Assembly (NCBI GenBank): GCA_019429445.1
Contig: JAHYIW010000013.1
Span: forward strand, 1-64,000
From: Desulfuromonadaceae bacterium
GTDB lineage: Bacteria > Desulfobacterota > Desulfuromonadia > Desulfuromonadales > JAHYIW01
Direction: 5' to 3'
Length of the DNA: 64,000 nucleotides
Positions 1 through 64,000 of the stretch are shown in pieces. Each line of letters begins with the position of its first letter. Within the stretch, counting starts at the first letter, position 1. The translations under genes were made by a program, and so were the position numbers. Under the pieces are notes generated by a model. It saw only the letters and a program-made list of their open reading frames with translations. It was not told where the DNA came from and searched no databases.

Positions 1-1
1 A

Positions 2-94
2 GAACTGAAAGAGCGAATACTCAAGGGAATTGCTGAAATCAATGAGGCACCCGTTCCATTCCGTTGGAAGAAATTCGATCTGGAACTGACTTGA
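2..94 (+). pseudogene. IS630-type transposase, C-terminal end (cut by window edge)
   Basis: The frame is open from the first bases of the window to a TGA at 92-94 and encodes about 30 residues ending in RWKKFDLELT. The pattern ELKERILKGIAEIN followed by PxxFRWKKFD resembles the extreme C-terminus of IS630-family DDE transposases as I remember them. The rest of the gene lies outside the window, so completeness cannot be judged; it is listed here as a partial gene. Its position just ahead of the polysaccharide region fits a mobile-element-rich boundary. Confidence 0.55.
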
Positions 95-183
95 TATGTA
101 ATGCTATTCATGAAACGAACTACTAGTTCAATTTGAGGGAGGATAGTCGGCAGCCTCACAGGCTTTCACTATGGTGAGAAGAT

Positions 184-1596
184 ATGTTGAAACAACAAGC
201 CCGGCTCTTTCGTCGCCTGAGTATGATCGTCGATCTCCTGCTGGTGGTGATCTCTTTTGCTCTGGCTTATGTGGTTACCAACAATTTTTTTGCGCCCCTC
301 GCCGCGCCGCAGAGGTATCTGTGGGGTGTGCCTGCGGTTGCTATCACCTGGCTCGTGCTGCTACGCAAGGGGAGGCTGTATGATTCGCTGCGCAGTCTGA
401 CTCTATCCAGTATATTCATGCGTCTGGTGAAAGCGAATCTGCTTGGCGGTCTCTTTGTGGCTGCCATCATCTTTTTTGTCGATCGCGACACCTATAGCCG
501 CAGCCTCTTTATCCTCTTTATCCTCTTTTTGTTCTTGCTCTTGTTGGCGACGAAGTTTGCCATTCGCCTCCTTCTCGGCTATATGCGCCGGCAAGGTTAC
601 CATGTCCGCAATGTTCTCATCGTCGGCACCGCGGAAACGTCCCGGCGGCTGCATGAATTGATCGCGGCGCATAGTGACTGGGGACTGAGGATTCAAGGTT
701 TTGTGCAAGTTACTCCGCTGCCGTTGCAGAAGGAGATTTTGGGGTATGAGGTCTGTGGTCACGTCGATCAACTCGTCGAAATTTGTAAAGAAAAGACCCC
801 CGATGAAGTCATGTTCAGTCTTTCGAAAAATCCTCATGCCGAGACGGAAAAATATGTCGTGGACCTGGAAGAGATGGGGATCACGACCCGGGTGGTACTG
901 AATCATTATAAAACCACCAACACGCGACGTGAATTTTCGATGTTCCACAATGAGCTGCCGGTGCTCACCGTTCACACCAAGTGCTTCGATGCGCCGCAGC
1001 TCTTTCTCAAGCGGCTGATCGATGTGCTCGGCGCCTGCGTCGGCTTGACGATCTTTGCGCTCTTTTTCCCGATCGTCGCTTTGGCGATCAAACTCGATTC
1101 AAAGGGGCCAATCTTTTTTGGCCAGTTCCGCCTTGGTGAGAACGCAAAACGCTTCAAATGCTGGAAGCTGCGGACGATGGGGGTCGATGCCGAGGCACAG
1201 AAGAAAGCGTTGATGCAGCAAAACGAGATGCAGGGTGCAATGTTCAAGATGGATGACGATCCGCGTGTGACGCGGGTCGGCAATTTTCTGCGCAAAACGA
1301 GTCTGGATGAGTTTCCGCAATTCTGGAATGTGCTGCGTGGCGAGATGAGTCTGGTCGGGACGCGCCCGCCGACGCCCGACGAAGTGGTTCAATACGAAAA
1401 CTGGCATCGCCGCCGGATCTGTATCAAGCCGGGGATTACTGGTTTATGGCAGGTGAGCGGGCGGAGTGCGATCAAGGATTTTGACGAGATTGTGCGGCTG
1501 GACCTGCAATATATCGATAATTGGTCCCTATGGCTCGATATCAAGCTGCTGCTGAAGACGCTGTTGGTCGTCTTTGCCCGTCGCGGCGCCTGTTGA
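184..1596 (+). CDS. Undecaprenyl-phosphate sugar-1-phosphate transferase (WbaP/WcaJ type)
   Basis: Integral-membrane enzyme that moves a hexose-1-phosphate from a nucleotide sugar onto undecaprenyl phosphate, the first committed step of a polysaccharide repeat unit. At 470 residues it has the usual full length. Four to five hydrophobic segments occupy residues 1-130, a Rossmann-like CoA-binding segment (VLIVGTAE) lies near 145-270, and the catalytic bacterial sugar transferase domain starts at KRLID near residue 276. That domain has the membrane re-entrant helix, the KLRTM motif, SLDEFPQFWNV, SLVGTRP and KPGITGLWQVSGR. The start is the ATG at 184; no strong Shine-Dalgarno sequence precedes it. 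It is the initiating enzyme for the glycosyltransferase cluster downstream. A broken paralogue lies at 2805-3395. The sugar specificity cannot be read from sequence. Confidence 0.9.
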   Translation: MLKQQARLFRRLSMIVDLLLVVISFALAYVVTNNFFAPLAAPQRYLWGVPAVAITWLVLLRKGRLYDSLRSLTLSSIFMRLVKANLLGGLFVAAIIFFVDRDTYSRSLFILFILFLFLLLLATKFAIRLLLGYMRRQGYHVRNVLIVGTAETSRRLHELIAAHSDWGLRIQGFVQVTPLPLQKEILGYEVCGHVDQLVEICKEKTPDEVMFSLSKNPHAETEKYVVDLEEMGITTRVVLNHYKTTNTRREFSMFHNELPVLTVHTKCFDAPQLFLKRLIDVLGACVGLTIFALFFPIVALAIKLDSKGPIFFGQFRLGENAKRFKCWKLRTMGVDAEAQKKALMQQNEMQGAMFKMDDDPRVTRVGNFLRKTSLDEFPQFWNVLRGEMSLVGTRPPTPDEVVQYENWHRRRICIKPGITGLWQVSGRSAIKDFDEIVRLDLQYIDNWSLWLDIKLLLKTLLVVFARRGAC

Positions 1597-1709
1597 GGGG
1601 TCACACTGTACTGCAAGAAGTAGAATGATAGCGGAGATGGATACGGATTATTTGAAAATGGAACTTGTTTCTGTATTGCAACCACGATACGCCATGGGGG
1701 AGAGTTGTA

Positions 1710-1856
1710 ATGCCTGAAATATGTCGTTTTCTTGATATTGTCATCAGCATGTATTCTGATGAACACAATCCGCCACATTTTCACGTCAAGTATAATGAAC
1801 ATAAAGCTGTCATAGCGATACATACCCTCAACCTTCTGGATGGTTATTTCTTATAG
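1710..1856 (+). pseudogene. Truncated DUF4160 protein
   Basis: An ATG at 1710, preceded by a good GGGGAGAG ribosome site, opens a 48-residue frame. It carries the N-terminal half of the DUF4160 family, including the signature HNPPHFHVKY followed by a short strand with IHTLNLLDG. Family members are usually about 80 residues and end in a helical segment; here the frame runs into YFL and stops at 1856, directly before a palindrome-rich block. DUF4160 genes are commonly found in small gene pairs of toxin-antitoxin character. I infer a decayed copy cut at its 3' end. Confidence 0.7.
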
Positions 1857-1861
1857 GAAAA

Positions 1862-2008
1862 CCCCCACCTTTGGTGGGGGACTCACAAAGTTTGACAGTT
1901 CCGGGAATATGCTCCATTCCGACATGAGTGTTTTTGATTTTGACCTTACTGATTGCAAAGAGGCCCCTTTGAGGGGCCAGCAATCATAAAACCCCGGCTT
2001 TGCCGGGG
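1862..2008. repeat. Block of three short perfect hairpins
   Basis: Three GC-rich palindromes stand in a row. CCCCCACC/GGTGGGGG (1862-1880) has a TTT loop. GGCCCCT/AGGGGCC (1962-1978) sits inside an outer GATTGC/GCAATC pair (1951-1985). CCCCGGC/GCCGGGG (1992-2008) has a TTT loop. The block lies exactly between the broken end of the DUF4160 gene and the broken beginning of a HepT gene. It could be a small palindrome-associated element, such as a derivative of IS200/IS605 ends, or a group of terminators; I cannot decide from sequence alone. Confidence 0.6.
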
Positions 2009-2018
2009 GATATTTATT

Positions 2019-2230
2019 CGAAACTGTGAAATCATCGGTGAAGCTGCAACTCATGTTCCCGAAGAGGTACAGAGAAAATACCTTGAGATCCCTTGGGCAG
2101 GGGGAAGATGAAGGGCATCCGAAACATTTTGATCCACGAATATTTTGGTGTCGATATCGAGGTTGTGTGGGTGACGGTGCAAAAAGATCTTGGTCCATTG
2201 AAGCAACAGCTCGAAAAAATAGAGATCTAA
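2019..2230 (+). pseudogene. HepT-like (DUF86) toxin, C-terminal fragment with frameshift
   Basis: Translating from about 2019 gives RNCEIIGEAA and then PEEVQRKYLEIPWA. After an extra run of five G the reading continues in another frame as MKGIRNILIHEYFGVDIEVVW to a TAA at 2228-2230. This matches the second half of HepT-family HEPN ribonucleases, including the RN..IHEY catalytic signature (R-x4-6-H). The N-terminal half is absent and no start codon is available, and the five-G insertion near 2099 shifts the frame, so the gene cannot make a functional toxin. No partner MntA nucleotidyltransferase lies next to it. Confidence 0.7.
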
Positions 2231-2306
2231 CCGAGGTTGGTCTCGTGAAAATCAATCAGCCCTTATCAGATTTGATCAGCGTCCAAAGTGGTAAGGAGGT
2301 TCTGCA

Positions 2307-2618
2307 ATGAAAAAAGACCATCTGGAAATTCTGCTCGAAGATATTCGTGGCAAGTTTGATCTGGTACTTGAAGGGCATGAAGTTCTGCGCAATGAGATAC
2401 GAGAAACGCGCACAGAGTTGAAGAAAGATATTGAGCTTGCTCATTTCAAGATCGATATCCTCAACAACAAGATCGATACCGTCGCTGGCGATCTCAAAGC
2501 GACTGATAAACGGTTGTCTGGCAAAATCGATACCGTCGCAACCGAGCTCAAGGCGCATCGTTCTGATACCGAGGCACATCATGGGGGGGTGTATCTGGTC
2601 AAAGAGAGTCCTGATTAG
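2307..2618 (+). CDS. Small coiled-coil protein of unknown function
   Basis: A 103-residue hydrophilic protein with a strong ribosome site (AAGGAGG) ahead of the ATG at 2307. From residue 5 to about 85 it has the heptad spacing of a long coiled coil, with repeated IDTVAxDLKA / IDTVATELKA units that look like internal duplication. It ends in KAHRSDTEAHHGGVYLVKE. I recall similar uncharacterised proteins in Deltaproteobacteria beginning KKDHLEILLEDIRGKFDLVLEGH, but no function is known to me. It has no signal peptide, membrane segment or catalytic motif. It stands alone between a pseudogene and a repeat. Confidence 0.65.
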   Translation: MKKDHLEILLEDIRGKFDLVLEGHEVLRNEIRETRTELKKDIELAHFKIDILNNKIDTVAGDLKATDKRLSGKIDTVATELKAHRSDTEAHHGGVYLVKESPD

Positions 2619-2641
2619 TTTCAATCTTCTGCAATAAGTTT

Positions 2642-2726
2642 GTCATCCCCGAATGTCTTTATCGGGGATCCATGATTTCTGTCGGTTAGAAGCTTGATTC
2701 CCGACCAGAAGCGCCTCGGGAATGAC
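2642..2726. repeat. Palindromic intergenic repeat, copy 1
   Basis: The element begins GTCATCCCCGA and ends TCGGGAATGAC, which are inverted copies with one mismatch. It also contains an inner CCCCGA/TCGGGG hairpin followed by GATCCA. A related copy lies at 32252-32334. This is the general pattern of the small non-coding GTCATNCC-type repeats common in Proteobacteria. No gene is disrupted by it here. Confidence 0.6.
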
Positions 2727-2804
2727 ACATTTAGGTTCTGTGGAAGATGAGCGCTAATCAGTAAGAGAGTTGAGGAATGGGTGTAAAGAGGGATAAGGAC
2801 TGAC

Positions 2805-3395
2805 GTGGGAAGATCTTGTCAGATGTTTAGACCCGACCCCTATAGTTCGCTTTTTGCCCTCTTTTTTCCGCTGCTTGCCCTCGCTATCCGCCTCGATTCC
2901 AAAGGAGCGATCTTTTTCAGCCAGGACCGCGTCGGCGAAAACGGCCGGGTCTTCACCTGTTGGAAGCTGCGAACGATGGTGCTGGACGCCGCAGCCCAGC
3001 AGGATGCTTTGCAGTGCCACAATCAGATGCAGGGGGCGATGTTCAAGATCAAGGACGACCCCCGGTTAACGCGGGTCGGAAAGTACCTGCGCCAGTTCAG
3101 TCTCGACGAGTTTCCCCAATTCTGGAATGACCTCAAAGGTGAGATGAGCTTGGTCGGAACGCGGCCGCCAACCCCCGATGAAGTGGCTCTCTACGAGAAC
3201 TGGCATCGCCGCCGCATCTGCATCAAACCGGGAATTACCGGCCTCTGGCAGCTGAGCGGCCGGAGTGATATCAACGATTTCGACCAGATCGTGCGTCTCG
3301 ACCTGCAATATATCGATAACTGGTCGTTGTGGCTCGACATCAAACTGCTGTTGAAGACGGTGTGGGTGGTGCTGGCGCGGCGGGGGGCCTGTTGA
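2805..3395 (+). pseudogene. N-truncated sugar-1-phosphate transferase paralogue
   Basis: From about position 2850 to the TGA at 3393-3395 the translation matches the catalytic domain of the intact transferase at 184-1596 nearly residue for residue (KLRTM, SLDEFPQFWNDLKGEMSL, SLVGTRP, KPGITGLWQLSGRSD, and the same ending ARRGAC). The whole membrane and CoA-binding part is missing, as is the KRLID motif with the front half of the anchoring helix. The first 15 codons of the open frame have no counterpart. Codon-level differences are spread through the copy, so it is an old paralogue rather than a recent duplication. It is probably non-functional, because the helix that seats this domain in the membrane is lost. 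Confidence 0.75.
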
Positions 3396-3463
3396 ACTCA
3401 GGGAGCATTAATACGTCCCCCGATGGGTTTTTTCAGAAATCATAAAAGAACAAGGAGAAGAAT

Positions 3464-3724
3464 ATGTCGAAGCCGATGGCTATTGATCAAATTGAAAAAC
3501 AAATCGAGGCGCTTCCTCCGGTTGAGCAAGTCATGATACTTGAGCATCTGGTTCTCCACCTCAAACATCTTTTATTGTCACAGTCGACCATTGCCACCCC
3601 GGGAATAGAATCAAAAAAGATGACTTGCAAACTTAATGATATCTATAAAGTCGAGACCTCTCGCGTCGATTCACAATTATTCAATGCTCAGCTTTCTTCT
3701 ATTGGTCGGGATGAGTGGCAATGA
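3464..3724 (+). CDS. Putative antitoxin of a MazF/PemK-type pair
   Basis: An 86-residue protein with an excellent ribosome site (AAGGAGAAG) before the ATG at 3464. Its stop overlaps the start of the toxin gene as ATGA (3721-3724), the usual translational coupling of antitoxin to toxin. The N-terminal half (IEKQIEALPPVEQVMILEHL) is helical and leucine-rich, as in dimerising antitoxins, and the acidic/polar C-terminal half could wrap the toxin. No ribbon-helix-helix or AbrB motif is evident, so the antitoxin call rests mainly on gene order. Confidence 0.65.
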   Translation: MSKPMAIDQIEKQIEALPPVEQVMILEHLVLHLKHLLLSQSTIATPGIESKKMTCKLNDIYKVETSRVDSQLFNAQLSSIGRDEWQ

Positions 3725-4059
3725 AACGTGGCGAAATATGGTGGGCGGATCTGCCAGATCCTGTAGCTTCAGAACCTGGATATCGTCGGCCCCTCATTGT
3801 TATCCAAATAGACGAGTTTAACCGGAGTCGGATTAATACGGTGGTCGTTGTCGTTCTAACCACAAATCTTCTCCTGGCTAAGGCCCCGGGAAATGTTCTT
3901 TTAACAGCAGCGCAAACCGGTTTGCCCAAGGATTCAGTGGCCAACGTATCCCAAGTCCTGACAGTCGATAAGTTCTTTTTGACCGAAAAAGCCGGCAAAG
4001 TGCGAAAACAGGAATTGCAGAGGGTTGAATCCGGCTTACGTTTGGTTATGGGGCTTTGA
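3721..4059 (+). CDS. MazF/PemK-family endoribonuclease toxin
   Basis: A 112-residue protein of the PemK/MazF fold, which cleaves RNA in a sequence-specific manner when freed from its antitoxin. The N-terminal MKRGEIWWADLPDP and the following RRPLIVIQ are the family signature, with the conserved Arg and Pro of the active loop. The middle VVVVLTTN and the later SVANVSQVLTVDK (the Thr/Ser of the active site plus the QxxTVDK strand) are also present, and length is normal. I chose the ATG at 3721, overlapping the antitoxin stop, over the GTG two codons upstream. The pair looks intact, unlike the other addiction-type genes around it. Confidence 0.85.
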   Translation: MKRGEIWWADLPDPVASEPGYRRPLIVIQIDEFNRSRINTVVVVVLTTNLLLAKAPGNVLLTAAQTGLPKDSVANVSQVLTVDKFFLTEKAGKVRKQELQRVESGLRLVMGL

Positions 4060-4226
4060 TGCTGCTGGGCAGCTTAGTCTTTTGGAAGTCTGGCCTTGAG
4101 GTTGGAAGGAAGAGCGTCGCGGGGCTTGTGTTTAGTTGAGTGTCGAATGTCCGAAAGTCAAGACCGACCCCAAAAATGACTCCAGTGAAAAAATGAAAAT
4201 CTATATTCAAGAACACAAAACAGCGC

Positions 4227-4289
4227 CTTCCGCCGAATCTGTGGGTATTTCATGAACGTAATTAACCATGAAATATCGGTTTCGATATC
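4227..4289 (+). repeat. 63-bp direct repeat, copy A
   Basis: This copy matches 4472-4534 at 59 of 63 positions by eye. Each copy contains the palindrome ATTTCATG...CATGAAAT around ACGTAATTA, so each copy can fold or be bound by a dimeric protein. Confidence 0.75.
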
Positions 4290-4325
4290 TCATTGCTAAG
4301 GCGATTTTAGAAAAGGCAATTTCAA

Positions 4326-4439
4326 CAGGGATAAAGGGGATTAACGGGATAACACCGTGCAACCCTCAGGCTTAAAGATGTTGTAAGTTAACCCGGAAAA
4401 ATAGTTTTTGACCTATCCCCTGCATCCCCTTCATCCCTG
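4326..4439. repeat. Inverted repeat CAGGGATAAAGGGGAT / ATCCCCTTCATCCCTG
   Basis: Left arm 4326-4341 and right arm 4424-4439 pair at 15 of 16 positions and bracket an 82-bp core. The arrangement is compatible with a small non-autonomous element; no gene is inside. Confidence 0.65.
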
Positions 4440-4471
4440 AAAAGAGATCTTCGGGCTAAGGCGATTTGCCT

Positions 4472-4534
4472 CTTCCGCCGAATATGTGGGTATTTCATGA
4501 ACGTAATTATCCATGAAATATCGGTTTCAATGTC
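4472..4534 (+). repeat. 63-bp direct repeat, copy B
   Basis: Second copy of the repeat at 4227-4289, with four substitutions. It ends 26 bp before the ATG of the ATPase gene, so its CATGAAAT palindrome could act as an operator or promoter element for that gene. That role is inference only. Confidence 0.7.
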
Positions 4535-4559
4535 CGATTTTTCATGGTAAAAAGGATGT

Positions 4560-5735
4560 ATGATTCCACGCCAACTTCATCTTGATCAACTCACTGACCG
4601 ATTAGCCAATTTCCCCATTGTCGCCATGCTTGGCCCGCGACAGGTCGGCAAGACCACCTTGGCACGGCAACTGGCGGCAACATGGCACGGCCCGGTCAAG
4701 CATTTTGACCTGGAAGATCCGGAAGACCAGGCTCGTCTGACAGATCCAGCCTTTGTGCTGCGTCCGCTCTCTGGTCTGGTGGTGTTGGATGAGATCCAGA
4801 GTCGACCTGACCTCTTCCCGCTCCTGCGGGTATTGGCGGATCGACCTGATACCCCGGCCCGCTTTCTCATTTTGGGCAGCGCCGCCCCTGAGTTGATGCG
4901 CCATGCTGCGGAAAGTTTGGCGGGGAGGGTGGTCTTTCACGAAGTCGAAGGTTTGGCTCTGGATGAAATTGCTTCGGTTCAGTCCGGCGCGGATTGGCTG
5001 GACGACCGTTGGTTACGAGGTGGTTTTCCGCGGTCGTTGCTGGCAAAGAACCTGGCCGGGAGTCGGGAGTGGCGTGAGGCTTTTATACGCACCTACCTGG
5101 AACGCGACTTGCCACAATTGGGCATCAGTCTTCCGGCCATGACATTGCGGCGCTTCTGGACCATGCTTGCGCATTATCACGGACAGACTTGGAATGGCAG
5201 CGAACTTGGGCGGGCGCTAGGGGTAAGTGACAAAACGGTATCACGCTATCTGGATATCCTTGAGGGGACCTTCATGGCCTTTCGACTGCTGCCCTGGCAT
5301 ACCAATCTGGGTAAGCGTGAGGTAAAAGCGCCAAAAGTGTATGTGACTGACTCGGGTATCCTCCATGGTTTGCTCGGCGTGAATGGTCTGGATGACCTCC
5401 TGGCTCACCCCAAGTGTGGAGCGTCATGGGAAGGCTTTATCATTCGCGAAATTATCCGGAGAACTGCTGCTCGGCATGGCGAAGCGTTTTTTTGGGGAGT
5501 GCATACCGGCGCCGAACTGGATTTGCTGATTCAAAAAAATGGACGTCGTCTCGGGTTTGAAATCAAACTGACGCGTTCGCCCAAAGTGACAGCTTCAATG
5601 CGTTCGGCCCGCGAAACTCTGATTTTGGACCAATTGTATATCTTATGTCATGGCAGCGGAGAACCCTGGCCCTTGGCGGAAGGCATTATGGCCGTGCCGG
5701 CCATGTGTTTGACTTCCCCGCATTGGGTGCCGTAA
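4560..5735 (+). CDS. AAA ATPase with DUF4143 domain
   Basis: A 391-residue member of the widespread AAA_14/DUF4143 ATPase family, whose cellular role is poorly understood and which often sits in mobile or defence-rich regions. The Walker A motif GPRQVGKTT lies near residues 25-33, the Walker B strand LVVLDEIQ near 74-81, and sensor-like LILGSAAPEL follows. Residues 190-391 are the DUF4143 part, with a winged-helix-like stretch (LGRALGVSDKTVSRYLDILEGTF) and a nuclease-like ending (GAELDLLI and GFEIKLT). That D/E...EIK pattern resembles a PD-(D/E)XK fold. The ATG at 4560 has AAAGGATGT just before it. Length and motifs look complete. Confidence 0.85.
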   Translation: MIPRQLHLDQLTDRLANFPIVAMLGPRQVGKTTLARQLAATWHGPVKHFDLEDPEDQARLTDPAFVLRPLSGLVVLDEIQSRPDLFPLLRVLADRPDTPARFLILGSAAPELMRHAAESLAGRVVFHEVEGLALDEIASVQSGADWLDDRWLRGGFPRSLLAKNLAGSREWREAFIRTYLERDLPQLGISLPAMTLRRFWTMLAHYHGQTWNGSELGRALGVSDKTVSRYLDILEGTFMAFRLLPWHTNLGKREVKAPKVYVTDSGILHGLLGVNGLDDLLAHPKCGASWEGFIIREIIRRTAARHGEAFFWGVHTGAELDLLIQKNGRRLGFEIKLTRSPKVTASMRSARETLILDQLYILCHGSGEPWPLAEGIMAVPAMCLTSPHWVP

Positions 5736-5769
5736 AAATGCTTTAAACACAAACGATGTTAAACCACAC

Positions 5770-6054
5770 TTGTCTCCTGCCGAGGAAGCTATGCGTTTAG
5801 AAGATGAAGAACAGTCAGTCAAAGACACCCTGAAATTTCGTCTGTATGCAGATCTTTGTCGCACATTGAAAAGAAACGATATTGACCTGGTGCTGCTGAG
5901 CCTTCGCGGCAATCTGATCCTGAACGATGAAATAGTCAGAAACGGGCAGGTTCTTTACGCGAGCGACGATGCTGCACGGGAAGACTTTGAGTTGAAATTA
6001 CTGCATCGTTGCACCGACTTCAAAGCACAGCGGCGTTACGCTATGGGGTGTTAG
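5770..6054 (+). pseudogene. MntA-like nucleotidyltransferase antitoxin, N-truncated
   Basis: The 94-residue frame matches the C-terminal half of minimal nucleotidyltransferases of the MntA family: NDIDLVLLS, then NLILNDEIVRNGQVLY, then a helix ending DFKAQRRYAM. The essential GSxARG...SDxDL nucleotidyltransferase motif, which should lie ahead of this, is missing. The only start available is a TTG with no clear ribosome site. In intact pairs MntA AMPylates its HepT toxin partner; this copy could not. It stops three bases before the HepT-like frame, the usual spacing of the pair, so this is a decayed MntA-HepT module. Confidence 0.7.
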
Positions 6055-6056
6055 TT

Positions 6057-6320
6057 GTGGAAATCATCAGGCAGAAAATAGGGCGTATCAGGGAACACCT
6101 CTCGATCATCCATTTGATCAAGGCTGATTGCAGGGATAAGTTTTCTTCTGATCCCGTCTATAGGGGTGCCTTACTCCATGATCTCTTTCTGCTGTCGGAT
6201 AGTTGTATCGTTCTGGCCGAGATGGTGATCACGCACAAAGGTTTACGAATCCCTCAATCCTACGCAAGTCGCAAACAAGCCGCAACGGCGCCTCCCGGCT
6301 GCACGCAAGGCCCGGCTTGA
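6057..6320 (+). pseudogene. HepT-like toxin, C-truncated
   Basis: The frame from GTG 6057 gives VEIIRQKIGRIREHL, then SDPVYRGALLHDLFLLSDSCIVLAEMVI and HKGLRIPQSY. This is the N-terminal part of the longer HepT subfamily that partners MntA. After IPQSY it departs into ASRKQAATAPP and stops at 6320. The catalytic R-x4-6-H motif that follows in intact members is absent, so the toxin is inactive. It is a different HepT subfamily from the fragment at 2019-2230, so the two are not halves of one gene. Confidence 0.7.
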
Positions 6321-6363
6321 AGTCCGGAGCTGCACCTGGCTGGCGGTGCTGCACTATAGAAAA

Positions 6364-7203
6364 ATGTTGACACAAGCGAACATGAGTATTCTTCTTTTAT
6401 CTCTTGTCGTGATTCTCGCGGCTATTTTTTCATTCAGGTATGCCTGGTGGCGACCGGCGGTCTCAAGCCGGGTACCAAGAATCCTGATGTATCACATGAT
6501 CGCCCCCCATCGCCGAGGGGCACGCTTCAACGGACTGCGCGTCCCGCTTGAGCAGTTTGAGCGACAACTGGCGTGGCTGGCGCGCAACAACTGGACCAGC
6601 CTGACGGTGTCGGAGCTTCTCGCGGCTGGGGATGCGCCGCCGCAGAAGAGCGTGGTGCTGACGTTTGATGACGGTTTTGCCGATAACCTTGAACATGCCT
6701 TGCCGCTACTGAAAAAATTCAACGTCAAAGCCACCCTTTATCTGGTTGTTGACCGCCATGACCGGGACTGGTCGACGGCCAAAAAAGCCCATCACAACAG
6801 CGGTGAGTTGAAAAACGAGGCCAAGCTCGCTGACGATCAGGTGCGGCAGATGCTTGCCAGCGGGCTGGTGGAGTTGGGGTCGCACACGCTGACCCACCCC
6901 AATTTCCTTAAATTGACTGAGGAAGAAAAGTTGTTTGAACTCAGCGAGTCGAAAAACCGGCTGGAGAAATTATTCGGCGTTGCGGTGCAGAGTTTTGCCT
7001 ATCCGTTCGGAATCTATGCGCCGGAAGATGCCAGGCTGGTTGAACGCTGTGGTTACAGCAGCGCGGTCACCACCACCCCTGGTCTGAACCTGCCCGGCGC
7101 AGTCGACAATTTTCAGTTGAAACGGGTTAAAATCAGTGGTAAGGACAATCTTTTGGCATTTATCATGCGGATGCGCGGAGGGCGGCGTGGCTGGAAGAAA
7201 TGA
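6364..7203 (+). CDS. Polysaccharide deacetylase (NodB domain), membrane-anchored
   Basis: Carbohydrate esterase 4 enzyme that removes N- or O-acetyl groups from a polysaccharide or lipid-linked sugar. A signal-anchor helix (ILLLSLVVILAAIFSF) occupies about residues 10-25. The NodB domain has the TFDDG motif with the metal-binding aspartates, a SHTLTH metal-binding motif and YPFG. A further conserved ILMYHMI motif lies near the start of the domain. Starts at 6364 or 6382 are both possible and neither has a good ribosome site. The gene overlaps the next one by 17 bp. In this locus it probably trims a lipopolysaccharide or capsule intermediate in the periplasm. Confidence 0.85.
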   Translation: MLTQANMSILLLSLVVILAAIFSFRYAWWRPAVSSRVPRILMYHMIAPHRRGARFNGLRVPLEQFERQLAWLARNNWTSLTVSELLAAGDAPPQKSVVLTFDDGFADNLEHALPLLKKFNVKATLYLVVDRHDRDWSTAKKAHHNSGELKNEAKLADDQVRQMLASGLVELGSHTLTHPNFLKLTEEEKLFELSESKNRLEKLFGVAVQSFAYPFGIYAPEDARLVERCGYSSAVTTTPGLNLPGAVDNFQLKRVKISGKDNLLAFIMRMRGGRRGWKK

Positions 7204-8206
7204 AACCCTGAAGATCTGGTTGCTGAGCGACGGTGCTCCCGGCCACCTCAGTCAGAGCCGGGGACTGGCCGAAGCAATCGGACGGTTCCACCCGGTCGAG
7301 GTCAGGGAGATCACCTTGCAGGTGCGGCAGCGACTATTGAAGAGTCTGCTCCGTTACCTGCTTCCTTGCAGCACCGTTCTGGCCAGGCTGCTGTTGCACC
7401 GGGTCTACACGATCGAACTCCCCGACGAGCATCCCGATCTGATCATTTCTTCCGGGGGAAATACCCTCGGTGCCAATGCGCTGCTCGCTCAACTCTATGG
7501 CGTTCCGAATCTTTACAGCGGGACATTAAAAAAATATCCCGCACAGTGTTATACCCGTATCTATACCGTTACCCCGCAGGGCTGTGCCAATAATGTTGTG
7601 CTGCCGTTACCACCGGTGCCGCTGTGGCTGACAGAAAAAATGCCGGTCGTTGAAGCGGATGCCCCCTGGCTGATGCTGATCGGCGGGGACGGGGCGGGCT
7701 ACCGCTTTACAGAGGCTGACTGGGAGCAGCTGGCTGAGGGGATCAACCAAAGCGGTGAGAACAACGGTATCCGCTGGTTGTTGACGACCTCGCGTCGCAC
7801 CGGGATTGAGGCCGAACAGTTGCTGCACAACAGGATTGCGCCCGCGCTGCTCGATGAAGCCGTCTATTACGGGCAGACGCCGCGCCCGGTCGTGCGCGAA
7901 TTTCTTGGCCGCTGCCAGGGGGTCATGGTGACGGAAGACAGTCTGACCATGATCGCCGAGGCGATCTATTCCGGGCGTCCGGTCATCACCCTCACCCCGC
8001 AGCAATCGGACCCCGACCGCAACGATGCGTTAGCGCTTGAGGGTTATGTCGCCTCGGGGCTGATCTGCCGACTCCCCCTGGCCGTGTTAAACAAATTCAC
8101 TTATGCGCAGCGGACGCAGGCCGAAATCCCTGATGTTGCACGGCTGATTTGGGAAAGTTTGCACGATGTGTTGCCGTCACCAGGAGCCGCTGATGAGAAG
8201 CCTTGA
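7187..8206 (+). CDS. ELM1/DUF1022-family protein, glycosyltransferase-like
   Basis: A 339-residue protein of the ELM1 (mitochondrial fission protein-like) family, which is common in bacterial lipopolysaccharide clusters and has a GT-B-like fold. The signature is the N-terminal WLLSDGAPGHLSQSRGLAEA, followed by ISSGGNTLGANALL, LMLIGGDGAGYRF and the donor-site-like TEDSLTMIAEAIYSGRPVI. The GTG at 7187 is chosen because a longer start would reach 67 bp into the deacetylase gene. Its end overlaps the next glycosyltransferase by 14 bp, so the three genes are translationally linked. The biochemical activity of bacterial ELM1 proteins is not established to my knowledge. Confidence 0.75.
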   Translation: MAGRNETLKIWLLSDGAPGHLSQSRGLAEAIGRFHPVEVREITLQVRQRLLKSLLRYLLPCSTVLARLLLHRVYTIELPDEHPDLIISSGGNTLGANALLAQLYGVPNLYSGTLKKYPAQCYTRIYTVTPQGCANNVVLPLPPVPLWLTEKMPVVEADAPWLMLIGGDGAGYRFTEADWEQLAEGINQSGENNGIRWLLTTSRRTGIEAEQLLHNRIAPALLDEAVYYGQTPRPVVREFLGRCQGVMVTEDSLTMIAEAIYSGRPVITLTPQQSDPDRNDALALEGYVASGLICRLPLAVLNKFTYAQRTQAEIPDVARLIWESLHDVLPSPGAADEKP

Positions 8207-9290
8207 TCTGCTGTTCTGGGGGCGCTACGGCAATTATGGCCCGGACTATCCTCGCAATCGGGTGGTTGAGTCAGCTTTGCGCGCGCTGGGGCACCGCGTC
8301 CGACGCTTTGTGCCGCGCTTCTCGCCCTTGGCCGATGTTGAGTATCACCTGCGCAACGGGGCGGTTCCCGATTTGATCTGGGTCCCCTGTTTCCGTCACC
8401 GCGACCTGCACGCGGCATGGCGCTACGCGAAACGGCAGGGAATCCCCCTGGTTTTTGATCCGCTGATCAGTGCTTACGATAAACAGGTCAACGAACGGCA
8501 AAAATTCACCGCGAATTCCCGCCAAGGACAACGATTGCTGGCGTGGGAACGCAAGCTGTTTGCATTGGCTGATGTTGTGATTGCTGATACCGATGGGCAT
8601 CGTGACTATTTTTCTTCGCTGCTGAATGTTCCGGTTGAGCGGATCCAGGTTGTTCCGGTCGGTGCGGAAGAAAATCTTTTTCAGTTTTATCCCTTGCCTG
8701 AAAAACATGCAGATGAGCCGTTGGAGGTGGTATTCTCCGGAACCTTTATCGAACTGCATGGCATCGAACTGGTTATCGAGGCGGTGGCTTTATATTCCGG
8801 ACCGCCGGTGCGCTGGCGGCTCCTTGGCGAAGGGCCGCTCAAGGCCGACTGTGAGGCGCGGGTCGCCGCGCTGCGCAAAAGAAACGCACAGCTTGATATC
8901 ACCTTCGAGAACTGGCGACCGTTGCAGGAACTTCCGGCGCGTCTGGCTCAAGCGGATATCCTGCTCGGCATTTTTGGTACCAGCGAAAAAGCTTTGCGCG
9001 TGATCCCCAACAAGGTCTATCAGGCATTGGCGCTGGGACGGCCAGTCGTGACCGCAGCATCAGCCGCATATCCTGCGGCTTTACGAGAAAACGAGGAGCA
9101 GGGGATTTTCTGGGCAGAGGCGGGCAATCCAGAATCTATTGCCGACGCTATTTTTAGAATTAGCACCAAAAAAATGTTCCTGAAAGTTTATGGTGAAAGG
9201 TCACGTGCTGTCTATGACCTTTATTTTTCAAACAGGTCTATTCAGTCAGCGTTAAGAAAAGTTTTAGCCGATTTTGTGACTATCAAATGA
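8193..9290 (+). CDS. Glycosyltransferase family 4 type
   Basis: A 365-residue GT-B glycosyltransferase. The ATG at 8193 has the ribosome site CAGGAG seven bases ahead. An N-terminal Rossmann domain (residues 1-170) begins LDLLFWGRYGNYGPDYPRN. The C-terminal donor domain has VVFSGTFIELHGIELVIEA, RLLGEGPL and the conserved acidic stretch with NKVYQALALGRPVV, a family 4/1 nucleotide-binding E/N-x7-E-like site. It follows the ELM1-like gene with overlap. It likely adds one sugar in the core or O-polysaccharide; acceptor and donor are unknown. Confidence 0.85.
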   Translation: MRSLDLLFWGRYGNYGPDYPRNRVVESALRALGHRVRRFVPRFSPLADVEYHLRNGAVPDLIWVPCFRHRDLHAAWRYAKRQGIPLVFDPLISAYDKQVNERQKFTANSRQGQRLLAWERKLFALADVVIADTDGHRDYFSSLLNVPVERIQVVPVGAEENLFQFYPLPEKHADEPLEVVFSGTFIELHGIELVIEAVALYSGPPVRWRLLGEGPLKADCEARVAALRKRNAQLDITFENWRPLQELPARLAQADILLGIFGTSEKALRVIPNKVYQALALGRPVVTAASAAYPAALRENEEQGIFWAEAGNPESIADAIFRISTKKMFLKVYGERSRAVYDLYFSNRSIQSALRKVLADFVTIK

Positions 9291-9305
9291 GGACAGGTAA
9301 TTGAA

Positions 9306-10256
9306 ATGATTTTCAATGGTCATGATCATTTAATCGGGGTCGTTATCCCGACTTACAACAGAGAAAATTTGATTATCGATGCTTTGAATTCAGTTTTGAC
9401 TCAAACCGTTCAACCGGAATTGGTTGTTATTGTTGATGACGGGTCTACAGATAACACCAGCGACGTTGTTGAAAGCTGGATACGATCCACAAAATCGAAG
9501 AATATATGCAAATACGTTCTGAAAAAATGGTGGTCCTGGCACTGCGCATACCCGAGGAATTCTAGCAGTAGAAGATTTTTATTTTGTGGTCTTTCTCGAT
9601 TCTGACGACGTTTGGCCTGCCAGCCACCAGAAGAACATGGCCGCCTTTTTTTCGCGCACCCGGAGGCGGTCGCTTGTTCTGGACAGAGTCTGGAGGTGTT
9701 TGAAAATGAGCATGGCTGTGTTGTCAGTCAGAAGCTGATTTCATTGCCCCTGCCCTTGTCATTGCTAGGACCGGCGGCGATTGTTCAGTCACCGCCGCAT
9801 ACGTCGGCAACCGTGGTTCGTCGGGATATTCTACTGAAGGCTGGAATGTTTAATACTCGGCTGCGTTATGCTGAAGACAAGTTGCTTTTCATGAAGGTGT
9901 CCTGCCTGGGCCAGTGGGGTCGACCAGAAACCGCGCATGTTATTTACCGCAACAAAGTGAAGACGATTGTTTCCGGTCAGTTGTCCAATCGTCCGCATCG
10001 ATTCAGTCGTATCAGGTATGCGCGATTGTTTGAAATCGGTATTAAGGAAATGAGTCGTATAGCAGATTCCCGTTTTCTTGCTGGAGCAGGTGTGGTGATG
10101 TGGAAGGGCTGGCACCGGGCCGGACGCGAGTGGGACAAGCTGGGCCGTCCTGCGATCGCTGTAATGTATTACTGTCGTGCACTGAAATATGGAGTGCATT
10201 CGAAGACGCTGGGACGAATTGTTGCGGCCTGTCTCAAGAGAACCTTCAGTTGTTAA
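9306..10256 (+). pseudogene. Glycosyltransferase family 2 with two compensating frameshifts
   Basis: The first frame (9306-9605) starts as a textbook GT2: VVIPTYNRENLIIDAL, then VVIVDDGSTD. At the A6 run 9522-9527 the reading shifts by one, and the true continuation is NGGPGTA...RGILAVED...FLDSDDVW, which contains the DxD-like metal site. At the T7 run 9646-9652 it shifts back, and the rest continues to 10256 in the first frame (FAHPEAVACSGQ, RDILLKAGMFN, YAEDKLLFMK). Removing one A and adding one T restores a single gene of about 316 codons. As written, the protein stops at 9605. The gene is either broken or carries two base-calling errors; phase variation at the runs is a third possibility. 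Confidence 0.8.
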
Positions 10257-10513
10257 AGTATCATCAATAGCCAAATTGCGGCGTCTGTGCTCGAATTTTT
10301 TCAGTGGCGCATAGACTCCAATTTAGGTAGCGGGAGACCGTCTTACCAACAGTCTGTTAGAAACGCATGAAATTATGGACGCCCATTTTTCTCCATTTTA
10401 AAGTTCCTTTAAATTGCCTTATATAATACAATTGGAGCGTTGTCAGAACCCGAATATCATCACAGATTCTGCTGACAAACTGTTATCGTAAATTTTTGAT
10501 CAGAGGAATGCCG
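10257..10513. other. Gene-free spacer with a candidate -10 box
   Basis: No coding signal was seen on either strand. A perfect TATAAT lies at 10422-10427 but without a convincing -35 hexamer 16-18 bp upstream, so it is only a candidate promoter for the AT-rich gene that follows. Confidence 0.3.
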
Positions 10514-11491
10514 ATGGCCTCTAATGTCTTTGTTACACGTACCCCATTTCAGATATTTAATTCAATCGAAGCACGTGACCGGTTTCACTCTGGGGAGAAT
10601 AACTATCTTTTCTGTGTTTACAGAAAAGAAACTGACCGCCCTATCATGGAAAGCGTTATCGATGGTGGTTGGTGTAATGTGCGTTTTGTTAAGTTAAATA
10701 ATTTAACTAAACACATATTTAACTTTTTTATAGATGCTGAAATAGAAAAAATTGGAACAGTGGTCAATTGTTACATTGGGATGCCAAAACATGTATCTGC
10801 CCATGTTGTTAACAGCCTAATGCCATCAATTGTGACGTTTATTGATGATGGAAACGAAATATTTAAAATTGCAAAAGCAATTTCTTCTGGAGAATACAAG
10901 AAATTTTACACGGTTCCCCTGTTTAAAAAAATATTGGGGGTAAAGTCTTCTCTGGAATTTTGTAAAAAAACAAATTTTTTCACAATGTATGATATAAGTG
11001 AATATTTTTCTGATGATAGAATTATTAGAAATGATTATTCTATGTTCAAAAAACGTGTAAGATCTGTTGTGCATACAGATGATGTTTATTTTATTGGGTC
11101 AAATATACTTGGCCAATACTTGTTTGATAAGGATGTTTTTATTCGATACATTGAGAGGGTCAGAAACTATTACTCTGGAAGAAAATTTTTTTATGCACTA
11201 CATCGATATGAAGACAAAAATTGGATGAAAAAAATTGGTATAAAGCTTGATTTTGAGGTCGTTCAGTCGCACACAATTCTTGAAAATTTTTTTTTGAACT
11301 TTGGGAAAATACCGAAGGAGATGGCCACCTTCCGTTCAACTGCACTGGACACGCTTGCTATGCTCTATAATACATCCTCCCTGGTTTTTCCGCTGGACCT
11401 TCAAGATTTGGAACGTAAAGAACATCGTGATGAGTTTTTAAAGCTATATGTCGATTACTCTGCACGTCAAATTCCAATGGCAGTTTATTAA
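10514..11491 (+). CDS. Putative capsule/LPS sialyl- or polysialyltransferase-like protein
   Basis: A 325-residue protein beginning SNVFVTRTPFQIFNSIEA. The N-terminal V(T)xTPFQ signature resembles the GT52 and polysialyltransferase (GT38, POST) families of bacterial surface-sugar enzymes. A central IVTFIDDGNEI strand and a later HRYEDKNW segment also fit, the latter like the conserved H-P/R region of such enzymes. It has no signal peptide or membrane helix. I chose ATG 10514 because AGAGGA lies six bases ahead. The gene is conspicuously richer in A and T than its neighbours (runs such as AAATATTTAAAATTGC), indicating recent acquisition. The family assignment is tentative. Confidence 0.5.
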   Translation: MASNVFVTRTPFQIFNSIEARDRFHSGENNYLFCVYRKETDRPIMESVIDGGWCNVRFVKLNNLTKHIFNFFIDAEIEKIGTVVNCYIGMPKHVSAHVVNSLMPSIVTFIDDGNEIFKIAKAISSGEYKKFYTVPLFKKILGVKSSLEFCKKTNFFTMYDISEYFSDDRIIRNDYSMFKKRVRSVVHTDDVYFIGSNILGQYLFDKDVFIRYIERVRNYYSGRKFFYALHRYEDKNWMKKIGIKLDFEVVQSHTILENFFLNFGKIPKEMATFRSTALDTLAMLYNTSSLVFPLDLQDLERKEHRDEFLKLYVDYSARQIPMAVY

Positions 11492-11546
11492 TGTGGATGG
11501 TTGACTATCGAATTTATTTGCTGCGACCCATTCTAGGTAGGGGCCT

Positions 11547-12575
11547 ATGGTGAAACAAGCTGTAATTATTAACGATACCAGTTGGGAGAACCACCACGGG
11601 TGCCGTCGTGTGATGGAAAATCTTTACTTGGGGCTAAACAATGCCGGGATCAGCGTCCTAAGTGCCTACCCGGTTGGTAGAGACTGGCGCAAAAATATAG
11701 CTTTTTGTGAAGATATTTGTCGGAGTGATTTAGTTATTGTGAACGGGGAGGGGACCGTCCATCATGATTTGCCAATGGCATGGAGTCTTGTGTCTGCGGG
11801 CGCTTTTGCGGCAAAACATAGTGTCCCGTCTGTTCTGTTGAATGCTACATGGTATGCCAATAGCTCAGAGTTAGCCGTCAGCGCACGTTCTTTCAACCGT
11901 ATTTATGTGAGGGAGAGTCGTAGCCAGGCCGAATTAGCTTGCAACGGTGTTAAATCAACGGTTGTTCCCGATCTCACTTTTATGTCTCCTTGTGACGGTG
12001 ACGCCACTGTTCAGCGTTCTGGATTGGCTGTAACCGATTCTGTTTATGCTGATTTGAGTGAACAGTTATACCGTTTCACCTTAGACAATAAACAGGTCGA
12101 GTTTCTCCCGCTGTTAGCTCCTTATCGGATTCGTGAGTGGAGTGTGAAAGCTGTAAGAAAGGCAGTTAGTTATAAACTTTACGGATTATTTGGCCAACTT
12201 CTGGAGCCGTTCGGGGGAGTCCGGCAGCATTACATCAGCATGAGATATGTCCGGTGTTCTGTTTCTGACTTCATTCAGGCGGTATCTCACTGCAAATTAC
12301 TGGTAAATGCACGTTTTCATGGCCTTTGCTTTGCGCTGCAGACAAAAACCCCTTTTCTAGCCCTTTCTTCTAATTCGCATAAAGTAGAGGCGTTGCTTGA
12401 AGATGTCGGCGTAGGGCTGGATCGCTTTGTTTCAGAAGCGACAATCAGTCTTGAAGATTGCCGAGAGAGGGCTGAAACTGGTTTCAGTTTAAAAGAAGTC
12501 GATGCCATTGAGAAGTACAATCTGGAAGCAAAATCAAAGATCGCAAATATGTTTTCTGAGATTGCAAGTATTTGA
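11547..12575 (+). CDS. Polysaccharide pyruvyltransferase-family protein
   Basis: A 342-residue protein of the PS_pyruv_trans family (CsaB-like), whose characterised members attach pyruvate ketals to surface polysaccharides or act as glycosyltransferases. Family marks are the early DTSWENHHGCRRVMENL, the NGEGTVHHD motif near residue 75, VPDLTF near 150, the ARFHGLCFAL motif near 255 and the ending helix region KVEALLEDVGV. The ATG at 11547 is preceded by TAGGGGCC, which could serve as a ribosome site. It lies between the AT-rich transferase and an insertion sequence. The substrate cannot be inferred. Confidence 0.8.
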   Translation: MVKQAVIINDTSWENHHGCRRVMENLYLGLNNAGISVLSAYPVGRDWRKNIAFCEDICRSDLVIVNGEGTVHHDLPMAWSLVSAGAFAAKHSVPSVLLNATWYANSSELAVSARSFNRIYVRESRSQAELACNGVKSTVVPDLTFMSPCDGDATVQRSGLAVTDSVYADLSEQLYRFTLDNKQVEFLPLLAPYRIREWSVKAVRKAVSYKLYGLFGQLLEPFGGVRQHYISMRYVRCSVSDFIQAVSHCKLLVNARFHGLCFALQTKTPFLALSSNSHKVEALLEDVGVGLDRFVSEATISLEDCRERAETGFSLKEVDAIEKYNLEAKSKIANMFSEIASI

Positions 12576-12669
12576 CCTTCTTCTTGAGAACTCAAGTTTA
12601 GAGTTTCGTGATCTTTGAAAATTTGTCGAAGTTGTAAAAAAAGTGTTGACACAGCGACCACCCTGTGAT

Positions 12670-12755
12670 GCCGCGCCTTCAAAGCGAATTGAATTTAGAA
12701 AGCTTTGAAGGCGCGGCCTCCTGAAGAAAGTTCCACCCTTTCTTCAGGAGGCCGC
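12670..12755 (+). promoter_or_regulatory. Two overlapping, mutually exclusive RNA hairpins before the transposase
   Basis: The first stem is a perfect 16-bp inverted repeat (12670-12685 with 12702-12717). The second is a perfect 18-bp inverted repeat (12713-12730 with 12738-12755) with a seven-base loop. They share bases 12713-12717, so both cannot form fully at once. The second stem buries the AGGAGG ribosome site (12746-12751) and ends one base before the ATG at 12757. This is a layout expected to block translation of the transposase. The stems may also be part of the insertion-sequence end. Confidence 0.8.
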
Positions 12756-12756
12756 T

Positions 12757-13272
12757 ATGGATACCAAGGGATATAGCCGTATCCCCCAATCCCTGTACGA
12801 CGCTATCACATTTCTGGCGCAGGCGCTGCCAAAACGTTCGGTTCCAACCTTTCTGGAACTGCTGTTTGGTGCGATGCTCACCCAAAATGGTTTTGTCACT
12901 GAAGCCTGGTTAATGATCAAACCCCGGCGCCACTGGACCAGTTATTTTAAATGGCTACAGAAGGGCTGCTGGTCATGGGTTGCTCCTGGATTGCAAACGG
13001 CCCGGCTCGCTTTACAACGAACAGAAGATTCGCGCTGTTATGTCGCCATCGACGATACGGTCGTCTTTCGCTGTTCACGTAAAGCACCTGAGTCACACAT
13101 CCACCATCAGCATGGATGTAAGGTCAATCGTCCCGTTTATGTCCGGGGACAGGACTGGGTCACCTTGACTCTGGTGTTACCGCAGGGATGGCGTTCCTTG
13201 GCGTTGCCGATACTTTCCTGGTTAGCCAGAAAGCAGCCATTGGCACTCGAAATCGGGAAAATTCGCGCCTGA
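12757..13272 (+). pseudogene. IS701-type DDE transposase, C-truncated
   Basis: About 165 of the expected roughly 400 residues remain. The match to the DDE_5 (IS701-like) transposase family covers LYDAITFLAQALPKRS, then CYVAIDDTVVFRC with the first catalytic Asp, then KAPESHIHHQHG and NRPVYVRGQDWVTL. After ALPILSWLARKQ the frame ends in EIGKIRA, and no further transposase motifs (second Asp, Glu) are found before the next gene. The insertion sequence is therefore dead in cis. It separates the pyruvyltransferase-family gene from a CgeB fragment, and probably removed the front of the latter. Confidence 0.8.
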
Positions 13273-13410
13273 AAAACGGGATAAAAAGCTGGATAGACCG
13301 CCTGATCGGCGCAAGAGAGCTTAACTTCTACAATTTTCAGTTTTCAATGATCGCTCCCCAGCGTCGAATCAAGCCGACTTGGGGAGGGGTGTAACTCCAA
13401 ACTACACTTT

Positions 13411-13986
13411 ATGGAATATGCCGCGCAAGAAGGAATCATTTCCTCCAGCTACCTGCCTTTGGCGTGCAATGCAAACATTTACCAACACAAGAATCACGGG
13501 AAGAGAGACGCGAGACTGGTTTTTGTCGGGGCTTACGCTGACAATCGGGAAAAGGTTTTGCGGGAGATAAAACGACCGGTGTTGGTGGTCGGAAAACATT
13601 GGGAAAAATTGTCGGGTTCGGAGCATGCTTTTCGCGCCCGCCGGGTTTCAGTGCAAAATGTTGCGCGGTATTACAATCAACACATCGGCGTGATCAATAT
13701 CAAAAACAGCGGTAATGTTGTGAACGGTCTTAATATGCGGACGTTTGATGCCCCGGCTTGCGGCTGTGTTGTCCTCAACGACAACATGGGTGATCTTGAC
13801 CGCTGTTTTGAGGTTGATAAAGAAATTCTCGTCTATCACAACCCCGATGAACTGAATGCACTTTACGAGAGAATCGTCGCGGATGATATCTGGCGACGTG
13901 ACATTGCCGCCGCCGGGCAGCGACGGGTATTGAATGAACATCTCTACACGCATCGCTTGCAAACCATTATTACAGATTTGTTCTGA
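13411..13986 (+). pseudogene. CgeB-like glycosyltransferase, C-terminal fragment
   Basis: The 191-residue frame is the back half of a CgeB/DUF3880-type glycosyltransferase: YLPLACNANIY, LVFVGAYADNREKVL, then YYNQHIGVINI, GLNMRTFDAPACG and EKEIL-like DKEILVYHNPDEL. The conserved GLNxRTFEAPACG segment is the donor-binding site. Such proteins normally have 300 or more residues with an N-terminal Rossmann domain, which is absent here. The frame stays open back to about 13380 without a start, and insertion-sequence remains lie directly upstream. It could be expressed from ATG 13411 but would lack the acceptor domain. Confidence 0.65.
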
Positions 13987-14049
13987 TGCCGGGGCAGTGT
14001 CTTTAAAGAAACAACGCCGTTAACCCGCTTACAAATTTTGGAGTAATTT

Positions 14050-14994
14050 ATGGCTATCTACCTGATTACCGGCGGTGCCGGATTCATTGGTTCACATATT
14101 GTCGATGCCTTACTGGAGCGGGGCGAGTCAGTGCGCGTGCTGGATAACTTTGCCACGGGCAAGCGCGAGAATCTTGCGCATTGCATTGAGCGTATCGAGT
14201 TGATCGAAGGGGATATTCGTGACGTTGACACCTGTCGCAATGCCTGCGCCGGGGTCGATTTTGTCTCGCATCAGGCAGCGTTCGGCAGCGTTCCGCGCTC
14301 CATTGAAGATCCCTTGACCAGCCATGCCGTGAATGTGACCGGCAGTGTAAATATGCTGGTCGCGGCACGCGATGCGGGGGTGAAGCGCTTTGTTTATGCG
14401 GCGTCATCTTCGACTTACGGGGATCATCCGGGGTTGCCCAAGGTGGAGGAGCATATCGGTCAGCCCCTTTCACCTTATGCCGTAACCAAATATGCCAACG
14501 AACTCTACGCACAGGTGTTCGGGCGGTGTTACGGTCTGGAGACGATTGGCTTGCGTTATTTCAACGTCTTCGGTCCCCGCCAGGATCCCTTCTCCCAGTA
14601 TGCGGCAGTGATCCCGCTGTTTGTCAGTGCGCTGCTGCGTAATGCAGCGCCGACCATCAATGGTGACGGTGAGCAGACCCGCGATTTTACCTTTGTCGCC
14701 AATGCCGTGGAGGCCAACCTTAAAGCCTGTTCGGCCCCGGCGACGGCTGTTGGTGAAGTGTTCAATATCGCCTGTGGCGAGCGAACTTCGCTGAATACCC
14801 TTTATCGCCAACTGCAATCTTTGCTCGGCAGCACGGTCGTTCCTGTCTATGGGCCGGACCGTTTCGGCGACGTGCGTGACAGCCTGGCCGATATCGGCAA
14901 GGCGCAACGGCTCCTCGGTTACGCCGGTGCAATCAAGCTGAAGGAGGGGCTGTCCCGATCGAGCGCATGGTACCGCGAGAATCTGTCTGCGTGA
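14050..14994 (+). CDS. NAD-dependent nucleotide-sugar epimerase (UDP-GlcNAc 4-epimerase type)
   Basis: An extended short-chain dehydrogenase of 314 residues that interconverts C4 epimers of UDP-sugars for surface polysaccharide. It has the GGAGFIGSHIVDAL dinucleotide-binding motif (residues 8-21), a conserved DIRD, the catalytic Ser in SSSTYGDHPGLPK, and the YAVTK catalytic Tyr/Lys (near 138-142). RYFNVFGPRQDP and the DGEQTRDFTFV substrate loop also match. The STYGDHPGLPK and RQDP features point to the WbpP/TviC-like UDP-GlcNAc(A) epimerases rather than GalE. TTTGGAGTAATTT precedes the ATG, giving a fair ribosome site. Confidence 0.85.
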   Translation: MAIYLITGGAGFIGSHIVDALLERGESVRVLDNFATGKRENLAHCIERIELIEGDIRDVDTCRNACAGVDFVSHQAAFGSVPRSIEDPLTSHAVNVTGSVNMLVAARDAGVKRFVYAASSSTYGDHPGLPKVEEHIGQPLSPYAVTKYANELYAQVFGRCYGLETIGLRYFNVFGPRQDPFSQYAAVIPLFVSALLRNAAPTINGDGEQTRDFTFVANAVEANLKACSAPATAVGEVFNIACGERTSLNTLYRQLQSLLGSTVVPVYGPDRFGDVRDSLADIGKAQRLLGYAGAIKLKEGLSRSSAWYRENLSA

Positions 14995-15067
14995 CCGCCC
15001 TTGATGTGACGTCAACAATCGGTCTGAAATTTTCTCTGTCGCCGCGCTTTCACCGCGCCTGTCTTTC

Positions 15068-15096
15068 TTGACAGTGCCGCCCCTTTTCTATAGGCT
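15068..15096 (+). promoter_or_regulatory. Candidate sigma-70 promoter for kdsB
   Basis: A perfect TTGACA (15068-15073) is followed by TAGGCT 17 bp downstream (15091-15096), or by TATAGG with 15-bp spacing. It lies 37 bp before the kdsB start. Confidence 0.5.
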
Positions 15097-15132
15097 ACGC
15101 TCGCTTGTGTTTATCCCTGAAAGGACAATCCA

Positions 15133-15882
15133 ATGAGTGTAGCTGCGATTATTCCTGCCCGCTTTGCGTCGACCCGCTTCCCCGGCAAGCCCCTGGCTGA
15201 TATTTGCGGCAAGCCAATGATTCAACATGTGTATGAACGTGTTTCCCGCTCAACGTCGGTGACGCGGGTGATCGTTGCGACGGACGATGAACGCATCAGC
15301 TCCGCGGTGACCGGTTTTGGCGGGGAGGTGATGATGACGCGCGCCGACCATCCAACCGGTACCGACCGTCTTGCCGAGGTTGCGGCTCAGCTCGATGCCG
15401 CAATTATTGTGAATGTGCAGGGGGACGAACCGTTGATCGAGCCGCGGATGATTGATCTGGCGACCGCTCCGTTGCTGGCCGATGACACGATCCCGATGGG
15501 AACGTTAAAGACGGCAATTCTTGATGAGGAAGAATTTACAAATCCGAATGTGGTCAAAGTTGTCACCGACCGCGACGGGTTTGCTCTCTACTTTTCGCGT
15601 GCGGCGATCCCTTTTCAGCGTGACGCTGCGGTCGATACGGCCTCAAAAATCGCCTTGACGCGAGGGTTTAAGCATATTGGTCTGTATGTTTATCGGCGTG
15701 ACTTCCTGTTGAAATTCCCCACCCTTTTAGCGACACCTCTGGAGCAGCTGGAAAAGTTGGAACAATTGCGTGCGTTGGAAAATGGTTTCCGGATTCGCGT
15801 TGTCGAGACGCGCGATGCCTCCTGGGGGGTTGATGTGCCGGAGGATCTGGCGCGGGTCAGGAAGATTCTCGGGGCGGCCTGA
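15133..15882 (+). CDS. kdsB: 3-deoxy-manno-octulosonate cytidylyltransferase
   Basis: CMP-Kdo synthetase: activates Kdo with CTP for lipopolysaccharide inner core assembly in the cytoplasm. The 249 residues match the family length. Visible marks are the nucleotide-binding [16 protein letters not shown] (residues 5-20), [22 protein letters not shown], and NVQGDEPLI with the metal-binding Asp. [13 protein letters not shown] and the terminal RVVETRD...[11 protein letters not shown] are also conserved. The start ATG follows TGAAAGGACAATCCA. It opens a Kdo/Lpt block in which pyrG supplies the CTP it uses. Confidence 0.97.
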
Positions 15883-15914
15883 AAAACAGGTTTTCTTTTC
15901 TACTTCTTGCGGCT

Positions 15915-16076
15915 AAAATTGATGGCGTCGCAAAAAGTCCGCCCTCCGGCGTTACGCTGATTTTTCAGGACCTCGACCTACCTGATGTAGGCCTTCGCCC
16001 CTGAAAAACCACCAAGCCTTGGAGGACGAAATTTTTGCTTAGCCATCTCATTCTTTTTTGCGAGTGCATCAAAATT
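15915..16076 (+). repeat. 162-bp intergenic element, copy 1
   Basis: The element begins AAAATTGATGGCGTCGCAAAAA and ends with the imperfect reverse complement TTTTTGCGAGTGCATCAAAATT, so it has terminal inverted repeats of about 22 bp. A central palindrome pairs TTTTTCAGG with CCTGAAAAA around CCTACCTGATGTAGG. A second copy of identical length lies at 31992-32153, with roughly 93% identity by eye and the same orientation. The size, structure and lack of coding capacity fit a miniature inverted-repeat transposable element. Confidence 0.85.
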
Positions 16077-16103
16077 AACTCTTATGATTTTCGTATCAAA
16101 TAA

Positions 16104-18570
<2,467 letters not shown>

Positions 18571-18574
<4 letters not shown>

Positions 18575-19533
18575 TTGAAACCGCGCAAAAAGTTTTACGC
18601 ACCGAAGCCGAAGCGATTCAGGCGCTGATTGAGCGGATTGATGACCGTTTTATTCAGGCGGTCAAGATGATTCTTGCCTGTCATGGGCGCGTTGTCATCA
18701 CCGGGATGGGTAAATCCGGGCATATCTGTCAGAAAATTGCCGCAACCATGTCATCCACCGGAACGCCGACATTGTTTCTGCATCCGGCCGAGGGGATGCA
18801 CGGAGATCTCGGCATGCTGGCCAAGGGAGATGTTGTCATCGCCGTTTCAAACTCAGGAGAAACAGAAGAGATCACCCGGATTTTGCCGATTATCAAACGC
18901 ATGGGGTTGCCGCTGCTCGCGATGAGTGGTAATCCGCACTCGACCCTGGCACGCGCAGGTGACGTTTTCCTCGATATTTCGATCAAGGAGGAAGCCTGTC
19001 CTCTGGGGTTGGCACCGACGGCAAGTACCACCGCGACGCTCGCCATGGGTGATGCCCTGGCGGTAACGCTACTGATCGAACGTGGCTTTAAGGCGGAAGA
19101 TTTTGCCATGTTTCATCCGGGGGGTGCGCTGGGGAAACGTCTGTTGTTGCGTGTCGAGGATGTCATGCATAGCGGCGCGGATATTCCGGTCGTTCCCGCA
19201 ACGATGCTGCTGAAGGAAGCACTTTTTGAAATCACCAGTAAAAAGCTTGGCGTGACCGGAGTGGCCGACGAGAGCGGTGAACTGGTGGGGGTTTTTACCG
19301 ATGGTGATTTGCGGCGGGTGATTGCCCACGGATATGACGCCATGGAGCGGCCGATGTGTGAAATGATGGCAAAACATCCGAAACGCATTCTGGCGACGAA
19401 CCTGGCCGCCAAAGCGGTGCAGTTGATGGAGGAATTCGCGATTACTTCGTTGTTTGTGTTTGATTCTGATGCCGGTAAAAAACCGGTCGGTATCGTTCAT
19501 CTGCACGATCTGCTCAGAGCGGGGGTGGTTTGA
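18571..19533 (+). CDS. kdsD: Arabinose-5-phosphate isomerase
   Basis: Makes arabinose 5-phosphate from ribulose 5-phosphate for Kdo synthesis. The 320 residues combine an N-terminal SIS sugar-isomerase domain and two CBS domains. In the SIS domain, [26 protein letters not shown] lies near residues 42-67, followed by [16 protein letters not shown] and [17 protein letters not shown]. The CBS domains start at VEDVMHSG near residue 205 and include FTDGDLRR. Its stop shares one base with the kdsC start (TGATG). The order kdsA-kdsD-kdsC is the standard Kdo pathway set. Confidence 0.95.
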
Positions 19534-20087
19534 TGGTTGAATATCATCAACTCAAGCTTTTGCTGCTGGATGTCGACGGGGTGATGACGGACGGCGGGAT
19601 TATTCTCGACGACAACGGGAACGAAAGTAAACGATTCAATGTCAAGGATGGTCATGGGATCAAGCTGCTGCAACGCGCAGGGGTTGCCGTCGGGATCGTT
19701 ACCGGGCGCAGTTCCACGGTGGTTGCCCATCGTGCTGCCGAACTGGGTATCGAAATCCTCTATCAGGGGGCAAAAGACAAGCTGGTTCCCTTTAACGAGA
19801 TCCTGGCGCAAACAGGGCTCGCCGCATCGGCAGTAGCTTATGTCGGTGACGATATCGTTGATCTACCGATTCTGTTGCGGGTGGGTTTTTCTGCCACGGT
19901 TGCTGACGCGGTCGATGATGTCAAAAATTGCGTCGACTACGTAACTGAACGAAACGGTGGCTGCGGTGCCGTGCGGGAGATTTGTGATCATATTCTCCGT
20001 CACAGTGGACGCTGGCCGGAAATTATGGAGCGTTATCTTCTCACCACGCCTGCGATTCATACAAGTCCCGTGCCAACGGGCGAGTAA
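19533..20087 (+). CDS. kdsC: Kdo-8-phosphate phosphatase
   Basis: HAD-superfamily phosphatase that removes the phosphate from Kdo 8-phosphate. It has 184 residues with the nucleophile motif LLLLDVDGVMTDGGI near residue 10, GHGIKLLQRAGV, VTGRSS (motif II region), and the metal-binding YVGDDIVDLPIL near residue 108. No cap domain is present, as expected of tetrameric KdsC. I chose the ATG at 19533 overlapping the kdsD stop rather than the TTG one codon earlier. The C-terminus after HSGRWPEIMERY is longer than the core fold requires. Confidence 0.93.
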   Translation: MVEYHQLKLLLLDVDGVMTDGGIILDDNGNESKRFNVKDGHGIKLLQRAGVAVGIVTGRSSTVVAHRAAELGIEILYQGAKDKLVPFNEILAQTGLAASAVAYVGDDIVDLPILLRVGFSATVADAVDDVKNCVDYVTERNGGCGAVREICDHILRHSGRWPEIMERYLLTTPAIHTSPVPTGE

Positions 20088-20092
20088 AATCT

Positions 20093-20121
20093 TTGCAGTT
20101 TGTCTGGTGAAATGCTATAGT
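20093..20121 (+). promoter_or_regulatory. Candidate internal promoter before lptC
   Basis: TTGCAG (20093-20098) and TATAGT (20116-20121) are spaced by 17 bp. The start point would fall near 20128, almost on the lptC ATG at 20130, giving a nearly leaderless message. Confidence 0.4.
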
Positions 20122-20129
20122 TAACGCCC

Positions 20130-20678
20130 ATGAACGGTCCCGTATCCAGCGCACGTGTCAGTTGTCTTTTGGTTGTCATCCTGTGCCTGATGCTGTTGCC
20201 GTTCAGGGTGGTGGGGGCGACTCTGTCCGCTCCGCAGAGTGATCTTGTGATCGACGATTTCGCTTATACGGAATATCGTGACGGGACCCGGCGCTGGGCG
20301 CTACAGGCGAGAAGTGCCCGACACGATTTTGTGGGCGCTATTGCCCGGGCCGAGGTTGTTCATCTCCAGGTATTTTCGCAACAGAACAAGCCGTATCTGA
20401 GGTTGTGGGCGGATTCCGGAGTGATGAAAATCGCTGAACGCATCATCGAGCTCAACGGTTCGGTTATTGTTGAAGATCAACGGGGGTATCGTTTTTTGAC
20501 GGACAGGCTGGTTTATGATGACCGCCGACAACTCGCCTCCGGGGCAGGACCGGTGCAGATGTTTTCCCCAGGGTTGAAAATCACCGGTCGAGGTTACGAT
20601 TATGCCGCCGCAACGGGAATTTTCCAGATTCACGAAGAGATTGAGGCGTTCGTTACTGCGCCCTTGAAAACACCCTGA
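20130..20678 (+). CDS. lptC: LPS export protein LptC
   Basis: Bitopic inner-membrane component of the Lpt bridge that passes lipopolysaccharide from LptBFG to LptA. It has 182 residues with a single N-terminal helix (residues 10-30: VSCLLVVILCLMLLPF) and a periplasmic beta-jellyroll domain of the LptC/YrbK family. In that domain DLVIDDFAYTEYRDGTRRWALQARSA is followed by repeated strands such as GSVIVEDQRGYRFLTDRLVYD. No ribosome site is visible before the ATG. Its last base is the first base of lptA. It follows the Kdo genes, linking synthesis to export. Confidence 0.88.
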   Translation: MNGPVSSARVSCLLVVILCLMLLPFRVVGATLSAPQSDLVIDDFAYTEYRDGTRRWALQARSARHDFVGAIARAEVVHLQVFSQQNKPYLRLWADSGVMKIAERIIELNGSVIVEDQRGYRFLTDRLVYDDRRQLASGAGPVQMFSPGLKITGRGYDYAAATGIFQIHEEIEAFVTAPLKTP

Positions 20679-21139
20679 TGATCAGATTACTACTTTTACT
20701 GTTGTTGATATTTTTTTCTGTCCATGTCGCTATGGCCGAAACCGAACCGATTCGGGTTAGCGCAGACCACCTGGAAGCGAATAATCCGGCAGGCTGGGTT
20801 AGCTTTCAGGGGAACGTTGTTGCTGATGACGGCGGGGTGGTGCTGCGTGCCGAGCAGATGAAACTGTTTGTCGATCAGGAAGATCGTTCGCTGCTACGTA
20901 TCGAAGCTGAGGGGACGGTCAGAATGACCCAGGGGCCGCGCGTTGCGTCAAGTAACAGCGCCATTTTCTTCAATCGGGAGCGCAAGATTGTCCTCACCGG
21001 AAACGCCCGCTTCAAGGATGGCGAAAATCGGGTAGAGGGTCAGGAAATAACGGTTTTTCTGGACGAAGAGCGAACCTTGGTGGGGGGAGAAGGGGGGCGG
21101 GTGAATGCCGTTTTTCGCCCGACAGGGGAGGATCGATGA
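20678..21139 (+). CDS. lptA: LPS transport periplasmic protein LptA
   Basis: Periplasmic bridge protein of the OstA/LptA family. At 153 residues it is typical of small LptA forms. A signal peptide ([18 protein letters not shown], cleavage after residue 20) is followed by [36 protein letters not shown]-type strands. Other OstA repeats are [34 protein letters not shown] and the ending [11 protein letters not shown]. It overlaps lptB by four bases. The lptC-lptA-lptB order is the canonical one. Confidence 0.92.
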
Positions 21140-21861
21140 CGCATTTGTTGCGTGCCCGTGGTCTGTCCAAAAGTTATCGCGGACGACAGGTTGTTTGCGG
21201 TGTCGATCTTGATGTATCATCAGGGCAGGTGATCGGCTTGCTTGGCCCGAACGGTGCCGGCAAAACGACCTCGTTCTATATGATGGTTGGTCTGGTCAGG
21301 CCCGATCAGGGGCAGGTGTTCATGGATGACCGCGAATTGACACGCTTGCCGATGCATTTGCGGGCCCGCGCGGGGATCTCATACCTGGCGCAGGAAGCTT
21401 CTGTTTTTCGTAAATTGACGGTGGAAAACAATTTATTGGCAATTCTTGAAACGATGAATCTGTCTGCGGTTGCTCGTCGTGAGCGGATGGAGCAACTGCT
21501 TGGTGAGTTTCGCCTGACTCAGGTGCGTAAATCCTACGGCTACAGCTTGTCAGGGGGCGAACGTCGTCGCGTTGAAATCGCCCGGGCACTGGTCAGCGAA
21601 CCGCTCTTTCTCTTGCTTGATGAGCCGTTTGCGGGGATTGATCCGATTGCCGTTAATGATATTCAGGAGGTTATCAAGCACTTGCGTGACCGGGGTATTG
21701 GCATCTTGATTTCTGACCACAATGTGCGGGAAACTCTCGGTGTCTGCGATCAGGCGTATATTCTCAACGATGGGGGGGTTCTGGAATACGGAACACCTCA
21801 GGATATTGCCCGCAGTGAACGGGCGCGAACCATCTATCTCGGGGACTCTTTTCGGTTGTAG
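21136..21861 (+). CDS. lptB: LPS export ABC transporter ATP-binding protein LptB
   Basis: ATPase that drives extraction of lipopolysaccharide from the inner membrane with LptF and LptG, which are not in this window. The 241 residues show Walker [19 protein letters not shown] near 35-50, the Q-loop region [14 protein letters not shown], the signature [15 protein letters not shown] near 139, Walker [18 protein letters not shown] and the H-loop SDHNVRETL. The AGISYLAQE and FAGIDP features are characteristic of LptB. rpoN follows 26 bp later, the arrangement found in many Proteobacteria. Confidence 0.96.
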
Positions 21862-21887
21862 TCCCTTGAATATCGTGAAAGTTAATT

Positions 21888-23330
21888 ATGGCGCTTGAAC
21901 TAAGACAACAGCTTAAACTCAGTCAGCAGCTGGTGATGACGCCGCAGCTTCAGCAGGCGATCAAGTTACTGCAGCTCTCGCGGATGGAACTGGTCGATCT
22001 GGTTCAGGCAGAGCTGGAGGAAAACCCGCTGCTTGAAGAGGGGAACGATGTTCCCGAAGAGCGTGTCGATACGCCGGAAGGCGGGGAGGATGTCAGCACG
22101 CCAGGGGAAGAGGTTGCGGAGGTTGTCGGTGAGTCTGAGGGACTGAATGATATCGATTGGCAAACTTACCTCGAAGGGTACAGTTTGTCCGGTCCGAGTG
22201 GTGACAACTTTGCCGATGATGATGAACGTCCGGCCTATGAAAATCTGATTACCAAAAAGCAGTCGTTGGCAGATCATCTGATGTGGCAGCTTAAATTGAC
22301 CCGTCTTGATGATTTGACCTTTCGCGTTGCAGCGGAAATTATCGGCAATCTCGATGATCAAGGTTATTTGCGTGCCGGGCTCGATGAAATTGCCACGATA
22401 ACCAGAACTTCCCCCGAGAATGTTGAAAAGATTCTTGGTTTTGTGCAGCAGTTCGACCCCCCTGGTGTTGCCGCCCGTGACCTGCAGGAATGCCTGTTGT
22501 GCCAGGCGATTAATCTCGGCATGGAGGGGACGCTGGTCGAAGCCATGTTGCGCGAGCATATGGATGATCTTGAAAATCGCAGATATGCCAGAATTGCAAA
22601 AGAACAAAATGTTACAATCGACGATGTTCTGGTCGCCGCAAAAATTATTTCTGATCTTGAGCCGCGTCCGGGACGCCCTTTCTCGCAAGAAGATGTGCAT
22701 TACATCACCGCCGATATTTTTGTGCACAAGATTGGTGATGAATATGTCGTGGTCCTTAATGATGACGGTTTGCCGAACCTCAAGATCAGTTCTTTTTATC
22801 GCCAGGCCTTATCGAATGGAGGAACGGTCGATCAGAAGGCCAGTGAGTATATTCAGGATAAAATGCGCGGGGCGGTTTGGTTGATCAAGAGTATTCATCA
22901 GCGGCAGCGAACGATTTATCGGGTAACAAAGAGTATCATCAAATTTCAACGAATGTTTTTTGACCATGGCATTGAATATCTTAAGCCACTGGTGTTGCGC
23001 GATGTCGCCGAAGATATTCAGATGCACGAGTCGACGATCAGTCGGGTGACAACGAATAAATATGTACAGACGCCACAGGGGCTGTTTGAACTGAAATATT
23101 TTTTCAACAGTGCTATCGGCACTGTCGGGGGATCAGCGGTCGCCTCGGAGAGTGTCAAGAACCGCATCAAGGATATCGTTGCGGGGGAAAATCCGAAAAA
23201 ACCTTATTCTGATCAAAAAATTGTTGAGCTGTTGCTTGAGCACGGGATTGATATCGCCCGCCGTACAGTGACAAAATACCGGGAAATGCTCAATATTGGT
23301 TCATCGACTGGACGAAAAAGAATGTTTTGA
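21888..23330 (+). CDS. rpoN: RNA polymerase sigma-54 factor
   Basis: Alternative sigma factor that needs AAA+ activators and directs genes for nitrogen, motility and other functions. The 480 residues are complete. Region I (LKLSQQLVMTPQLQQAIKLLQLSRMEL) is glutamine- and leucine-rich. An acidic region II spans about 50-100. The core-binding domain is in the middle, the helix-turn-helix DVAEDIQMHESTISRVTTNKY lies near 380-400, and the RpoN box ARRTVTKYRE lies at about 457-466. Neighbours hpf, ptsN, hprK and rapZ form the conserved rpoN cluster. Confidence 0.97.
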   Translation: MALELRQQLKLSQQLVMTPQLQQAIKLLQLSRMELVDLVQAELEENPLLEEGNDVPEERVDTPEGGEDVSTPGEEVAEVVGESEGLNDIDWQTYLEGYSLSGPSGDNFADDDERPAYENLITKKQSLADHLMWQLKLTRLDDLTFRVAAEIIGNLDDQGYLRAGLDEIATITRTSPENVEKILGFVQQFDPPGVAARDLQECLLCQAINLGMEGTLVEAMLREHMDDLENRRYARIAKEQNVTIDDVLVAAKIISDLEPRPGRPFSQEDVHYITADIFVHKIGDEYVVVLNDDGLPNLKISSFYRQALSNGGTVDQKASEYIQDKMRGAVWLIKSIHQRQRTIYRVTKSIIKFQRMFFDHGIEYLKPLVLRDVAEDIQMHESTISRVTTNKYVQTPQGLFELKYFFNSAIGTVGGSAVASESVKNRIKDIVAGENPKKPYSDQKIVELLLEHGIDIARRTVTKYREMLNIGSSTGRKRMF

Positions 23331-23421
23331 CTGTCTTCCTGGGTGGTTAATCTCCTTTGAAGCGATATAATCAAGGCACATAGAAACGATTCCTGCGGGA
23401 ATCCTGACCAGGAGGTTCTTT

Positions 23422-23967
23422 ATGCAAATTGCTGTCACTTTCAGGCACATGGAAACCAGTAATCCACTCAAGACTTATCTTGAAGAGAAAGTTTCACGGG
23501 TTAAAAAATATATCGATGAACCGATTGATGCCCAGGCGGTGATGTCGGTTGAGAAGAAAATTCGCCATCGGGTCGAAGTTACCCTGGTGGCGAAAGGTAT
23601 CACCATAAAGGGTAGCGAGGAAACCAGCGATATGTACGCGGCGATTGACGCCGTGGTCGATAAAATTGAACGTCAGCTGAAGCGTTACAAAGATAAAATC
23701 AAGCGACACAAACCGAGTGTAGGGCGTGAGCGGCAGATTTCAAAGTCGGTCTTGTCGGCAGAAAGCGTCGATGAAGGCGCAGTGGAACCGTTGATTGTCC
23801 GCACTAACAGTTTCTTCGTGAAACCGATGTCGGTAGAAGAAGCGGTGATGCAAATGGACCTGTTGCATAAAGATTTTTTGGTTTTTACCGATGATCGGTC
23901 AGCCGAGATCAATGTCGTTTACCGGCGCAAAGATGGCCACTATGGTTTGATCGAACCACGCAATTAA
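23422..23967 (+). CDS. hpf: Ribosome hibernation promoting factor, long form
   Basis: Binds the small subunit and dimerises ribosomes in slow growth. The 181 residues contain the N-terminal S30AE domain (residues 1-100, QIAVTFRHMETSNPLKTYLEEKV, with the basic helix ending QLKRYKDKIKRHK) and a C-terminal dimerisation domain. The latter (about 125-181) begins IVRTNSFFVKPMSVEEAVMQMDLL and ends VVYRRKDGHYGLIEP. A very strong ribosome site AGGAGG precedes the ATG by six bases. A TATAAT at 23366-23371 may belong to its own promoter. A terminator follows. Confidence 0.95.
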   Translation: MQIAVTFRHMETSNPLKTYLEEKVSRVKKYIDEPIDAQAVMSVEKKIRHRVEVTLVAKGITIKGSEETSDMYAAIDAVVDKIERQLKRYKDKIKRHKPSVGRERQISKSVLSAESVDEGAVEPLIVRTNSFFVKPMSVEEAVMQMDLLHKDFLVFTDDRSAEINVVYRRKDGHYGLIEPRN

Positions 23968-23985
23968 GTAACAAAGTCATTGATT

Positions 23986-24021
23986 GACTCCGGGGAATCC
24001 TTCACCGGAGTCTTTTATTTT
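23986..24021 (+). terminator. Rho-independent terminator after hpf
   Basis: GACTCCGG (23986-23993) pairs with CCGGAGTC (24005-24012) and is followed by TTTTATTTT. It separates the rpoN-hpf part from ptsN onward. Confidence 0.85.
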
Positions 24022-24054
24022 GAGTAACGGGAGTTAGTGGAGTATGTTTGGCGT

Positions 24055-24516
24055 ATGAAAATCGTAGATCTGTTGTATCCCGAAACCATCATTTCGAGTT
24101 TACAGGCCCGGACCAAAGATGATGTATTGGCGGAGTTGGCCGAGGCGTTGTCCAAGTTTGACGAGAGCCTGGATCGAACCGAGGTGATTAAGGTTCTCCA
24201 TGAGCGGGAGTGTCTGGGGAGTACCGGCATTGGTGACGGTGTCGCGATCCCCCACGGAAAGCTTAAATCACTGGATAAGCTGCTGATCGCCTTTGCCCGC
24301 AGTGTCGATGGCGTCGATTTTGATGCGATGGACGGCAAACCGGCGCACCTTTTCTTTCTGCTCGTTGCGCCGGAAGAATCTGTCGGCGTGCATTTGAAGA
24401 TGCTGGCGCGGATATCTAAAATTCTAAAGAACAAGGCGACACGTGAACAACTGGTGCAGGCGCCTGATGCGCAGGCGCTTTACAAGATCATTGCTGATGA
24501 AGAAGAACGTTTTTGA
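24055..24516 (+). CDS. ptsN: PTS EIIA-Ntr regulatory protein
   Basis: Phosphoryl-accepting regulatory protein of the nitrogen-related phosphotransferase branch. The 153 residues carry the fructose/mannitol EIIA-2 fold with the active-site His in GDGVAIPHGKL near residue 68 and the conserved helix HLKMLARISKIL. I start at ATG 24055 (KIVDLLYPE), the usual family beginning. An upstream in-frame GTG at 24037 is possible. It follows rpoN/hpf and precedes hprK. No dedicated EI-Ntr (PtsP) is in the window, so the general EI at 28975 may phosphorylate it. Confidence 0.93.
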   Translation: MKIVDLLYPETIISSLQARTKDDVLAELAEALSKFDESLDRTEVIKVLHERECLGSTGIGDGVAIPHGKLKSLDKLLIAFARSVDGVDFDAMDGKPAHLFFLLVAPEESVGVHLKMLARISKILKNKATREQLVQAPDAQALYKIIADEEERF

Positions 24517-24525
24517 GATGAGTGT

Positions 24526-25500
24526 ATGCCCGGAATCAGTATAGCTGAACTGCTCGCAGAGCAGGACGCGGGGCTTGCCCTTGAACTGTTGGCGGGCAGG
24601 GACGGCCTGGGTAATCGGGTGCAGGTGCCGCGGATTCAAAAGCCGGGGCTTGCCCTCGCAGGTTACACCGCCAACCTGCATCACGATCGAATCCAGGTGC
24701 TCGGTTCGACCGAACTGAGTTATCTTGAACAACTGGAGCCGCTACGTGCCGCTGAAAATATCCGTGCATTGTGTGCTCACGATATCTGTTGTTTCATTGT
24801 TACCAAGGGACAAACGCCTCCTGACATGCTGATTCAGGCAGCTGAATCCCGGTCTATCCCCTTGCTGCGCTCCCCCCTGCAAAGCTCCGACTTCATTTCG
24901 TTGCTCACCAATTTCCTGGAAGAACATTTATTACCGACCAAAATTGTTCATGGTGTTCTGGTCGATGTCCTTGGGGTCGGTGTGTTGCTGCTGGGGAAAA
25001 GTGGTATTGGTAAAAGTGAGTGTGCTCTTGATCTGGTATTGCGCGGGCACCGACTGGTCGCTGATGATATTGTCAAGGTGCGGATGAAAATGCCCGCAGT
25101 CCTGTTTGGCGAAGGCAAGGATTTACTCCACTATCACATGGAGATTCGCGGTTTGGGGATTATTAATATCAAGCACCTGTTCGGTGTTGCATCGATTCGT
25201 GATCGTAAAAAGATCGATGTCGCGATCGAACTTGTCGAGTGGGAGGACGGTAAGGAATATGATCGTCTTGGGCTTGAGGATAATACCTACACCTTGCTCG
25301 GATTAAAAATTCCCTTTTTGAAGATTCCGGTTCGACCAGGGCGCGACATTACGTCAATCGTCGAGGTTGCGGCGCGCAACCAGCTGCTTAAGGAAATGGG
25401 CTATCACAGTGCAAGGGAGTTTCAGGACCGCCTTGAATCGAGGATGGCTGAAACGATCCGTCTGCAATCACACACCATCATCGGCGACAACCTTGAGTAG
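24526..25500 (+). CDS. hprK: HPr kinase/phosphorylase
   Basis: Bifunctional enzyme that phosphorylates a serine of HPr with ATP and removes it again. The 324 residues comprise an N-terminal domain (1-130) and the catalytic C-terminal domain. The latter has Walker A GKSGIGKS at about 157-164, DDIVKV with a catalytic Asp nearby, MEIRGLGIINIKHLFG (the HPrK signature), and the C-terminal PVRPGRDITSIVEVAARNQLLKEMGY. The HPr encoded at 28722 has the matching serine, so the regulatory loop is complete here. rapZ begins four bases after its stop. Confidence 0.96.
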   Translation: MPGISIAELLAEQDAGLALELLAGRDGLGNRVQVPRIQKPGLALAGYTANLHHDRIQVLGSTELSYLEQLEPLRAAENIRALCAHDICCFIVTKGQTPPDMLIQAAESRSIPLLRSPLQSSDFISLLTNFLEEHLLPTKIVHGVLVDVLGVGVLLLGKSGIGKSECALDLVLRGHRLVADDIVKVRMKMPAVLFGEGKDLLHYHMEIRGLGIINIKHLFGVASIRDRKKIDVAIELVEWEDGKEYDRLGLEDNTYTLLGLKIPFLKIPVRPGRDITSIVEVAARNQLLKEMGYHSAREFQDRLESRMAETIRLQSHTIIGDNLE

Positions 25501-25504
25501 CCGG

Positions 25505-26362
25505 ATGAGATTGATCATTCTCTCCGGACTTTCCGGTTCCGGGAAATCGACCGCCGCTCGCGTCTTCGAGGACCAGGGTTTTTACGTTGCTGATAACCTT
25601 CCGCCGGTGCTGCTGCCGCGCTTTGTAACGCTGATTGAGGAAAGTGTCGGTTCTGTTGCCGGGATTGTGGTCGTTGTTGATGTGCGCAGTCTGGAGTTTT
25701 TTCGTGAATTCAAGCCGGTTTTGGCGGAGCTCGAAATTTTCGGGCACACCGCAGAAATTGTTTTCTTCGATGCCGACGACTCTGTGCTGGTGCGGCGTTA
25801 CTCCGAAACACGGCGCTCTCATCCGCTGGCAAAAAAGGAGGGGGTGACCGTCGGTATCGAGCGTGAACGTTTACTCCTCGCGCCCCTCAGGGCAATCAGT
25901 GCGCGGATTATTGACACCTCTAATCTGAATACTCATCAGTTGCGGGCTACCATTATCAGTCTGTTTTGTGACACGAAACAAGCGCAAATACTTCCGGTTC
26001 GTTTACAGTCTTTTGGTTTCAGTTATGGTGTCCCGCCAGAGTCTGACCTGGTTATGGATGTTCGTTTTCTGGCGAATCCCCACTTTGACGCCCGGCTCAG
26101 ACCAATGACCGGTCTGGATAAAGATGTTCAGGATTTTGTCAACAACAGTTCACTTGCGCAAGATTTTTTTCGCTTTTTCGGAGCACTGCTTGCCTTTCTG
26201 CTGCCGCAATATCAACGCGAAGGGAAAAGCTATCTGACTGTTTCTGTCGGTTGTACCGGAGGCCGGCACCGCAGCGTTGCCGTTGTTGAAGCATTGCAGC
26301 ACTTAACGCAGCTGGAGGGAATTGCTCTGGAAGTGTTTCACCGTGATGTTTCAAGGGGTTAA
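25505..26362 (+). CDS. rapZ: RapZ-family nucleotide-binding protein
   Basis: P-loop protein which in Escherichia coli acts as an adapter controlling GlmS synthesis through small RNAs and RNase E. The 285 residues start MRLIILSGLSGSGKST with Walker A at 8-16. Family motifs are FYVADNLPPVLL, VDVRSLEFF, RRYSETRRSHPL, SFGFSYGVPPESDLVMDVRFLANPH and the terminal SVGCTGGRHRSV. ATG 25505 gives the standard beginning; the much longer open frame ahead of it lies inside hprK. Its RNA role in Deltaproteobacteria is not known to me. Confidence 0.95.
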   Translation: MRLIILSGLSGSGKSTAARVFEDQGFYVADNLPPVLLPRFVTLIEESVGSVAGIVVVVDVRSLEFFREFKPVLAELEIFGHTAEIVFFDADDSVLVRRYSETRRSHPLAKKEGVTVGIERERLLLAPLRAISARIIDTSNLNTHQLRATIISLFCDTKQAQILPVRLQSFGFSYGVPPESDLVMDVRFLANPHFDARLRPMTGLDKDVQDFVNNSSLAQDFFRFFGALLAFLLPQYQREGKSYLTVSVGCTGGRHRSVAVVEALQHLTQLEGIALEVFHRDVSRG

Positions 26363-26364
26363 GG

Positions 26365-26781
26365 ATGATAGGACTGGTTGTCGCATGCCATTCACGGCTC
26401 GCTGAAGAGTTGCTGCTGACCGCAGAATCGATCGTTGGTCCATTGCCGCATGCCCGTGCCGTATGTATCCGCCGCGAAGATGGGATGGAGGCAATTGAGG
26501 CAACATTGCGCGCAGCGATTGCCGCCGTTGATGATGCGGGTGATGGCGTGATTGTGATGACGGACATGTTCGGCGGAACGCCTGCCAACGTTGCGATGAC
26601 GCTTTTTGAAGACTGCAATATTGAAATTTTAGCCGGGGTCAATCTGCCCATGTTGATCAAATTCAGTAGCGTTCCAAAGTGTGAAACTCTCAGCGCGGTT
26701 GCCGTTTTTTTGCGTGAGTACGGGCGACGCGGCATCATGTGCCCGGGGGAACTTTTGAAACCTCGAACAGATTATATGTGA
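26365..26781 (+). CDS. PTS mannose-family EIIA component
   Basis: A 138-residue EIIA of the mannose/sorbose class (stand-alone domain). The phosphorylated His is His-9 in GLVVACHSRLAEELL, and DMFGGTPANVAM is the conserved second motif. It begins three bases after rapZ and is followed by separate EIIB, EIIC and EIID genes, so the four form a split mannose-type permease. No sugar catabolic gene accompanies them, so the role may be regulatory rather than nutritional. That view is consistent with similar clusters in Geobacter relatives but is inference. Confidence 0.92.
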   Translation: MIGLVVACHSRLAEELLLTAESIVGPLPHARAVCIRREDGMEAIEATLRAAIAAVDDAGDGVIVMTDMFGGTPANVAMTLFEDCNIEILAGVNLPMLIKFSSVPKCETLSAVAVFLREYGRRGIMCPGELLKPRTDYM

Positions 26782-26787
26782 ATTGAA

Positions 26788-27276
26788 ATGACGATTGTAT
26801 TAGCACGAATCGATAGTCGCCTGATCCATGGTCAAGTGCTGGAGGCTTGGGTCCCTTACTGTAAAGCAACATGTATCGTGGTGGCCAACAATGAGATTTC
26901 ACCGGTTCAAAAGATTGTCATGCAGGCCGCTGTTCCCAGCAAGATGCGTGTGAATATAGATAAAATTTCTGAAATTGCCGAACAATTTTCCCACGGAAAA
27001 TTTGCTGGCGAACGCGTTTTACTCCTTTTTTCTTCTTCACACGATGCCCTCGAAGCCTACCGCCTGGGGATTCCTGTGACCCGGTTGAATTTGGGCAACA
27101 TGCATGCGGGACCGGGTAAATTGCGTTATACCAGTACGATTGCGATGAACGCCGAAGATATTGATAATTTTCAACATTTGACTGAGTCCGGGGTAAGCAT
27201 AAGCGTGCAGGGCGTACCTGCAAACCGCGAAACAAGGTTCGCTAAATTGTTAAAACGGAAGATACCGGAATGCTGA
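26788..27276 (+). CDS. PTS mannose/sorbose-family EIIB component
   Basis: A 162-residue EIIB domain that relays phosphate from EIIA to the sugar. The family signature ARIDSRLIHGQV places the active His at residue 14. NNEISPVQKIVMQAAVP and the later LNLGNMHAGPGK are also conserved. It overlaps the EIIC gene by seven bases. It is full length and has no fusion to EIIA, unlike E. coli ManX. Confidence 0.93.
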   Translation: MTIVLARIDSRLIHGQVLEAWVPYCKATCIVVANNEISPVQKIVMQAAVPSKMRVNIDKISEIAEQFSHGKFAGERVLLLFSSSHDALEAYRLGIPVTRLNLGNMHAGPGKLRYTSTIAMNAEDIDNFQHLTESGVSISVQGVPANRETRFAKLLKRKIPEC

Positions 27277-27965
27277 TTTCCTGGACCCATCTTCTTCTCG
27301 GGGGGGGGGCTGCCGTGATCACCGGTCTTGACCGAACGGCTGCGCTGCAATTTATGATTTGTCGGCCACTGGTTGCGGGCCCGTTAACGGGGCTGATGCT
27401 TGGTGACTGGCTGGTTGGCATGCAGGTCGGCATGCTCCTTGAGTTGCTTTGGCTCGGACGCCTGCCGGTGGGCGCGGCGATCCCTCCGGATGATACGCAG
27501 GTCGCGGTAGGGAGTACAGTGCTGGCGGTCAGTCTCGCCGAAATTGGTGATAGCAATAGTCTTGCTTTTGTTATTCTTTGTGTGCTGATTGCCATGCCGT
27601 TGGGGAAGGCCGGACAGTTTTTTGACCACCTCGCTCGCGCTCGGAACGGGCGACTGCTGACGCGAATTGAACATACGCTTGATAGCCAAGAGGGCTGTTC
27701 TGAGTATTGTCATTTACTCGGTTTGTTTAATTTTGGCGTGGCGTCACTCGCAACTTATATGCTGATTGTTGGGTGCGGAACGCCGCTGTTACGTTACCTG
27801 GGACCATTACTGCTGCCGTCGCTGACCCCGGCTGCCGACTGGGTGAAAATATTGTTCCCGATCATCGGCACGGCAGCCATTCTTGGTATGGTCAATGTCA
27901 ATCGTTCCATAACATTATTCAGTGCCGCTTATGCCATGGCGTTACTGTTGCTGTGGTTGGCCTGA
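27270..27965 (+). CDS. PTS sorbose/mannose-family EIIC permease
   Basis: Membrane channel component, 231 residues with about six to seven hydrophobic helices. The motif ICRPLVAGPLTGLMLGDWLVGMQVGMLLELLWL and the GAAIPPDD loop are typical of EIIC-Man proteins. Together with EIID it would bring in and phosphorylate a hexose. It lies between EIIB (seven-base overlap) and EIID (one-base gap). Substrate is unknown. Confidence 0.9.
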   Translation: MLISWTHLLLGGGAAVITGLDRTAALQFMICRPLVAGPLTGLMLGDWLVGMQVGMLLELLWLGRLPVGAAIPPDDTQVAVGSTVLAVSLAEIGDSNSLAFVILCVLIAMPLGKAGQFFDHLARARNGRLLTRIEHTLDSQEGCSEYCHLLGLFNFGVASLATYMLIVGCGTPLLRYLGPLLLPSLTPAADWVKILFPIIGTAAILGMVNVNRSITLFSAAYAMALLLLWLA

Positions 27966-27966
27966 C

Positions 27967-28725
27967 ATGAACCGGCGGCGATTGACATTGCGTTGCTATT
28001 TTCAGGTGTTTCTGCGCACCTTTGTGCTCCAGGGAAGCTGGAATTTTGAACGCCTGCAAAATCTTGGGGTACTCTTTGCGCTGGCTCCGGCATTGCGGCA
28101 ACTCTATGCAGGCAAAGCACTGAAAGATGCTTATCGGCGCAATCTGGCGTATTTCAACACCCATCCTTTTCTGGGTGCGCCCATTCTGGGCGCGATGCTG
28201 AATCTGGAATGTGCCCGCAGTGAAGGGCGTCCCGAAGAAATTGAAGTCGACGATTTCCGGCAAATGGTCATGGCCCCCTACGCGGCGATTGGCGACGCAC
28301 TCTTCTGGGGGGGGCTGCGTCCCTTTGCGGCGGGGATTGCATTGTTTTTTTCCTTTAATGGATCGTTCTGGGCACCGGTAATTTTTTTACTGATTTTTAA
28401 TCTTCCGCATCTTTTTTTTCGCACTGCGGGTCTGTGGCTCGGATGGGTACAGGGATGGAAGGTGACGGAAACGGTACAACGTTACAACCTTCCGGATGTC
28501 GCGATACGGCTTAAGGAAGGGACGGTTGTGCTGCTCGGCGGGTTGTGTGCCTATCTGACATTTCAATTGTTGCGTGGCGAGGGGGTACCGATATTCTGCG
28601 GATTGGCCGTTGTGCCGGTTGTCCTTTTGTGCGGCTGGGCAACCCGCAAAGGCTTGTCAACATTGTTACTCGTTTGGTCTGCAACCGCCATTGCCGTCGC
28701 ACTGGTGGGGTTTTTTAAAATATGA
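27967..28725 (+). CDS. PTS mannose-family EIID component
   Basis: A 252-residue membrane partner of EIIC. The N-terminal half is cytoplasmic (LRCYFQVFLRTFVLQGSWNFERLQNLGVLFAL, YFNTHPFLGAPILGAMLNLE, MAPYAAIGDALFWGGLRP), all EIID-Man marks, and the C-terminal half contains several hydrophobic helices. Slightly shorter than E. coli ManZ (about 280). Its stop overlaps the HPr gene by four bases, coupling the permease to the general phosphocarriers. Confidence 0.92.
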   Translation: MNRRRLTLRCYFQVFLRTFVLQGSWNFERLQNLGVLFALAPALRQLYAGKALKDAYRRNLAYFNTHPFLGAPILGAMLNLECARSEGRPEEIEVDDFRQMVMAPYAAIGDALFWGGLRPFAAGIALFFSFNGSFWAPVIFLLIFNLPHLFFRTAGLWLGWVQGWKVTETVQRYNLPDVAIRLKEGTVVLLGGLCAYLTFQLLRGEGVPIFCGLAVVPVVLLCGWATRKGLSTLLLVWSATAIAVALVGFFKI

Positions 28726-28994
28726 CAGTTAAAGAAGGTACATTCACGATCGTCAACCGACTCGGATTGCACGCCCGTGCTGCAGCACAATTTGTGCAAA
28801 CGGCCAACCGCTTTACCGCGAACGTTCATGTCGAGAAGGAAGGTGAAGAGGTAAACGGGAAGAGCATTATGGGGATTTTAATGCTGGCGGCACCCAAAGG
28901 TTCATCAATCAAGATTACGGTGAGTGGAGACGATGCCGATGAGGCCTATCGGGAGCTTGCCGCTTTGATCGAGGATGGTTTTGGTGAAGATTAA
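28722..28994 (+). CDS. ptsH: Phosphocarrier protein HPr
   Basis: A 90-residue HPr that accepts phosphate from EI on a histidine. GLHARAA places the active His at residue 17, and NGKSIMGILML places the regulatory Ser at residue 48, the site that the neighbouring HprK would phosphorylate. Both sites in one protein show that catalytic and regulatory phosphorylation are possible. It overlaps EIID at the front and the ptsI frame at the back. Confidence 0.96.
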   Translation: MTVKEGTFTIVNRLGLHARAAAQFVQTANRFTANVHVEKEGEEVNGKSIMGILMLAAPKGSSIKITVSGDDADEAYRELAALIEDGFGED

Positions 28995-30747
28995 TATTTC
29001 TCCTGATACGATTCTGGTCGGTATCGGGGTGTCATCCGGGATCGGTATCGGACAGAGCCATCTGCTTAACCGTTCACGGATGGTTGCGATTGAACGCCGA
29101 TTACAATCGGAGGAAGATGTCGAGGCCGAGGTGAAAACCTTTTTGGCCGCGATTGCCCACTCTAAAAAACAGCTGGACGAGATTAAAGATCGTGCTGACA
29201 GCTCTGCGTTGGCCGATCATCTTTATATTATCGACACCCACAAACTCATCCTTGAAGATCAGATGCTGATCGATGAAACCATCGGCTGGATTCGTCAGGA
29301 ACTCCTGAATGCCGAAGGGGCATTGCAACGCACCCTGAACAAGTTTAACGAGGTTTTTGCGGGGATCCAGGATGAATATCTGCGTGAGCGCCGCTCTGAT
29401 GTTGCCTCTGTTGGTGACCGGGTTTTGCGCAGCTTGCTGGGCATAACCCAGCAGGCGTTGACCGATATTGACGGTAAAGCGGTGGTCGTCGCCCATGACT
29501 TGTCCCCGGCCGATACCATGCAAATCGACAAACAGAAGATTGTCGGTTTTGTGACGGATGTTGGTGGACGCACTTCGCACACCGCTATTCTGGCGCGTTC
29601 TCTCGGGATTCCGGCGGTTGTCGGGCTGGAAAAAGCAACCTCGCTGATCCCTGCAAACGTGCCGATTATTATTGACGGCGATGAGGGAACGATCATTCTC
29701 AACCCCTCGCAGGAAACTTTCCGGGAATATCTTGATAAGAAGCAGCAGTTTGGTTATTGCGAACAGCAACTCAAAGACAGCGCCAATCTCGCGGCCAAAA
29801 CCAGAGATGGCCGCCAGGTTGCCCTGCGGGCCAATATCGAAATACTTGATGAGCTTGGCCCGGCGCAGGAATATGGTGCCGAGGGATGCGGCCTGGTGCG
29901 CTCGGAATTTTTGTTCATGAATCGCTCGGTACCGCCGGACGAAGAGGAGCAGTGCGCTTTTTACCGTGAAATTGCCATTCGCATGGCTCCCCATCCGGTC
30001 ACGATCAGGACTCTCGATGTCGGTGGGGACAAGTTTGTCGCTGATATCTGTCTGCAAAATGAAACTAATCCGGCCATGGGTTTAAGGGCCATTCGTTTTT
30101 CACTCAAAGAACAATTGTTGTTCAAAACACAGCTTAAAGCAATTCTGCGCGCATCAACCTTCGGTGATGTGCGTTTGATGTTTCCGATGATATCGGGCGT
30201 TGCTGAAGTGCGGCAATGCCGACAGTTACTGAATGAAGTCCAGGTGGAGCTCGACGCAAAGCAGATCGCCTACGATCCGCAGATACAGGTGGGGATTATG
30301 ATCGAGACCCCTGCCGCGGCGTTTATTGCCGAACAACTGGCGAAAGAGGTTGATTTTTTTTCGATCGGTACGAACGATCTGATTCAGTATTGCCTGGCCA
30401 TCGACCGTAGCAACGAGCATGTCGCTTATCTCTACCAGCCCCTTCATCCGGCGGTGCTGCGCGCCATCAAGGCGATTTGCGACGGGGCGGCCAAAGCCAA
30501 TATCAGCGTCGCCATGTGCGGCGAGATGGCCGGCGACCCGGTTTATACCTTGGCGCTGCTGGGGTTGGGGGTGACCGAGTTCTCAATGAATGCGACGTCT
30601 ATTCCCCGTGTCAAACGCATTTTGCGTCTGGCCACAGTGCGTGATGGACGGAGATTGTCGCGGCTGATTCTGAAGTTCACGACGGCGACGGAGGTTGCAG
30701 ATTTTCTTGATAATGAAATGCGGAGCAGATTTCCGACGGCTTTTTAA
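28975..30747 (+). CDS. ptsI: Phosphoenolpyruvate-protein phosphotransferase (PTS enzyme I)
   Basis: First enzyme of the phosphotransferase chain; takes phosphate from PEP and passes it to HPr. About 590 residues. An N-terminal HPr-binding/swivelling domain holds the active His in TDVGGRTSHTAILARSLGIPAVVGL near residue 200. The TIM-barrel PEP-binding domain has GLVRSEFLFM, FRTLD-like IRTLDVGGDKFV, GIMIETPAA, FFSIGTNDLIQYCLAIDR, and the Cys in VAMCGEMAGDP. ATG 28975 lies directly on a GAGG; GTG 28984 is a plausible alternative start with better spacing. It is the last gene of the PTS run. Confidence 0.96.
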   Translation: MVLVKINISPDTILVGIGVSSGIGIGQSHLLNRSRMVAIERRLQSEEDVEAEVKTFLAAIAHSKKQLDEIKDRADSSALADHLYIIDTHKLILEDQMLIDETIGWIRQELLNAEGALQRTLNKFNEVFAGIQDEYLRERRSDVASVGDRVLRSLLGITQQALTDIDGKAVVVAHDLSPADTMQIDKQKIVGFVTDVGGRTSHTAILARSLGIPAVVGLEKATSLIPANVPIIIDGDEGTIILNPSQETFREYLDKKQQFGYCEQQLKDSANLAAKTRDGRQVALRANIEILDELGPAQEYGAEGCGLVRSEFLFMNRSVPPDEEEQCAFYREIAIRMAPHPVTIRTLDVGGDKFVADICLQNETNPAMGLRAIRFSLKEQLLFKTQLKAILRASTFGDVRLMFPMISGVAEVRQCRQLLNEVQVELDAKQIAYDPQIQVGIMIETPAAAFIAEQLAKEVDFFSIGTNDLIQYCLAIDRSNEHVAYLYQPLHPAVLRAIKAICDGAAKANISVAMCGEMAGDPVYTLALLGLGVTEFSMNATSIPRVKRILRLATVRDGRRLSRLILKFTTATEVADFLDNEMRSRFPTAF

Positions 30748-30758
30748 CGTGAAACACA

Positions 30759-30787
30759 TTGACATGAATGGCTTTTTGTTTTAAAAA
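30759..30787 (+). promoter_or_regulatory. Candidate promoter for metK
   Basis: TTGACA (30759-30764) and TAAAAA (30782-30787) are separated by 17 bp and lie 37 bp before the metK start. The -10 match is weak. No SAM riboswitch fold was recognised in the short leader. Confidence 0.4.
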
Positions 30788-30823
30788 TAGCGGCTAATTT
30801 GTTTACTCAGGAGGTTGACTTTT

Positions 30824-31993
30824 ATGGCTATGACCGATTTTTTATTTACTTCTGAATCTGTTGGAGAAGGGCATCCCGACAAAGTTGCAGACCAGATCTC
30901 CGATGCAATCCTTGACGCAATTCTGGCGCAAGATCCGCAATCACGTGTCGCATGTGAAACGTTGGTGACCACTGGTATGGCGATGATTGCCGGTGAAATT
31001 ACCACCAACGCGCGGATTGACTACCCGGATATCGTCCGCCAGACGATCAAGAACATTGGTTATGGCGACTCAGCCATGGGGTTTGACTGGGAGACCTGCG
31101 CGGTACTGACGTCGATTGATCGGCAATCGCCCGATATTTCGCAAGGTGTTACTGAAGGCGAAGGGTTGTTCAAGGAGCAGGGAGCAGGGGACCAGGGGCT
31201 GATGTTCGGTTATGCCTGTAATGAAACCGCAGAACTGATGCCGATGCCGATCACCTTCGCCCACAAGTTGACGAAAAAATTGGCGGATGTACGTAAAAGC
31301 GGTCAGCTCAACTTTTTACGTCCTGACAGCAAATCGCAGGTTTCGATTCAATATATCGATGACAAACCGGTACGGGTCGATGCGATCGTTGTTTCCTCGC
31401 AACACACCCCCGATGTTGCCTACGATACCCTCAAGGAAGCAATTATCGAGGAAGTCATCAACAAAGTTATTCCGGCTGAACTGTTGGACGAAAAAACCAA
31501 ATATTTTATCAATCCGACCGGACGTTTTGTGATCGGCGGACCGATGGGCGACTGCGGCCTGACCGGGCGCAAGATCATTGTCGATACCTATGGTGGTCAG
31601 GGCTCCCACGGCGGCGGTGCTTTCTCCGGCAAAGATCCCTCCAAGGTGGATCGAAGTGCTTCGTACATGGCACGTTATGTCGCCAAGAATCTTGTCGCGG
31701 CTGGTCTGGCGACGAAATGCGAAGTACAGGTGGCTTATGCCATTGGTGTCGCTGAACCGGTTTCGGTGATGATCAACACGTTTGGTACCGGCAAAATCCC
31801 TTCGAACGAAATTGCCCGTATTGCGACGGCTGAATTTGACATGCGTCCGCGTGCCATTGTCGAGACGCTTGACCTGTTGCGGCCGATCTATCGCAAGACC
31901 GCCGCTTACGGTCACTTTGGTCGTGAGTTGCCGGACTTCACCTGGGAAAGAACGGATCGGGTTGAATCATTACGTAAACGCGCCGGAATTTAA
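30824..31993 (+). CDS. metK: S-adenosylmethionine synthetase
   Basis: Makes S-adenosylmethionine from methionine and ATP. The 389 residues show [24 protein letters not shown] at the start, then [18 protein letters not shown]. The central motif [21 protein letters not shown] is followed by [27 protein letters not shown] and [12 protein letters not shown] near the end. ATG 30824 lies nine bases after a perfect AGGAGG; the extra upstream codons of the open frame are unlikely. A 162-bp repeat begins just before its stop codon, and a strong terminator lies 170 bp downstream. Confidence 0.97.
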
Positions 31994-32153
31994 AATTGAT
32001 GGCGTCGCAAAAAGTCCGCCCTACTGCGTTACGCCGGTTTTTCAGGACCTCGACCTACCTGATGTAGGCCTTCGCCCCTGAAAAACCACCAGGCCTTGTA
32101 GGACGAAATTTTTGCTTAGCCATCCCATGAATTTTTGCGAGTGCATCAAAATT
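31992..32153 (+). repeat. 162-bp intergenic element, copy 2
   Basis: Same element as 15915-16076, same length, same orientation, differing at about ten or eleven positions by eye. Its first two bases overlap the metK stop codon (TAA, 31991-31993), so the element abuts the gene end exactly. That could mean it supplies the 3' end of the transcript. Confidence 0.85.
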
Positions 32154-32164
32154 ATCAGCACATG

Positions 32165-32211
32165 AAACGGCAACGGGCGAAGCGTTAAAACGCTTCGCCC
32201 GTTGCCGTTTT
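32165..32211. terminator. Strong, probably bidirectional terminator between metK and fumarase
   Basis: A perfect 22-bp inverted repeat, left arm 32165-32186 and right arm 32189-32210, with a two-base spacer. It starts with AAA and ends in TTTT, so it can work for metK on the + strand and for the fumarase gene arriving on the - strand. Confidence 0.85.
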
Positions 32212-32251
32212 GAATCAGATTTGTAACTATTCACCTACCCGTCCAAGGGTC

Positions 32252-32334
32252 GTCATCCCCGAAGGATCCTGTCGGGGATCCAGACTTTCAACCCTGAAAA
32301 ATCTGGATTCCGGCTAAAATCATGCCGGAATGAC
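32252..32334. repeat. Palindromic intergenic repeat, copy 2
   Basis: Begins GTCATCCCCGAAGG with CGGGGATCCAGA and ends CTGGATTCCGGC...GCCGGAATGAC. The GTCAT...ATGAC ends and the CCCCGA/CGGGGATCCA hairpin are shared with 2642-2726. Confidence 0.6.
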
Positions 32335-32335
32335 G

Positions 32336-32388
32336 CTGTAGGAGTTGCCTTCAGGCGCGATGATTCGCGGCTAAAGCCGCTCCTACAG
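32336..32388. repeat. REP-like palindrome
   Basis: CTGTAGGAGTTGCCTT at the left is an imperfect inverted copy of AAGCCGCTCCTACAG at the right. The right half contains the perfect short hairpin GCGGCTAAAGCCGC. The CTCCTACAG-type palindrome is a common bacterial REP pattern. Confidence 0.6.
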
Positions 32389-32429
32389 AAGAGCTGAACA
32401 GTTACTCAGATTTTTTGTATCAATGCAGA

Positions 32430-34058
32430 TCAGAGACCGAGCTGCTTGAAGAAATCATTCCCCTTGTCATCCACCAGAATGTAGGCCGGGAAGTTGACAA
32501 CATTGATCTTCCATACAGCTTCCATCCCCAACTCCGGGAAATCGATACATTCGACCTTCTTGATATTTTCATCGGCGAGTAAAGCCGCCGGTCCGCCGAT
32601 TGAACCGAGATAAAATCCGCCGAACTTTTTGCAGGCATCGGTAACTTGCTGACTGCGGTTGCCTTTGGCAATCATGACCATTGACCCGCCGTTCTCCTGT
32701 AACAGGCCGACGTAAGAATCCATGCGTCCGGCTGTGGTGGGGCCGAAAGAGCCGGAAGGCCGACCGGCGGGAGTTTTTGCTGGTCCAGCGTAGTAGATTG
32801 GGTGTTTTTTCAGGTAATCGGGGAGCGCTTTCCCACTGTCAAGGATTTCCTTGAATTTGGCGTGAGCGATATCGCGACCGACGACGATGGTGCCGTTGAG
32901 GAGCAGGGCATCGCCGCACTTGAGCTTGGTCAATTCAGCCAGAATTTTTTCCATCGGCTGATCAAGATCAAGTTTGATGCCATGTTCGTGCTTCGCCATG
33001 CGGTATTGTTCCGGCAGCAGACGGCCCGGATCACGATCCATTGCTTCGACAAAAAGGCCATCTTTGGTGATTTTGGCCTTGATATTGCGATCCGCCGAGC
33101 AAGAAACAGCCATCCCGACCGGACACGACGCACCGTGGCGCGGCAGCCGGACGATACGCACATCGTGAGCAAAATATTTGCCGCCGAACTGGGCACCGAT
33201 GCCAAGTTTCTGAGCTGCTGTCAGCAGTTTCTTCTCCAGTTCGATATCGCGGAACGCCTGACCATGGTCATTCCCCGCGGTCGGTAATTCATCAAGATAT
33301 TTGGCGGTCGCAAGCTTCACTGTTTTCATGCAGGCATCTGCCGAAGTGCCACCGATGACAAAGGCGACGTGATACGGTGGGCAGGCTGCCGTGCCGAGAG
33401 TTTTCATCTTTGCGACGAGGAATTCTTCGAGCTTCTCCGGGGTGAGCAGAGCCTTGGTTTCCTGATAAAGCATGGTTTTGTTGGCGCTGCCGCCCCCCTT
33501 TGCCACGAACAGGAATTTATAAGCGTCACCTTCCGTTGCATAAAGGTCGATCTGTGCGGGGAGGTTGGTCCCGGTGTTTTTCTCTTTGTACATGTCCAGC
33601 GCGACGGTTTGGCTGTAACGCAGGTTTTCTTCGGTGTAGGTTTTGTAGACACCCAGAGAAAGTTTTTCCGCGTCATTGGCTCCAGTGAAAACGTTTTGAC
33701 CTTTCTTGGCGATAATCGTTGCGGTGCCAGTGTCCTGACAGGTCGGGAGCTCAAATTTGGCCGCGACCATGGCATTACGCAAAAAGGCCAACGCAACCCC
33801 CTTGTCGTTGCGCGAAGCTTCGGGGTCGGTCAGGATTTTGCCGACCATATCATTATGCTCGGCGCGCAGCAGGAAGGAAACGTCCTTCATCGCTGTATTT
33901 GCCAGGACCGTCAAGGCTTCAGGATCAACCTTGAGGATCTGCTGACCGTCAAAGTCAGCGGTTTTGACGTATTTTTCGGAGCCCTCGATTTTGTAGTAGG
34001 TGGTTTTTTCCTTGCCGAGCGGGTAGGGATCCTGATAAGAAAATTCCGGTGTCGCCAT
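32430..34058 (-). CDS. fumA: Fumarate hydratase, class I (iron-sulfur)
   Basis: Interconverts fumarate and malate in the citric acid cycle using an oxygen-sensitive [4Fe-4S] cluster. The 542 residues match the fused FumA/FumB type. The N-terminal alpha part contains [12 protein letters not shown] with the first cluster Cys, and [28 protein letters not shown] supply the others. The C-terminal beta part begins near [14 protein letters not shown] and contains [26 protein letters not shown] and [13 protein letters not shown]. The ATG at 34058 (complement) follows AGGAGAGAG. It is transcribed towards metK and divergently from ilvA, with its own promoter. Confidence 0.94.
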
Positions 34059-34125
34059 AGTCTCTCTCCTTTTGCAATATGTGATTGCCAGTCGCGTGAT
34101 GCGAAACAAATATTAAAACGCCGCC

Positions 34126-34154
34126 ATTATAGAGAACCTGTATACATTTGTCGA
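34126..34154 (-). promoter_or_regulatory. Sigma-70 promoter for the fumarase gene
   Basis: On the - strand TCGACA (34154-34149) and a perfect TATAAT (34131-34126) are separated by 17 bp. They lie about 70 bp upstream of the fumarase ATG. Confidence 0.7.
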
Positions 34155-34217
34155 TACCCATGATAGAAACGAACCTCTGTTTTTACAAATAGTGACAGGA
34201 CTGGATGGCCTTTTATC

Positions 34218-35726
34218 ATGCGTGAAATGGTTAAAAAGATTCTCACCTCGAAAGTTTATGAAGCGGCGGTTGAGACCCCGCTCGATTTTGCGCCGAATCT
34301 TTCGCGCCAGTCGGGCTGCCAGGTCTTCCTCAAACGCGAAGATTTACAGCCGGTTTTTTCATTCAAATTGCGCGGCGCTTACAACAAGATCGCCCATTTG
34401 TCCGCCGCTGAACTGGCTAACGGGGTCATCACCGCATCTGCCGGGAACCACGCGCAGGGGGTTGCTTTTGCCGCTCGCCAACTGGGGGCCAAGGCGCTTA
34501 TCGTCATGCCGGTGACCACTCCGGAGATCAAGGTCGCGGCGGTTCGCGCGCTCGGTGCCGAGGTTGTCCTTTGCGGAGAAAGTTACTCTGCCGCCGCCGA
34601 ACATTGTCAGCAACTGATGGCGGTTAACGGGATGACGTATATCCATCCCTTTGACGACCCGCTGGTGATTGCCGGGCAGGGAACCGTCGGTGATGAATTA
34701 CTGCGCCAGACGGCGGGGAAAATGGATGCGGTTTTCATTCCGGTCGGAGGGGGCGGTTTGATTGCCGGCATGGCCGTGATTCTCAAGACGTTGCGTCCGG
34801 AGATCAAGATCATCGGTGTCGAGCCGTTCGACAGTGATGCCATGGCACGCTCGCTTGCCGCAGGTCGCCGTATAAAGCTTGATCGTGTCGGTATCTTTGC
34901 CGACGGTGTTGCTGTCCGTGAGGTTGGCAAGCAGACTTTTGCGATGTGCAAAGAATTTGTCGATGAAATTATTCTGGTCGATACGGACGAGATTTGCAGC
35001 GCGATCAAGTCGATTTACCAGTCGACGCGTTCCATCGTTGAACCATCGGGGGCGCTGGGTGTTGCTGGTCTGAAAAAGTATGTTCAGCGCGAGGGGCTCA
35101 CCAATCAGACCCTGGTTGCCGTCAATTCCGGCGCGAATATGAATTTTGAACGGTTGCGCTATGTTGCGGAACGAACCATGATCGGTGAACGTCAAGAGGC
35201 CCTTTTTGCCGTGTCGATTCCTGAAGAGTCCGGTTCGTTGCGCCGGTTTTGTGCCGAGGTGCTCAATGATCACAATATCACCGAATTCAACTATCGACTG
35301 GCGGATCGGGACAAGGCGCATATCTTTGTCGGTATCTCACTGAAAAAAGAACAGGAGCGGGAACTTTTTTCGCAGTTATTAACCAAAAACGGTTTCGCGA
35401 ACCTTGATCTGACCGAGAATGAATTGGCCAAGACCCATATTCGTTACATGGTGGGAGGGCGTTCACCGGTCGCCGCGCGTGAACATCTTTTTCGTTTCTG
35501 GTTCCCGGAACGCCCTGGGGCATTAACCCGTTTTCTTGACAAGATGGGCGAGTCGTGGAATATTTCGCTCTTCCATTATCGCACGCAAGGGGGCGATTAT
35601 GGCCGGGTATTGATCGGTCTCGAAATTCCGGCCGGTGATGAAGAGGCCATGCAGACCTTTCTTGACCAGCTGGGGTATCACTATATTTCCGAGTCGGATA
35701 ATCCCGCATACTCGTTGTTTCTCTGA
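34218..35726 (+). CDS. ilvA: Threonine ammonia-lyase, biosynthetic
   Basis: PLP enzyme that converts threonine to 2-oxobutyrate, the first step to isoleucine. 502 residues. The catalytic domain (1-320) has the PLP-lysine motif KREDLQPVFSFKLRGAYNKI, SAGNHAQGVAFAA, the phosphate-binding GGGGLIAGMA and VNSGANMNFERLRYV. The C-terminal part (about 330-502) has two ACT-like regulatory domains (LFAVSIPEESGSLRRFC and LFRFWFPERPGALTRFL), indicating isoleucine feedback. Start at ATG 34218 or 34227. A 165-bp repeat begins two bases after the TGA. Confidence 0.95.
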   Translation: MREMVKKILTSKVYEAAVETPLDFAPNLSRQSGCQVFLKREDLQPVFSFKLRGAYNKIAHLSAAELANGVITASAGNHAQGVAFAARQLGAKALIVMPVTTPEIKVAAVRALGAEVVLCGESYSAAAEHCQQLMAVNGMTYIHPFDDPLVIAGQGTVGDELLRQTAGKMDAVFIPVGGGGLIAGMAVILKTLRPEIKIIGVEPFDSDAMARSLAAGRRIKLDRVGIFADGVAVREVGKQTFAMCKEFVDEIILVDTDEICSAIKSIYQSTRSIVEPSGALGVAGLKKYVQREGLTNQTLVAVNSGANMNFERLRYVAERTMIGERQEALFAVSIPEESGSLRRFCAEVLNDHNITEFNYRLADRDKAHIFVGISLKKEQERELFSQLLTKNGFANLDLTENELAKTHIRYMVGGRSPVAAREHLFRFWFPERPGALTRFLDKMGESWNISLFHYRTQGGDYGRVLIGLEIPAGDEEAMQTFLDQLGYHYISESDNPAYSLFL

Positions 35727-35727
35727 C

Positions 35728-35892
35728 TAGTACCCTGTAACCCATAGGATTTCGAGGGATTGCGCAGGGCTTTGACGTGTCAGCAAGGCGCGATTTCTGT
35801 TGCCTGGCCGTAGCTAAACAGCTGAAATCGGAACGTAGCTGACGCGGCAAAGAACAAGCAAGATGCGAAAGATTATGGGTTACAGGGTACTA
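35728..35892. repeat. 165-bp element with perfect 19-bp terminal inverted repeats
   Basis: TAGTACCCTGTAACCCATA at 35728-35746 is the exact reverse complement of 35874-35892. The symmetry continues imperfectly (GGATTTCG against CGAAAGAT). The interior has no open frame of note and holds smaller palindromes (GATTTC...GAAATC). It lies between ilvA and the SseB-domain gene. Structure fits a miniature inverted-repeat transposable element different from the 162-bp family. Confidence 0.8.
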
Positions 35893-35933
35893 TTGTCCGA
35901 CGCTTTAACCTTGAATGATAACTGGAGCAGAGC

Positions 35934-36350
35934 ATGACTGAACTTGATCTGGCGCTTGATGCGCTGCGCAATGATGTGGATAATACCGAAAATCAGGGTA
36001 AATTTTACACCCTGTTTCTGAATACCAACTTTTATGTCCCGTCGATCAGTGATGAGGTGCCGGTTGCCGGGACCGACGTGAACAGAGAGATTGCAATGCC
36101 GCTGATTGTCGATGCCGACGGGATCGATTATCTGATGCTGTTCGATACGGAAGAGAGGCTGGAGACATGGGCCGAGCAAAAGGTGCCTTTTCTGCGTGCG
36201 CCGGGCCATCATCTGGTCAATTCCACACCGGACAACTTCTATTGGGCGATGAATTACACGACCGACTACGGCAAACAGTTTGTACCGGACGAAATCGCCT
36301 GGCTGAAACGGATGATCAGTGAGCAACGGGCTGAAGAACCTGGCGCGTAA
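35934..36350 (+). CDS. SseB N-terminal-domain protein
   Basis: A 138-residue soluble protein resembling the SseB/EnhA N-terminal domain: LALDALRNDVDNTENQGKFYTLFLNTNFYVPS, then PLIVDADGIDYLMLFDTEERLETWAEQ. Proteins of this domain are small, without known catalysis; function here is unknown. The ATG follows GGAGCAGAGC. Its end overlaps the acetyltransferase gene by 32 bp in another frame. Confidence 0.75.
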   Translation: MTELDLALDALRNDVDNTENQGKFYTLFLNTNFYVPSISDEVPVAGTDVNREIAMPLIVDADGIDYLMLFDTEERLETWAEQKVPFLRAPGHHLVNSTPDNFYWAMNYTTDYGKQFVPDEIAWLKRMISEQRAEEPGA

Positions 36351-36804
36351 TGTTGTGATCGACATCCGTCCGATGGACGAGACGGATCTTGCCGCCGTAC
36401 TGGTGGTCGATGCGGCCGCTTCGTCCCCCCCCTGGAGTGCGGCGCAATGGCGCAGCGAGTTGGCCAATCCGGTGGCGTCGATGGATCTGGCGTTGATTGG
36501 GGGCGCGGTTGCCGGTTATCTCTGCGCGTGGCTGGTCGCTGGTGAACTCGAGATTCACAATCTTGTCACCGCCCCCGCCTGTCGACGGCGCGGTGTGGCG
36601 TCGCATCTGCTCGATCATCGTTTGCGCATGGCACGTCAGCAGGGGTTGGAGCGCGTGCTGCTGGAGGTGCGTGTCGGCAATGTCGCGGCGATTACCCTCT
36701 ACCGTGCTTACGGTTTTATCGATTGCGGAGTACGACGCGGGTATTATCTCGATGGGGAAGACGCCCTGTTGATGGAGATGACTGTCGGGCCGCTGAATCC
36801 GTGA
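36319..36804 (+). CDS. rimI: Ribosomal-protein-alanine N-acetyltransferase (RimI-like)
   Basis: GNAT acetyltransferase of about 161 residues. It has IRPMDETDLAAVLVVD at the start, WSAAQWRSEL, LEIHNLVTAPACRRRGVASHLLDHRL (the acetyl-CoA binding Q/R-x-x-G-x-A motif) and LEVRVGNVAAITLYRAYGFIDCGVRRGYY (the RimI-like VRxxNxxAxxLYxxxGF motif). Members acetylate the N-terminus of ribosomal protein S18 in E. coli. The start is uncertain: GTG 36319 gives full length, and GTG 36355 just after the upstream stop is possible. Confidence 0.85.
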   Translation: MSNGLKNLARNVVIDIRPMDETDLAAVLVVDAAASSPPWSAAQWRSELANPVASMDLALIGGAVAGYLCAWLVAGELEIHNLVTAPACRRRGVASHLLDHRLRMARQQGLERVLLEVRVGNVAAITLYRAYGFIDCGVRRGYYLDGEDALLMEMTVGPLNP

Positions 36805-36849
36805 TTTTTATCACGCAGCAGATGGGCATACGAAGGAGAACCCCGGGAG

Positions 36850-37710
36850 ATGAAAAACTATAAAACCAGAATTCTGTCCAATCAGGAGATTGCTCCCGAT
36901 TATTATCGGATGAAGATTCTTGCTCCTGGTTTTGGTCAGCACGTGAGGCCGGGGCAATTTGTCATGTTTCGGGTGCAACGCTCGATGCCACCGTTGCTGC
37001 GGCGTCCGTTCGGAGTTTTTCGCACCGGGTTTCTCCCGGCGGATTGTGACGGGATGCCGGAGAAGGAATATCTGGAAATCCTCTACAAGGTGGTCGGTCA
37101 CGGCACGGCGATCATGCGTGAGCTGCACAGCGGAGACGCGGTCGAGGTGCTGGGACCGCTGGGGCGTGGTTTTGAACCGGGCGATCCGCAACGCGAGAAA
37201 ATTCTGGTCGGTGGCGGGATCGGTCTGGTGCCACTCTTTATGCTGGCGGGGGATCTGGTCAAAGAGTCACCGGTGCGGCTGCTGATGGGGGGGCGTACCC
37301 GTGATGATATCCTCGTTGTCACCGAGTTTGAACGGTTGGGGGTGGAAACCTACGTTTCGACCGATGACGGCAGTCTTGGCGAAGAGGGGTTTGTCACCCA
37401 GATGCTGGAACGCAAACTGCGCAAATATTCTGCCGCTGAAGTCTACTGTTGCGGTCCACTGCCGATGATCAGCGCGGTCAACACTATCTGTGCCGCGCAG
37501 AATGTTCCGCTGCAAGTGTCTCTCGAAGCGCTGATGGCCTGTGGCGTGGGGGCCTGTCTCGGCTGCGTCGTGAAAGGTGCCGGGCACACGGAGGAACATC
37601 CGCGGTATCTCTGTTCCTGCAAGGCAGGGCCGGTTTTTCATACTGCAGAGCTGGACTGGCACGCCCTCGGGACGCCAGCCGCAGATAGTTGTGAGGGGTG
37701 CAAATCATGA
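36850..37710 (+). CDS. pyrK: Dihydroorotate dehydrogenase electron-transfer subunit
   Basis: FAD- and [2Fe-2S]-containing partner of PyrD type 1B that passes electrons from dihydroorotate to NAD. The 286 residues have the ferredoxin-reductase fold: PGQFVMFRVQ and RRPFGVFR for FAD, GGGIGLVPLFML for NAD, VYCCGPLPMI. The cluster cysteines lie at ACGVGACLGCVVK and CSCKAG near the C-terminus. GGAGAACCCCGGGAG precedes the ATG. Its stop overlaps pyrD as ATGA, so the two subunits are coupled. Confidence 0.95.
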   Translation: MKNYKTRILSNQEIAPDYYRMKILAPGFGQHVRPGQFVMFRVQRSMPPLLRRPFGVFRTGFLPADCDGMPEKEYLEILYKVVGHGTAIMRELHSGDAVEVLGPLGRGFEPGDPQREKILVGGGIGLVPLFMLAGDLVKESPVRLLMGGRTRDDILVVTEFERLGVETYVSTDDGSLGEEGFVTQMLERKLRKYSAAEVYCCGPLPMISAVNTICAAQNVPLQVSLEALMACGVGACLGCVVKGAGHTEEHPRYLCSCKAGPVFHTAELDWHALGTPAADSCEGCKS

Positions 37711-38642
37711 GTGATGGAACGTTGCACAAGCAACCGAACCTTGCGGTCGAAATCGCCGGAATCAAATTACGCAATCCGGTGATGCCTGCTTCAGGCACTT
37801 TTGGTTATGGTGAAGAGTACACCCCTTATCTGGATGTGGAGACGCTCGGTGCGATCGTCACCAAGGGGCTGTCGCTGAAACCGAAAGCGGGGAATCCGAC
37901 ACCACGGATCGCCGAGACGGTCAGCGGGATGATTAATGCCATCGGGCTGCAAAATATCGGCATTGATGCCTTCATCGCCGACAAGACCGAGTTTTTGCGC
38001 GGCGTCAATACTCCGGTGATCGTCAATTTTTTTGGGAATACCCTTGAGGAATACGGTGAAGTCGCCAAACGCCTGGCCGCCGTCCCTGAAGTTGCGGGGG
38101 TGGAGTTGAATATCTCCTGCCCCAACGTTAAACAGGGGGGGATCGTTTTCGGGACCGACCCGGCGGCGGCGGCGGGGGTCGTGTCATTGGTACGCAAGAA
38201 TCTTGGCAGCAAACCGCTGATTGTTAAATTAACGCCAAACGTGACCGATATTACCGTCATTGCCCGGGCCGCCGAGGAGGCTGGGGCTGACGCCATCAGC
38301 TGCATCAACACCCTGACCGGCATGGCGATTGATGTCAAAACCCGGAAACCGCGCATTGCCAACCGCATTGGCGGTCTCTCCGGTCCGGCGATTCGCCCGG
38401 TGGCGGTGCGGATGGTGCATCAGGTGGTGCAAGCGGTCAAGATTCCGGTGATCGGGATTGGCGGCATCATGACGGCGATGGACGCGCTCGAATTCCTGAT
38501 TGTCGGGGCGACAGCGGTGCAGGTTGGTACGGCGAACTTTGTTGATCCGGGGGTGATGGCGGATATCGTCGCCGGGATTGAACGGTTTTGTCGCGAAGAA
38601 GGCATTGCCGATATCCACGAGCTAATCGGCAGCTTGCGCTGA
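37707..38642 (+). CDS. pyrD: Dihydroorotate dehydrogenase, class 1B catalytic subunit
   Basis: FMN enzyme of pyrimidine synthesis. The 311 residues form a TIM barrel with NPVMPASGTFGYGEEY, TKGLSLKPKAGNPTPRI, MINAIGLQNIG, and ELNISCPNVKQGG, whose Cys is the class 1 catalytic base. KLTPNVTDI, CINTLTGMAIDVKTRKP and GIGGIMTAMDALEFLIVGATAVQVGTANF also match. ATG 37707 is chosen for the ATGA overlap with pyrK; a GTG three codons earlier also exists. The PyrDK pair uses NAD rather than quinone. Confidence 0.96.
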   Translation: MSDGTLHKQPNLAVEIAGIKLRNPVMPASGTFGYGEEYTPYLDVETLGAIVTKGLSLKPKAGNPTPRIAETVSGMINAIGLQNIGIDAFIADKTEFLRGVNTPVIVNFFGNTLEEYGEVAKRLAAVPEVAGVELNISCPNVKQGGIVFGTDPAAAAGVVSLVRKNLGSKPLIVKLTPNVTDITVIARAAEEAGADAISCINTLTGMAIDVKTRKPRIANRIGGLSGPAIRPVAVRMVHQVVQAVKIPVIGIGGIMTAMDALEFLIVGATAVQVGTANFVDPGVMADIVAGIERFCREEGIADIHELIGSLR

Positions 38643-38657
38643 CGGCCGGTCTGACTG

Positions 38658-39041
38658 ATGCGCAAACACTTCCTGATAATTATTTTCCATCTTGTCCTGC
38701 TCTTTGGCTGGGCGATTGCGATCGCCTGGTTGTCGCTTGTGAATCCTCCCGCCGTTGATTACGGCGTTCTCGGCTGGGATAAACTGCATCATGCTGCCGC
38801 CTATGGAGGGCTGATGCTGCTGGCGTTGATCAGTCTTCGTGACTGGCGCACGTTGAATGCAATAAACTGTGCCCTCAGTTGGTTCGCTGTGGTTGCTTAC
38901 GGTGGTTTGCTGGAAATCGCGCAACTGACCTTGACGTCCACCCGTAGCGCCGAATGGTGGGATCTCTTTGCCGATGGGGTAGGGGTGAGCGTGGTTCTGC
39001 TGCTGGTGATCTATGCGGAAAAGCGTTCATGGATCAGCTAA
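38658..39041 (+). CDS. VanZ-like membrane protein
   Basis: A 127-residue protein with four predicted helices. The VanZ-family pattern is GWDKLHHAAAYGGLMLL in the second helix region, LLEIAQLTLTSTRSAEWWDLFADGVGV near the third and fourth. The conserved D-K-x-x-H and E-x-x-Q...D..D residues are present. The function of stand-alone VanZ proteins is unclear. It begins 15 bp after pyrD and its 3' end overlaps the addB-like gene by 13 bp. Confidence 0.8.
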   Translation: MRKHFLIIIFHLVLLFGWAIAIAWLSLVNPPAVDYGVLGWDKLHHAAAYGGLMLLALISLRDWRTLNAINCALSWFAVVAYGGLLEIAQLTLTSTRSAEWWDLFADGVGVSVVLLLVIYAEKRSWIS

Positions 39042-41710
39042 GCTGGGACGAAGAACAGCTTTTTTCACGGCTTGCAGCGGGGGCGACCGCGCTGTCTGTC
39101 AACAATCGTTTGGCGCGGTGGTTGGCGACGCGTTACGACGCACAGATGAAAGCTGCCGGGATGACGGTCTGGACGACGCCATCATTAATGCCGGTGTCGG
39201 TCTGGCTGGAAAATTCGTTGGCGGTGCTCGGTGAAGATTGGCGACTGCTGAATGATCGTCAGGCTGTCCAGCTGTGGGAACGGATTATCAATGCGGAATC
39301 GGCCAATGGTTTGCTCCAGTTGTCCACTACCGCGAAAATGGCTTATGATGCCTGTCAGCTGGCGGAGGAATACCAGCTTGATTTCACGGCGCAGCAGTTA
39401 AATGAAGATCAGCTCACCTGGTTGCGTTGGCGTAAAAATTATACTCAATGTTTGCAGAACGGAAACTGGCACGACCGCTCCACTACCTGGCAACGGGTGC
39501 TGGCCGCAATAAGTGCCGGGCAGATGGCGTTACCAAACGAGCTGTTATTGATTGGTTTTGATCAACTGAGTCCGCATCTGCTCAGGCTGAGCGAAGTCGG
39601 TGCAACGGCAGGGTGTCGAGTGCAAGCAATGCCTCCGGGGTGTGCGCCGCCGGGGCAATTGTGGCGTGTTCCCTGTGTTGACACTGATGATGAAGTGCGG
39701 ACTGCGGCGCGCTGGACCCGCCAACTGCTCGACGACGGGGCAACGAATATCGGCATTGTTGTGCCGAATCTGCAATCGAGTCGTACCCAAATCGAACGCA
39801 TTTTTCGCGCCGAACTTGATCCCCCCAGCCTGCTGACCCCGACCCACGATCCTCATGGTTTCAACCTTTCTCTTGGACGCCCACTGGCCGAGCAGGGGGT
39901 GATTGCGGCGGCCCTCGAAATATTGCAACTGGAACGTGATCTGCCGATCGAAAATATTTCGCGGTTGTTGCGTTCGCCCTATTTCAGCCGTGGTCACGAG
40001 CTGACCAGCCGTGCCCAGCTTGATAGTAACCTGCGCGGGCTACGACGTGCCCGCCTCAGCTTTGCTGCAGTTGTGCGCCTGGCGGAAAAAAATCAGGGGC
40101 GATGGCGTTACAGTCATGCACCAGAGCTGGCCAGGCGCGGCCAGACCCTGCTTGATTTTATCACCACACGCGAGCGGCATTTGCCCGGTGACTGGGTCAA
40201 TCCACTGCTCCATGCCCTTGATCAGGCGGGTTGGCCCGGCAGTCGCGGATTCGATTCAAGCGAATATCAGGCATTATCCGCCTGGCGCGACACATTGCTT
40301 CCGTCGTTGGCGGCGCTTGATATCGTCAGCGCACCGCTTGATCGTCACGGTGTCGTTACCTTGTTGCGGCGCCTGGCACAGGAAACCCTTTTTCAGCCTG
40401 AGGGTTCATCCGCTGCGGTGCAGGTTCTCGGCCTGCTGGAAGTTGCTGGACTACATTTCGATCATCTCTGGGTGATGGGGATGACCGACAGTGCGCTGCC
40501 TGAAGCGGCACGGCCGAATCCTTTTTTACCGGTCGCACTGCAACGTCGTTTTCATCTGCCACACGCCGACCCTGAGCATGAACGGGTTTTTGCCCGGCAA
40601 ATCATGCAACGCCTTTGTGCTGCCGCGCCGCAGGTCATACTCAGCTATCCACAGCGCGAAGGTGCTCTTGAGTTGCGCCCCAGCCCGTTGATCGCCGCAC
40701 TCCCCGAGCATGCTCCGCAACGTGCCGCAAGTCATGACCCCGCTACGCTATTTTTCACCAATCAGCCGCAGTTTGATCTTTTTCTTGATGCGCAGGGAGC
40801 GGTGCTGCCTGCCGGGCAACGTACTTTTGGCGGCATGGCGATTCTCAAAGATCAGGCGCTTTGCCCGTTTCGGGCCTACGCGCGACACCGTCTCTATGCA
40901 CACGATTTCGAGCGCCCTGAAATTGGTCTGGATGCGTTGCAGCGAGGGAGCCTTGTCCACGCCTGCCTCGAAGAAGTGTGGCGACAGTTGGGGAATTCAG
41001 CGTCGTTGCAGGCGATGAGTGATGCCGCTATCGATACGCTGGTTGTCGCTGCGGTGGCCGCAGGGGTGCAAAATGAACTCGCCCGTATGCCTGAACAACC
41101 CGGTGTCAGGCTGCTGGAGGTGGAGTGCCGCCGACTTGAAAAGTTGCTCGGACGCTGGTTGCGCGAGGTGGAACGCCAGCGCCCCGGGTTCCAGGTGGTG
41201 GCGGTCGAACAAGCGCATACCGAGCAGGTGGGTGCGTTGATTTTTCAGGTAAAGATTGACCGGATTGATCGCCTGGCTGACGGACGAAAATTTATTATCG
41301 ATTACAAAACCGGTCAGGTGCGCGTCGCTGACCTTATCGGTGATCGATTGCTTGAGCCACAGTTGCCGATTTATGCCCTGAATATTCCACCTCATGAGCT
41401 GGCGGGGATTGCCTTTGGCATCCTCCGCAGTGACGATTTGCGTTTTGTCGGTATCGCCGCACACAGTGATCTGGTCCCGGGCGTGAGCGGCGTGGAGAAG
41501 TCACGTATTGCCGCAGACGAAGGGCTTGGCAGCTGGATGGAATTGACCGCTGCGTGGCGGATTCGCCTCGAAGCCCTGGCTGCCGATTTCTGCTCGGGGG
41601 CCGCTGCGGTTGCTCCGGTCAGCGCGGCGCAGGCCTGCCGTTATTGTGATTTGAGTGGCTTCTGCCGCATTGACGGACAAGGCGGCGGCAGCTTTGAGGA
41701 GGCTCTATGA
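39029..41710 (+). CDS. AddB-like PD-(D/E)XK nuclease (RecB-like nuclease partner)
   Basis: An 893-residue protein, probably the second subunit of an AddAB/RexAB-type end-resection complex. The N-terminal two thirds resemble an inactivated helicase (SVNNRLARWLATRYDAQ, ELLLIGFDQLSP, VVPNLQSSRTQIERIF, HLWVMGMTDSALPEAARPNPFLP). The C-terminal RecB-family nuclease has KIDRIDRLADGRKFIIDYKTG with the catalytic D...DYK near residue 750. An iron-staple cysteine set is formed by CPFRAYARHRL near 610 and CRYCDLSGFC at the end. Start ATG 39029 lies within the vanZ frame. It overlaps the helicase gene by four bases. Confidence 0.85.
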   Translation: MDQLSWDEEQLFSRLAAGATALSVNNRLARWLATRYDAQMKAAGMTVWTTPSLMPVSVWLENSLAVLGEDWRLLNDRQAVQLWERIINAESANGLLQLSTTAKMAYDACQLAEEYQLDFTAQQLNEDQLTWLRWRKNYTQCLQNGNWHDRSTTWQRVLAAISAGQMALPNELLLIGFDQLSPHLLRLSEVGATAGCRVQAMPPGCAPPGQLWRVPCVDTDDEVRTAARWTRQLLDDGATNIGIVVPNLQSSRTQIERIFRAELDPPSLLTPTHDPHGFNLSLGRPLAEQGVIAAALEILQLERDLPIENISRLLRSPYFSRGHELTSRAQLDSNLRGLRRARLSFAAVVRLAEKNQGRWRYSHAPELARRGQTLLDFITTRERHLPGDWVNPLLHALDQAGWPGSRGFDSSEYQALSAWRDTLLPSLAALDIVSAPLDRHGVVTLLRRLAQETLFQPEGSSAAVQVLGLLEVAGLHFDHLWVMGMTDSALPEAARPNPFLPVALQRRFHLPHADPEHERVFARQIMQRLCAAAPQVILSYPQREGALELRPSPLIAALPEHAPQRAASHDPATLFFTNQPQFDLFLDAQGAVLPAGQRTFGGMAILKDQALCPFRAYARHRLYAHDFERPEIGLDALQRGSLVHACLEEVWRQLGNSASLQAMSDAAIDTLVVAAVAAGVQNELARMPEQPGVRLLEVECRRLEKLLGRWLREVERQRPGFQVVAVEQAHTEQVGALIFQVKIDRIDRLADGRKFIIDYKTGQVRVADLIGDRLLEPQLPIYALNIPPHELAGIAFGILRSDDLRFVGIAAHSDLVPGVSGVEKSRIAADEGLGSWMELTAAWRIRLEALAADFCSGAAAVAPVSAAQACRYCDLSGFCRIDGQGGGSFEEAL

Positions 41711-44700
41711 CCGCCTCGTCCATGTTGCCGGATGGTGCGGCGCGTCACGCAGCGCTCAATGTGCAGGCGTCATTCATCGTTCAGGCCCCTGCCGGAGCAG
41801 GGAAGACCGAGCTGCTGATCCAGCGGATTCTTGCGCTGCTGGCCATTGTGCAGCGTCCCGAGGAGATTCTGGCGATCACTTTTACCCGCAAGGCGGCGGC
41901 GGAGATGCACGGTCGATTGCTGGCGGCACTGGAGGGTGCGCGCGCCCCTCGTCCGGACAGCGTGCACGCACAAAAAACCTGGGAACTGGCGACTGCGGCT
42001 CTCGCCCGTGATGCGGCACAGGGCTGGCGCTTGAACGAAAATCCGGCCCGCTTGCAGATCCGCACGATTGACGGTTTTAACAGCTGGTTGCTGCGCCGGA
42101 TGCCATGGGTGACGCGCTGTGGCGGGATGCCGGAGCTGGTCGAGAATCCCGATCCGCTCTACCGTCTGGCAGCGGAACGAACGCTGGCACGGATCGAGTC
42201 GGGGCGCGGTGCCGACGCCGTTGCCCTGCTCGCCGCGCACGTCGATAATCGCCTGAACCGGTTACGCGATCTGCTCGTCGATATGTTGCGCCGTCGTGAT
42301 CAGTGGTTGCGGCATTTGGGGAGCGAACCGGATCGGCGCGAACGGTTTGAAGCGACGTTGACCGCTCTGCTCGAAGATGATTTGCGGCGTGTGGATGAAG
42401 TCTTTCCGGTCGCCTGGCGGGATGAACTGGTGGCGTTAGCTGGTTACGCGGCGGCGCATCTGGAATCCTGTGCCGATCACCCCCTGCGTGACATGGATAC
42501 GTTTCCTGACGCAGTGGTCGCAAAGATCACCGTGTGGCAAGCGTTGGCGTCGTTACTGCTGACCGGCAGTGGCACGTTGCGCAAAACCGTCAACAAGGGG
42601 GCAGGATTCCCGGCCGGAGCGGGGCAGGCTCAGGAGATGAAGGGGCGGATGTTGGCCCTGCTCAATACGCTCGCCGATTGTCCGGAACTGATCAGGCACC
42701 TTGGCCAGATCCGTCAGTTGCCCGTCACTGCGGCCTATCCTGACAATCAATGGGAAACGTTGCAGGCGTTGCTGGAGCTGCTGCCGTTGGCGGTTGCCGA
42801 ACTCTGGCTGGTATTTCGTGAACACGGCACGGTCGATTTTTCCGAAATTGCGTTGCGCGCCGCAGATGCTCTGGAGAGTGATAACACCCCCACCGATTTG
42901 CTCCTTAAACTCGACGCGACCCTTGAACATATTCTGGTCGATGAATTTCAGGATACGTCATTTTTGCAATATCGGTTGCTTGAACTGCTGACTTCAGGGT
43001 GGCAGCGCGGCGACGGGCGCACCTTGTTTCTGGTCGGGGACCCGATGCAGTCGATCTACCGGTTTCGCGAGGCTGAAGTTGGTCTTTTTCTCCGCTCCTG
43101 GGAACGGGGCGTAGGCACCGTGTCGTTGCAGCCGTTACGTCTGACCGCAAATTTCCGTTCGGACGGGACATTGGTGGCGTGGTTTAACCAGACATTTCCC
43201 TCGATTTTGCCGCCGCGCAACGATCAGTTACGCGGTGCCGTGGCTTATTCCGCTGCTGCTGCCATGCGCGATGGCGGTGTGGATGTCGAATTTAATCTGT
43301 TTGCTGAAGGTGATGATGACGTGGAGGGGCGCACTATTGCCGCGCTGGTCAGGGATACCCTGCAGGAACATCCGCGCGACGATATTGCCGTGCTGGTCCG
43401 GTCGCGCAGTCACCTGCGCCGAATTTTACCCGCGTTACGCGCTGCGGGGTTGCTCTGTCAGTCTCACGATATTGACCCGCTGGTGGAACGCCCGGTCGCC
43501 CGCGATTTACGTGCACTGCTGCGCATAATAGTGCAACCGGCCGATCGGCTCAGCGCGCTGACGGTCTTGCGCGCTCCGTGGTGTGGTTTAACGTTGACTG
43601 ATCTGGATGTCCTCTGCGCTGATGACAAACAAGCGGCGTTGCGTGAGCTGACCAACGATCTGGTGCGCATGTCGCGATTGTCCGTTGACGGGTACCAACG
43701 CTTGTCGCGGGTCATGACCATTATTGAAGAGGGGAGTGCACAACGGGGCCGGGTTGGCTTGCGGCGATTGGTCGAAAGTTGCTGGCTGCGTCTTGGTGGC
43801 CCAACCTGCTACGCCCAGACCGATCTCAACGACGCTGAACAGATTCTGCGCCTGATCGACAGTTGTGAACAGGGCGGAGAGCTGCTGTCGCTGGCCGAAT
43901 TCGATGAACGGCTCACCGGCCTTTATGCCGGGGTCGACACCGCTGCCGATGCACGCTTGCATGTCATGACGATTCATAAGGCGAAAGGTTTGGAATTTTC
44001 GACGGTGATCATCCCCGGCTGTGGTCGCCGTTCAGCTGCCGACCAAAAACCGTTATTGCGCTGGCTCGAACATCCACAGCAGGGGTTGCTGCTCGCGCCA
44101 TTTGCGGCGCATGATGCACAGACCGAAGACCCGATTTTTCGCATGATCGGGCGTCTGGAAAAGGACAAACAAGACTACGAGACAGGCCGTCTTCTTTACG
44201 TTGCCGCGACGCGCGCGCGTCAGCGCCTGATCTTTACCGGTTCGGTCCGAGCGGCCGTTGATGGCACACCATGTGCGGATAACGGGTCATTTCTGGAAAA
44301 GCTCCTGCCCCATATTCCAGCCTCTGTTTTATCGCGGACGACGGACATCGGCTTGGCGACCGCCGAGGGTACGCTCTCTCAACCGTTGCGGCGTTTGCCT
44401 CTCACCTGGCAACCGCCGTCCCTCGTTGCTGCGCATTTTCCGCCACACGCAGTTGCGCAGGCTGCTTCCGCGCGTGTTGATGAAGAGGACAGCCAGACCG
44501 CTATGGTCCGCGATTTCAAGGTCGAGACAGGACGTCTGGTAGGGACGCTGGTGCACCGTTATCTGGAACGCATGGCAAAGACGGGGGTGGAACTGCGTCA
44601 CGCTGTTGAGCACGACATTCTCGCCCGCCAGCTCGCCAACCTGGGGGTTCCGCGTCAGTTCCTTGCCGCACAGACCGATGTGGTTGCAGCGGCACTGACG

Positions 44701-45030
44701 ACCTGTTTGTCATCGCCCCGTGGACGCTGGATCCTTGCTGATCATCCGTCGGCAAAGTGTGAGTGGGCGTTGTCCGGTATTATTGCAGGAGAGTTGGTCC
44801 ATGCGGTGATCGATCGTTCGTTTGTCGCCGACGGGGTGCGCTGGATCATTGATTATAAGGTCACTGCTCCGCAGAATTCATCGCGCGATGTGTTTCTGGC
44901 TGCGGAACTGGTCAAATATCGTGATCAATTAAGCCGCTACGCTGAACTGATGCGGTCGTTCTGTCCTGACCTTCCGGTGCGTACGGCGCTCTATTTCCCG
45001 CTCTGTGACGGCTGGATCGAGTTCGATTGA
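41707..45030 (+). CDS. addA: AddA-like UvrD/RecB helicase-nuclease
   Basis: A 1107-residue superfamily 1A helicase with a C-terminal RecB-type nuclease, acting on DNA ends in recombination repair. Helicase motifs: I at QAPAGAGKTELLIQRI near residue 29, Ia ITFTRKAAAEM, II ILVDEFQDTS near 410, III LVGDPMQSIYRFREAE, IV LTANFRSDGTLV, V VMTIHKAKGLEFSTVIIPG, VI LLYVAATRARQRL. The nuclease at about 990-1050 has HAVIDRSFVADGVRWIIDYKVT. The ATG overlaps the addB-like stop as ATGA, so the two subunits are made together. No recC or recD is in the window. Confidence 0.9.
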   Translation: MTASSMLPDGAARHAALNVQASFIVQAPAGAGKTELLIQRILALLAIVQRPEEILAITFTRKAAAEMHGRLLAALEGARAPRPDSVHAQKTWELATAALARDAAQGWRLNENPARLQIRTIDGFNSWLLRRMPWVTRCGGMPELVENPDPLYRLAAERTLARIESGRGADAVALLAAHVDNRLNRLRDLLVDMLRRRDQWLRHLGSEPDRRERFEATLTALLEDDLRRVDEVFPVAWRDELVALAGYAAAHLESCADHPLRDMDTFPDAVVAKITVWQALASLLLTGSGTLRKTVNKGAGFPAGAGQAQEMKGRMLALLNTLADCPELIRHLGQIRQLPVTAAYPDNQWETLQALLELLPLAVAELWLVFREHGTVDFSEIALRAADALESDNTPTDLLLKLDATLEHILVDEFQDTSFLQYRLLELLTSGWQRGDGRTLFLVGDPMQSIYRFREAEVGLFLRSWERGVGTVSLQPLRLTANFRSDGTLVAWFNQTFPSILPPRNDQLRGAVAYSAAAAMRDGGVDVEFNLFAEGDDDVEGRTIAALVRDTLQEHPRDDIAVLVRSRSHLRRILPALRAAGLLCQSHDIDPLVERPVARDLRALLRIIVQPADRLSALTVLRAPWCGLTLTDLDVLCADDKQAALRELTNDLVRMSRLSVDGYQRLSRVMTIIEEGSAQRGRVGLRRLVESCWLRLGGPTCYAQTDLNDAEQILRLIDSCEQGGELLSLAEFDERLTGLYAGVDTAADARLHVMTIHKAKGLEFSTVIIPGCGRRSAADQKPLLRWLEHPQQGLLLAPFAAHDAQTEDPIFRMIGRLEKDKQDYETGRLLYVAATRARQRLIFTGSVRAAVDGTPCADNGSFLEKLLPHIPASVLSRTTDIGLATAEGTLSQPLRRLPLTWQPPSLVAAHFPPHAVAQAASARVDEEDSQTAMVRDFKVETGRLVGTLVHRYLERMAKTGVELRHAVEHDILARQLANLGVPRQFLAAQTDVVAAALTTCLSSPRGRWILADHPSAKCEWALSGIIAGELVHAVIDRSFVADGVRWIIDYKVTAPQNSSRDVFLAAELVKYRDQLSRYAELMRSFCPDLPVRTALYFPLCDGWIEFD

Positions 45031-45094
45031 CCCCGGTCGGTCCAACGCGGTGCCAAAGCAGTGTCTTGCCGCCCGGTGGTCAGGAACAACGGGG

Positions 45095-45583
45095 TTACTG
45101 CGGGGGAGACGCTAGCGGTTCGGTGGTCGCTGGCGGCGTAGAGGGACGGCAGGGCAAATCCATTTTAATGATCTGACCGTGTTTGGCGATGAAAACCTCG
45201 GGAATCGGTCGACTTGGCATAAAATCCTTGCCTGAACAGGTGATGCGGTAATTTTTGTTGTATGCCAGTCCGGGAATGAACGCGGGGAGGGAATATTCAA
45301 TTGCATCGATTTCGCAAGTCAGGTGGTTTTCAAGCTCCTGGTCTTGTTCCCCGCGTTTGCCATTGTTATCTATGTCGTAATAGGCACGCAAGATCAGCAG
45401 ACCATTTTCGGTAGGCATGGGCGGGGTTGTGCCGATCAATACGTCAATGATCGTATCTTTTGGCTTTTCCGGATCGGTTCTTATCTCGACGCTGCGTTCT
45501 TCTGGAGGTTGCGCCGCCAGCAGCAGGGGGAGAGACAGGTGAATTGCAAGCAAAACGGCAACTATATGTATGATGTTTTTCAT
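45095..45583 (-). CDS. Exported protein with EF-hand-like loop, function unknown
   Basis: A 162-residue protein with a signal peptide (IIHIVAVLLAIHLSLPLLLAA, cleavage near residue 24). The mature part is beta-rich and holds DIDNNGKRGEQD near residue 70, a DxDxNGxxGxxD loop like those binding calcium in EF-hand, dockerin or Cna-B-like repeats. Two cysteines (LTCEID and ITCSGKD) could form a disulfide. The C-terminus is proline/threonine-rich (RPSTPPATTEPLASPP). It lies alone on the - strand between addA and tRNA-Cys. I do not recognise a family. Confidence 0.6.
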   Translation of the reverse strand: MKNIIHIVAVLLAIHLSLPLLLAAQPPEERSVEIRTDPEKPKDTIIDVLIGTTPPMPTENGLLILRAYYDIDNNGKRGEQDQELENHLTCEIDAIEYSLPAFIPGLAYNKNYRITCSGKDFMPSRPIPEVFIAKHGQIIKMDLPCRPSTPPATTEPLASPPQ

Positions 45584-45682
45584 ATCGCAATTATACGTCG
45601 GATTATTCTTTAATAAAAGGAATTTCCGTTAAATTTATCTGATCAGTTGTGCTCTCGGCAGCATTTGTCGCGAACAATTGCC

Positions 45683-45711
45683 TTGACACTCCCAAGCCTA
45701 TTTGTTATCTA
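45683..45711 (+). promoter_or_regulatory. Promoter of the tRNA-Cys gene
   Basis: Perfect TTGACA (45683-45688), 17-bp spacer, TATCTA (45706-45711). The start point would fall about 20 bp before the mature tRNA. Confidence 0.7.
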
Positions 45712-45737
45712 TACCGTCGCTTAAGTCGTTGTAATAT

Positions 45738-45811
45738 GGCTCCGTCGCCAAGTGGTAAGGCAGAGGTCTGCAACACCTTTATCACCAGTTCGAATCTGGT
45801 CGGAGCCTCCA
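45738..45811 (+). tRNA. tRNA-Cys (GCA)
   Basis: A complete cloverleaf. The acceptor stem GGCTCCG pairs with CGGAGCC, with discriminator T and encoded CCA. The D-loop AAGTGGTAAGG, anticodon arm AGGT-CTGCAAC-ACCT with anticodon GCA, and T-arm CCAG-TTCGAAT-CTGG all fold. No variable long arm. It has its own promoter and terminator, so it is a single-gene unit. No integrase or attachment duplication was seen beside it. Confidence 0.97.
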
Positions 45812-45814
45812 TTT

Positions 45815-45848
45815 AAAAGCCAGTCGATTTTTTTTCGACTGGCTTTTT
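45815..45848 (+). terminator. Terminator of tRNA-Cys
   Basis: AAAAGCCAGTCGA and TCGACTGGCTTTT form a 13-bp stem around a run of T, followed by further T residues. It begins three bases after the CCA end. Confidence 0.88.
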
Positions 45849-46078
45849 GTTTGCCTGGCGGAGCTGGCAAACCCGGTCCGTTGCAAGATACGGGCGTCAC
45901 TCTGATCGGGGGGTGGTAAGCGTGTAAAATTACGCGAAGCCCGGTAACTGATCAGACCCAGGCGTGATTGAGGATGATGTCTGCACCGGTTAAACGGGAG
46001 AAATTCTTGTCTTTTTCAGCCAATTGTATAGTATGTGAGATCGATGTAATTTGTAGATATGGGTGAAAAGGGTCGGCG

Positions 46079-46936
46079 ATGACAATGACAATGCAGGACG
46101 GAATAAAGCGAGGGATTGGCGTACTGACACTTGGTTGCATGTTGTTGCTGACCGGTTGTTTTGGCCGGATTCCCGTCGCGCTCAACGATGCAATTCTCAA
46201 TCAAAACGACCCGGAGACCGTTTCTGCCGGGGTTCCTGCCTACCTGATCCTCCTTGACACGCTGATTGCCGATGATCCTGCCGATACGGACTTGTTGCGT
46301 GCCGGGGCCAAACTCTATGCATTTTACGGGGCCTCCCTGGTTGAAGATAGACAACGGGCGGCGCGCCTGACTGAACGAGCCCGACATTATGGCGAAGCGG
46401 CATGGTGTGTAGTCAGACGTAATGATTGTGACTTGACAGCGCGCCCCTATGATGAATTCAATCAGTCACTTGCCGGGTTTGATAACGATGAATTGCCTGA
46501 GCTCTACGCTCTGGCGGTCAGCTGGCTGGCGTGGATGCAGGCGCATAGTGATGACTGGTCAGCGCTTGCCGATCTACCGAAGATTGAATCGTTGCTGACG
46601 CATATCGTGACCCTTGACAATTGCTACGAAAATGGCAATCCGCACCTTTATCTGGGGATTCTCAAGTCGTTGCGTCCGGCCGCTTTGGGAGGGCGACCTG
46701 AAGAAGGACGGATCCATTTTGAGCAGGCGCTTGTTCTTTCCGGTGGTAAGGCGTTGAATTTCAAGGTTGCGTATGCCCGGTATTATGCCCGAACAGTTTT
46801 TGACCGCGAAGTGCATGATCGTTTATTGACCGAGGTTCTGGACGCCGAGACTGAACAGCCAGGGTTGACCTTGCTGAATGTGCTGGCACAACGTGAGGCA
46901 CGACAATTGTTGTTGTCTGCCGAAGAATATTTTTAA
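46079..46936 (+). CDS. TRAP transporter TatT-component lipoprotein
   Basis: A 285-residue lipoprotein with a type II signal peptide (lipobox LTGC, Cys near residue 27) and a helical TPR-like body of the TatT family. TatT proteins are trimeric partners of certain TRAP substrate-binding proteins. Motifs include VPAYLILLDTLIADDPADTDLLRAGAKLYAFYGASLV near 50-85, then ENGNPHLYLGIL and FEQALVLSGGKALNFKVAYARYYAR. It begins the four-gene TRAP operon; the substrate-binding gene follows 18 bp later. Confidence 0.88.
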   Translation: MTMTMQDGIKRGIGVLTLGCMLLLTGCFGRIPVALNDAILNQNDPETVSAGVPAYLILLDTLIADDPADTDLLRAGAKLYAFYGASLVEDRQRAARLTERARHYGEAAWCVVRRNDCDLTARPYDEFNQSLAGFDNDELPELYALAVSWLAWMQAHSDDWSALADLPKIESLLTHIVTLDNCYENGNPHLYLGILKSLRPAALGGRPEEGRIHFEQALVLSGGKALNFKVAYARYYARTVFDREVHDRLLTEVLDAETEQPGLTLLNVLAQREARQLLLSAEEYF

Positions 46937-46954
46937 CGGGATGAAGATAAAGCT

Positions 46955-47962
46955 ATGAATGCTTTCAAAGTTGGTGGACTCAGCCTGTTGCTGCTTGCCT
47001 TGTTAATGTCAACTGCGACCGCGATGACCTTTAAAGTTGCCACGATTGCGCCGGAGGGTTCGTACTGGATTACCGAGATGCGCAAAGCCTCTGCAACGAT
47101 CAAGGCGCAAACTGCTGGCCGCGTCAATTTTAAATTTTATACCGGCGGGGTGATGGGGGGAGAAAATAACGTCTTGCGCAAGATTCGTCTGGGGCAGTTG
47201 CACGGAGGGATGTTTACCGGCGGCGGGCTTGAACCGGTTTATCCCGACCTGCGTCTGTATAGTTTGCCGTTGCTTTTTAATAACCTGGAAGAAGTTGATT
47301 ACGTGCGCGAGCGGCTTGACGGGCCTTTGCGGGCCGGTTTTGAACAGGCTGGTTTTGTCAGTTTTGGCTTTGCCGAGGGCGGTTTTGCGCTGATGATGAG
47401 CAAGACTCCAATCCGTACCTTGGCAGATATGGACGGACGCAAAGTCTGGGTTCCGGAGGGGGATCGGGTTTATTACGAATCGATGGCTGCCCTGGGTTTA
47501 TCCCCGGTATCATTGCCAATTACCGACGTGCTGACCGGGTTGCAGACAGGTCTGGTTGAAGTTGTTGGCACTTCACCGATTGGTGCCTTGATTTTTCAAT
47601 GGCAGACTAAAATAGCCTACTTGACGACCACTCCGATGACCTATGTGATGGGGGTTTTTGCCCTGGATAAAGGTGCCTTTGATAAAGTCAAAGAGGAAGA
47701 TCAGCAGGTGGTTCGAGACGTGATGGAACCGCTTTTTATCGCTTTTGATCGTCGTAACCGGATTGATAATCGTGAAGCACTGAATGTGTTGCGTGAGCAG
47801 GGGGTGACAATTATTGATCAGACTCCGGTAGCGGCGGCCGAGTTTCGGCAGCGGACCCGCAAGGCCATCGATATTCTTGCCGCAGAAGGTTTTTTTGATC
47901 GTGAACTGTTGCGGCAACTCGAAGCACATCTTGACGACTTCCGGCGTTCACACCAGCCGTGA
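46955..47962 (+). CDS. dctP: TRAP transporter substrate-binding protein (DctP family)
   Basis: A periplasmic binding protein of 335 residues with a signal peptide (LSLLLLALLMSTATA) followed by MTFKVATIAPEGSYWITEM. Family features are FKFYTGGVMGGENNVLRKIRLGQLHGGMFTGGGLEPVYPD, RTLADMDGRKVWVPEGD, and TDVLTGLQTGLVEVVGTSPIGAL. In DctP proteins the middle arginine region binds an organic acid. The pairing with TatT suggests a hydrophobic or unusual ligand. Its stop overlaps the dctQ start by four bases. Confidence 0.92.
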   Translation: MNAFKVGGLSLLLLALLMSTATAMTFKVATIAPEGSYWITEMRKASATIKAQTAGRVNFKFYTGGVMGGENNVLRKIRLGQLHGGMFTGGGLEPVYPDLRLYSLPLLFNNLEEVDYVRERLDGPLRAGFEQAGFVSFGFAEGGFALMMSKTPIRTLADMDGRKVWVPEGDRVYYESMAALGLSPVSLPITDVLTGLQTGLVEVVGTSPIGALIFQWQTKIAYLTTTPMTYVMGVFALDKGAFDKVKEEDQQVVRDVMEPLFIAFDRRNRIDNREALNVLREQGVTIIDQTPVAAAEFRQRTRKAIDILAAEGFFDRELLRQLEAHLDDFRRSHQP

Positions 47963-48486
47963 TCGATTCGTCAGGCAAAAAAAGCGCCGCGCGCGTACTG
48001 ACCATCCTCTGGAAGATCGGCAAGGGGGGGGAAGATCTGTTGCTGGTGGTGTTGTTGCTGGTGATGATCGGTTTGGCGGGATTGTTGATTCTGCTGCGCA
48101 ATGTGTTCGATAGCGGGTTGATCTGGGGGGACGAGCTGCTGCGCCTCCTCATCCTGTGGCTCTGTCTGGTCGGTGCCGTTGCTGCAAGCCGCGATGATAA
48201 TCACATTAATATTGACCTGTTATCCCGCTTTTTACCACCCTCTGTGCAACTGATGGTGCGGATGTTCACCGACATGTTTACCGTCGTCGTCTGTCTGGTT
48301 CTCGCGTGGTACTCGTGGTCATTTGTCCGTATGGAGATCGAATTCGGTGCGCAGGTTCTCATTGATTATCCATCCTGGCTGGCGCAGATCATTCTCCCGG
48401 CGGGATTTGGACTGATCGCGTATCGTTACCTCTGGCACTTCATTCGCCGGGCGTCATGCCTGCTGGGGAAACGGGCGGTATCGTGA
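47959..48486 (+). CDS. dctQ: TRAP transporter small permease (DctQ family)
   Basis: A 175-residue membrane protein with four helices. The conserved segment ILWLCLVGAVAASRDDNHINIDLLSRFLPP near residues 70-100 is the DctQ hallmark. GTG start at 47959 overlapping the dctP stop. It pairs with the large permease that follows. Confidence 0.9.
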   Translation: MIDSSGKKSAARVLTILWKIGKGGEDLLLVVLLLVMIGLAGLLILLRNVFDSGLIWGDELLRLLILWLCLVGAVAASRDDNHINIDLLSRFLPPSVQLMVRMFTDMFTVVVCLVLAWYSWSFVRMEIEFGAQVLIDYPSWLAQIILPAGFGLIAYRYLWHFIRRASCLLGKRAVS

Positions 48487-49760
48487 TCCTGGGAGGGGTG
48501 TTGCTGGCCTTGGTCGCGCTTTGCGGGGCGCCCTTGTTTGCGGTTATCGCCGCAAGTGCCCTGCTCGGTTTTTATCGCGCGGAAATCGATCTTTCGGTGG
48601 TGCCGGTTGAGATCTACCGCTTGGCGGAAATGCCAATTTTGCTGGCGATCCCGTTGTTTACTTTTGCGGGCTATTTGCTGAGCGAAAGCAATGCCCCGCG
48701 GCGATTGGTGCGTTTGACCCAGGCATTGATCGGCTGGGTTCCCGGCGGTCTTGCGGTGGTCTCGTTGGCGACCTGCGCGATCTTTACGGCATTTACCGGA
48801 GCTTCCGGGGTAACGATTGTTGCCCTCGGCGCGTTGCTCTATCCGGCCTTGCGCGAAGCCGGATATCCTGAATCTTTCAATCTCGGACTGGTGACGACCT
48901 CGGGGAGCCTCGGATTGCTCTTCGCCCCGTCATTGCCATTGATCCTCTACGGGGTTGTTGCACAACAGGCGGATATCGGCGCCCCGGTGACGATTGATGC
49001 CCTGTTTCTCGCCGGTATTATTCCCGGTCTGTTGATGGTGGTTTCGCTGTCATGCTGGAGTTTTTGGGTCAATCGTGGCCGACGGCGTTCGCTGACAGAA
49101 TTTTCCTGGCGGGAAGTTGCCCATGCGTTTCGCGCAGCGGTGTGGGAGCTGCCGCTGCCGATTGTGGTTCTGGGAGGGATCTACAGCGGCTACTTTGCAG
49201 TTTCTGAAGCTGCCGCAGTCACTGCTTTTTATGTGCTGATTGTCGAAATCCTGATTTTACGCGATGTTTCTGTGCGTCAGCTGCCCGCGATTATCCGCCA
49301 GTCAATGCTGATGGTGGGAGGGATTCTCCTGATTCTCGGAGTGTCACTGGCTTCAGCTAATTACATGATCGACTCTGGTGCCCCCCAGAAGCTCTTCAGC
49401 TTGATCAATGAACACGTTTCAAGTAAATTTACATTTTTAATTCTGCTCAATATTTTTTTGCTATTGCTCGGGGCCTTTCTTGATATATTCTCTGCACTGG
49501 TTCTGGTGGTCCCGCTTATTTTGCCGGTTGCCGTCGGCTATGGTGTTCATCCGGTCCATCTTGGAATTATATTTCTGGCCAATATGCAGATCGGTTATCT
49601 GACACCGCCAGTCGGAATCAATCTTTTTATTGCCAGCTATCGTTTTAAAAAACCGATTACTGAACTTTATCTGGCGACACTGCCATTTTTACTGATCTTG
49701 TTACTGTGTGTTGCCTTGATCACCTATTTCCCGATTCTATCGCTTTATCTGACTGACTGA
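48483..49760 (+). CDS. dctM: TRAP transporter large permease (DctM family)
   Basis: The ion-coupled channel subunit, about 425 residues and 11-12 helices. Conserved DctM segments are MPILLAIPLFTFAGYLLSESNAPRRLVRLTQALIGWVPGGLAV, FTAFTGASGVTIVALGALLYPALREAGYPESFNLGLVTTSGSLGLLFAPSLPLILYG, and LTPPVGINLFIASYRF near the end. I favour GTG 48483 (GTGA overlap with dctQ), which gives the usual hydrophobic beginning. ATG 48456 is nine codons longer and also possible. Confidence 0.92.
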   Translation: MILGGVLLALVALCGAPLFAVIAASALLGFYRAEIDLSVVPVEIYRLAEMPILLAIPLFTFAGYLLSESNAPRRLVRLTQALIGWVPGGLAVVSLATCAIFTAFTGASGVTIVALGALLYPALREAGYPESFNLGLVTTSGSLGLLFAPSLPLILYGVVAQQADIGAPVTIDALFLAGIIPGLLMVVSLSCWSFWVNRGRRRSLTEFSWREVAHAFRAAVWELPLPIVVLGGIYSGYFAVSEAAAVTAFYVLIVEILILRDVSVRQLPAIIRQSMLMVGGILLILGVSLASANYMIDSGAPQKLFSLINEHVSSKFTFLILLNIFLLLLGAFLDIFSALVLVVPLILPVAVGYGVHPVHLGIIFLANMQIGYLTPPVGINLFIASYRFKKPITELYLATLPFLLILLLCVALITYFPILSLYLTD

Positions 49761-49810
49761 CTGACAGGACCTTTATAAAAATACTCTGCTCAATAGCTTC
49801 GGAGCGACCT

Positions 49811-50767
49811 TTGCCTTTTACCTCTGAACCACGTTATCTCGGAACTCTTCTGGATATGTCCTCTTCAGCGGTTGTTATCACCGAGGTGAAACAACTGTTT
49901 CACGAAATTTATCCGCAGGCCGACTGTTTTTTATTTGATCATACCGCCCAGTCGGTTGTTGATCTTTATCGCGGACATTATCCGCGATATCTGGCGTGTA
50001 ATGTCGGGTTCCATGATCTCCAGCATACGACCGATACACTTTTGGCGCTGATGCGTCTTATTCACGGGGCCAGTCTGTCGGAACTTGTGCTCCCCGCCGA
50101 TGATGTCGTTGTTGCCCTGAGTGCGGCGATGTTGCACGACACCGGCTATATCCAACGCGAAGAGGAGGTTGAGGGCACCGGCGCACGTTTCGGTCCTGTC
50201 CATGAGGAACGCAGTGTTGCGTTCACCTTGTCTTATTTTCGGCAACGTGGGGTTGCGCAGGCAACGACTGAATTATGTGTTGCGTTGATTTGTTGCACCC
50301 GTTTCAGCGAGTGTATCGAAGACCTGCCTTTTGTTGGCCTTGCGGGGAAGACCCTCGGTAAAATGTTGGCGTCTGCTGATCTGGCCGGGCAGATTGCCGA
50401 TCGGACCTACCTGGAGAAACTGCTCTTCCTCTATCGTGAATTTGACGAGGGGCAGATGGGAAACTACCGGGACGAATTTGACCTTCTGCAAAAAACACTC
50501 GAGTTCTATTCACTGGTTGACCGGCGATTGCGGACCGATCTTGAGGATATGCGTCGTTATTACCGACCGCATTTCTCCCAGCGATGGGGGATTGATGATG
50601 ATCTTTACGCCTCGACCATTGAGCGCAATCTGGATTATTTGCACTACCTGCTGACCCACCACCCCGATGATTATCGTGAAAAACTGAATCGCGGCGGTTT
50701 GATCGATCAGCTTGAGGCGCTTGAGGCAAACGATCAGCAAGCGTATCGCATGCTTTCAGCAGATTAA
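49811..50767 (+). CDS. HD-domain metal-dependent phosphohydrolase-like protein
   Basis: A 318-residue soluble protein with an HD domain. The motif pattern is HDLQHT near residue 69, ALSAAMLHDTGYI near 100 (the HD pair), then a further ligand in SADLAGQIADRTYLE near 195, as in metal-dependent phosphohydrolases acting on nucleotides or cyclic dinucleotides. No GYP variant or sensor domain is seen. TTG 49811 has a GGAG site six bases ahead; ATG 49856 is the alternative. It lies between the TRAP operon and the convergent mazG gene, only eight bases away. Confidence 0.75.
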   Translation: MPFTSEPRYLGTLLDMSSSAVVITEVKQLFHEIYPQADCFLFDHTAQSVVDLYRGHYPRYLACNVGFHDLQHTTDTLLALMRLIHGASLSELVLPADDVVVALSAAMLHDTGYIQREEEVEGTGARFGPVHEERSVAFTLSYFRQRGVAQATTELCVALICCTRFSECIEDLPFVGLAGKTLGKMLASADLAGQIADRTYLEKLLFLYREFDEGQMGNYRDEFDLLQKTLEFYSLVDRRLRTDLEDMRRYYRPHFSQRWGIDDDLYASTIERNLDYLHYLLTHHPDDYREKLNRGGLIDQLEALEANDQQAYRMLSAD

Positions 50768-50775
50768 ACGTTGTG

Positions 50776-51174
50776 CTACCGCGGGCTTTTTTTATTTAAC
50801 TTTTCCTGTTGCTTGATTTTGTCCCAGAGAATACTCTGCTCATCGGGACAATGGATGGTCGGGTGATCACCAAACACGTGAGGGTGGCGTCTTTCAAGTT
50901 TTTGGTTGATGGAGGTGACGACATCCTCAATCGAGAAGCTACCCCGTTCTTCAAAAATACGGGCCAGAAAAACCACCTGCAGCAGGAGGTCTCCCAGCTC
51001 TTCGCAGATGGCGTCGGGGTCGTCACCGGTGAGTGCCTCAATAACCTCACACGCTTCTTCGGCAAGATACGGGATCAGACTTTCGGGGGTTTGTTCCCGG
51101 TCCCATGGACACCCTTCGGGCGAGCGTAATGTTGCCATGATTTGAATGAGCCGATGAAAAGTATTTTCGCGCAT
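50776..51174 (-). CDS. mazG: MazG-type nucleoside triphosphate pyrophosphohydrolase
   Basis: A 132-residue single-domain MazG that hydrolyses nucleoside triphosphates to monophosphate and pyrophosphate. The family signature is complete: RLIQIMATLRSPEGCPWDREQTPESL, then EEACEVIEAL with EExxE, and EELGDLLLQVVFLARI with ExxD metal ligands, then KLERRHPHVFGD. I start at the ATG at 51174 (complement); a longer frame would add 18 residues without similarity. Convergent with the HD gene. Confidence 0.92.
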   Translation of the reverse strand: MRENTFHRLIQIMATLRSPEGCPWDREQTPESLIPYLAEEACEVIEALTGDDPDAICEELGDLLLQVVFLARIFEERGSFSIEDVVTSINQKLERRHPHVFGDHPTIHCPDEQSILWDKIKQQEKLNKKSPR

Positions 51175-51321
51175 AGATTGTTCCGTCGATTCGGCGTGCC
51201 GCCACAGGGCTGAATTAATGGCGGGCAAGAGTGAATGAGTGAATTAAAATGGCTTGCATAATCCGGGCGGATAAGCTAATAGAGAGTCGGCCAAAAGTCG
51301 ACCCTTGCCCGCGAAACGTCC

Positions 51322-51349
51322 TTGACAAACTGCGGTTGGTCTTTATACT
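51322..51349 (+). promoter_or_regulatory. Strong sigma-70 promoter for the yceD-rpmF-plsX-fab operon
   Basis: Perfect TTGACA (51322-51327), 16-bp spacer, TATACT (51344-51349). Transcription would start near 51356, which fits a yceD start at 51377 rather than at the TTG 51359. Confidence 0.8.
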
Positions 51350-51376
51350 AAGCGATTCTTGTCATCGGTGCAACTC

Positions 51377-51919
51377 ATGTTGATCAAACTTGAAGAACTA
51401 GGCTCAACCCCTCTGGTTATGGAGCGTAAAGAGCCAATCGCGTCCTTTCCGGAGCTTGAGCGTATCGGCCGAGCGAATGAACTGACGTTTTCCGATGCAG
51501 TTGATTTGCTTCTGCATTGCAGTCAGGTGGGCGGTTTTGTCGAGGTGTGCGGGCGGCTTGAATTGACAGTGGAGGGGATCTGCAGTCGGTGTCTTGCTCC
51601 TGCGGTCATGCCGATCATCAGCGATTTCACTCTCACCTATACATCGGATTTTCCCGGTGTCAGTGATGAAGAGACCGGGGATGAAGTTGAACTGAGTGCC
51701 GAAGAGATGAATTTGATTTCATTTCACGGCGACGAGATTGATCTTGCCACCGAGATTCAGGAGCAGATTATTGTTGCGTTGCCCGTTAAGCTCCTGTGTC
51801 GGGAAGAGTGCCAGGGGCTTTGCCCGCGCTGCGGTACCGACTTGAACCAGCAACCTTGTGCGTGCGAGCCGGAAGTATTCAATTCCCGCTTTGACGTTTT
51901 AAAAAAATTGAAGAGCTGA
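51377..51919 (+). CDS. yceD: DUF177/YceD-family protein, probable rRNA accumulation factor
   Basis: About 180 residues of the YceD (DUF177) family, which in bacteria and plastids is linked to 23S rRNA accumulation and is almost always encoded beside rpmF, as here. Residues 55-75 carry [16 protein letters not shown], and the C-terminal part has [19 protein letters not shown], giving a CxxC and a CxxxCxGLCPxCG cysteine pattern of possible zinc ligands, ending FDVLKKLKS. The start is chosen from the promoter position. rpmF follows 88 bp later. Confidence 0.88.
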
Positions 51920-52007
51920 GCCGAACAGGCAGTGTGATGGCGTGCTGCCAATCGCTAGATCATTAACCATTCATGAACAATATGCAGTAGAAGGAGAACT
52001 TTCAGTC

Positions 52008-52187
52008 ATGGCAGTGCCGAAGAAAAAGACCTCAAAATCGAAGCGCGATATGCGTCGTTCACATGATGCGTTGATCGCCCCGGGAATTTCGACTTGTCCG
52101 GAATGTAAAGAACCGAAGCCGGCTCATCGCGTTTGTCCGAGTTGCGGCTTTTACAAGGGTAAAGAAGTCGTTTCCACCGATAAATAG
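52008..52187 (+). CDS. rpmF: 50S ribosomal protein L32
   Basis: 59 residues, the normal length: [21 protein letters not shown] followed by a four-cysteine zinc ribbon, [25 protein letters not shown]. All four cysteines are kept, so this is the zinc-binding form. ATG 52008 has AAGGAGAAC ahead. Upstream in-frame codons belong to the spacer. Confidence 0.97.
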
Positions 52188-52198
52188 GACCCAAACCC

Positions 52199-53230
52199 TT
52201 GCGTGATAAAATAATCGTTGCGGTTGATGTCATGGGCGGCGACAATGCCCCCGCCATTGAAGTCTCCGCCGCTGTGCAGGCTGCACGTGACTGGGGTTTT
52301 TCGATCGTCCTGGTTGGCGACCAGGCGCGGATTGCAGCTGAATTACTCAAGCACGATCACCGTCGATTGTCGCTTGAAATTCAACATGCCAGTGAAGTTG
52401 TCGGGATGGATGATTCCGCTTCCGATGCTGTGCGCAAGAAGAAAGATTCATCGATTCGGGTTGCTTTCGAGCTGGTCAAGGCCGGTCGGGCACATGCGGT
52501 TGTGAGTGCCGGAAATTCCGGTGCAACGATGGCGGCCGGCATGTTTGTCCTGAAGCGCCTCCCCGGGATTGATCGCCCGGCAATAGCGACAGTCATGCCG
52601 ACAACCAAGGATCATGTCCTGGTTCTTGATGCCGGCGGCAATGTCGATTGCAAGTCACTCCATCTGGTGCAGTTTGCATTGATGGGGGAGGTTTATGTCC
52701 AACAGATCCTCGGCAAGTCAAAACCGGTGGTAGGGTTGCTTTCAAATGGAGCAGAAGAGAGCAAAGGGACCGAGCTGACACGTGAGGTACATCAATTACT
52801 GAAGAACTGCTGCGCCGGTTATCGCGGTTATATTGAGGGGCGTGACGTTTTTAATGGTCAGGTTGACGTCGTTGTCTGTGATGGTTTCGTTGGAAATATC
52901 GTTCTCAAGGTTGCCGAAGGGTTGGCTGAAGCGATCAAAGTGATGCTGTCCCGTGAAATAAAATCACGATTTTTGGCAAAAACGGGTTATCTGCTGATGC
53001 AACCGGCCTTTAAAGCGTTCGCTAAAAAAATTGATTACGCCGAATATGGCGGCGCTCCACTGTTGGGGATTGGCGGTACCGGAATGATCTGCCATGGTGG
53101 TTCAAATGAACGCGCGGTGATGAACGCGATCCGCATGGCACACGATTTTACCGCGCAACGTGTCAACGAAAAATTACTTGCGCATTTGCGCGAGGCGTAT
53201 GATGGTTCTGCTGAGGTCGTTGACAAGTAG
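52199..53230 (+). CDS. plsX: Phosphate acyltransferase PlsX
   Basis: Converts acyl-ACP to acyl-phosphate for phospholipid synthesis. The 343 residues show [18 protein letters not shown] at the start, [82 protein letters not shown] and [16 protein letters not shown]. Start codon is TTG at 52199, with AGGA eight bases ahead. fabD follows after 53 bp; the fabH gene usually found here is absent. Confidence 0.96.
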
Positions 53231-53283
53231 CCTCAGCCTGAGTAGAAAATATTGATCGGAACAGTTTCAGGAGTCATGCATTG

Positions 53284-54201
53284 ATGATAGCTTTTGTCTT
53301 TCCCGGACAGGGATCGCAACATGCTGGAATGGGTAAGGATCTCGTCGATAACTTCCCTGTTGCCAGGGCGGTTTTTGAAGAAGCAAACGATGCCCTCGGC
53401 TGCGATCTGGCCACCCTTTGTTTTAATGGTCCCGATGAAGATTTGAAGTTGACAACCAATACCCAGCCGGCAATCTTGACAACCAGTATCGCTGCTCTTA
53501 AAGTGCTGGAACAGGAGACCGGGCTGGTTCCTGCGTACGTTGCCGGACATTCGCTCGGCGAATATTCCGCGCTGGTCTGTGCCGGCGGGTTGACGTTTGC
53601 TGATGCGGTACGCACCGTTCGCAAGCGCGGCGCGTTCATGCAGGAAGCTGTGCCGGTCGGGGTTGGAGCGATGGCCGCAGTAATCGGGCTCGATGCCGCA
53701 CTGCTTGATGAGGTTTGCGCGACAGCTGCGGCGGGGGAGGTTGTTTCTCCTGCGAATTTCAACAGTCCCGGTCAGGTGGTAATTGCCGGTCATGCGACTG
53801 CCGTTGAACGGGCGATGTCGCTGGCGCTGAAAAAAGGTGCAAAACGGGCGCTGCGACTTCCGGTCAGCGCGCCATTTCACTGTTCTTTGATGGCTCCTGC
53901 CGGTGAAAGGCTGGACGAAGTACTGGCAGCGATTGAACCCGGTGCGTTGCGTCTTCCGGTAGTGACAAATGTTGAGGCTACGCCGAATGTCGACGCTTCA
54001 CGCATCCGCCATTTGCTGGTCGCGCAAGTCAGCGCTCCGGTGCGCTGGGATGACTCCGTTGTCCGCATGGCCGAGCTCGGCGTCGAGCGTTTCATTGAGA
54101 TTGGTCCCGGAAAAGTGCTCTGTGGTTTGATCAAACGGATTGCCCGGCAGGTCTCTACGGCAAACATTGAGGATTGTGACAGTCTGCAAAAAATCATTTA
54201 G
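53284..54201 (+). CDS. fabD: Malonyl-CoA-ACP transacylase
   Basis: Loads malonyl groups onto acyl carrier protein. The 305 residues have FVFPGQGSQHAGMGKDL at the start, the catalytic Ser in VAGHSLGEYSALVCAGGL near residue 90, the Arg in VRKRGAFMQEAVP near 115, and the catalytic His in APFHCSLMAPA near 200. CAGGAG lies ten bases before ATG 53284. It is followed by fabG, acpP and fabF in pathway order. Confidence 0.97.
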   Translation: MIAFVFPGQGSQHAGMGKDLVDNFPVARAVFEEANDALGCDLATLCFNGPDEDLKLTTNTQPAILTTSIAALKVLEQETGLVPAYVAGHSLGEYSALVCAGGLTFADAVRTVRKRGAFMQEAVPVGVGAMAAVIGLDAALLDEVCATAAAGEVVSPANFNSPGQVVIAGHATAVERAMSLALKKGAKRALRLPVSAPFHCSLMAPAGERLDEVLAAIEPGALRLPVVTNVEATPNVDASRIRHLLVAQVSAPVRWDDSVVRMAELGVERFIEIGPGKVLCGLIKRIARQVSTANIEDCDSLQKII

Positions 54202-54244
54202 TTTTTGCGCGTGCGTTATATGTTGATTGATGAGGAGATAAACG

Positions 54245-54982
54245 ATGCCAAAAAACAAAGTAGCTATCGTGACCGGTGCGTCACGCGGAATTGGTCGAAG
54301 TATTGCTTTTGCACTGGCAAATCAGGGGGCGAATATCGTTGCCGTCGATATCGACTTGCCAAACACCGAAGCGACAGTGGCTGAACTTAAGGCAGTCGGG
54401 GTTGAGGCCATTGCCGTTCAGGGCAATGTGACCGCCGTTGCAGATGTCGAGAAAATGGTTGCTGCGGCTATGGACAAATTCGGTAAAATCGATATTCTCG
54501 TCAATAACGCCGGAATTACCCGCGATGCGCTGCTGCTACGGATGAAGGATGAGGACTGGGATGCGGTTTTGTCGGTCAATCTCAAGGGGGCCTTTCTCTG
54601 TACCCGGGCTACCGCAAAGATTATGTCGAAGCAGCGTTACGGACGCATTATTAATATTGCTTCGATCGTCGGGCAGATGGGGAATGCAGGGCAGGCGAAC
54701 TATTGTGCCAGCAAAGCGGGGCTGATTGGACTTACCAAATCGAATGCTCGTGAACTGGCACGTCGCAACGTGACTGTGAATGCTATTGCTCCCGGCTTTA
54801 TTGCCACCGAGATGACAGACAAGTTGCCAGAGAGTGAACGTCAGAAATTGACGACACAAATTCCAATGGAGCGTCTTGGCACTCCGGATGATATCGCCAA
54901 CGCGGTACTTTTTCTTGCTGCGGAAAGTTCCGCTTATATTACTGGTCAAGTCGTCGCCGTCAATGGCGGCATGTATATGTAA
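54245..54982 (+). CDS. fabG: 3-oxoacyl-ACP reductase
   Basis: NADPH-dependent short-chain reductase of fatty acid elongation. The 245 residues show VTGASRGIGRSIA near 10, NNAGITRDALLLRMKDEDWD near 87, INIASIVGQMGNAGQANYCASKAGLIGLTKS with the catalytic Ser-Tyr-Lys set near 138-158, and VNAIAPGFIATEMTDKL. A GAGGAG site precedes the ATG. Complete and in the classical fab order. Confidence 0.97.
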   Translation: MPKNKVAIVTGASRGIGRSIAFALANQGANIVAVDIDLPNTEATVAELKAVGVEAIAVQGNVTAVADVEKMVAAAMDKFGKIDILVNNAGITRDALLLRMKDEDWDAVLSVNLKGAFLCTRATAKIMSKQRYGRIINIASIVGQMGNAGQANYCASKAGLIGLTKSNARELARRNVTVNAIAPGFIATEMTDKLPESERQKLTTQIPMERLGTPDDIANAVLFLAAESSAYITGQVVAVNGGMYM

Positions 54983-55036
54983 AACTGGATCCTGCCGATA
55001 TTACGGTACGGCTAACTACAAACAGGAGGTTTAACA

Positions 55037-55270
55037 ATGGCTTCTATCGAAGAACGCGTAAAGCAGATTGTTACTGAACAACTCGGAGTTGATGAGGAGC
55101 AGGTTACGAACGAGGCTTCTTTTATGGAAGATCTCGGTGCAGATTCTCTCGATACGGTTGAACTGGTCATGGCGCTTGAAGAAGAATTCGATATCGAAAT
55201 TTCTGATGAAGATGCCGAAAAGATTCAAAAAGTTCAAGATGCAATCGATTATATTACTGAGAAATCCTGA
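55037..55270 (+). CDS. acpP: Acyl carrier protein
   Basis: 77 residues, acidic, four helices. The phosphopantetheine Ser is in [19 protein letters not shown] near residue 37. A perfect AGGAGG precedes the ATG by eight bases, matching the high expression needed. Followed by a hairpin that may attenuate transcription into fabF. Confidence 0.98.
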
Positions 55271-55280
55271 GCTGTGTACT

Positions 55281-55312
55281 GAAGGAGAGGCAATCGCCTC
55301 TCCTTCTCCTTT
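55281..55312 (+). terminator. Hairpin after acpP, probable partial terminator
   Basis: GAAGGAGAGGC (55281-55291) and GCCTCTCCTTC (55296-55306) form a perfect 11-bp stem with an AATC loop. The trailing TCCTTT is a weak T tract. Likely trims acpP message while allowing some readthrough to fabF. Confidence 0.65.
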
Positions 55313-55375
55313 GTGATCCGTTCAGATGTAGCGCATGTCGTGAGATAGAGTCACTGACAAAGGAAATATCGAACC

Positions 55376-56608
55376 ATGAGAAGAGTCGTAGTTACTGGTC
55401 TTGGCGCTGTTTCTGCTCTTGGAACCGGCGTAGAAAAGAACTGGCAGGCATTGATGGATGGTCGCTCCGGTATTGGTACGATTAGCCATTTTGATGCGTC
55501 GGACTTGCCAACGTGCATCGCGGGTGAGGCCAATGATTTCAATGTCGAAGATTACATCGAAAAAAAAGAAATCAAAAAAATGGATCGGTTTATCCATTTT
55601 GCATTGGCTGCCAGTGAAATGGCCTTGCAGGATTCCGGATATGTGATCACCGATGATAACGCAGAACGAGTCGGTGTGCTGGTTGGCGCCGGTCTCGGCG
55701 GGCTGCCGGCGATCGAGCAGTATCACACAGCTTTGACCGAACGCGGCTATAAAAAAGTTTCCCCTTTCTTTATCCCGATGGTCATTATCAATCTTGCTCC
55801 GGGAATGATTTCAATCCGTTTTGGTGCCAAGGGGCCGAATCTTTCGTCGGTATCGGCCTGTGCGACCGGTACCCATTCGATTGGCGATGCCTACCACATG
55901 ATTAAACGTGGTGATGTTGACATGATGTTTGCCGGTGGAACCGAGGCGACGATTACGCCCCTGGGCATTGTCGGATTCAGTGTCATGAAGGCATTGTCTT
56001 CACGTAATGATGATCCGACTGCCGCCAGTCGTCCCTTTGATCGTGATCGTGATGGCTTTGTTATGTCGGAAGGTGCCGGGATCCTGATCCTTGAAGAATA
56101 TACATCGGCCAAGGCCCGTGGCGCAAAAATTTACGGTGAAATTTGTGGCTACGGACTGAGCTCTGATGCCTATCATTTGACGACCCCCGCACCGAATGGA
56201 GAAGGGGCGGCACGCTGTATGAAGATGGCTCTCAAGGGGGCTGGCATTGCCCCGCAGGATGTTGATTACATCAATGCACACGGAACATCGACGTCATTTA
56301 ACGATCTCTATGAAACGATGGCGATCAAGACGGTGCTGGGAGATCATGCGCGCAAGGTCATGATCAGTTCGACCAAGAGTATGACCGGACACGCCCTTGG
56401 CGCGGCCGGGGGGCTCGAAGCGGTTTACTCATTAATGGCTATCGATCGGGGTGCCGTTCCGCCGACGATCAATCTCGACAATCCTTCGCCTGAGTGTGAT
56501 CTTGACTATGTGCCAAAAACCGCCCGGCAGGTAGCGGTTAAAGTGGCGATGTCCAACTCTCTTGGTTTTGGCGGGACCAATGCCACGCTGGTTTTCCGGA
56601 AGGTTTAA
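55376..56608 (+). CDS. fabF: 3-oxoacyl-ACP synthase II
   Basis: Elongating condensing enzyme. The 410 residues start [17 protein letters not shown]. The active Cys is in [19 protein letters not shown] near 163, the first His in [13 protein letters not shown] near 303, the Lys in [17 protein letters not shown] with the second His near 340, and [14 protein letters not shown] ends the protein. With no fabH in this cluster, an initiating synthase must be encoded elsewhere. rpiB follows two bases after its stop. Confidence 0.97.
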
Positions 56609-56610
56609 TT

Positions 56611-57066
56611 ATGCTGGTTATTGGTAGTGATCACGGTGGGCTGGAACTTAAAGAGGTTGTCAAGGAGTTTCTTGTAGAGCGCCAGATTGTTTTTACTGAT
56701 CTCGGCACAGACAATAATGCCTCGGTAGATTACCCCGACTTTGGCGAACGAGTTGCTCGCGCAGTTGCGACCGGCAAGGCGCAACAGGGGATTCTGATCT
56801 GTGGCACCGGGATCGGTATGTCGATTGTTGCTAACAAGTTTCCCGGGGTGCGCGCCGCGCTGGTACATGACCCTTTTACGGCACAAATGGCGAAAGAGCA
56901 CAATAACGCCAACATCATTGTTCTGGGGGGAAGAGTTCTTCAGCCAGAGGCCGCACGTGCAATTTTAGCGACCTGGCTCGATACCGATTTTGCCGGGGAT
57001 CGTCATCAGCGTCGCCTCGATAAAATCGCGCGTATCGAGAACGAAATCTGCTCAGGAAAGTTTTAG
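56611..57066 (+). CDS. rpiB: Ribose-5-phosphate isomerase B
   Basis: Interconverts ribose 5-phosphate and ribulose 5-phosphate. The 151 residues show [51 protein letters not shown] with the catalytic Cys, [35 protein letters not shown]. It also feeds the ribulose 5-phosphate pool used by RibBA and KdsD. A terminator lies 12 bp after the stop. Confidence 0.96.
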
Positions 57067-57077
57067 TAAATCTCCAT

Positions 57078-57110
57078 CTTGGGCAGGCAAAAGCCTGCCC
57101 AAGTTATTTT
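57078..57110 (+). terminator. Terminator after rpiB
   Basis: CTTGGGCAGGC and GCCTGCCCAAG (57078-57088, 57093-57103) form a perfect 11-bp stem with an AAAA loop followed by TTATTTT. Confidence 0.85.
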
Positions 57111-57137
57111 ATCGTTCATCATCTGGAGGCAACTTCA

Positions 57138-58391
57138 ATGGCCGCAGACCTTGGTCTTTTTGATCCCGAGATCGCGAATGCGATTCAACAAGAAACCAGA
57201 CGCCAGGAATATAGCCTGGAATTTATCGCGTCGGAAAACTTTGTCAGCGAGAATGTGCTTGCAGCACAAGGTTCGGTGCTGACCAACAAATACGCCGAGG
57301 GATATCCGGGCAAGCGTTACTATGGGGGATGTGAATTTGTCGATGTTGCCGAACAACTGGCCATCGACCGCGCCAAGGAAATTTTCGGGGCCGAACATGT
57401 TAACGTCCAGCCCCACTCCGGGTCGCAGGCCAATATGGCCGTTTACTTTACTGTGTGTGAACCGGGTGATACGGTGCTGGGGATGAACCTTGCTCATGGC
57501 GGGCATCTGACCCACGGATCGCCGGTCAACTTCTCCGGAAAACTGTTCAATATCGTTGCCTATGGGGTTGATAAAGAAACCGGATTTATCGATTACGATG
57601 AAGTGGAGCAGCTGGCGCTGGAGCACAAACCGAAGTTGATCGTGGTCGGCGCCAGTGCTTATCCTCGCGAGATTGATTTTCCGGCATTTCGACGGATTGC
57701 TGACAGATGCGGTGCCCTGGTGATGGTCGATATGGCTCACATCGCCGGACTGGTCGCCGCCGGGGTTCACCCCAATCCGGTCCCTTATGCAGAGTTCGTG
57801 ACCACAACAACGCATAAAACCTTGCGTGGTCCGCGTGGCGGGATGATCCTTTGTCGTGAGGAATATGCTAAAAAACTCAACAGTAATATCTTCCCCGGTA
57901 TTCAGGGCGGACCATTGATGCACGTTATTGCTGCCAAGGCGGTGGCTTTCAAGGAGGTTTTGTCACCAGAGTTCAAGGTTTATGCCCGGCAGGTCGTCAA
58001 TAATGCCCAGGCATTGGCTGACGGGCTCACCAGACGTGGCTTCAACCTTGTCTCCGGTGGTACGGATAATCATTTGCTGCTGGTTGACTTGAGCGGTACT
58101 GAACTAACCGGCAAAGTTGCTGAAGAGACACTGGAGAAAGCCGGGATTACCGTCAACAAGAATGCGGTGCCATTTGATACCCGGTCGCCGTTTGTGACCA
58201 GTGGTTTTCGCATCGGGACCCCCGCAACCACCACCCGGGGACTGAAAGAGGCGGAGATGGAGCAGGTTGCGGGATGGATTGACCGGGCTCTTGCTCATGT
58301 CGAGGATAGCGCTGAACTGGAAAAAATTCATAAGGAAATCCGCGCGCTGTGCCAGCGTTTTCCTCTTTATGCCCATCGTTTGAAAGAATGA
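57138..58391 (+). CDS. glyA: Serine hydroxymethyltransferase
   Basis: PLP enzyme converting serine and tetrahydrofolate to glycine and methylene-tetrahydrofolate. The 417 residues have [69 protein letters not shown], and the PLP lysine in [13 protein letters not shown] near residue 228. GGAGG lies before the ATG. Its stop overlaps the deaminase start as ATGA. No glycine riboswitch was recognised upstream. Confidence 0.97.
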
Positions 58392-58864
58392 TGCACGAGC
58401 GACCGTCCTGGGACGAATATTTTATTGATATCTCACGGCTGGTGGCGCGTCGTTCCACCTGTTTGCGGCGTCGGGTCGGCGCCGTGCTGGTCAAGGACCG
58501 CAATATCCTTGCCACCGGTTATAATGGCACCCCTTCCGGGATCACCCATTGTTCCGTGGTCGGTTGTCTGCGTGATCAGCTGAATGTCCCCTCGGGCGAG
58601 CGACACGAACTTTGTCGTGGCTTGCATGCGGAGCAGAATGCGATTATTCAGGCAGCCAAGCATGGTGCCAATATCAGTGGTGCGAGTCTCTATTGCACAA
58701 ACTCCCCCTGTATTATCTGCGCCAAAATGCTGATCAACGCGGGCGTTAAACGGATTTTTTATCTTGACGGGTACCCGGATCAGCTTGCTGCAGAAATGTT
58801 GATTGAAGCCGGGGTCCGTGTTGAACAGTGTATAAAAGATTCCGCTGACGGTGGAGAAATCTGA
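58388..58864 (+). CDS. Deoxycytidylate (dCMP) deaminase-type protein, ComEB-like
   Basis: A zinc deaminase of 158 residues: [33 protein letters not shown], then the active-site [12 protein letters not shown] near residue 80 and [19 protein letters not shown] near 105 with the zinc cysteines. CxxxxC pairs earlier (HCSVVGC) are typical of the dCMP deaminase/ComEB family. It would convert dCMP to dUMP, next to GlyA which makes the methylene-tetrahydrofolate used for dTMP. Its last base is the first base of nrdR. Confidence 0.9.
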
Positions 58865-59328
58865 TGAAATGCCCGTTTTGTTCAAATCTTGATACCCGGG
58901 TTGTCGATTCACGTTTAGGCAAGGAAGGGAATAATATCCGCCGCCGCCGTGAATGTATCGCTTGTGAAAAACGTTTCACAACCTATGAACGTATCGAAGA
59001 GACGTTGCCGTTGGTGGTCAAAAAAGACGGACGCCGTGAGGTGTTTGACCGTTTTAAAATTATCAGTGGCATGCAACGTGCCTGTGAAAAACGACCAGTT
59101 TCGATTGCTACTATCGAAAAGGCCGTCGATCGACTTGAGTTTTTATTGCAGGAGATGGGCGAAAAAGAGGTTGCTTCTACGCGGATCGGCGAAGCTGTTA
59201 TGGCGGCTTTGCACGACATCGACGAAGTCGCTTACGTCCGTTTTGCTTCAGTTTATCGTCAGTTCAAGGATATTAACGAATTCATGTCTGAATTGACGGA
59301 GATTCTGTCGCGAGGAGGTCAGGCGTAA
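58864..59328 (+). CDS. nrdR: Transcriptional repressor NrdR
   Basis: ATP/dATP-sensing repressor of ribonucleotide reductase genes. The 154 residues contain an N-terminal zinc ribbon ([17 protein letters not shown] and [18 protein letters not shown]) and the ATP-cone domain ([32 protein letters not shown]). The target reductase genes are not in the window. The grouping with dCMP deaminase and rib genes is the usual one. Confidence 0.97.
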
Positions 59329-59350
59329 TTTTACCGAAGCGATTGCTCTG

Positions 59351-60457
59351 ATGACGTCGGATACGAAATATATGCGTGAAGCATTGCGCCAGGCGCGACG
59401 CGGTATCGGGCGAACAACGCCGAATCCGCCGGTCGGCGCGGTGCTGGTGCGTGACGACAAAGTTATTGGGCGTGGATTTCATCCTCGCGCCGGTGAAGCA
59501 CATGCCGAAATTTTTGCGCTACGTGATGCGGGGTACGAAGCGTGCGGGGCGACGCTCTATGTTACCCTTGAGCCCTGCTCGCATCAGGGGCGCACCGGCC
59601 CCTGTGCCGATGCGTTGATTGCCGCAGGCGTCAGCCGCGTACTGATTGGTTGTCAGGATCCGAACCCCCGCGTCGCCGGACGCGGAATTGATCGGTTACG
59701 TGCGGCGGGGATTGAAGTCGAAACAGGTATTTTAGCCGATGAGTGCCGTCGTTTGCTGCTTTCCTTTGCCAAACTGGTGACCACAGGTTCGCCCTACGTT
59801 ATTGTCAAGTCAGCGCTCACCCTTGATGGCAAGATAGCCACCAGCAGCGGCGATTCACGCTGGGTATCGAACGCGAAAAGCCGCCTTTTTGTCCATCGTT
59901 TACGCGATCAGTGTGACGCAATCATGGTCGGCAGCGGTACGGTGTTACACGACAACCCGCTCCTCAATGTACGTGGCATTCGTGGTGGGCGCGATCCGCT
60001 GCGGGTCATCGTTGATTCGCGACTGCGGACACCCGCCGATGCGCTGGTAATTTCGCAAAACTCGACCGCCGGGGTGCTGATCGCCACAACCAGCGCTGCA
60101 CCCGTTGATAAGGTGCGACAGCTGAAGGCACTGGGAGTAGACGTGGCGATTTTGACGGCGTGTCAGGGACGGGTTGATCTTCCAGCGCTGTTGTGCTTGC
60201 TCGGTCAACGAGGGGTGATGAGTCTGCTGGTAGAGGGGGGGCGGACACTTAATTCGGCGTTGCTGGCGGAAAATCTGATTGACCGCCTGCTGCTATTTAT
60301 CGCTCCCAAAATTATCGGCGGCGACGGCCCTGGACTTTTCGCCGGAGCGGGCAAGGAATTGATGGCCGACGCGATTGCATTACGTCATGTACGTACCCGG
60401 CGATTTGGCACAGATATTCTGGTTGATGGAGAGTTGACGTCATGTTTACCGGACTGA
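59351..60457 (+). CDS. ribD: Bifunctional riboflavin biosynthesis protein RibD
   Basis: Deaminates and reduces the pyrimidine intermediate of riboflavin synthesis. The 368 residues have an N-terminal deaminase (NPPVGAVLVRD, HAEIFALRDAG near residue 50, LEPCSHQGRTGPCADAL near 76) and a C-terminal reductase. In the latter, VIVKSALTLDGKIATSSGDSRWVS lies near 152, with GSGTVLHDNPLLNVR and LLVEGGRTLNSALL. It overlaps ribE by 16 bp. No FMN riboswitch is seen ahead of it; the genes appear to be read from upstream. Confidence 0.96.
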   Translation: MTSDTKYMREALRQARRGIGRTTPNPPVGAVLVRDDKVIGRGFHPRAGEAHAEIFALRDAGYEACGATLYVTLEPCSHQGRTGPCADALIAAGVSRVLIGCQDPNPRVAGRGIDRLRAAGIEVETGILADECRRLLLSFAKLVTTGSPYVIVKSALTLDGKIATSSGDSRWVSNAKSRLFVHRLRDQCDAIMVGSGTVLHDNPLLNVRGIRGGRDPLRVIVDSRLRTPADALVISQNSTAGVLIATTSAAPVDKVRQLKALGVDVAILTACQGRVDLPALLCLLGQRGVMSLLVEGGRTLNSALLAENLIDRLLLFIAPKIIGGDGPGLFAGAGKELMADAIALRHVRTRRFGTDILVDGELTSCLPD

Positions 60458-61086
60458 TCGAAGATCTTGGCAGTGCTGTTGAGTGGCGTAAAGGGGCGCA
60501 GCGGTTACAGCTGGTTGTTGCCACCGCACTGCCGATGACGTCATTTCAACGTGGCGAAAGTATCGCTGTTAACGGTGTATGTTTGACCGTTGTTGAGTTT
60601 GCAGGGGGACGTTTCGTTGCCGATGTTTCGCCTGAAACCTTGCAGAGAACTACACTGGAGCAGTTGCGTCCGGGGCAACCAGTTAATCTCGAGCGGGCAC
60701 TGCAACTGTCGTCACGTCTCGGAGGACACCTGGTGTCCGGTCATGTCGATGGTCTGGCAACCGTTGTCCGCCGTGAGGAGCGCGCCAACGCGGTGCTCTT
60801 TGCTTTTCATTTTTCAGCAGAGTTGAACCGGCTGGTGGTGGAAAAAGGATCGATCACCATTGATGGCATCAGTCTGACGGTCAATAGTGTCGGGGAAAGC
60901 GACTTTACGGTCATGATTATCCCCCACACGCTCGCGTTGACCACACTGCGTGAACGCCGGGTCGGTGATGCCGTGAATATTGAGACCGACCTGATCGGAA
61001 AATATGTTGCGCGTTTGTTGGGGAAAGATGCTACCGTTCGTAACAGCGTCGATCTCGATTTTCTCGCGCGACATGGTTTTGTATAA
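60442..61086 (+). CDS. ribE: Riboflavin synthase alpha chain
   Basis: Dismutates two 6,7-dimethyl-8-ribityllumazine molecules to riboflavin. The 214 residues are two lumazine-binding repeats: MFTGLIEDLGSAVEW with GESIAVNGVCLTVVEF and ETLQRTTLEQL, then GHLVSGHVDGLATV with GSITIDGISLTVNSV and PHTLALTTL. Normal length, ribBA follows. Confidence 0.96.
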   Translation: MFTGLIEDLGSAVEWRKGAQRLQLVVATALPMTSFQRGESIAVNGVCLTVVEFAGGRFVADVSPETLQRTTLEQLRPGQPVNLERALQLSSRLGGHLVSGHVDGLATVVRREERANAVLFAFHFSAELNRLVVEKGSITIDGISLTVNSVGESDFTVMIIPHTLALTTLRERRVGDAVNIETDLIGKYVARLLGKDATVRNSVDLDFLARHGFV

Positions 61087-61131
61087 TTGTTGTACGACGT
61101 ATTTTATGCTAACGGCGAAAGGTTGTCTGTA

Positions 61132-62337
61132 ATGCCCATAAAAAGTATTGAAGCAGCAGTCGAAGACATTCGCCATGGAAAGATGGTGATCCTGGTCGAT
61201 GATGAGGATCGGGAAAATGAGGGTGACCTGGTGATGGCTGCAGAGATGGTTACTCCCGAAGCAATCGCTTTTATGGCGCGCGAGGGGTGCGGCCTGATCT
61301 GTCTGTCAATGACTGAAGACCGTGCGGATCATTTGGCCCTGCCGATGATGGTAAGGGACAATACCTCGTCGTTTGGTACGGCTTTCACCGTTTCCATCGA
61401 GGCCAAACGTGGTGTCACCACCGGTATCTCCGCCGCTGATCGAGCACAGACGATCAAGGTTGCCGTTGACGACGCATCAACCGCCGAGGATCTTGCACGC
61501 CCCGGCCATGTTTTTCCGCTGCGGGCAAAGAAGGGCGGGGTGCTGGTGCGGACCGGACAGACTGAGGGGTCGGTTGATCTGGCGCGACTGGCGGGGCTTA
61601 AACCGGCCGGGGTTATCTGCGAAATCATGAATGTAGATGGCACCATGGCACGGATGCCGCAATTGAAGGTTTTTGCTGCAAAGCATGGACTCAAAATTGT
61701 CAGCGTCGCCGATCTGGTTGCCTACCGGATGCGTACCGAACTGCTGGTGAGGCGCGCCGCTGAAACGACCCTGCCGACGCTGTTTGGTGGTGATTTTCAC
61801 GCCATTATTTATGAGAACGATGTCGATCATGCCAACCATATTGCTTTGATCAAAGGTCAGATTGATCCTGAACACCCCGTTCTGGTGCGGGTACATTCCG
61901 AATGCCTGACCGGAGATGTTTTTGGTTCCATGCGCTGTGATTGCGGCGATCAGCTGCATGCCGCGATGGCGCAGATTGATGAGGCCGGGGCGGGTGTAGT
62001 TCTGTATATGCGTCAGGAAGGGCGCGGCATCGGTTTAATCAATAAAATCAGAGCGTACGCGTTGCAGGATCATGGCCATGATACAGTCGAGGCCAATGAA
62101 AAACTTGGATTCAAGGCAGATTTGCGCGATTATGGTGTTGGTGCGCAAATTTTGAACGACCTCGGTGTGCGCAAGTTACGTCTGATGACCAATAACCCGA
62201 AAAAAATTGTTGGTCTCGAAGGCTACGGGCTTGAAATTGTTGAGCGGGTTTCGATCGAAATTGCCGCAAACAAAAATAATCGTAACTATCTTGAGACAAA
62301 AAAAGCGAAAATGGGACATATGTTCGAAAACCTGTGA
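61132..62337 (+). CDS. ribBA: Bifunctional 3,4-dihydroxy-2-butanone-4-phosphate synthase / GTP cyclohydrolase II
   Basis: Supplies both branches of riboflavin synthesis. The 401 residues have the RibB domain first ([24 protein letters not shown] near 20, [31 protein letters not shown]) and the RibA domain from about 205. The latter has the zinc motif [21 protein letters not shown] near 255, [20 protein letters not shown] and [20 protein letters not shown] start at ATG 61132, not at the upstream codons of the open frame. Confidence 0.96.
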
Positions 62338-62361
62338 TGTGGTTTAGCAAGGGAGACTCCT

Positions 62362-62829
62362 ATGCATAAAATAATTGAAGGACAGTTTAACGCCAGTGGC
62401 AAGAAATTTGGGATCATTGTCAGTCGTTTCAACGGATTTATCGCCGAGCGTCTGGTCGAAGGGGCAATTGACGCTCTGGTTCGTCATGGTGCGGATGGCA
62501 CGACGATCGAAATTGTCAGGGTTCCGGGAGCATATGAATTACCGCTGGTGTCCAAGAAGATGGCCGCGACCGGTCGGTTCGATGCCCTGATTTGTCTTGG
62601 TGCGGTGATCCGCGGTGCCACCCCGCATTTCGATTACGTCAGTGCCGAGGTCTCCAAAGGGATCGCCGCAGTCAGCCTCGATGCCGGACTGCCGGTTTCG
62701 TTCGGGGTGTTGACCACCGACAATATCGAGCAGGCAATCGAACGCGCCGGTGCCAAAGCCGGAAATAAAGGCTTCGACGCCGCACTCGCTGCCATTGAGA
62801 TGGTTGATCTGCTTGGGCGCATTGACTGA
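62362..62829 (+). CDS. ribH: 6,7-dimethyl-8-ribityllumazine synthase
   Basis: The 155 residues form the lumazine synthase fold: [70 protein letters not shown] with the catalytic His, and [20 protein letters not shown]. It ends the rib genes ribD-E-BA-H. Its stop shares a base with the nusB start. Confidence 0.97.
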
Positions 62830-63293
62830 TGTCCCAGGGCGTGCGACGTTACGGTCGCGAACTGGCACTCAAGGTTCTCTTCGGTTTACATGATCTGGTC
62901 ATCACCCCGGAACAGGCGTTGGCGGACTTCTGGCGCAGTTTCCGTTTTGACAACGATGTACTTGGTGAAGCGGTGGACAGCTTCGACGAGGAAATTTCTG
63001 GTGATGTCCGTGATTTTGCCGAGCAGCTGGTGCGCGGAGTGGTTGAACATCTGGAGAAGATTGACGCAACGATTGAGCTGGCGGCGTCGAACTGGACTTT
63101 GCAGCGGATGGCGCGGGTCGATCTGGCGCTGTTGCGTCTGGGAACCTATGAGCTGCTCTATTGTGATGACATTCCGGTCAGTGTGTCGATCAATGAGGCG
63201 ATCGAAATTGGCAAGCGCTTCGGCACCAAGGAAACTCCCGGCTTCGTTAACGGCATTCTCGACAAGATTTCCAAGGGTCGCCCAAAACCATGA
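62829..63293 (+). CDS. nusB: Transcription antitermination factor NusB
   Basis: A 154-residue all-helical RNA-binding protein used in rRNA antitermination with NusE. RRYGRELALKVLFGLHDL at the start, LASNWTLQRMARVDLALLRLGTYELLYCDDIPVSVSINEAIEIGKRFGTKETPGFVNGILDKI is the family signature. Coupling to ribH is widespread in bacteria. Confidence 0.96.
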   Translation: MSQGVRRYGRELALKVLFGLHDLVITPEQALADFWRSFRFDNDVLGEAVDSFDEEISGDVRDFAEQLVRGVVEHLEKIDATIELAASNWTLQRMARVDLALLRLGTYELLYCDDIPVSVSINEAIEIGKRFGTKETPGFVNGILDKISKGRPKP

Positions 63294-63316
63294 CACATGC
63301 AGTGAAGGGTCGTGTA

Positions 63317-64000
63317 ATGAAACAGATTAAAGCAGGACTTATCGGCTTCGGAACCATTGGTGCCGGAGTGGTCAAAGTTTTTCAACACAACGGGCCAGTT
63401 ATCGCCGACCGGCTCGGGGCACAACTTGAACTGGTTAAAATCGCTGATCTTGATATTACGACAAAGCGCGGTGTAAGCGTAGCGCCGGGGCTGTTGACGA
63501 CCGATGTCGAGGAAATCCTTGCCAACCCCGAAATTGATATAGTGATCGAGCTGATCGGTGGTTATGAACCGGCGCGGACCTTTGTCCTCAAGGCTATTGC
63601 CAACGGCAAGCATGTGGTCACCGCCAATAAGGCATTGCTGGCGGTACACGGTGATGAAATTTTTGCCGCCGCGTCCAAACAGGGGGTCGATGTTTATTTT
63701 GAGGCAGCCGTTGCCGGGGGGATTCCAATCATCTCATCGATCAAGGAAAATCTCTGTGCTAACCAGTTCAGCAGTGTGCTCGGTATTCTTAACGGCACCT
63801 GTAACTACATTCTGACGCGCATGACTCAGGCTGGCGACGATTTTGCGGATGTGCTCAAAGCTGCGCAAGATCTTGGTTATGCCGAAGCTGATCCGACTTT
63901 TGATGTGGAGGGGATTGACGCTGCGCACAAGCTGGCGATTCTACTCTCTATCTGTTTCGGCACCAGAGTGAACTTTGCTGATATTTCCACTGAAGGGATC
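63317..64000 (+). CDS. hom: Homoserine dehydrogenase (5' part, cut by window edge)
   Basis: The first 228 codons of an aspartate-pathway enzyme reducing aspartate semialdehyde to homoserine. KQIKAGLIGFGTIGAGVVKVF is the NAD(P)-binding motif. VIELIGGYEPARTFVLKAIANGKHVVTANKALLAVHGDEIF, then YFEAAVAGGIPIISSIKENLCAN and ILNGTCNYILTRM are homoserine dehydrogenase signatures, followed by DLGYAEADPTFDVEGIDAAHKLAIL. I chose ATG 63317, with AAGGG eight bases ahead; ATG 63290 overlapping the nusB stop is also in frame. The rest of the catalytic and any ACT domain lie beyond the window. Confidence 0.93.
   Translation, partial: MKQIKAGLIGFGTIGAGVVKVFQHNGPVIADRLGAQLELVKIADLDITTKRGVSVAPGLLTTDVEEILANPEIDIVIELIGGYEPARTFVLKAIANGKHVVTANKALLAVHGDEIFAAASKQGVDVYFEAAVAGGIPIISSIKENLCANQFSSVLGILNGTCNYILTRMTQAGDDFADVLKAAQDLGYAEADPTFDVEGIDAAHKLAILLSICFGTRVNFADISTEGI

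Follow-up and report, generated by a model that had tools for sequence, protein, structure and literature searches.

Mobile elements persist by keeping transposase scarce. In IS10 and IS50, protection from read-through transcription depends on an outer arm that is missing from the internal transcript. IS200 combines an HUH transposase with an antisense RNA and Hfq, and Ellis et al. in 2015 reportedly found that secondary structure in its tnpA mRNA suppresses transposase translation independently of transcript origin. To our knowledge, no strand-sharing double hairpin occurs in IS200. The 5'-UTR of the ISPpu9 tnp mRNA is predicted to fold over its ribosome-binding site (RBS), weakening of the RBS-burying structure raised reporter activity 26-fold, and the leader of this element, which uses two small RNAs, limits translation in cells (PMC8450116).

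The leader described here precedes a transposase reading frame in the window, the whole 64,000-nucleotide stretch of DNA from a Desulfuromonadaceae bacterium that was analysed. Like the ISPpu9 leader it is predicted to fold over the RBS, and both prediction and covariation place the RBS in a stable 5'-UTR structure. However, where ISPpu9 has two small RNAs, the window group has two tandem hairpins that share a strand, in an unrelated element and with no small RNA detected. The proposed suppression of transposase translation by mRNA structure, whatever the transcript origin, is common to IS200, which differs in its HUH transposase, antisense RNA and Hfq and lacks the double hairpin as far as we know. 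As in IS10 and IS50, transposase expression in the group would be low and in part determined when translation initiates (background in PMC4265352), but the arms of its locking stem adjoin each other and the predicted thermodynamic direction is reversed.

A relic insertion sequence and its family placement

The leader belongs to an insertion sequence (IS) with the following parts, TIR denoting a terminal inverted repeat:

12591..13407, + strand: internally deleted IS copy of 817 bp (from its TIR-to-TIR length and its match to the G000:C32 copy)
12591..12608, + strand: left TIR, CTCAAGTTTAGAGTTTCG (CTGAAGTTTAGAGTTTCG in relatives)
13388..13407, - strand: right TIR
12757..13272, + strand: truncated transposase ORF of 171 aa, with ATG at 12757

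The terminal repeats of the 817-bp copy read CTCAAGTTTAGAG.. and ..CTCCAAACTACAC. About 730 bp are absent near 13232 by comparison with full-length copies and with G000:C32, the other copy in the same genome, which itself carries a premature stop. Full-length relatives measure 1548-1589 bp, and the transposase of intact ones has 433-436 aa. With its 171-aa ORF and its loss of ~0.73 kb, the window copy is a dead relic. Its immediate neighbours are, on one side, a gene (11547-12575) from what is probably a surface-glycan cluster and, on the other, a Glyco_trans_1_2 ORF (13411-13986) that starts 4 bases past the IS end; the glycosyltransferase may have been deprived of its N-terminus.

The transposase had been labelled IS701-type from the sequence. 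NCBIfam agrees to the extent that intact relatives reach 496 bits (cut-off 170) with NF049999 (transpos_IS701_3, 'IS701 family transposase'), whereas the main IS701 model, NF033540, gives only 53 bits and stays below its cut-off of 150. By published criteria the label is doubtful. IS701 was defined by a 4-bp target duplication and an incomplete YREK motif (De Palmenaer 2008; PMC2266710), while the ISPepr1 subgroup of the IS4 family has a complete YREK motif, a 7-8 bp duplication, a length of 1500-1600 bp and ends of the form YT-AA-YTT (PMC2266710). Copies with matching flanks show AT-rich target duplications of 7-9 bp, not 4 bp, and the transposase carries a complete YREK motif, YNRRWSIEDLFNQLK, fitting Y-(2)-R-(3)-E-(6)-K. 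The length of 1548-1589 bp lies within the ISPepr1 range; the end CTGAAGTTT fits YT-AA-YTT, and L097-type ends, CTGGACTTT, are off at one consensus base. Because of the 7-9 bp duplication, the YREK motif and the CT ends, the group appears to resemble IS4, perhaps near ISPepr1, more than IS701, in a comparison with the published criteria. The NCBIfam assignment to the IS701 family and the deviating L097-type ends set it apart from ISPepr1.

Two tandem hairpins and their conservation

The region ahead of the start codon contains these features:

12646..12651, + strand: TTGACA, -35-like, at a fixed spacing to segment a in nearly all relatives
12670..12685, + strand: left arm of stem 1, with segment a at its start (GCCGC in the window, GGCCGC in relatives)
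12702..12717, + strand: right arm of stem 1, with segment a' (GCGGC, 12713-12717) at its end
12713..12730, + strand: left arm of stem 2, with segment a' at its start
12738..12755, + strand: right arm of stem 2, holding the Shine-Dalgarno sequence (SD) and segment a'' (GCCGC, 12751-12755)
12746..12751, + strand: SD, AGGAGG, inside the right arm of stem 2

Stem 1 (16 bp) and stem 2 (18 bp, with a 7-nt loop) are both perfect, as an earlier note on this DNA had recognized; they have the five bases 12713-12717 (GCGGC) in common, and the downstream stem, again as described there, hides the ribosome site and abuts the start codon, a single base separating it from ATG 12757. The further claim that the stems exclude each other applies to those five bases only, for the minimum-energy fold contains both stems, one of them shortened; in the model, the two would compete for the shared bases and otherwise coexist. 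Positions 12640-12790 fold with a predicted energy of -69.8 kcal/mol, whereas shuffled versions average -36.0 kcal/mol (z = -8.3; reached by 0 of 200 shuffles).

Together the stems are predicted to form a near-continuous helix of ~29 pairs. Such a helix could be processed, for instance by RNase III, or be bound by an antisense RNA like Asr9 of ISPpu9, with cutting or pairing setting the exposure of the SD; the antisense RNA of ISPpu9 can open a leader of this kind (PMC8450116). A simple scan, which covers sigma-70-type sites only, found no antisense promoter, and we regard this explanation as most improbable.

The earlier note had allowed that the arms might be terminal repeats plus an accidental target palindrome. 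This proved not to be the case: the TIRs lie elsewhere, at 12591 and 13407, ~80 nt or more distant, and the arms are found in every full leader. In most leaders the loop of stem 1 contains a motif like TTGATnTTTAGA, resembling the terminal repeat CTGAAGTTTAGA, which may reflect transposase contact or chance. Rfam has no family for the leader and returned only sub-threshold chance matches.

Leaders were gathered from the order, class and phylum of the window and from plasmids, and 13 distinct ones were aligned with plain MAFFT and analysed with RNAalifold. Both stems were recovered, and 14 of the 31 predicted pairs showed double changes. Pair counting on the same leaders showed 95-96% of cells paired and 14 of 27 pairs changed on both sides yet still paired, a number that none of 500 shuffles reached. 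The covariation score was 0.36, compared with 0.15 in shuffles (0/500 reaching 0.36), and fell sharply, to at most 0.13, once the partners were slid. Mapped onto a transposase tree, compensatory double changes fall on ~21 branches and over the four parts of the helices, versus seven changes to or from an unpaired state. L097 and L099, for example, share 88% of their transposase residues, while their stem 1 arms are merely 71% identical and remain paired in each. GGAGG does not vary among the 13 aligned leaders, nor does its position 5 nt ahead of the start codon, whereas the arm facing it covaries; in 11 of the 13, stem 2 retains a U-G pair across from the SD. The compensatory changes that the earlier note had proposed to look for in full-length relatives are thus present in both stems.

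Tandem hairpins occur at the same place down to ~40% transposase identity, including G483 (L126; 42%), where the left arm of stem 1 has changed little, and Acidithiobacillus plasmids (~40%), where a separate closing stem replaces a''. Elsewhere segment a is present in three copies in the order a-a'-a, the third copy being a'', and the triple (GGCCGC/GCGGCC/GGCCGC) stays complementary despite sequence change in three lineages: it reads GGTCGC/GCGACC/GGTCGC in L099 and L147 and GCCGTT/AACGGC/GCCGTT in L127. L098 has a single A-C mismatch between a' and a'', and the G483 leader reads GGTCGCC/GGCGACC, its third copy being the weaker GGTTG.

A covariance model built from the 13 leaders, used as a held-out test, found full leaders in five further class-level genomes (G148, G175, G190, G246 and G181; E values of 1e-14 to 1e-28). 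All five stand before what is left of a copy of this IS, and in four of them the beginning of its transposase can still be read. Extra matches of the model that might have placed the leader before other genes proved to lie in decayed copies of this IS, while low-scoring ones resemble unrelated terminator-like hairpins or IS scraps; the viral contigs searched held no relatives. Coupling of an upstream ORF through the hairpins was rejected, reading frames there varying among relatives. By these sequence searches the leader is confined to this IS group, and both hairpins look like a real, selected feature and not an accident.

Opening energies and a proposed translational brake

Opening energies are thermodynamic predictions, with co-transcriptional kinetics, ribosomes and helicases outside the model. 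In the window, ~16-17.5 kcal/mol would be needed to open the SD when transcription begins anywhere between the outside and 12667, 26-28 kcal/mol for starts at 12676-12713, which remove the left arm of stem 1, and 2-3 kcal/mol only for starts beyond 12722. In the 13 leaders the SD is predicted to be buried by 6-17 kcal/mol when the leader is complete and by 12-21 kcal/mol when the left arm is missing. Opening is cheaper with the left arm in nearly all of them, by up to ~10 kcal/mol for the SD and ~13 kcal/mol for the start region; L013, which has a damaged left arm, gains nothing at the SD. Because the arms of stem 2 adjoin each other, every transcript that starts upstream of that stem (12713) is predicted to have its SD buried, and since burial strengthens on removal of the left arm of stem 1, stem 1 would loosen this lock.

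The first reading of the locus was an IS10/IS50-like filter against impinging transcription, in which transcripts from outside fold and are silent and those from an internal promoter, lacking an arm, are translated. A promoter with starts inside stem 1 is suggested by TTGACA, which almost every relative has 17 nt ahead of segment a (16 in L127) and which is readable at the same spacing in the G483 and Acidithiobacillus leaders, that is, down to ~40% transposase identity. An A-rich stretch lies upstream of it and a GC-rich block occupies the expected -10 position; a simple scan found no -10 box after TTGACA and no sigma-70-type promoter on either strand, and the motif was rejected as part of a standard promoter, its fixed spacing notwithstanding. 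The energies point the other way: starts at 12676-12713 are predicted to be more locked (26-28 kcal/mol) than read-through transcripts (17 kcal/mol), the SD is free only beyond ~12722, and the sign is the same in nearly all 13 leaders. Instead of sequestration in outside transcripts only, all starts upstream of stem 2 would be locked, the inner ones more. The IS10-like direction appears only in the distant Acidithiobacillus leader L135, where a closing stem makes outside transcripts costlier to open (start region 14.8 kcal/mol, versus 6.4 without the closing-stem arm). A filter of the 'outside off, inside on' type, as the earlier note had it, finds no support in these values for this group and is very unlikely.

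The same energies could be read in reverse. The a-a'-a'' exchange would then be a switch with stem 1 as an anti-lock: long transcripts, from outside or from a left-end promoter, would be partly translated and short ones from inside stem 1 locked, so that transcript origin would be read opposite to IS10, most transposase would come from elements reached by transcription from outside, and the palindromes would be rewritten rapidly with pairing kept. Consistent with this, exposing the SD or the start region is predicted to cost less with the left arm in nearly every leader (up to ~13 kcal/mol less), and the a-a'-a repeat persists although its sequence changes. Nevertheless, the SD core is still paired even in the full leader, the short transcripts are hypothetical, and IS elements usually benefit from not being activated by outside transcription; we consider such a switch unlikely.

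The leader probably acts as a constitutive translational brake built into the transposase mRNA, of the IS200/ISPpu9 kind and in a tandem, strand-sharing form. If it folds in cells as predicted, stem 2 would pair the SD and the bases up to the start codon, and stem 1 would hold a', without which stem 2 could not form its outermost five or six pairs. As a and a'' are almost identical in sequence, a' could move between a on its left and a'' on its right at little energy cost, giving two states: (i) the lock extends to the start codon; (ii) the core of stem 2 remains closed, but the start codon and roughly half the SD are free. Stem 1 would thereby prevent an absolute lock, leaving the start codon intermittently free, and the outcome would be low, near-constant transposase translation, largely independent of where transcription originates.

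An undescribed, strongly covarying leader absent from Rfam recurs among IS elements of Acidithiobacillus and of the class and phylum to which the window belongs. It offers a clean system for asking whether a fixed RNA lock or the sensing of transcript origin determines how much transposase an IS makes, and for studying how long perfect palindromes are rewritten with the partner kept.

Copies without hairpins and a possible role of the DNA

Many relatives keep both stems, but a minority lack one or both. Stem 1 is absent from L027, L030 and L020, and both stems from L017, L018, L019 and L036. The losses fall at the GGCCGC repeats, or in L027 at the similar pair GCGACC/GCGGCC, a pattern that deletion of a palindrome would be expected to leave. 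The copies without hairpins also lack the SD, and their ORF is broken in three of four and intact in L018. A link between hairpin loss and broken ORFs is suggestive only, because many copies with two hairpins are broken too. For the translational brake these copies, L018 with its intact ORF among them, are contrary evidence, as is the little-changed left arm of stem 1 in G483 (L126). So is the near absence of G-U pairs and of one-sided intermediates in stem 1, which template switching of DNA would also explain.

The palindromes might accordingly act in the DNA, as binding sites, cruciforms or replication signals. Template switching (quasi-palindrome correction) would then keep their arms matched, making the covariation mutational and the RNA fold incidental. 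In keeping with such a role, stem 1 is almost purely Watson-Crick and has changed by double changes, the hairpins are lost exactly between direct repeats, as palindromes are, and assemblies of multicopy genomes break within them. Against it stand the GGAGG core and its 5-nt placement, which do not vary in the 13 leaders while the opposite arm covaries, the U-G pair opposite the SD, and retention over ~40% protein identity, which requires selection. A strand test comparing G-U with A-C pairs yielded too few independent events. On balance a role confined to the DNA is quite unlikely.

Several other copies showed unusual arrangements. An element of ~1.66 kb is inserted in the loop of stem 1 in L054/L015 (G027:C2 133835-135497), where the transposase is otherwise intact. 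Seven 110-bp 'solo left ends' in G014 that end at the stem 1 loop were considered as products of hairpin breakage and rejected as such, since equal 110-bp right ends exist, one pair abutting; the single, scattered 110-bp IS ends of this one-contig assembly (L067-L073, L080-L089) are best read as assembly truncation at repeat edges. The same genome has a repeat of ~100 bp at several places (L074-L078), ending in GGGAACCAACA (GGGAACTAACA in three copies), one copy of which directly adjoins the IS left end in L066. Beyond about position 1680, L064 contains evenly spaced repeats, GTTTCAATCCACGCCCCCGCGCAGGGGGCGAC, apparently a CRISPR array.
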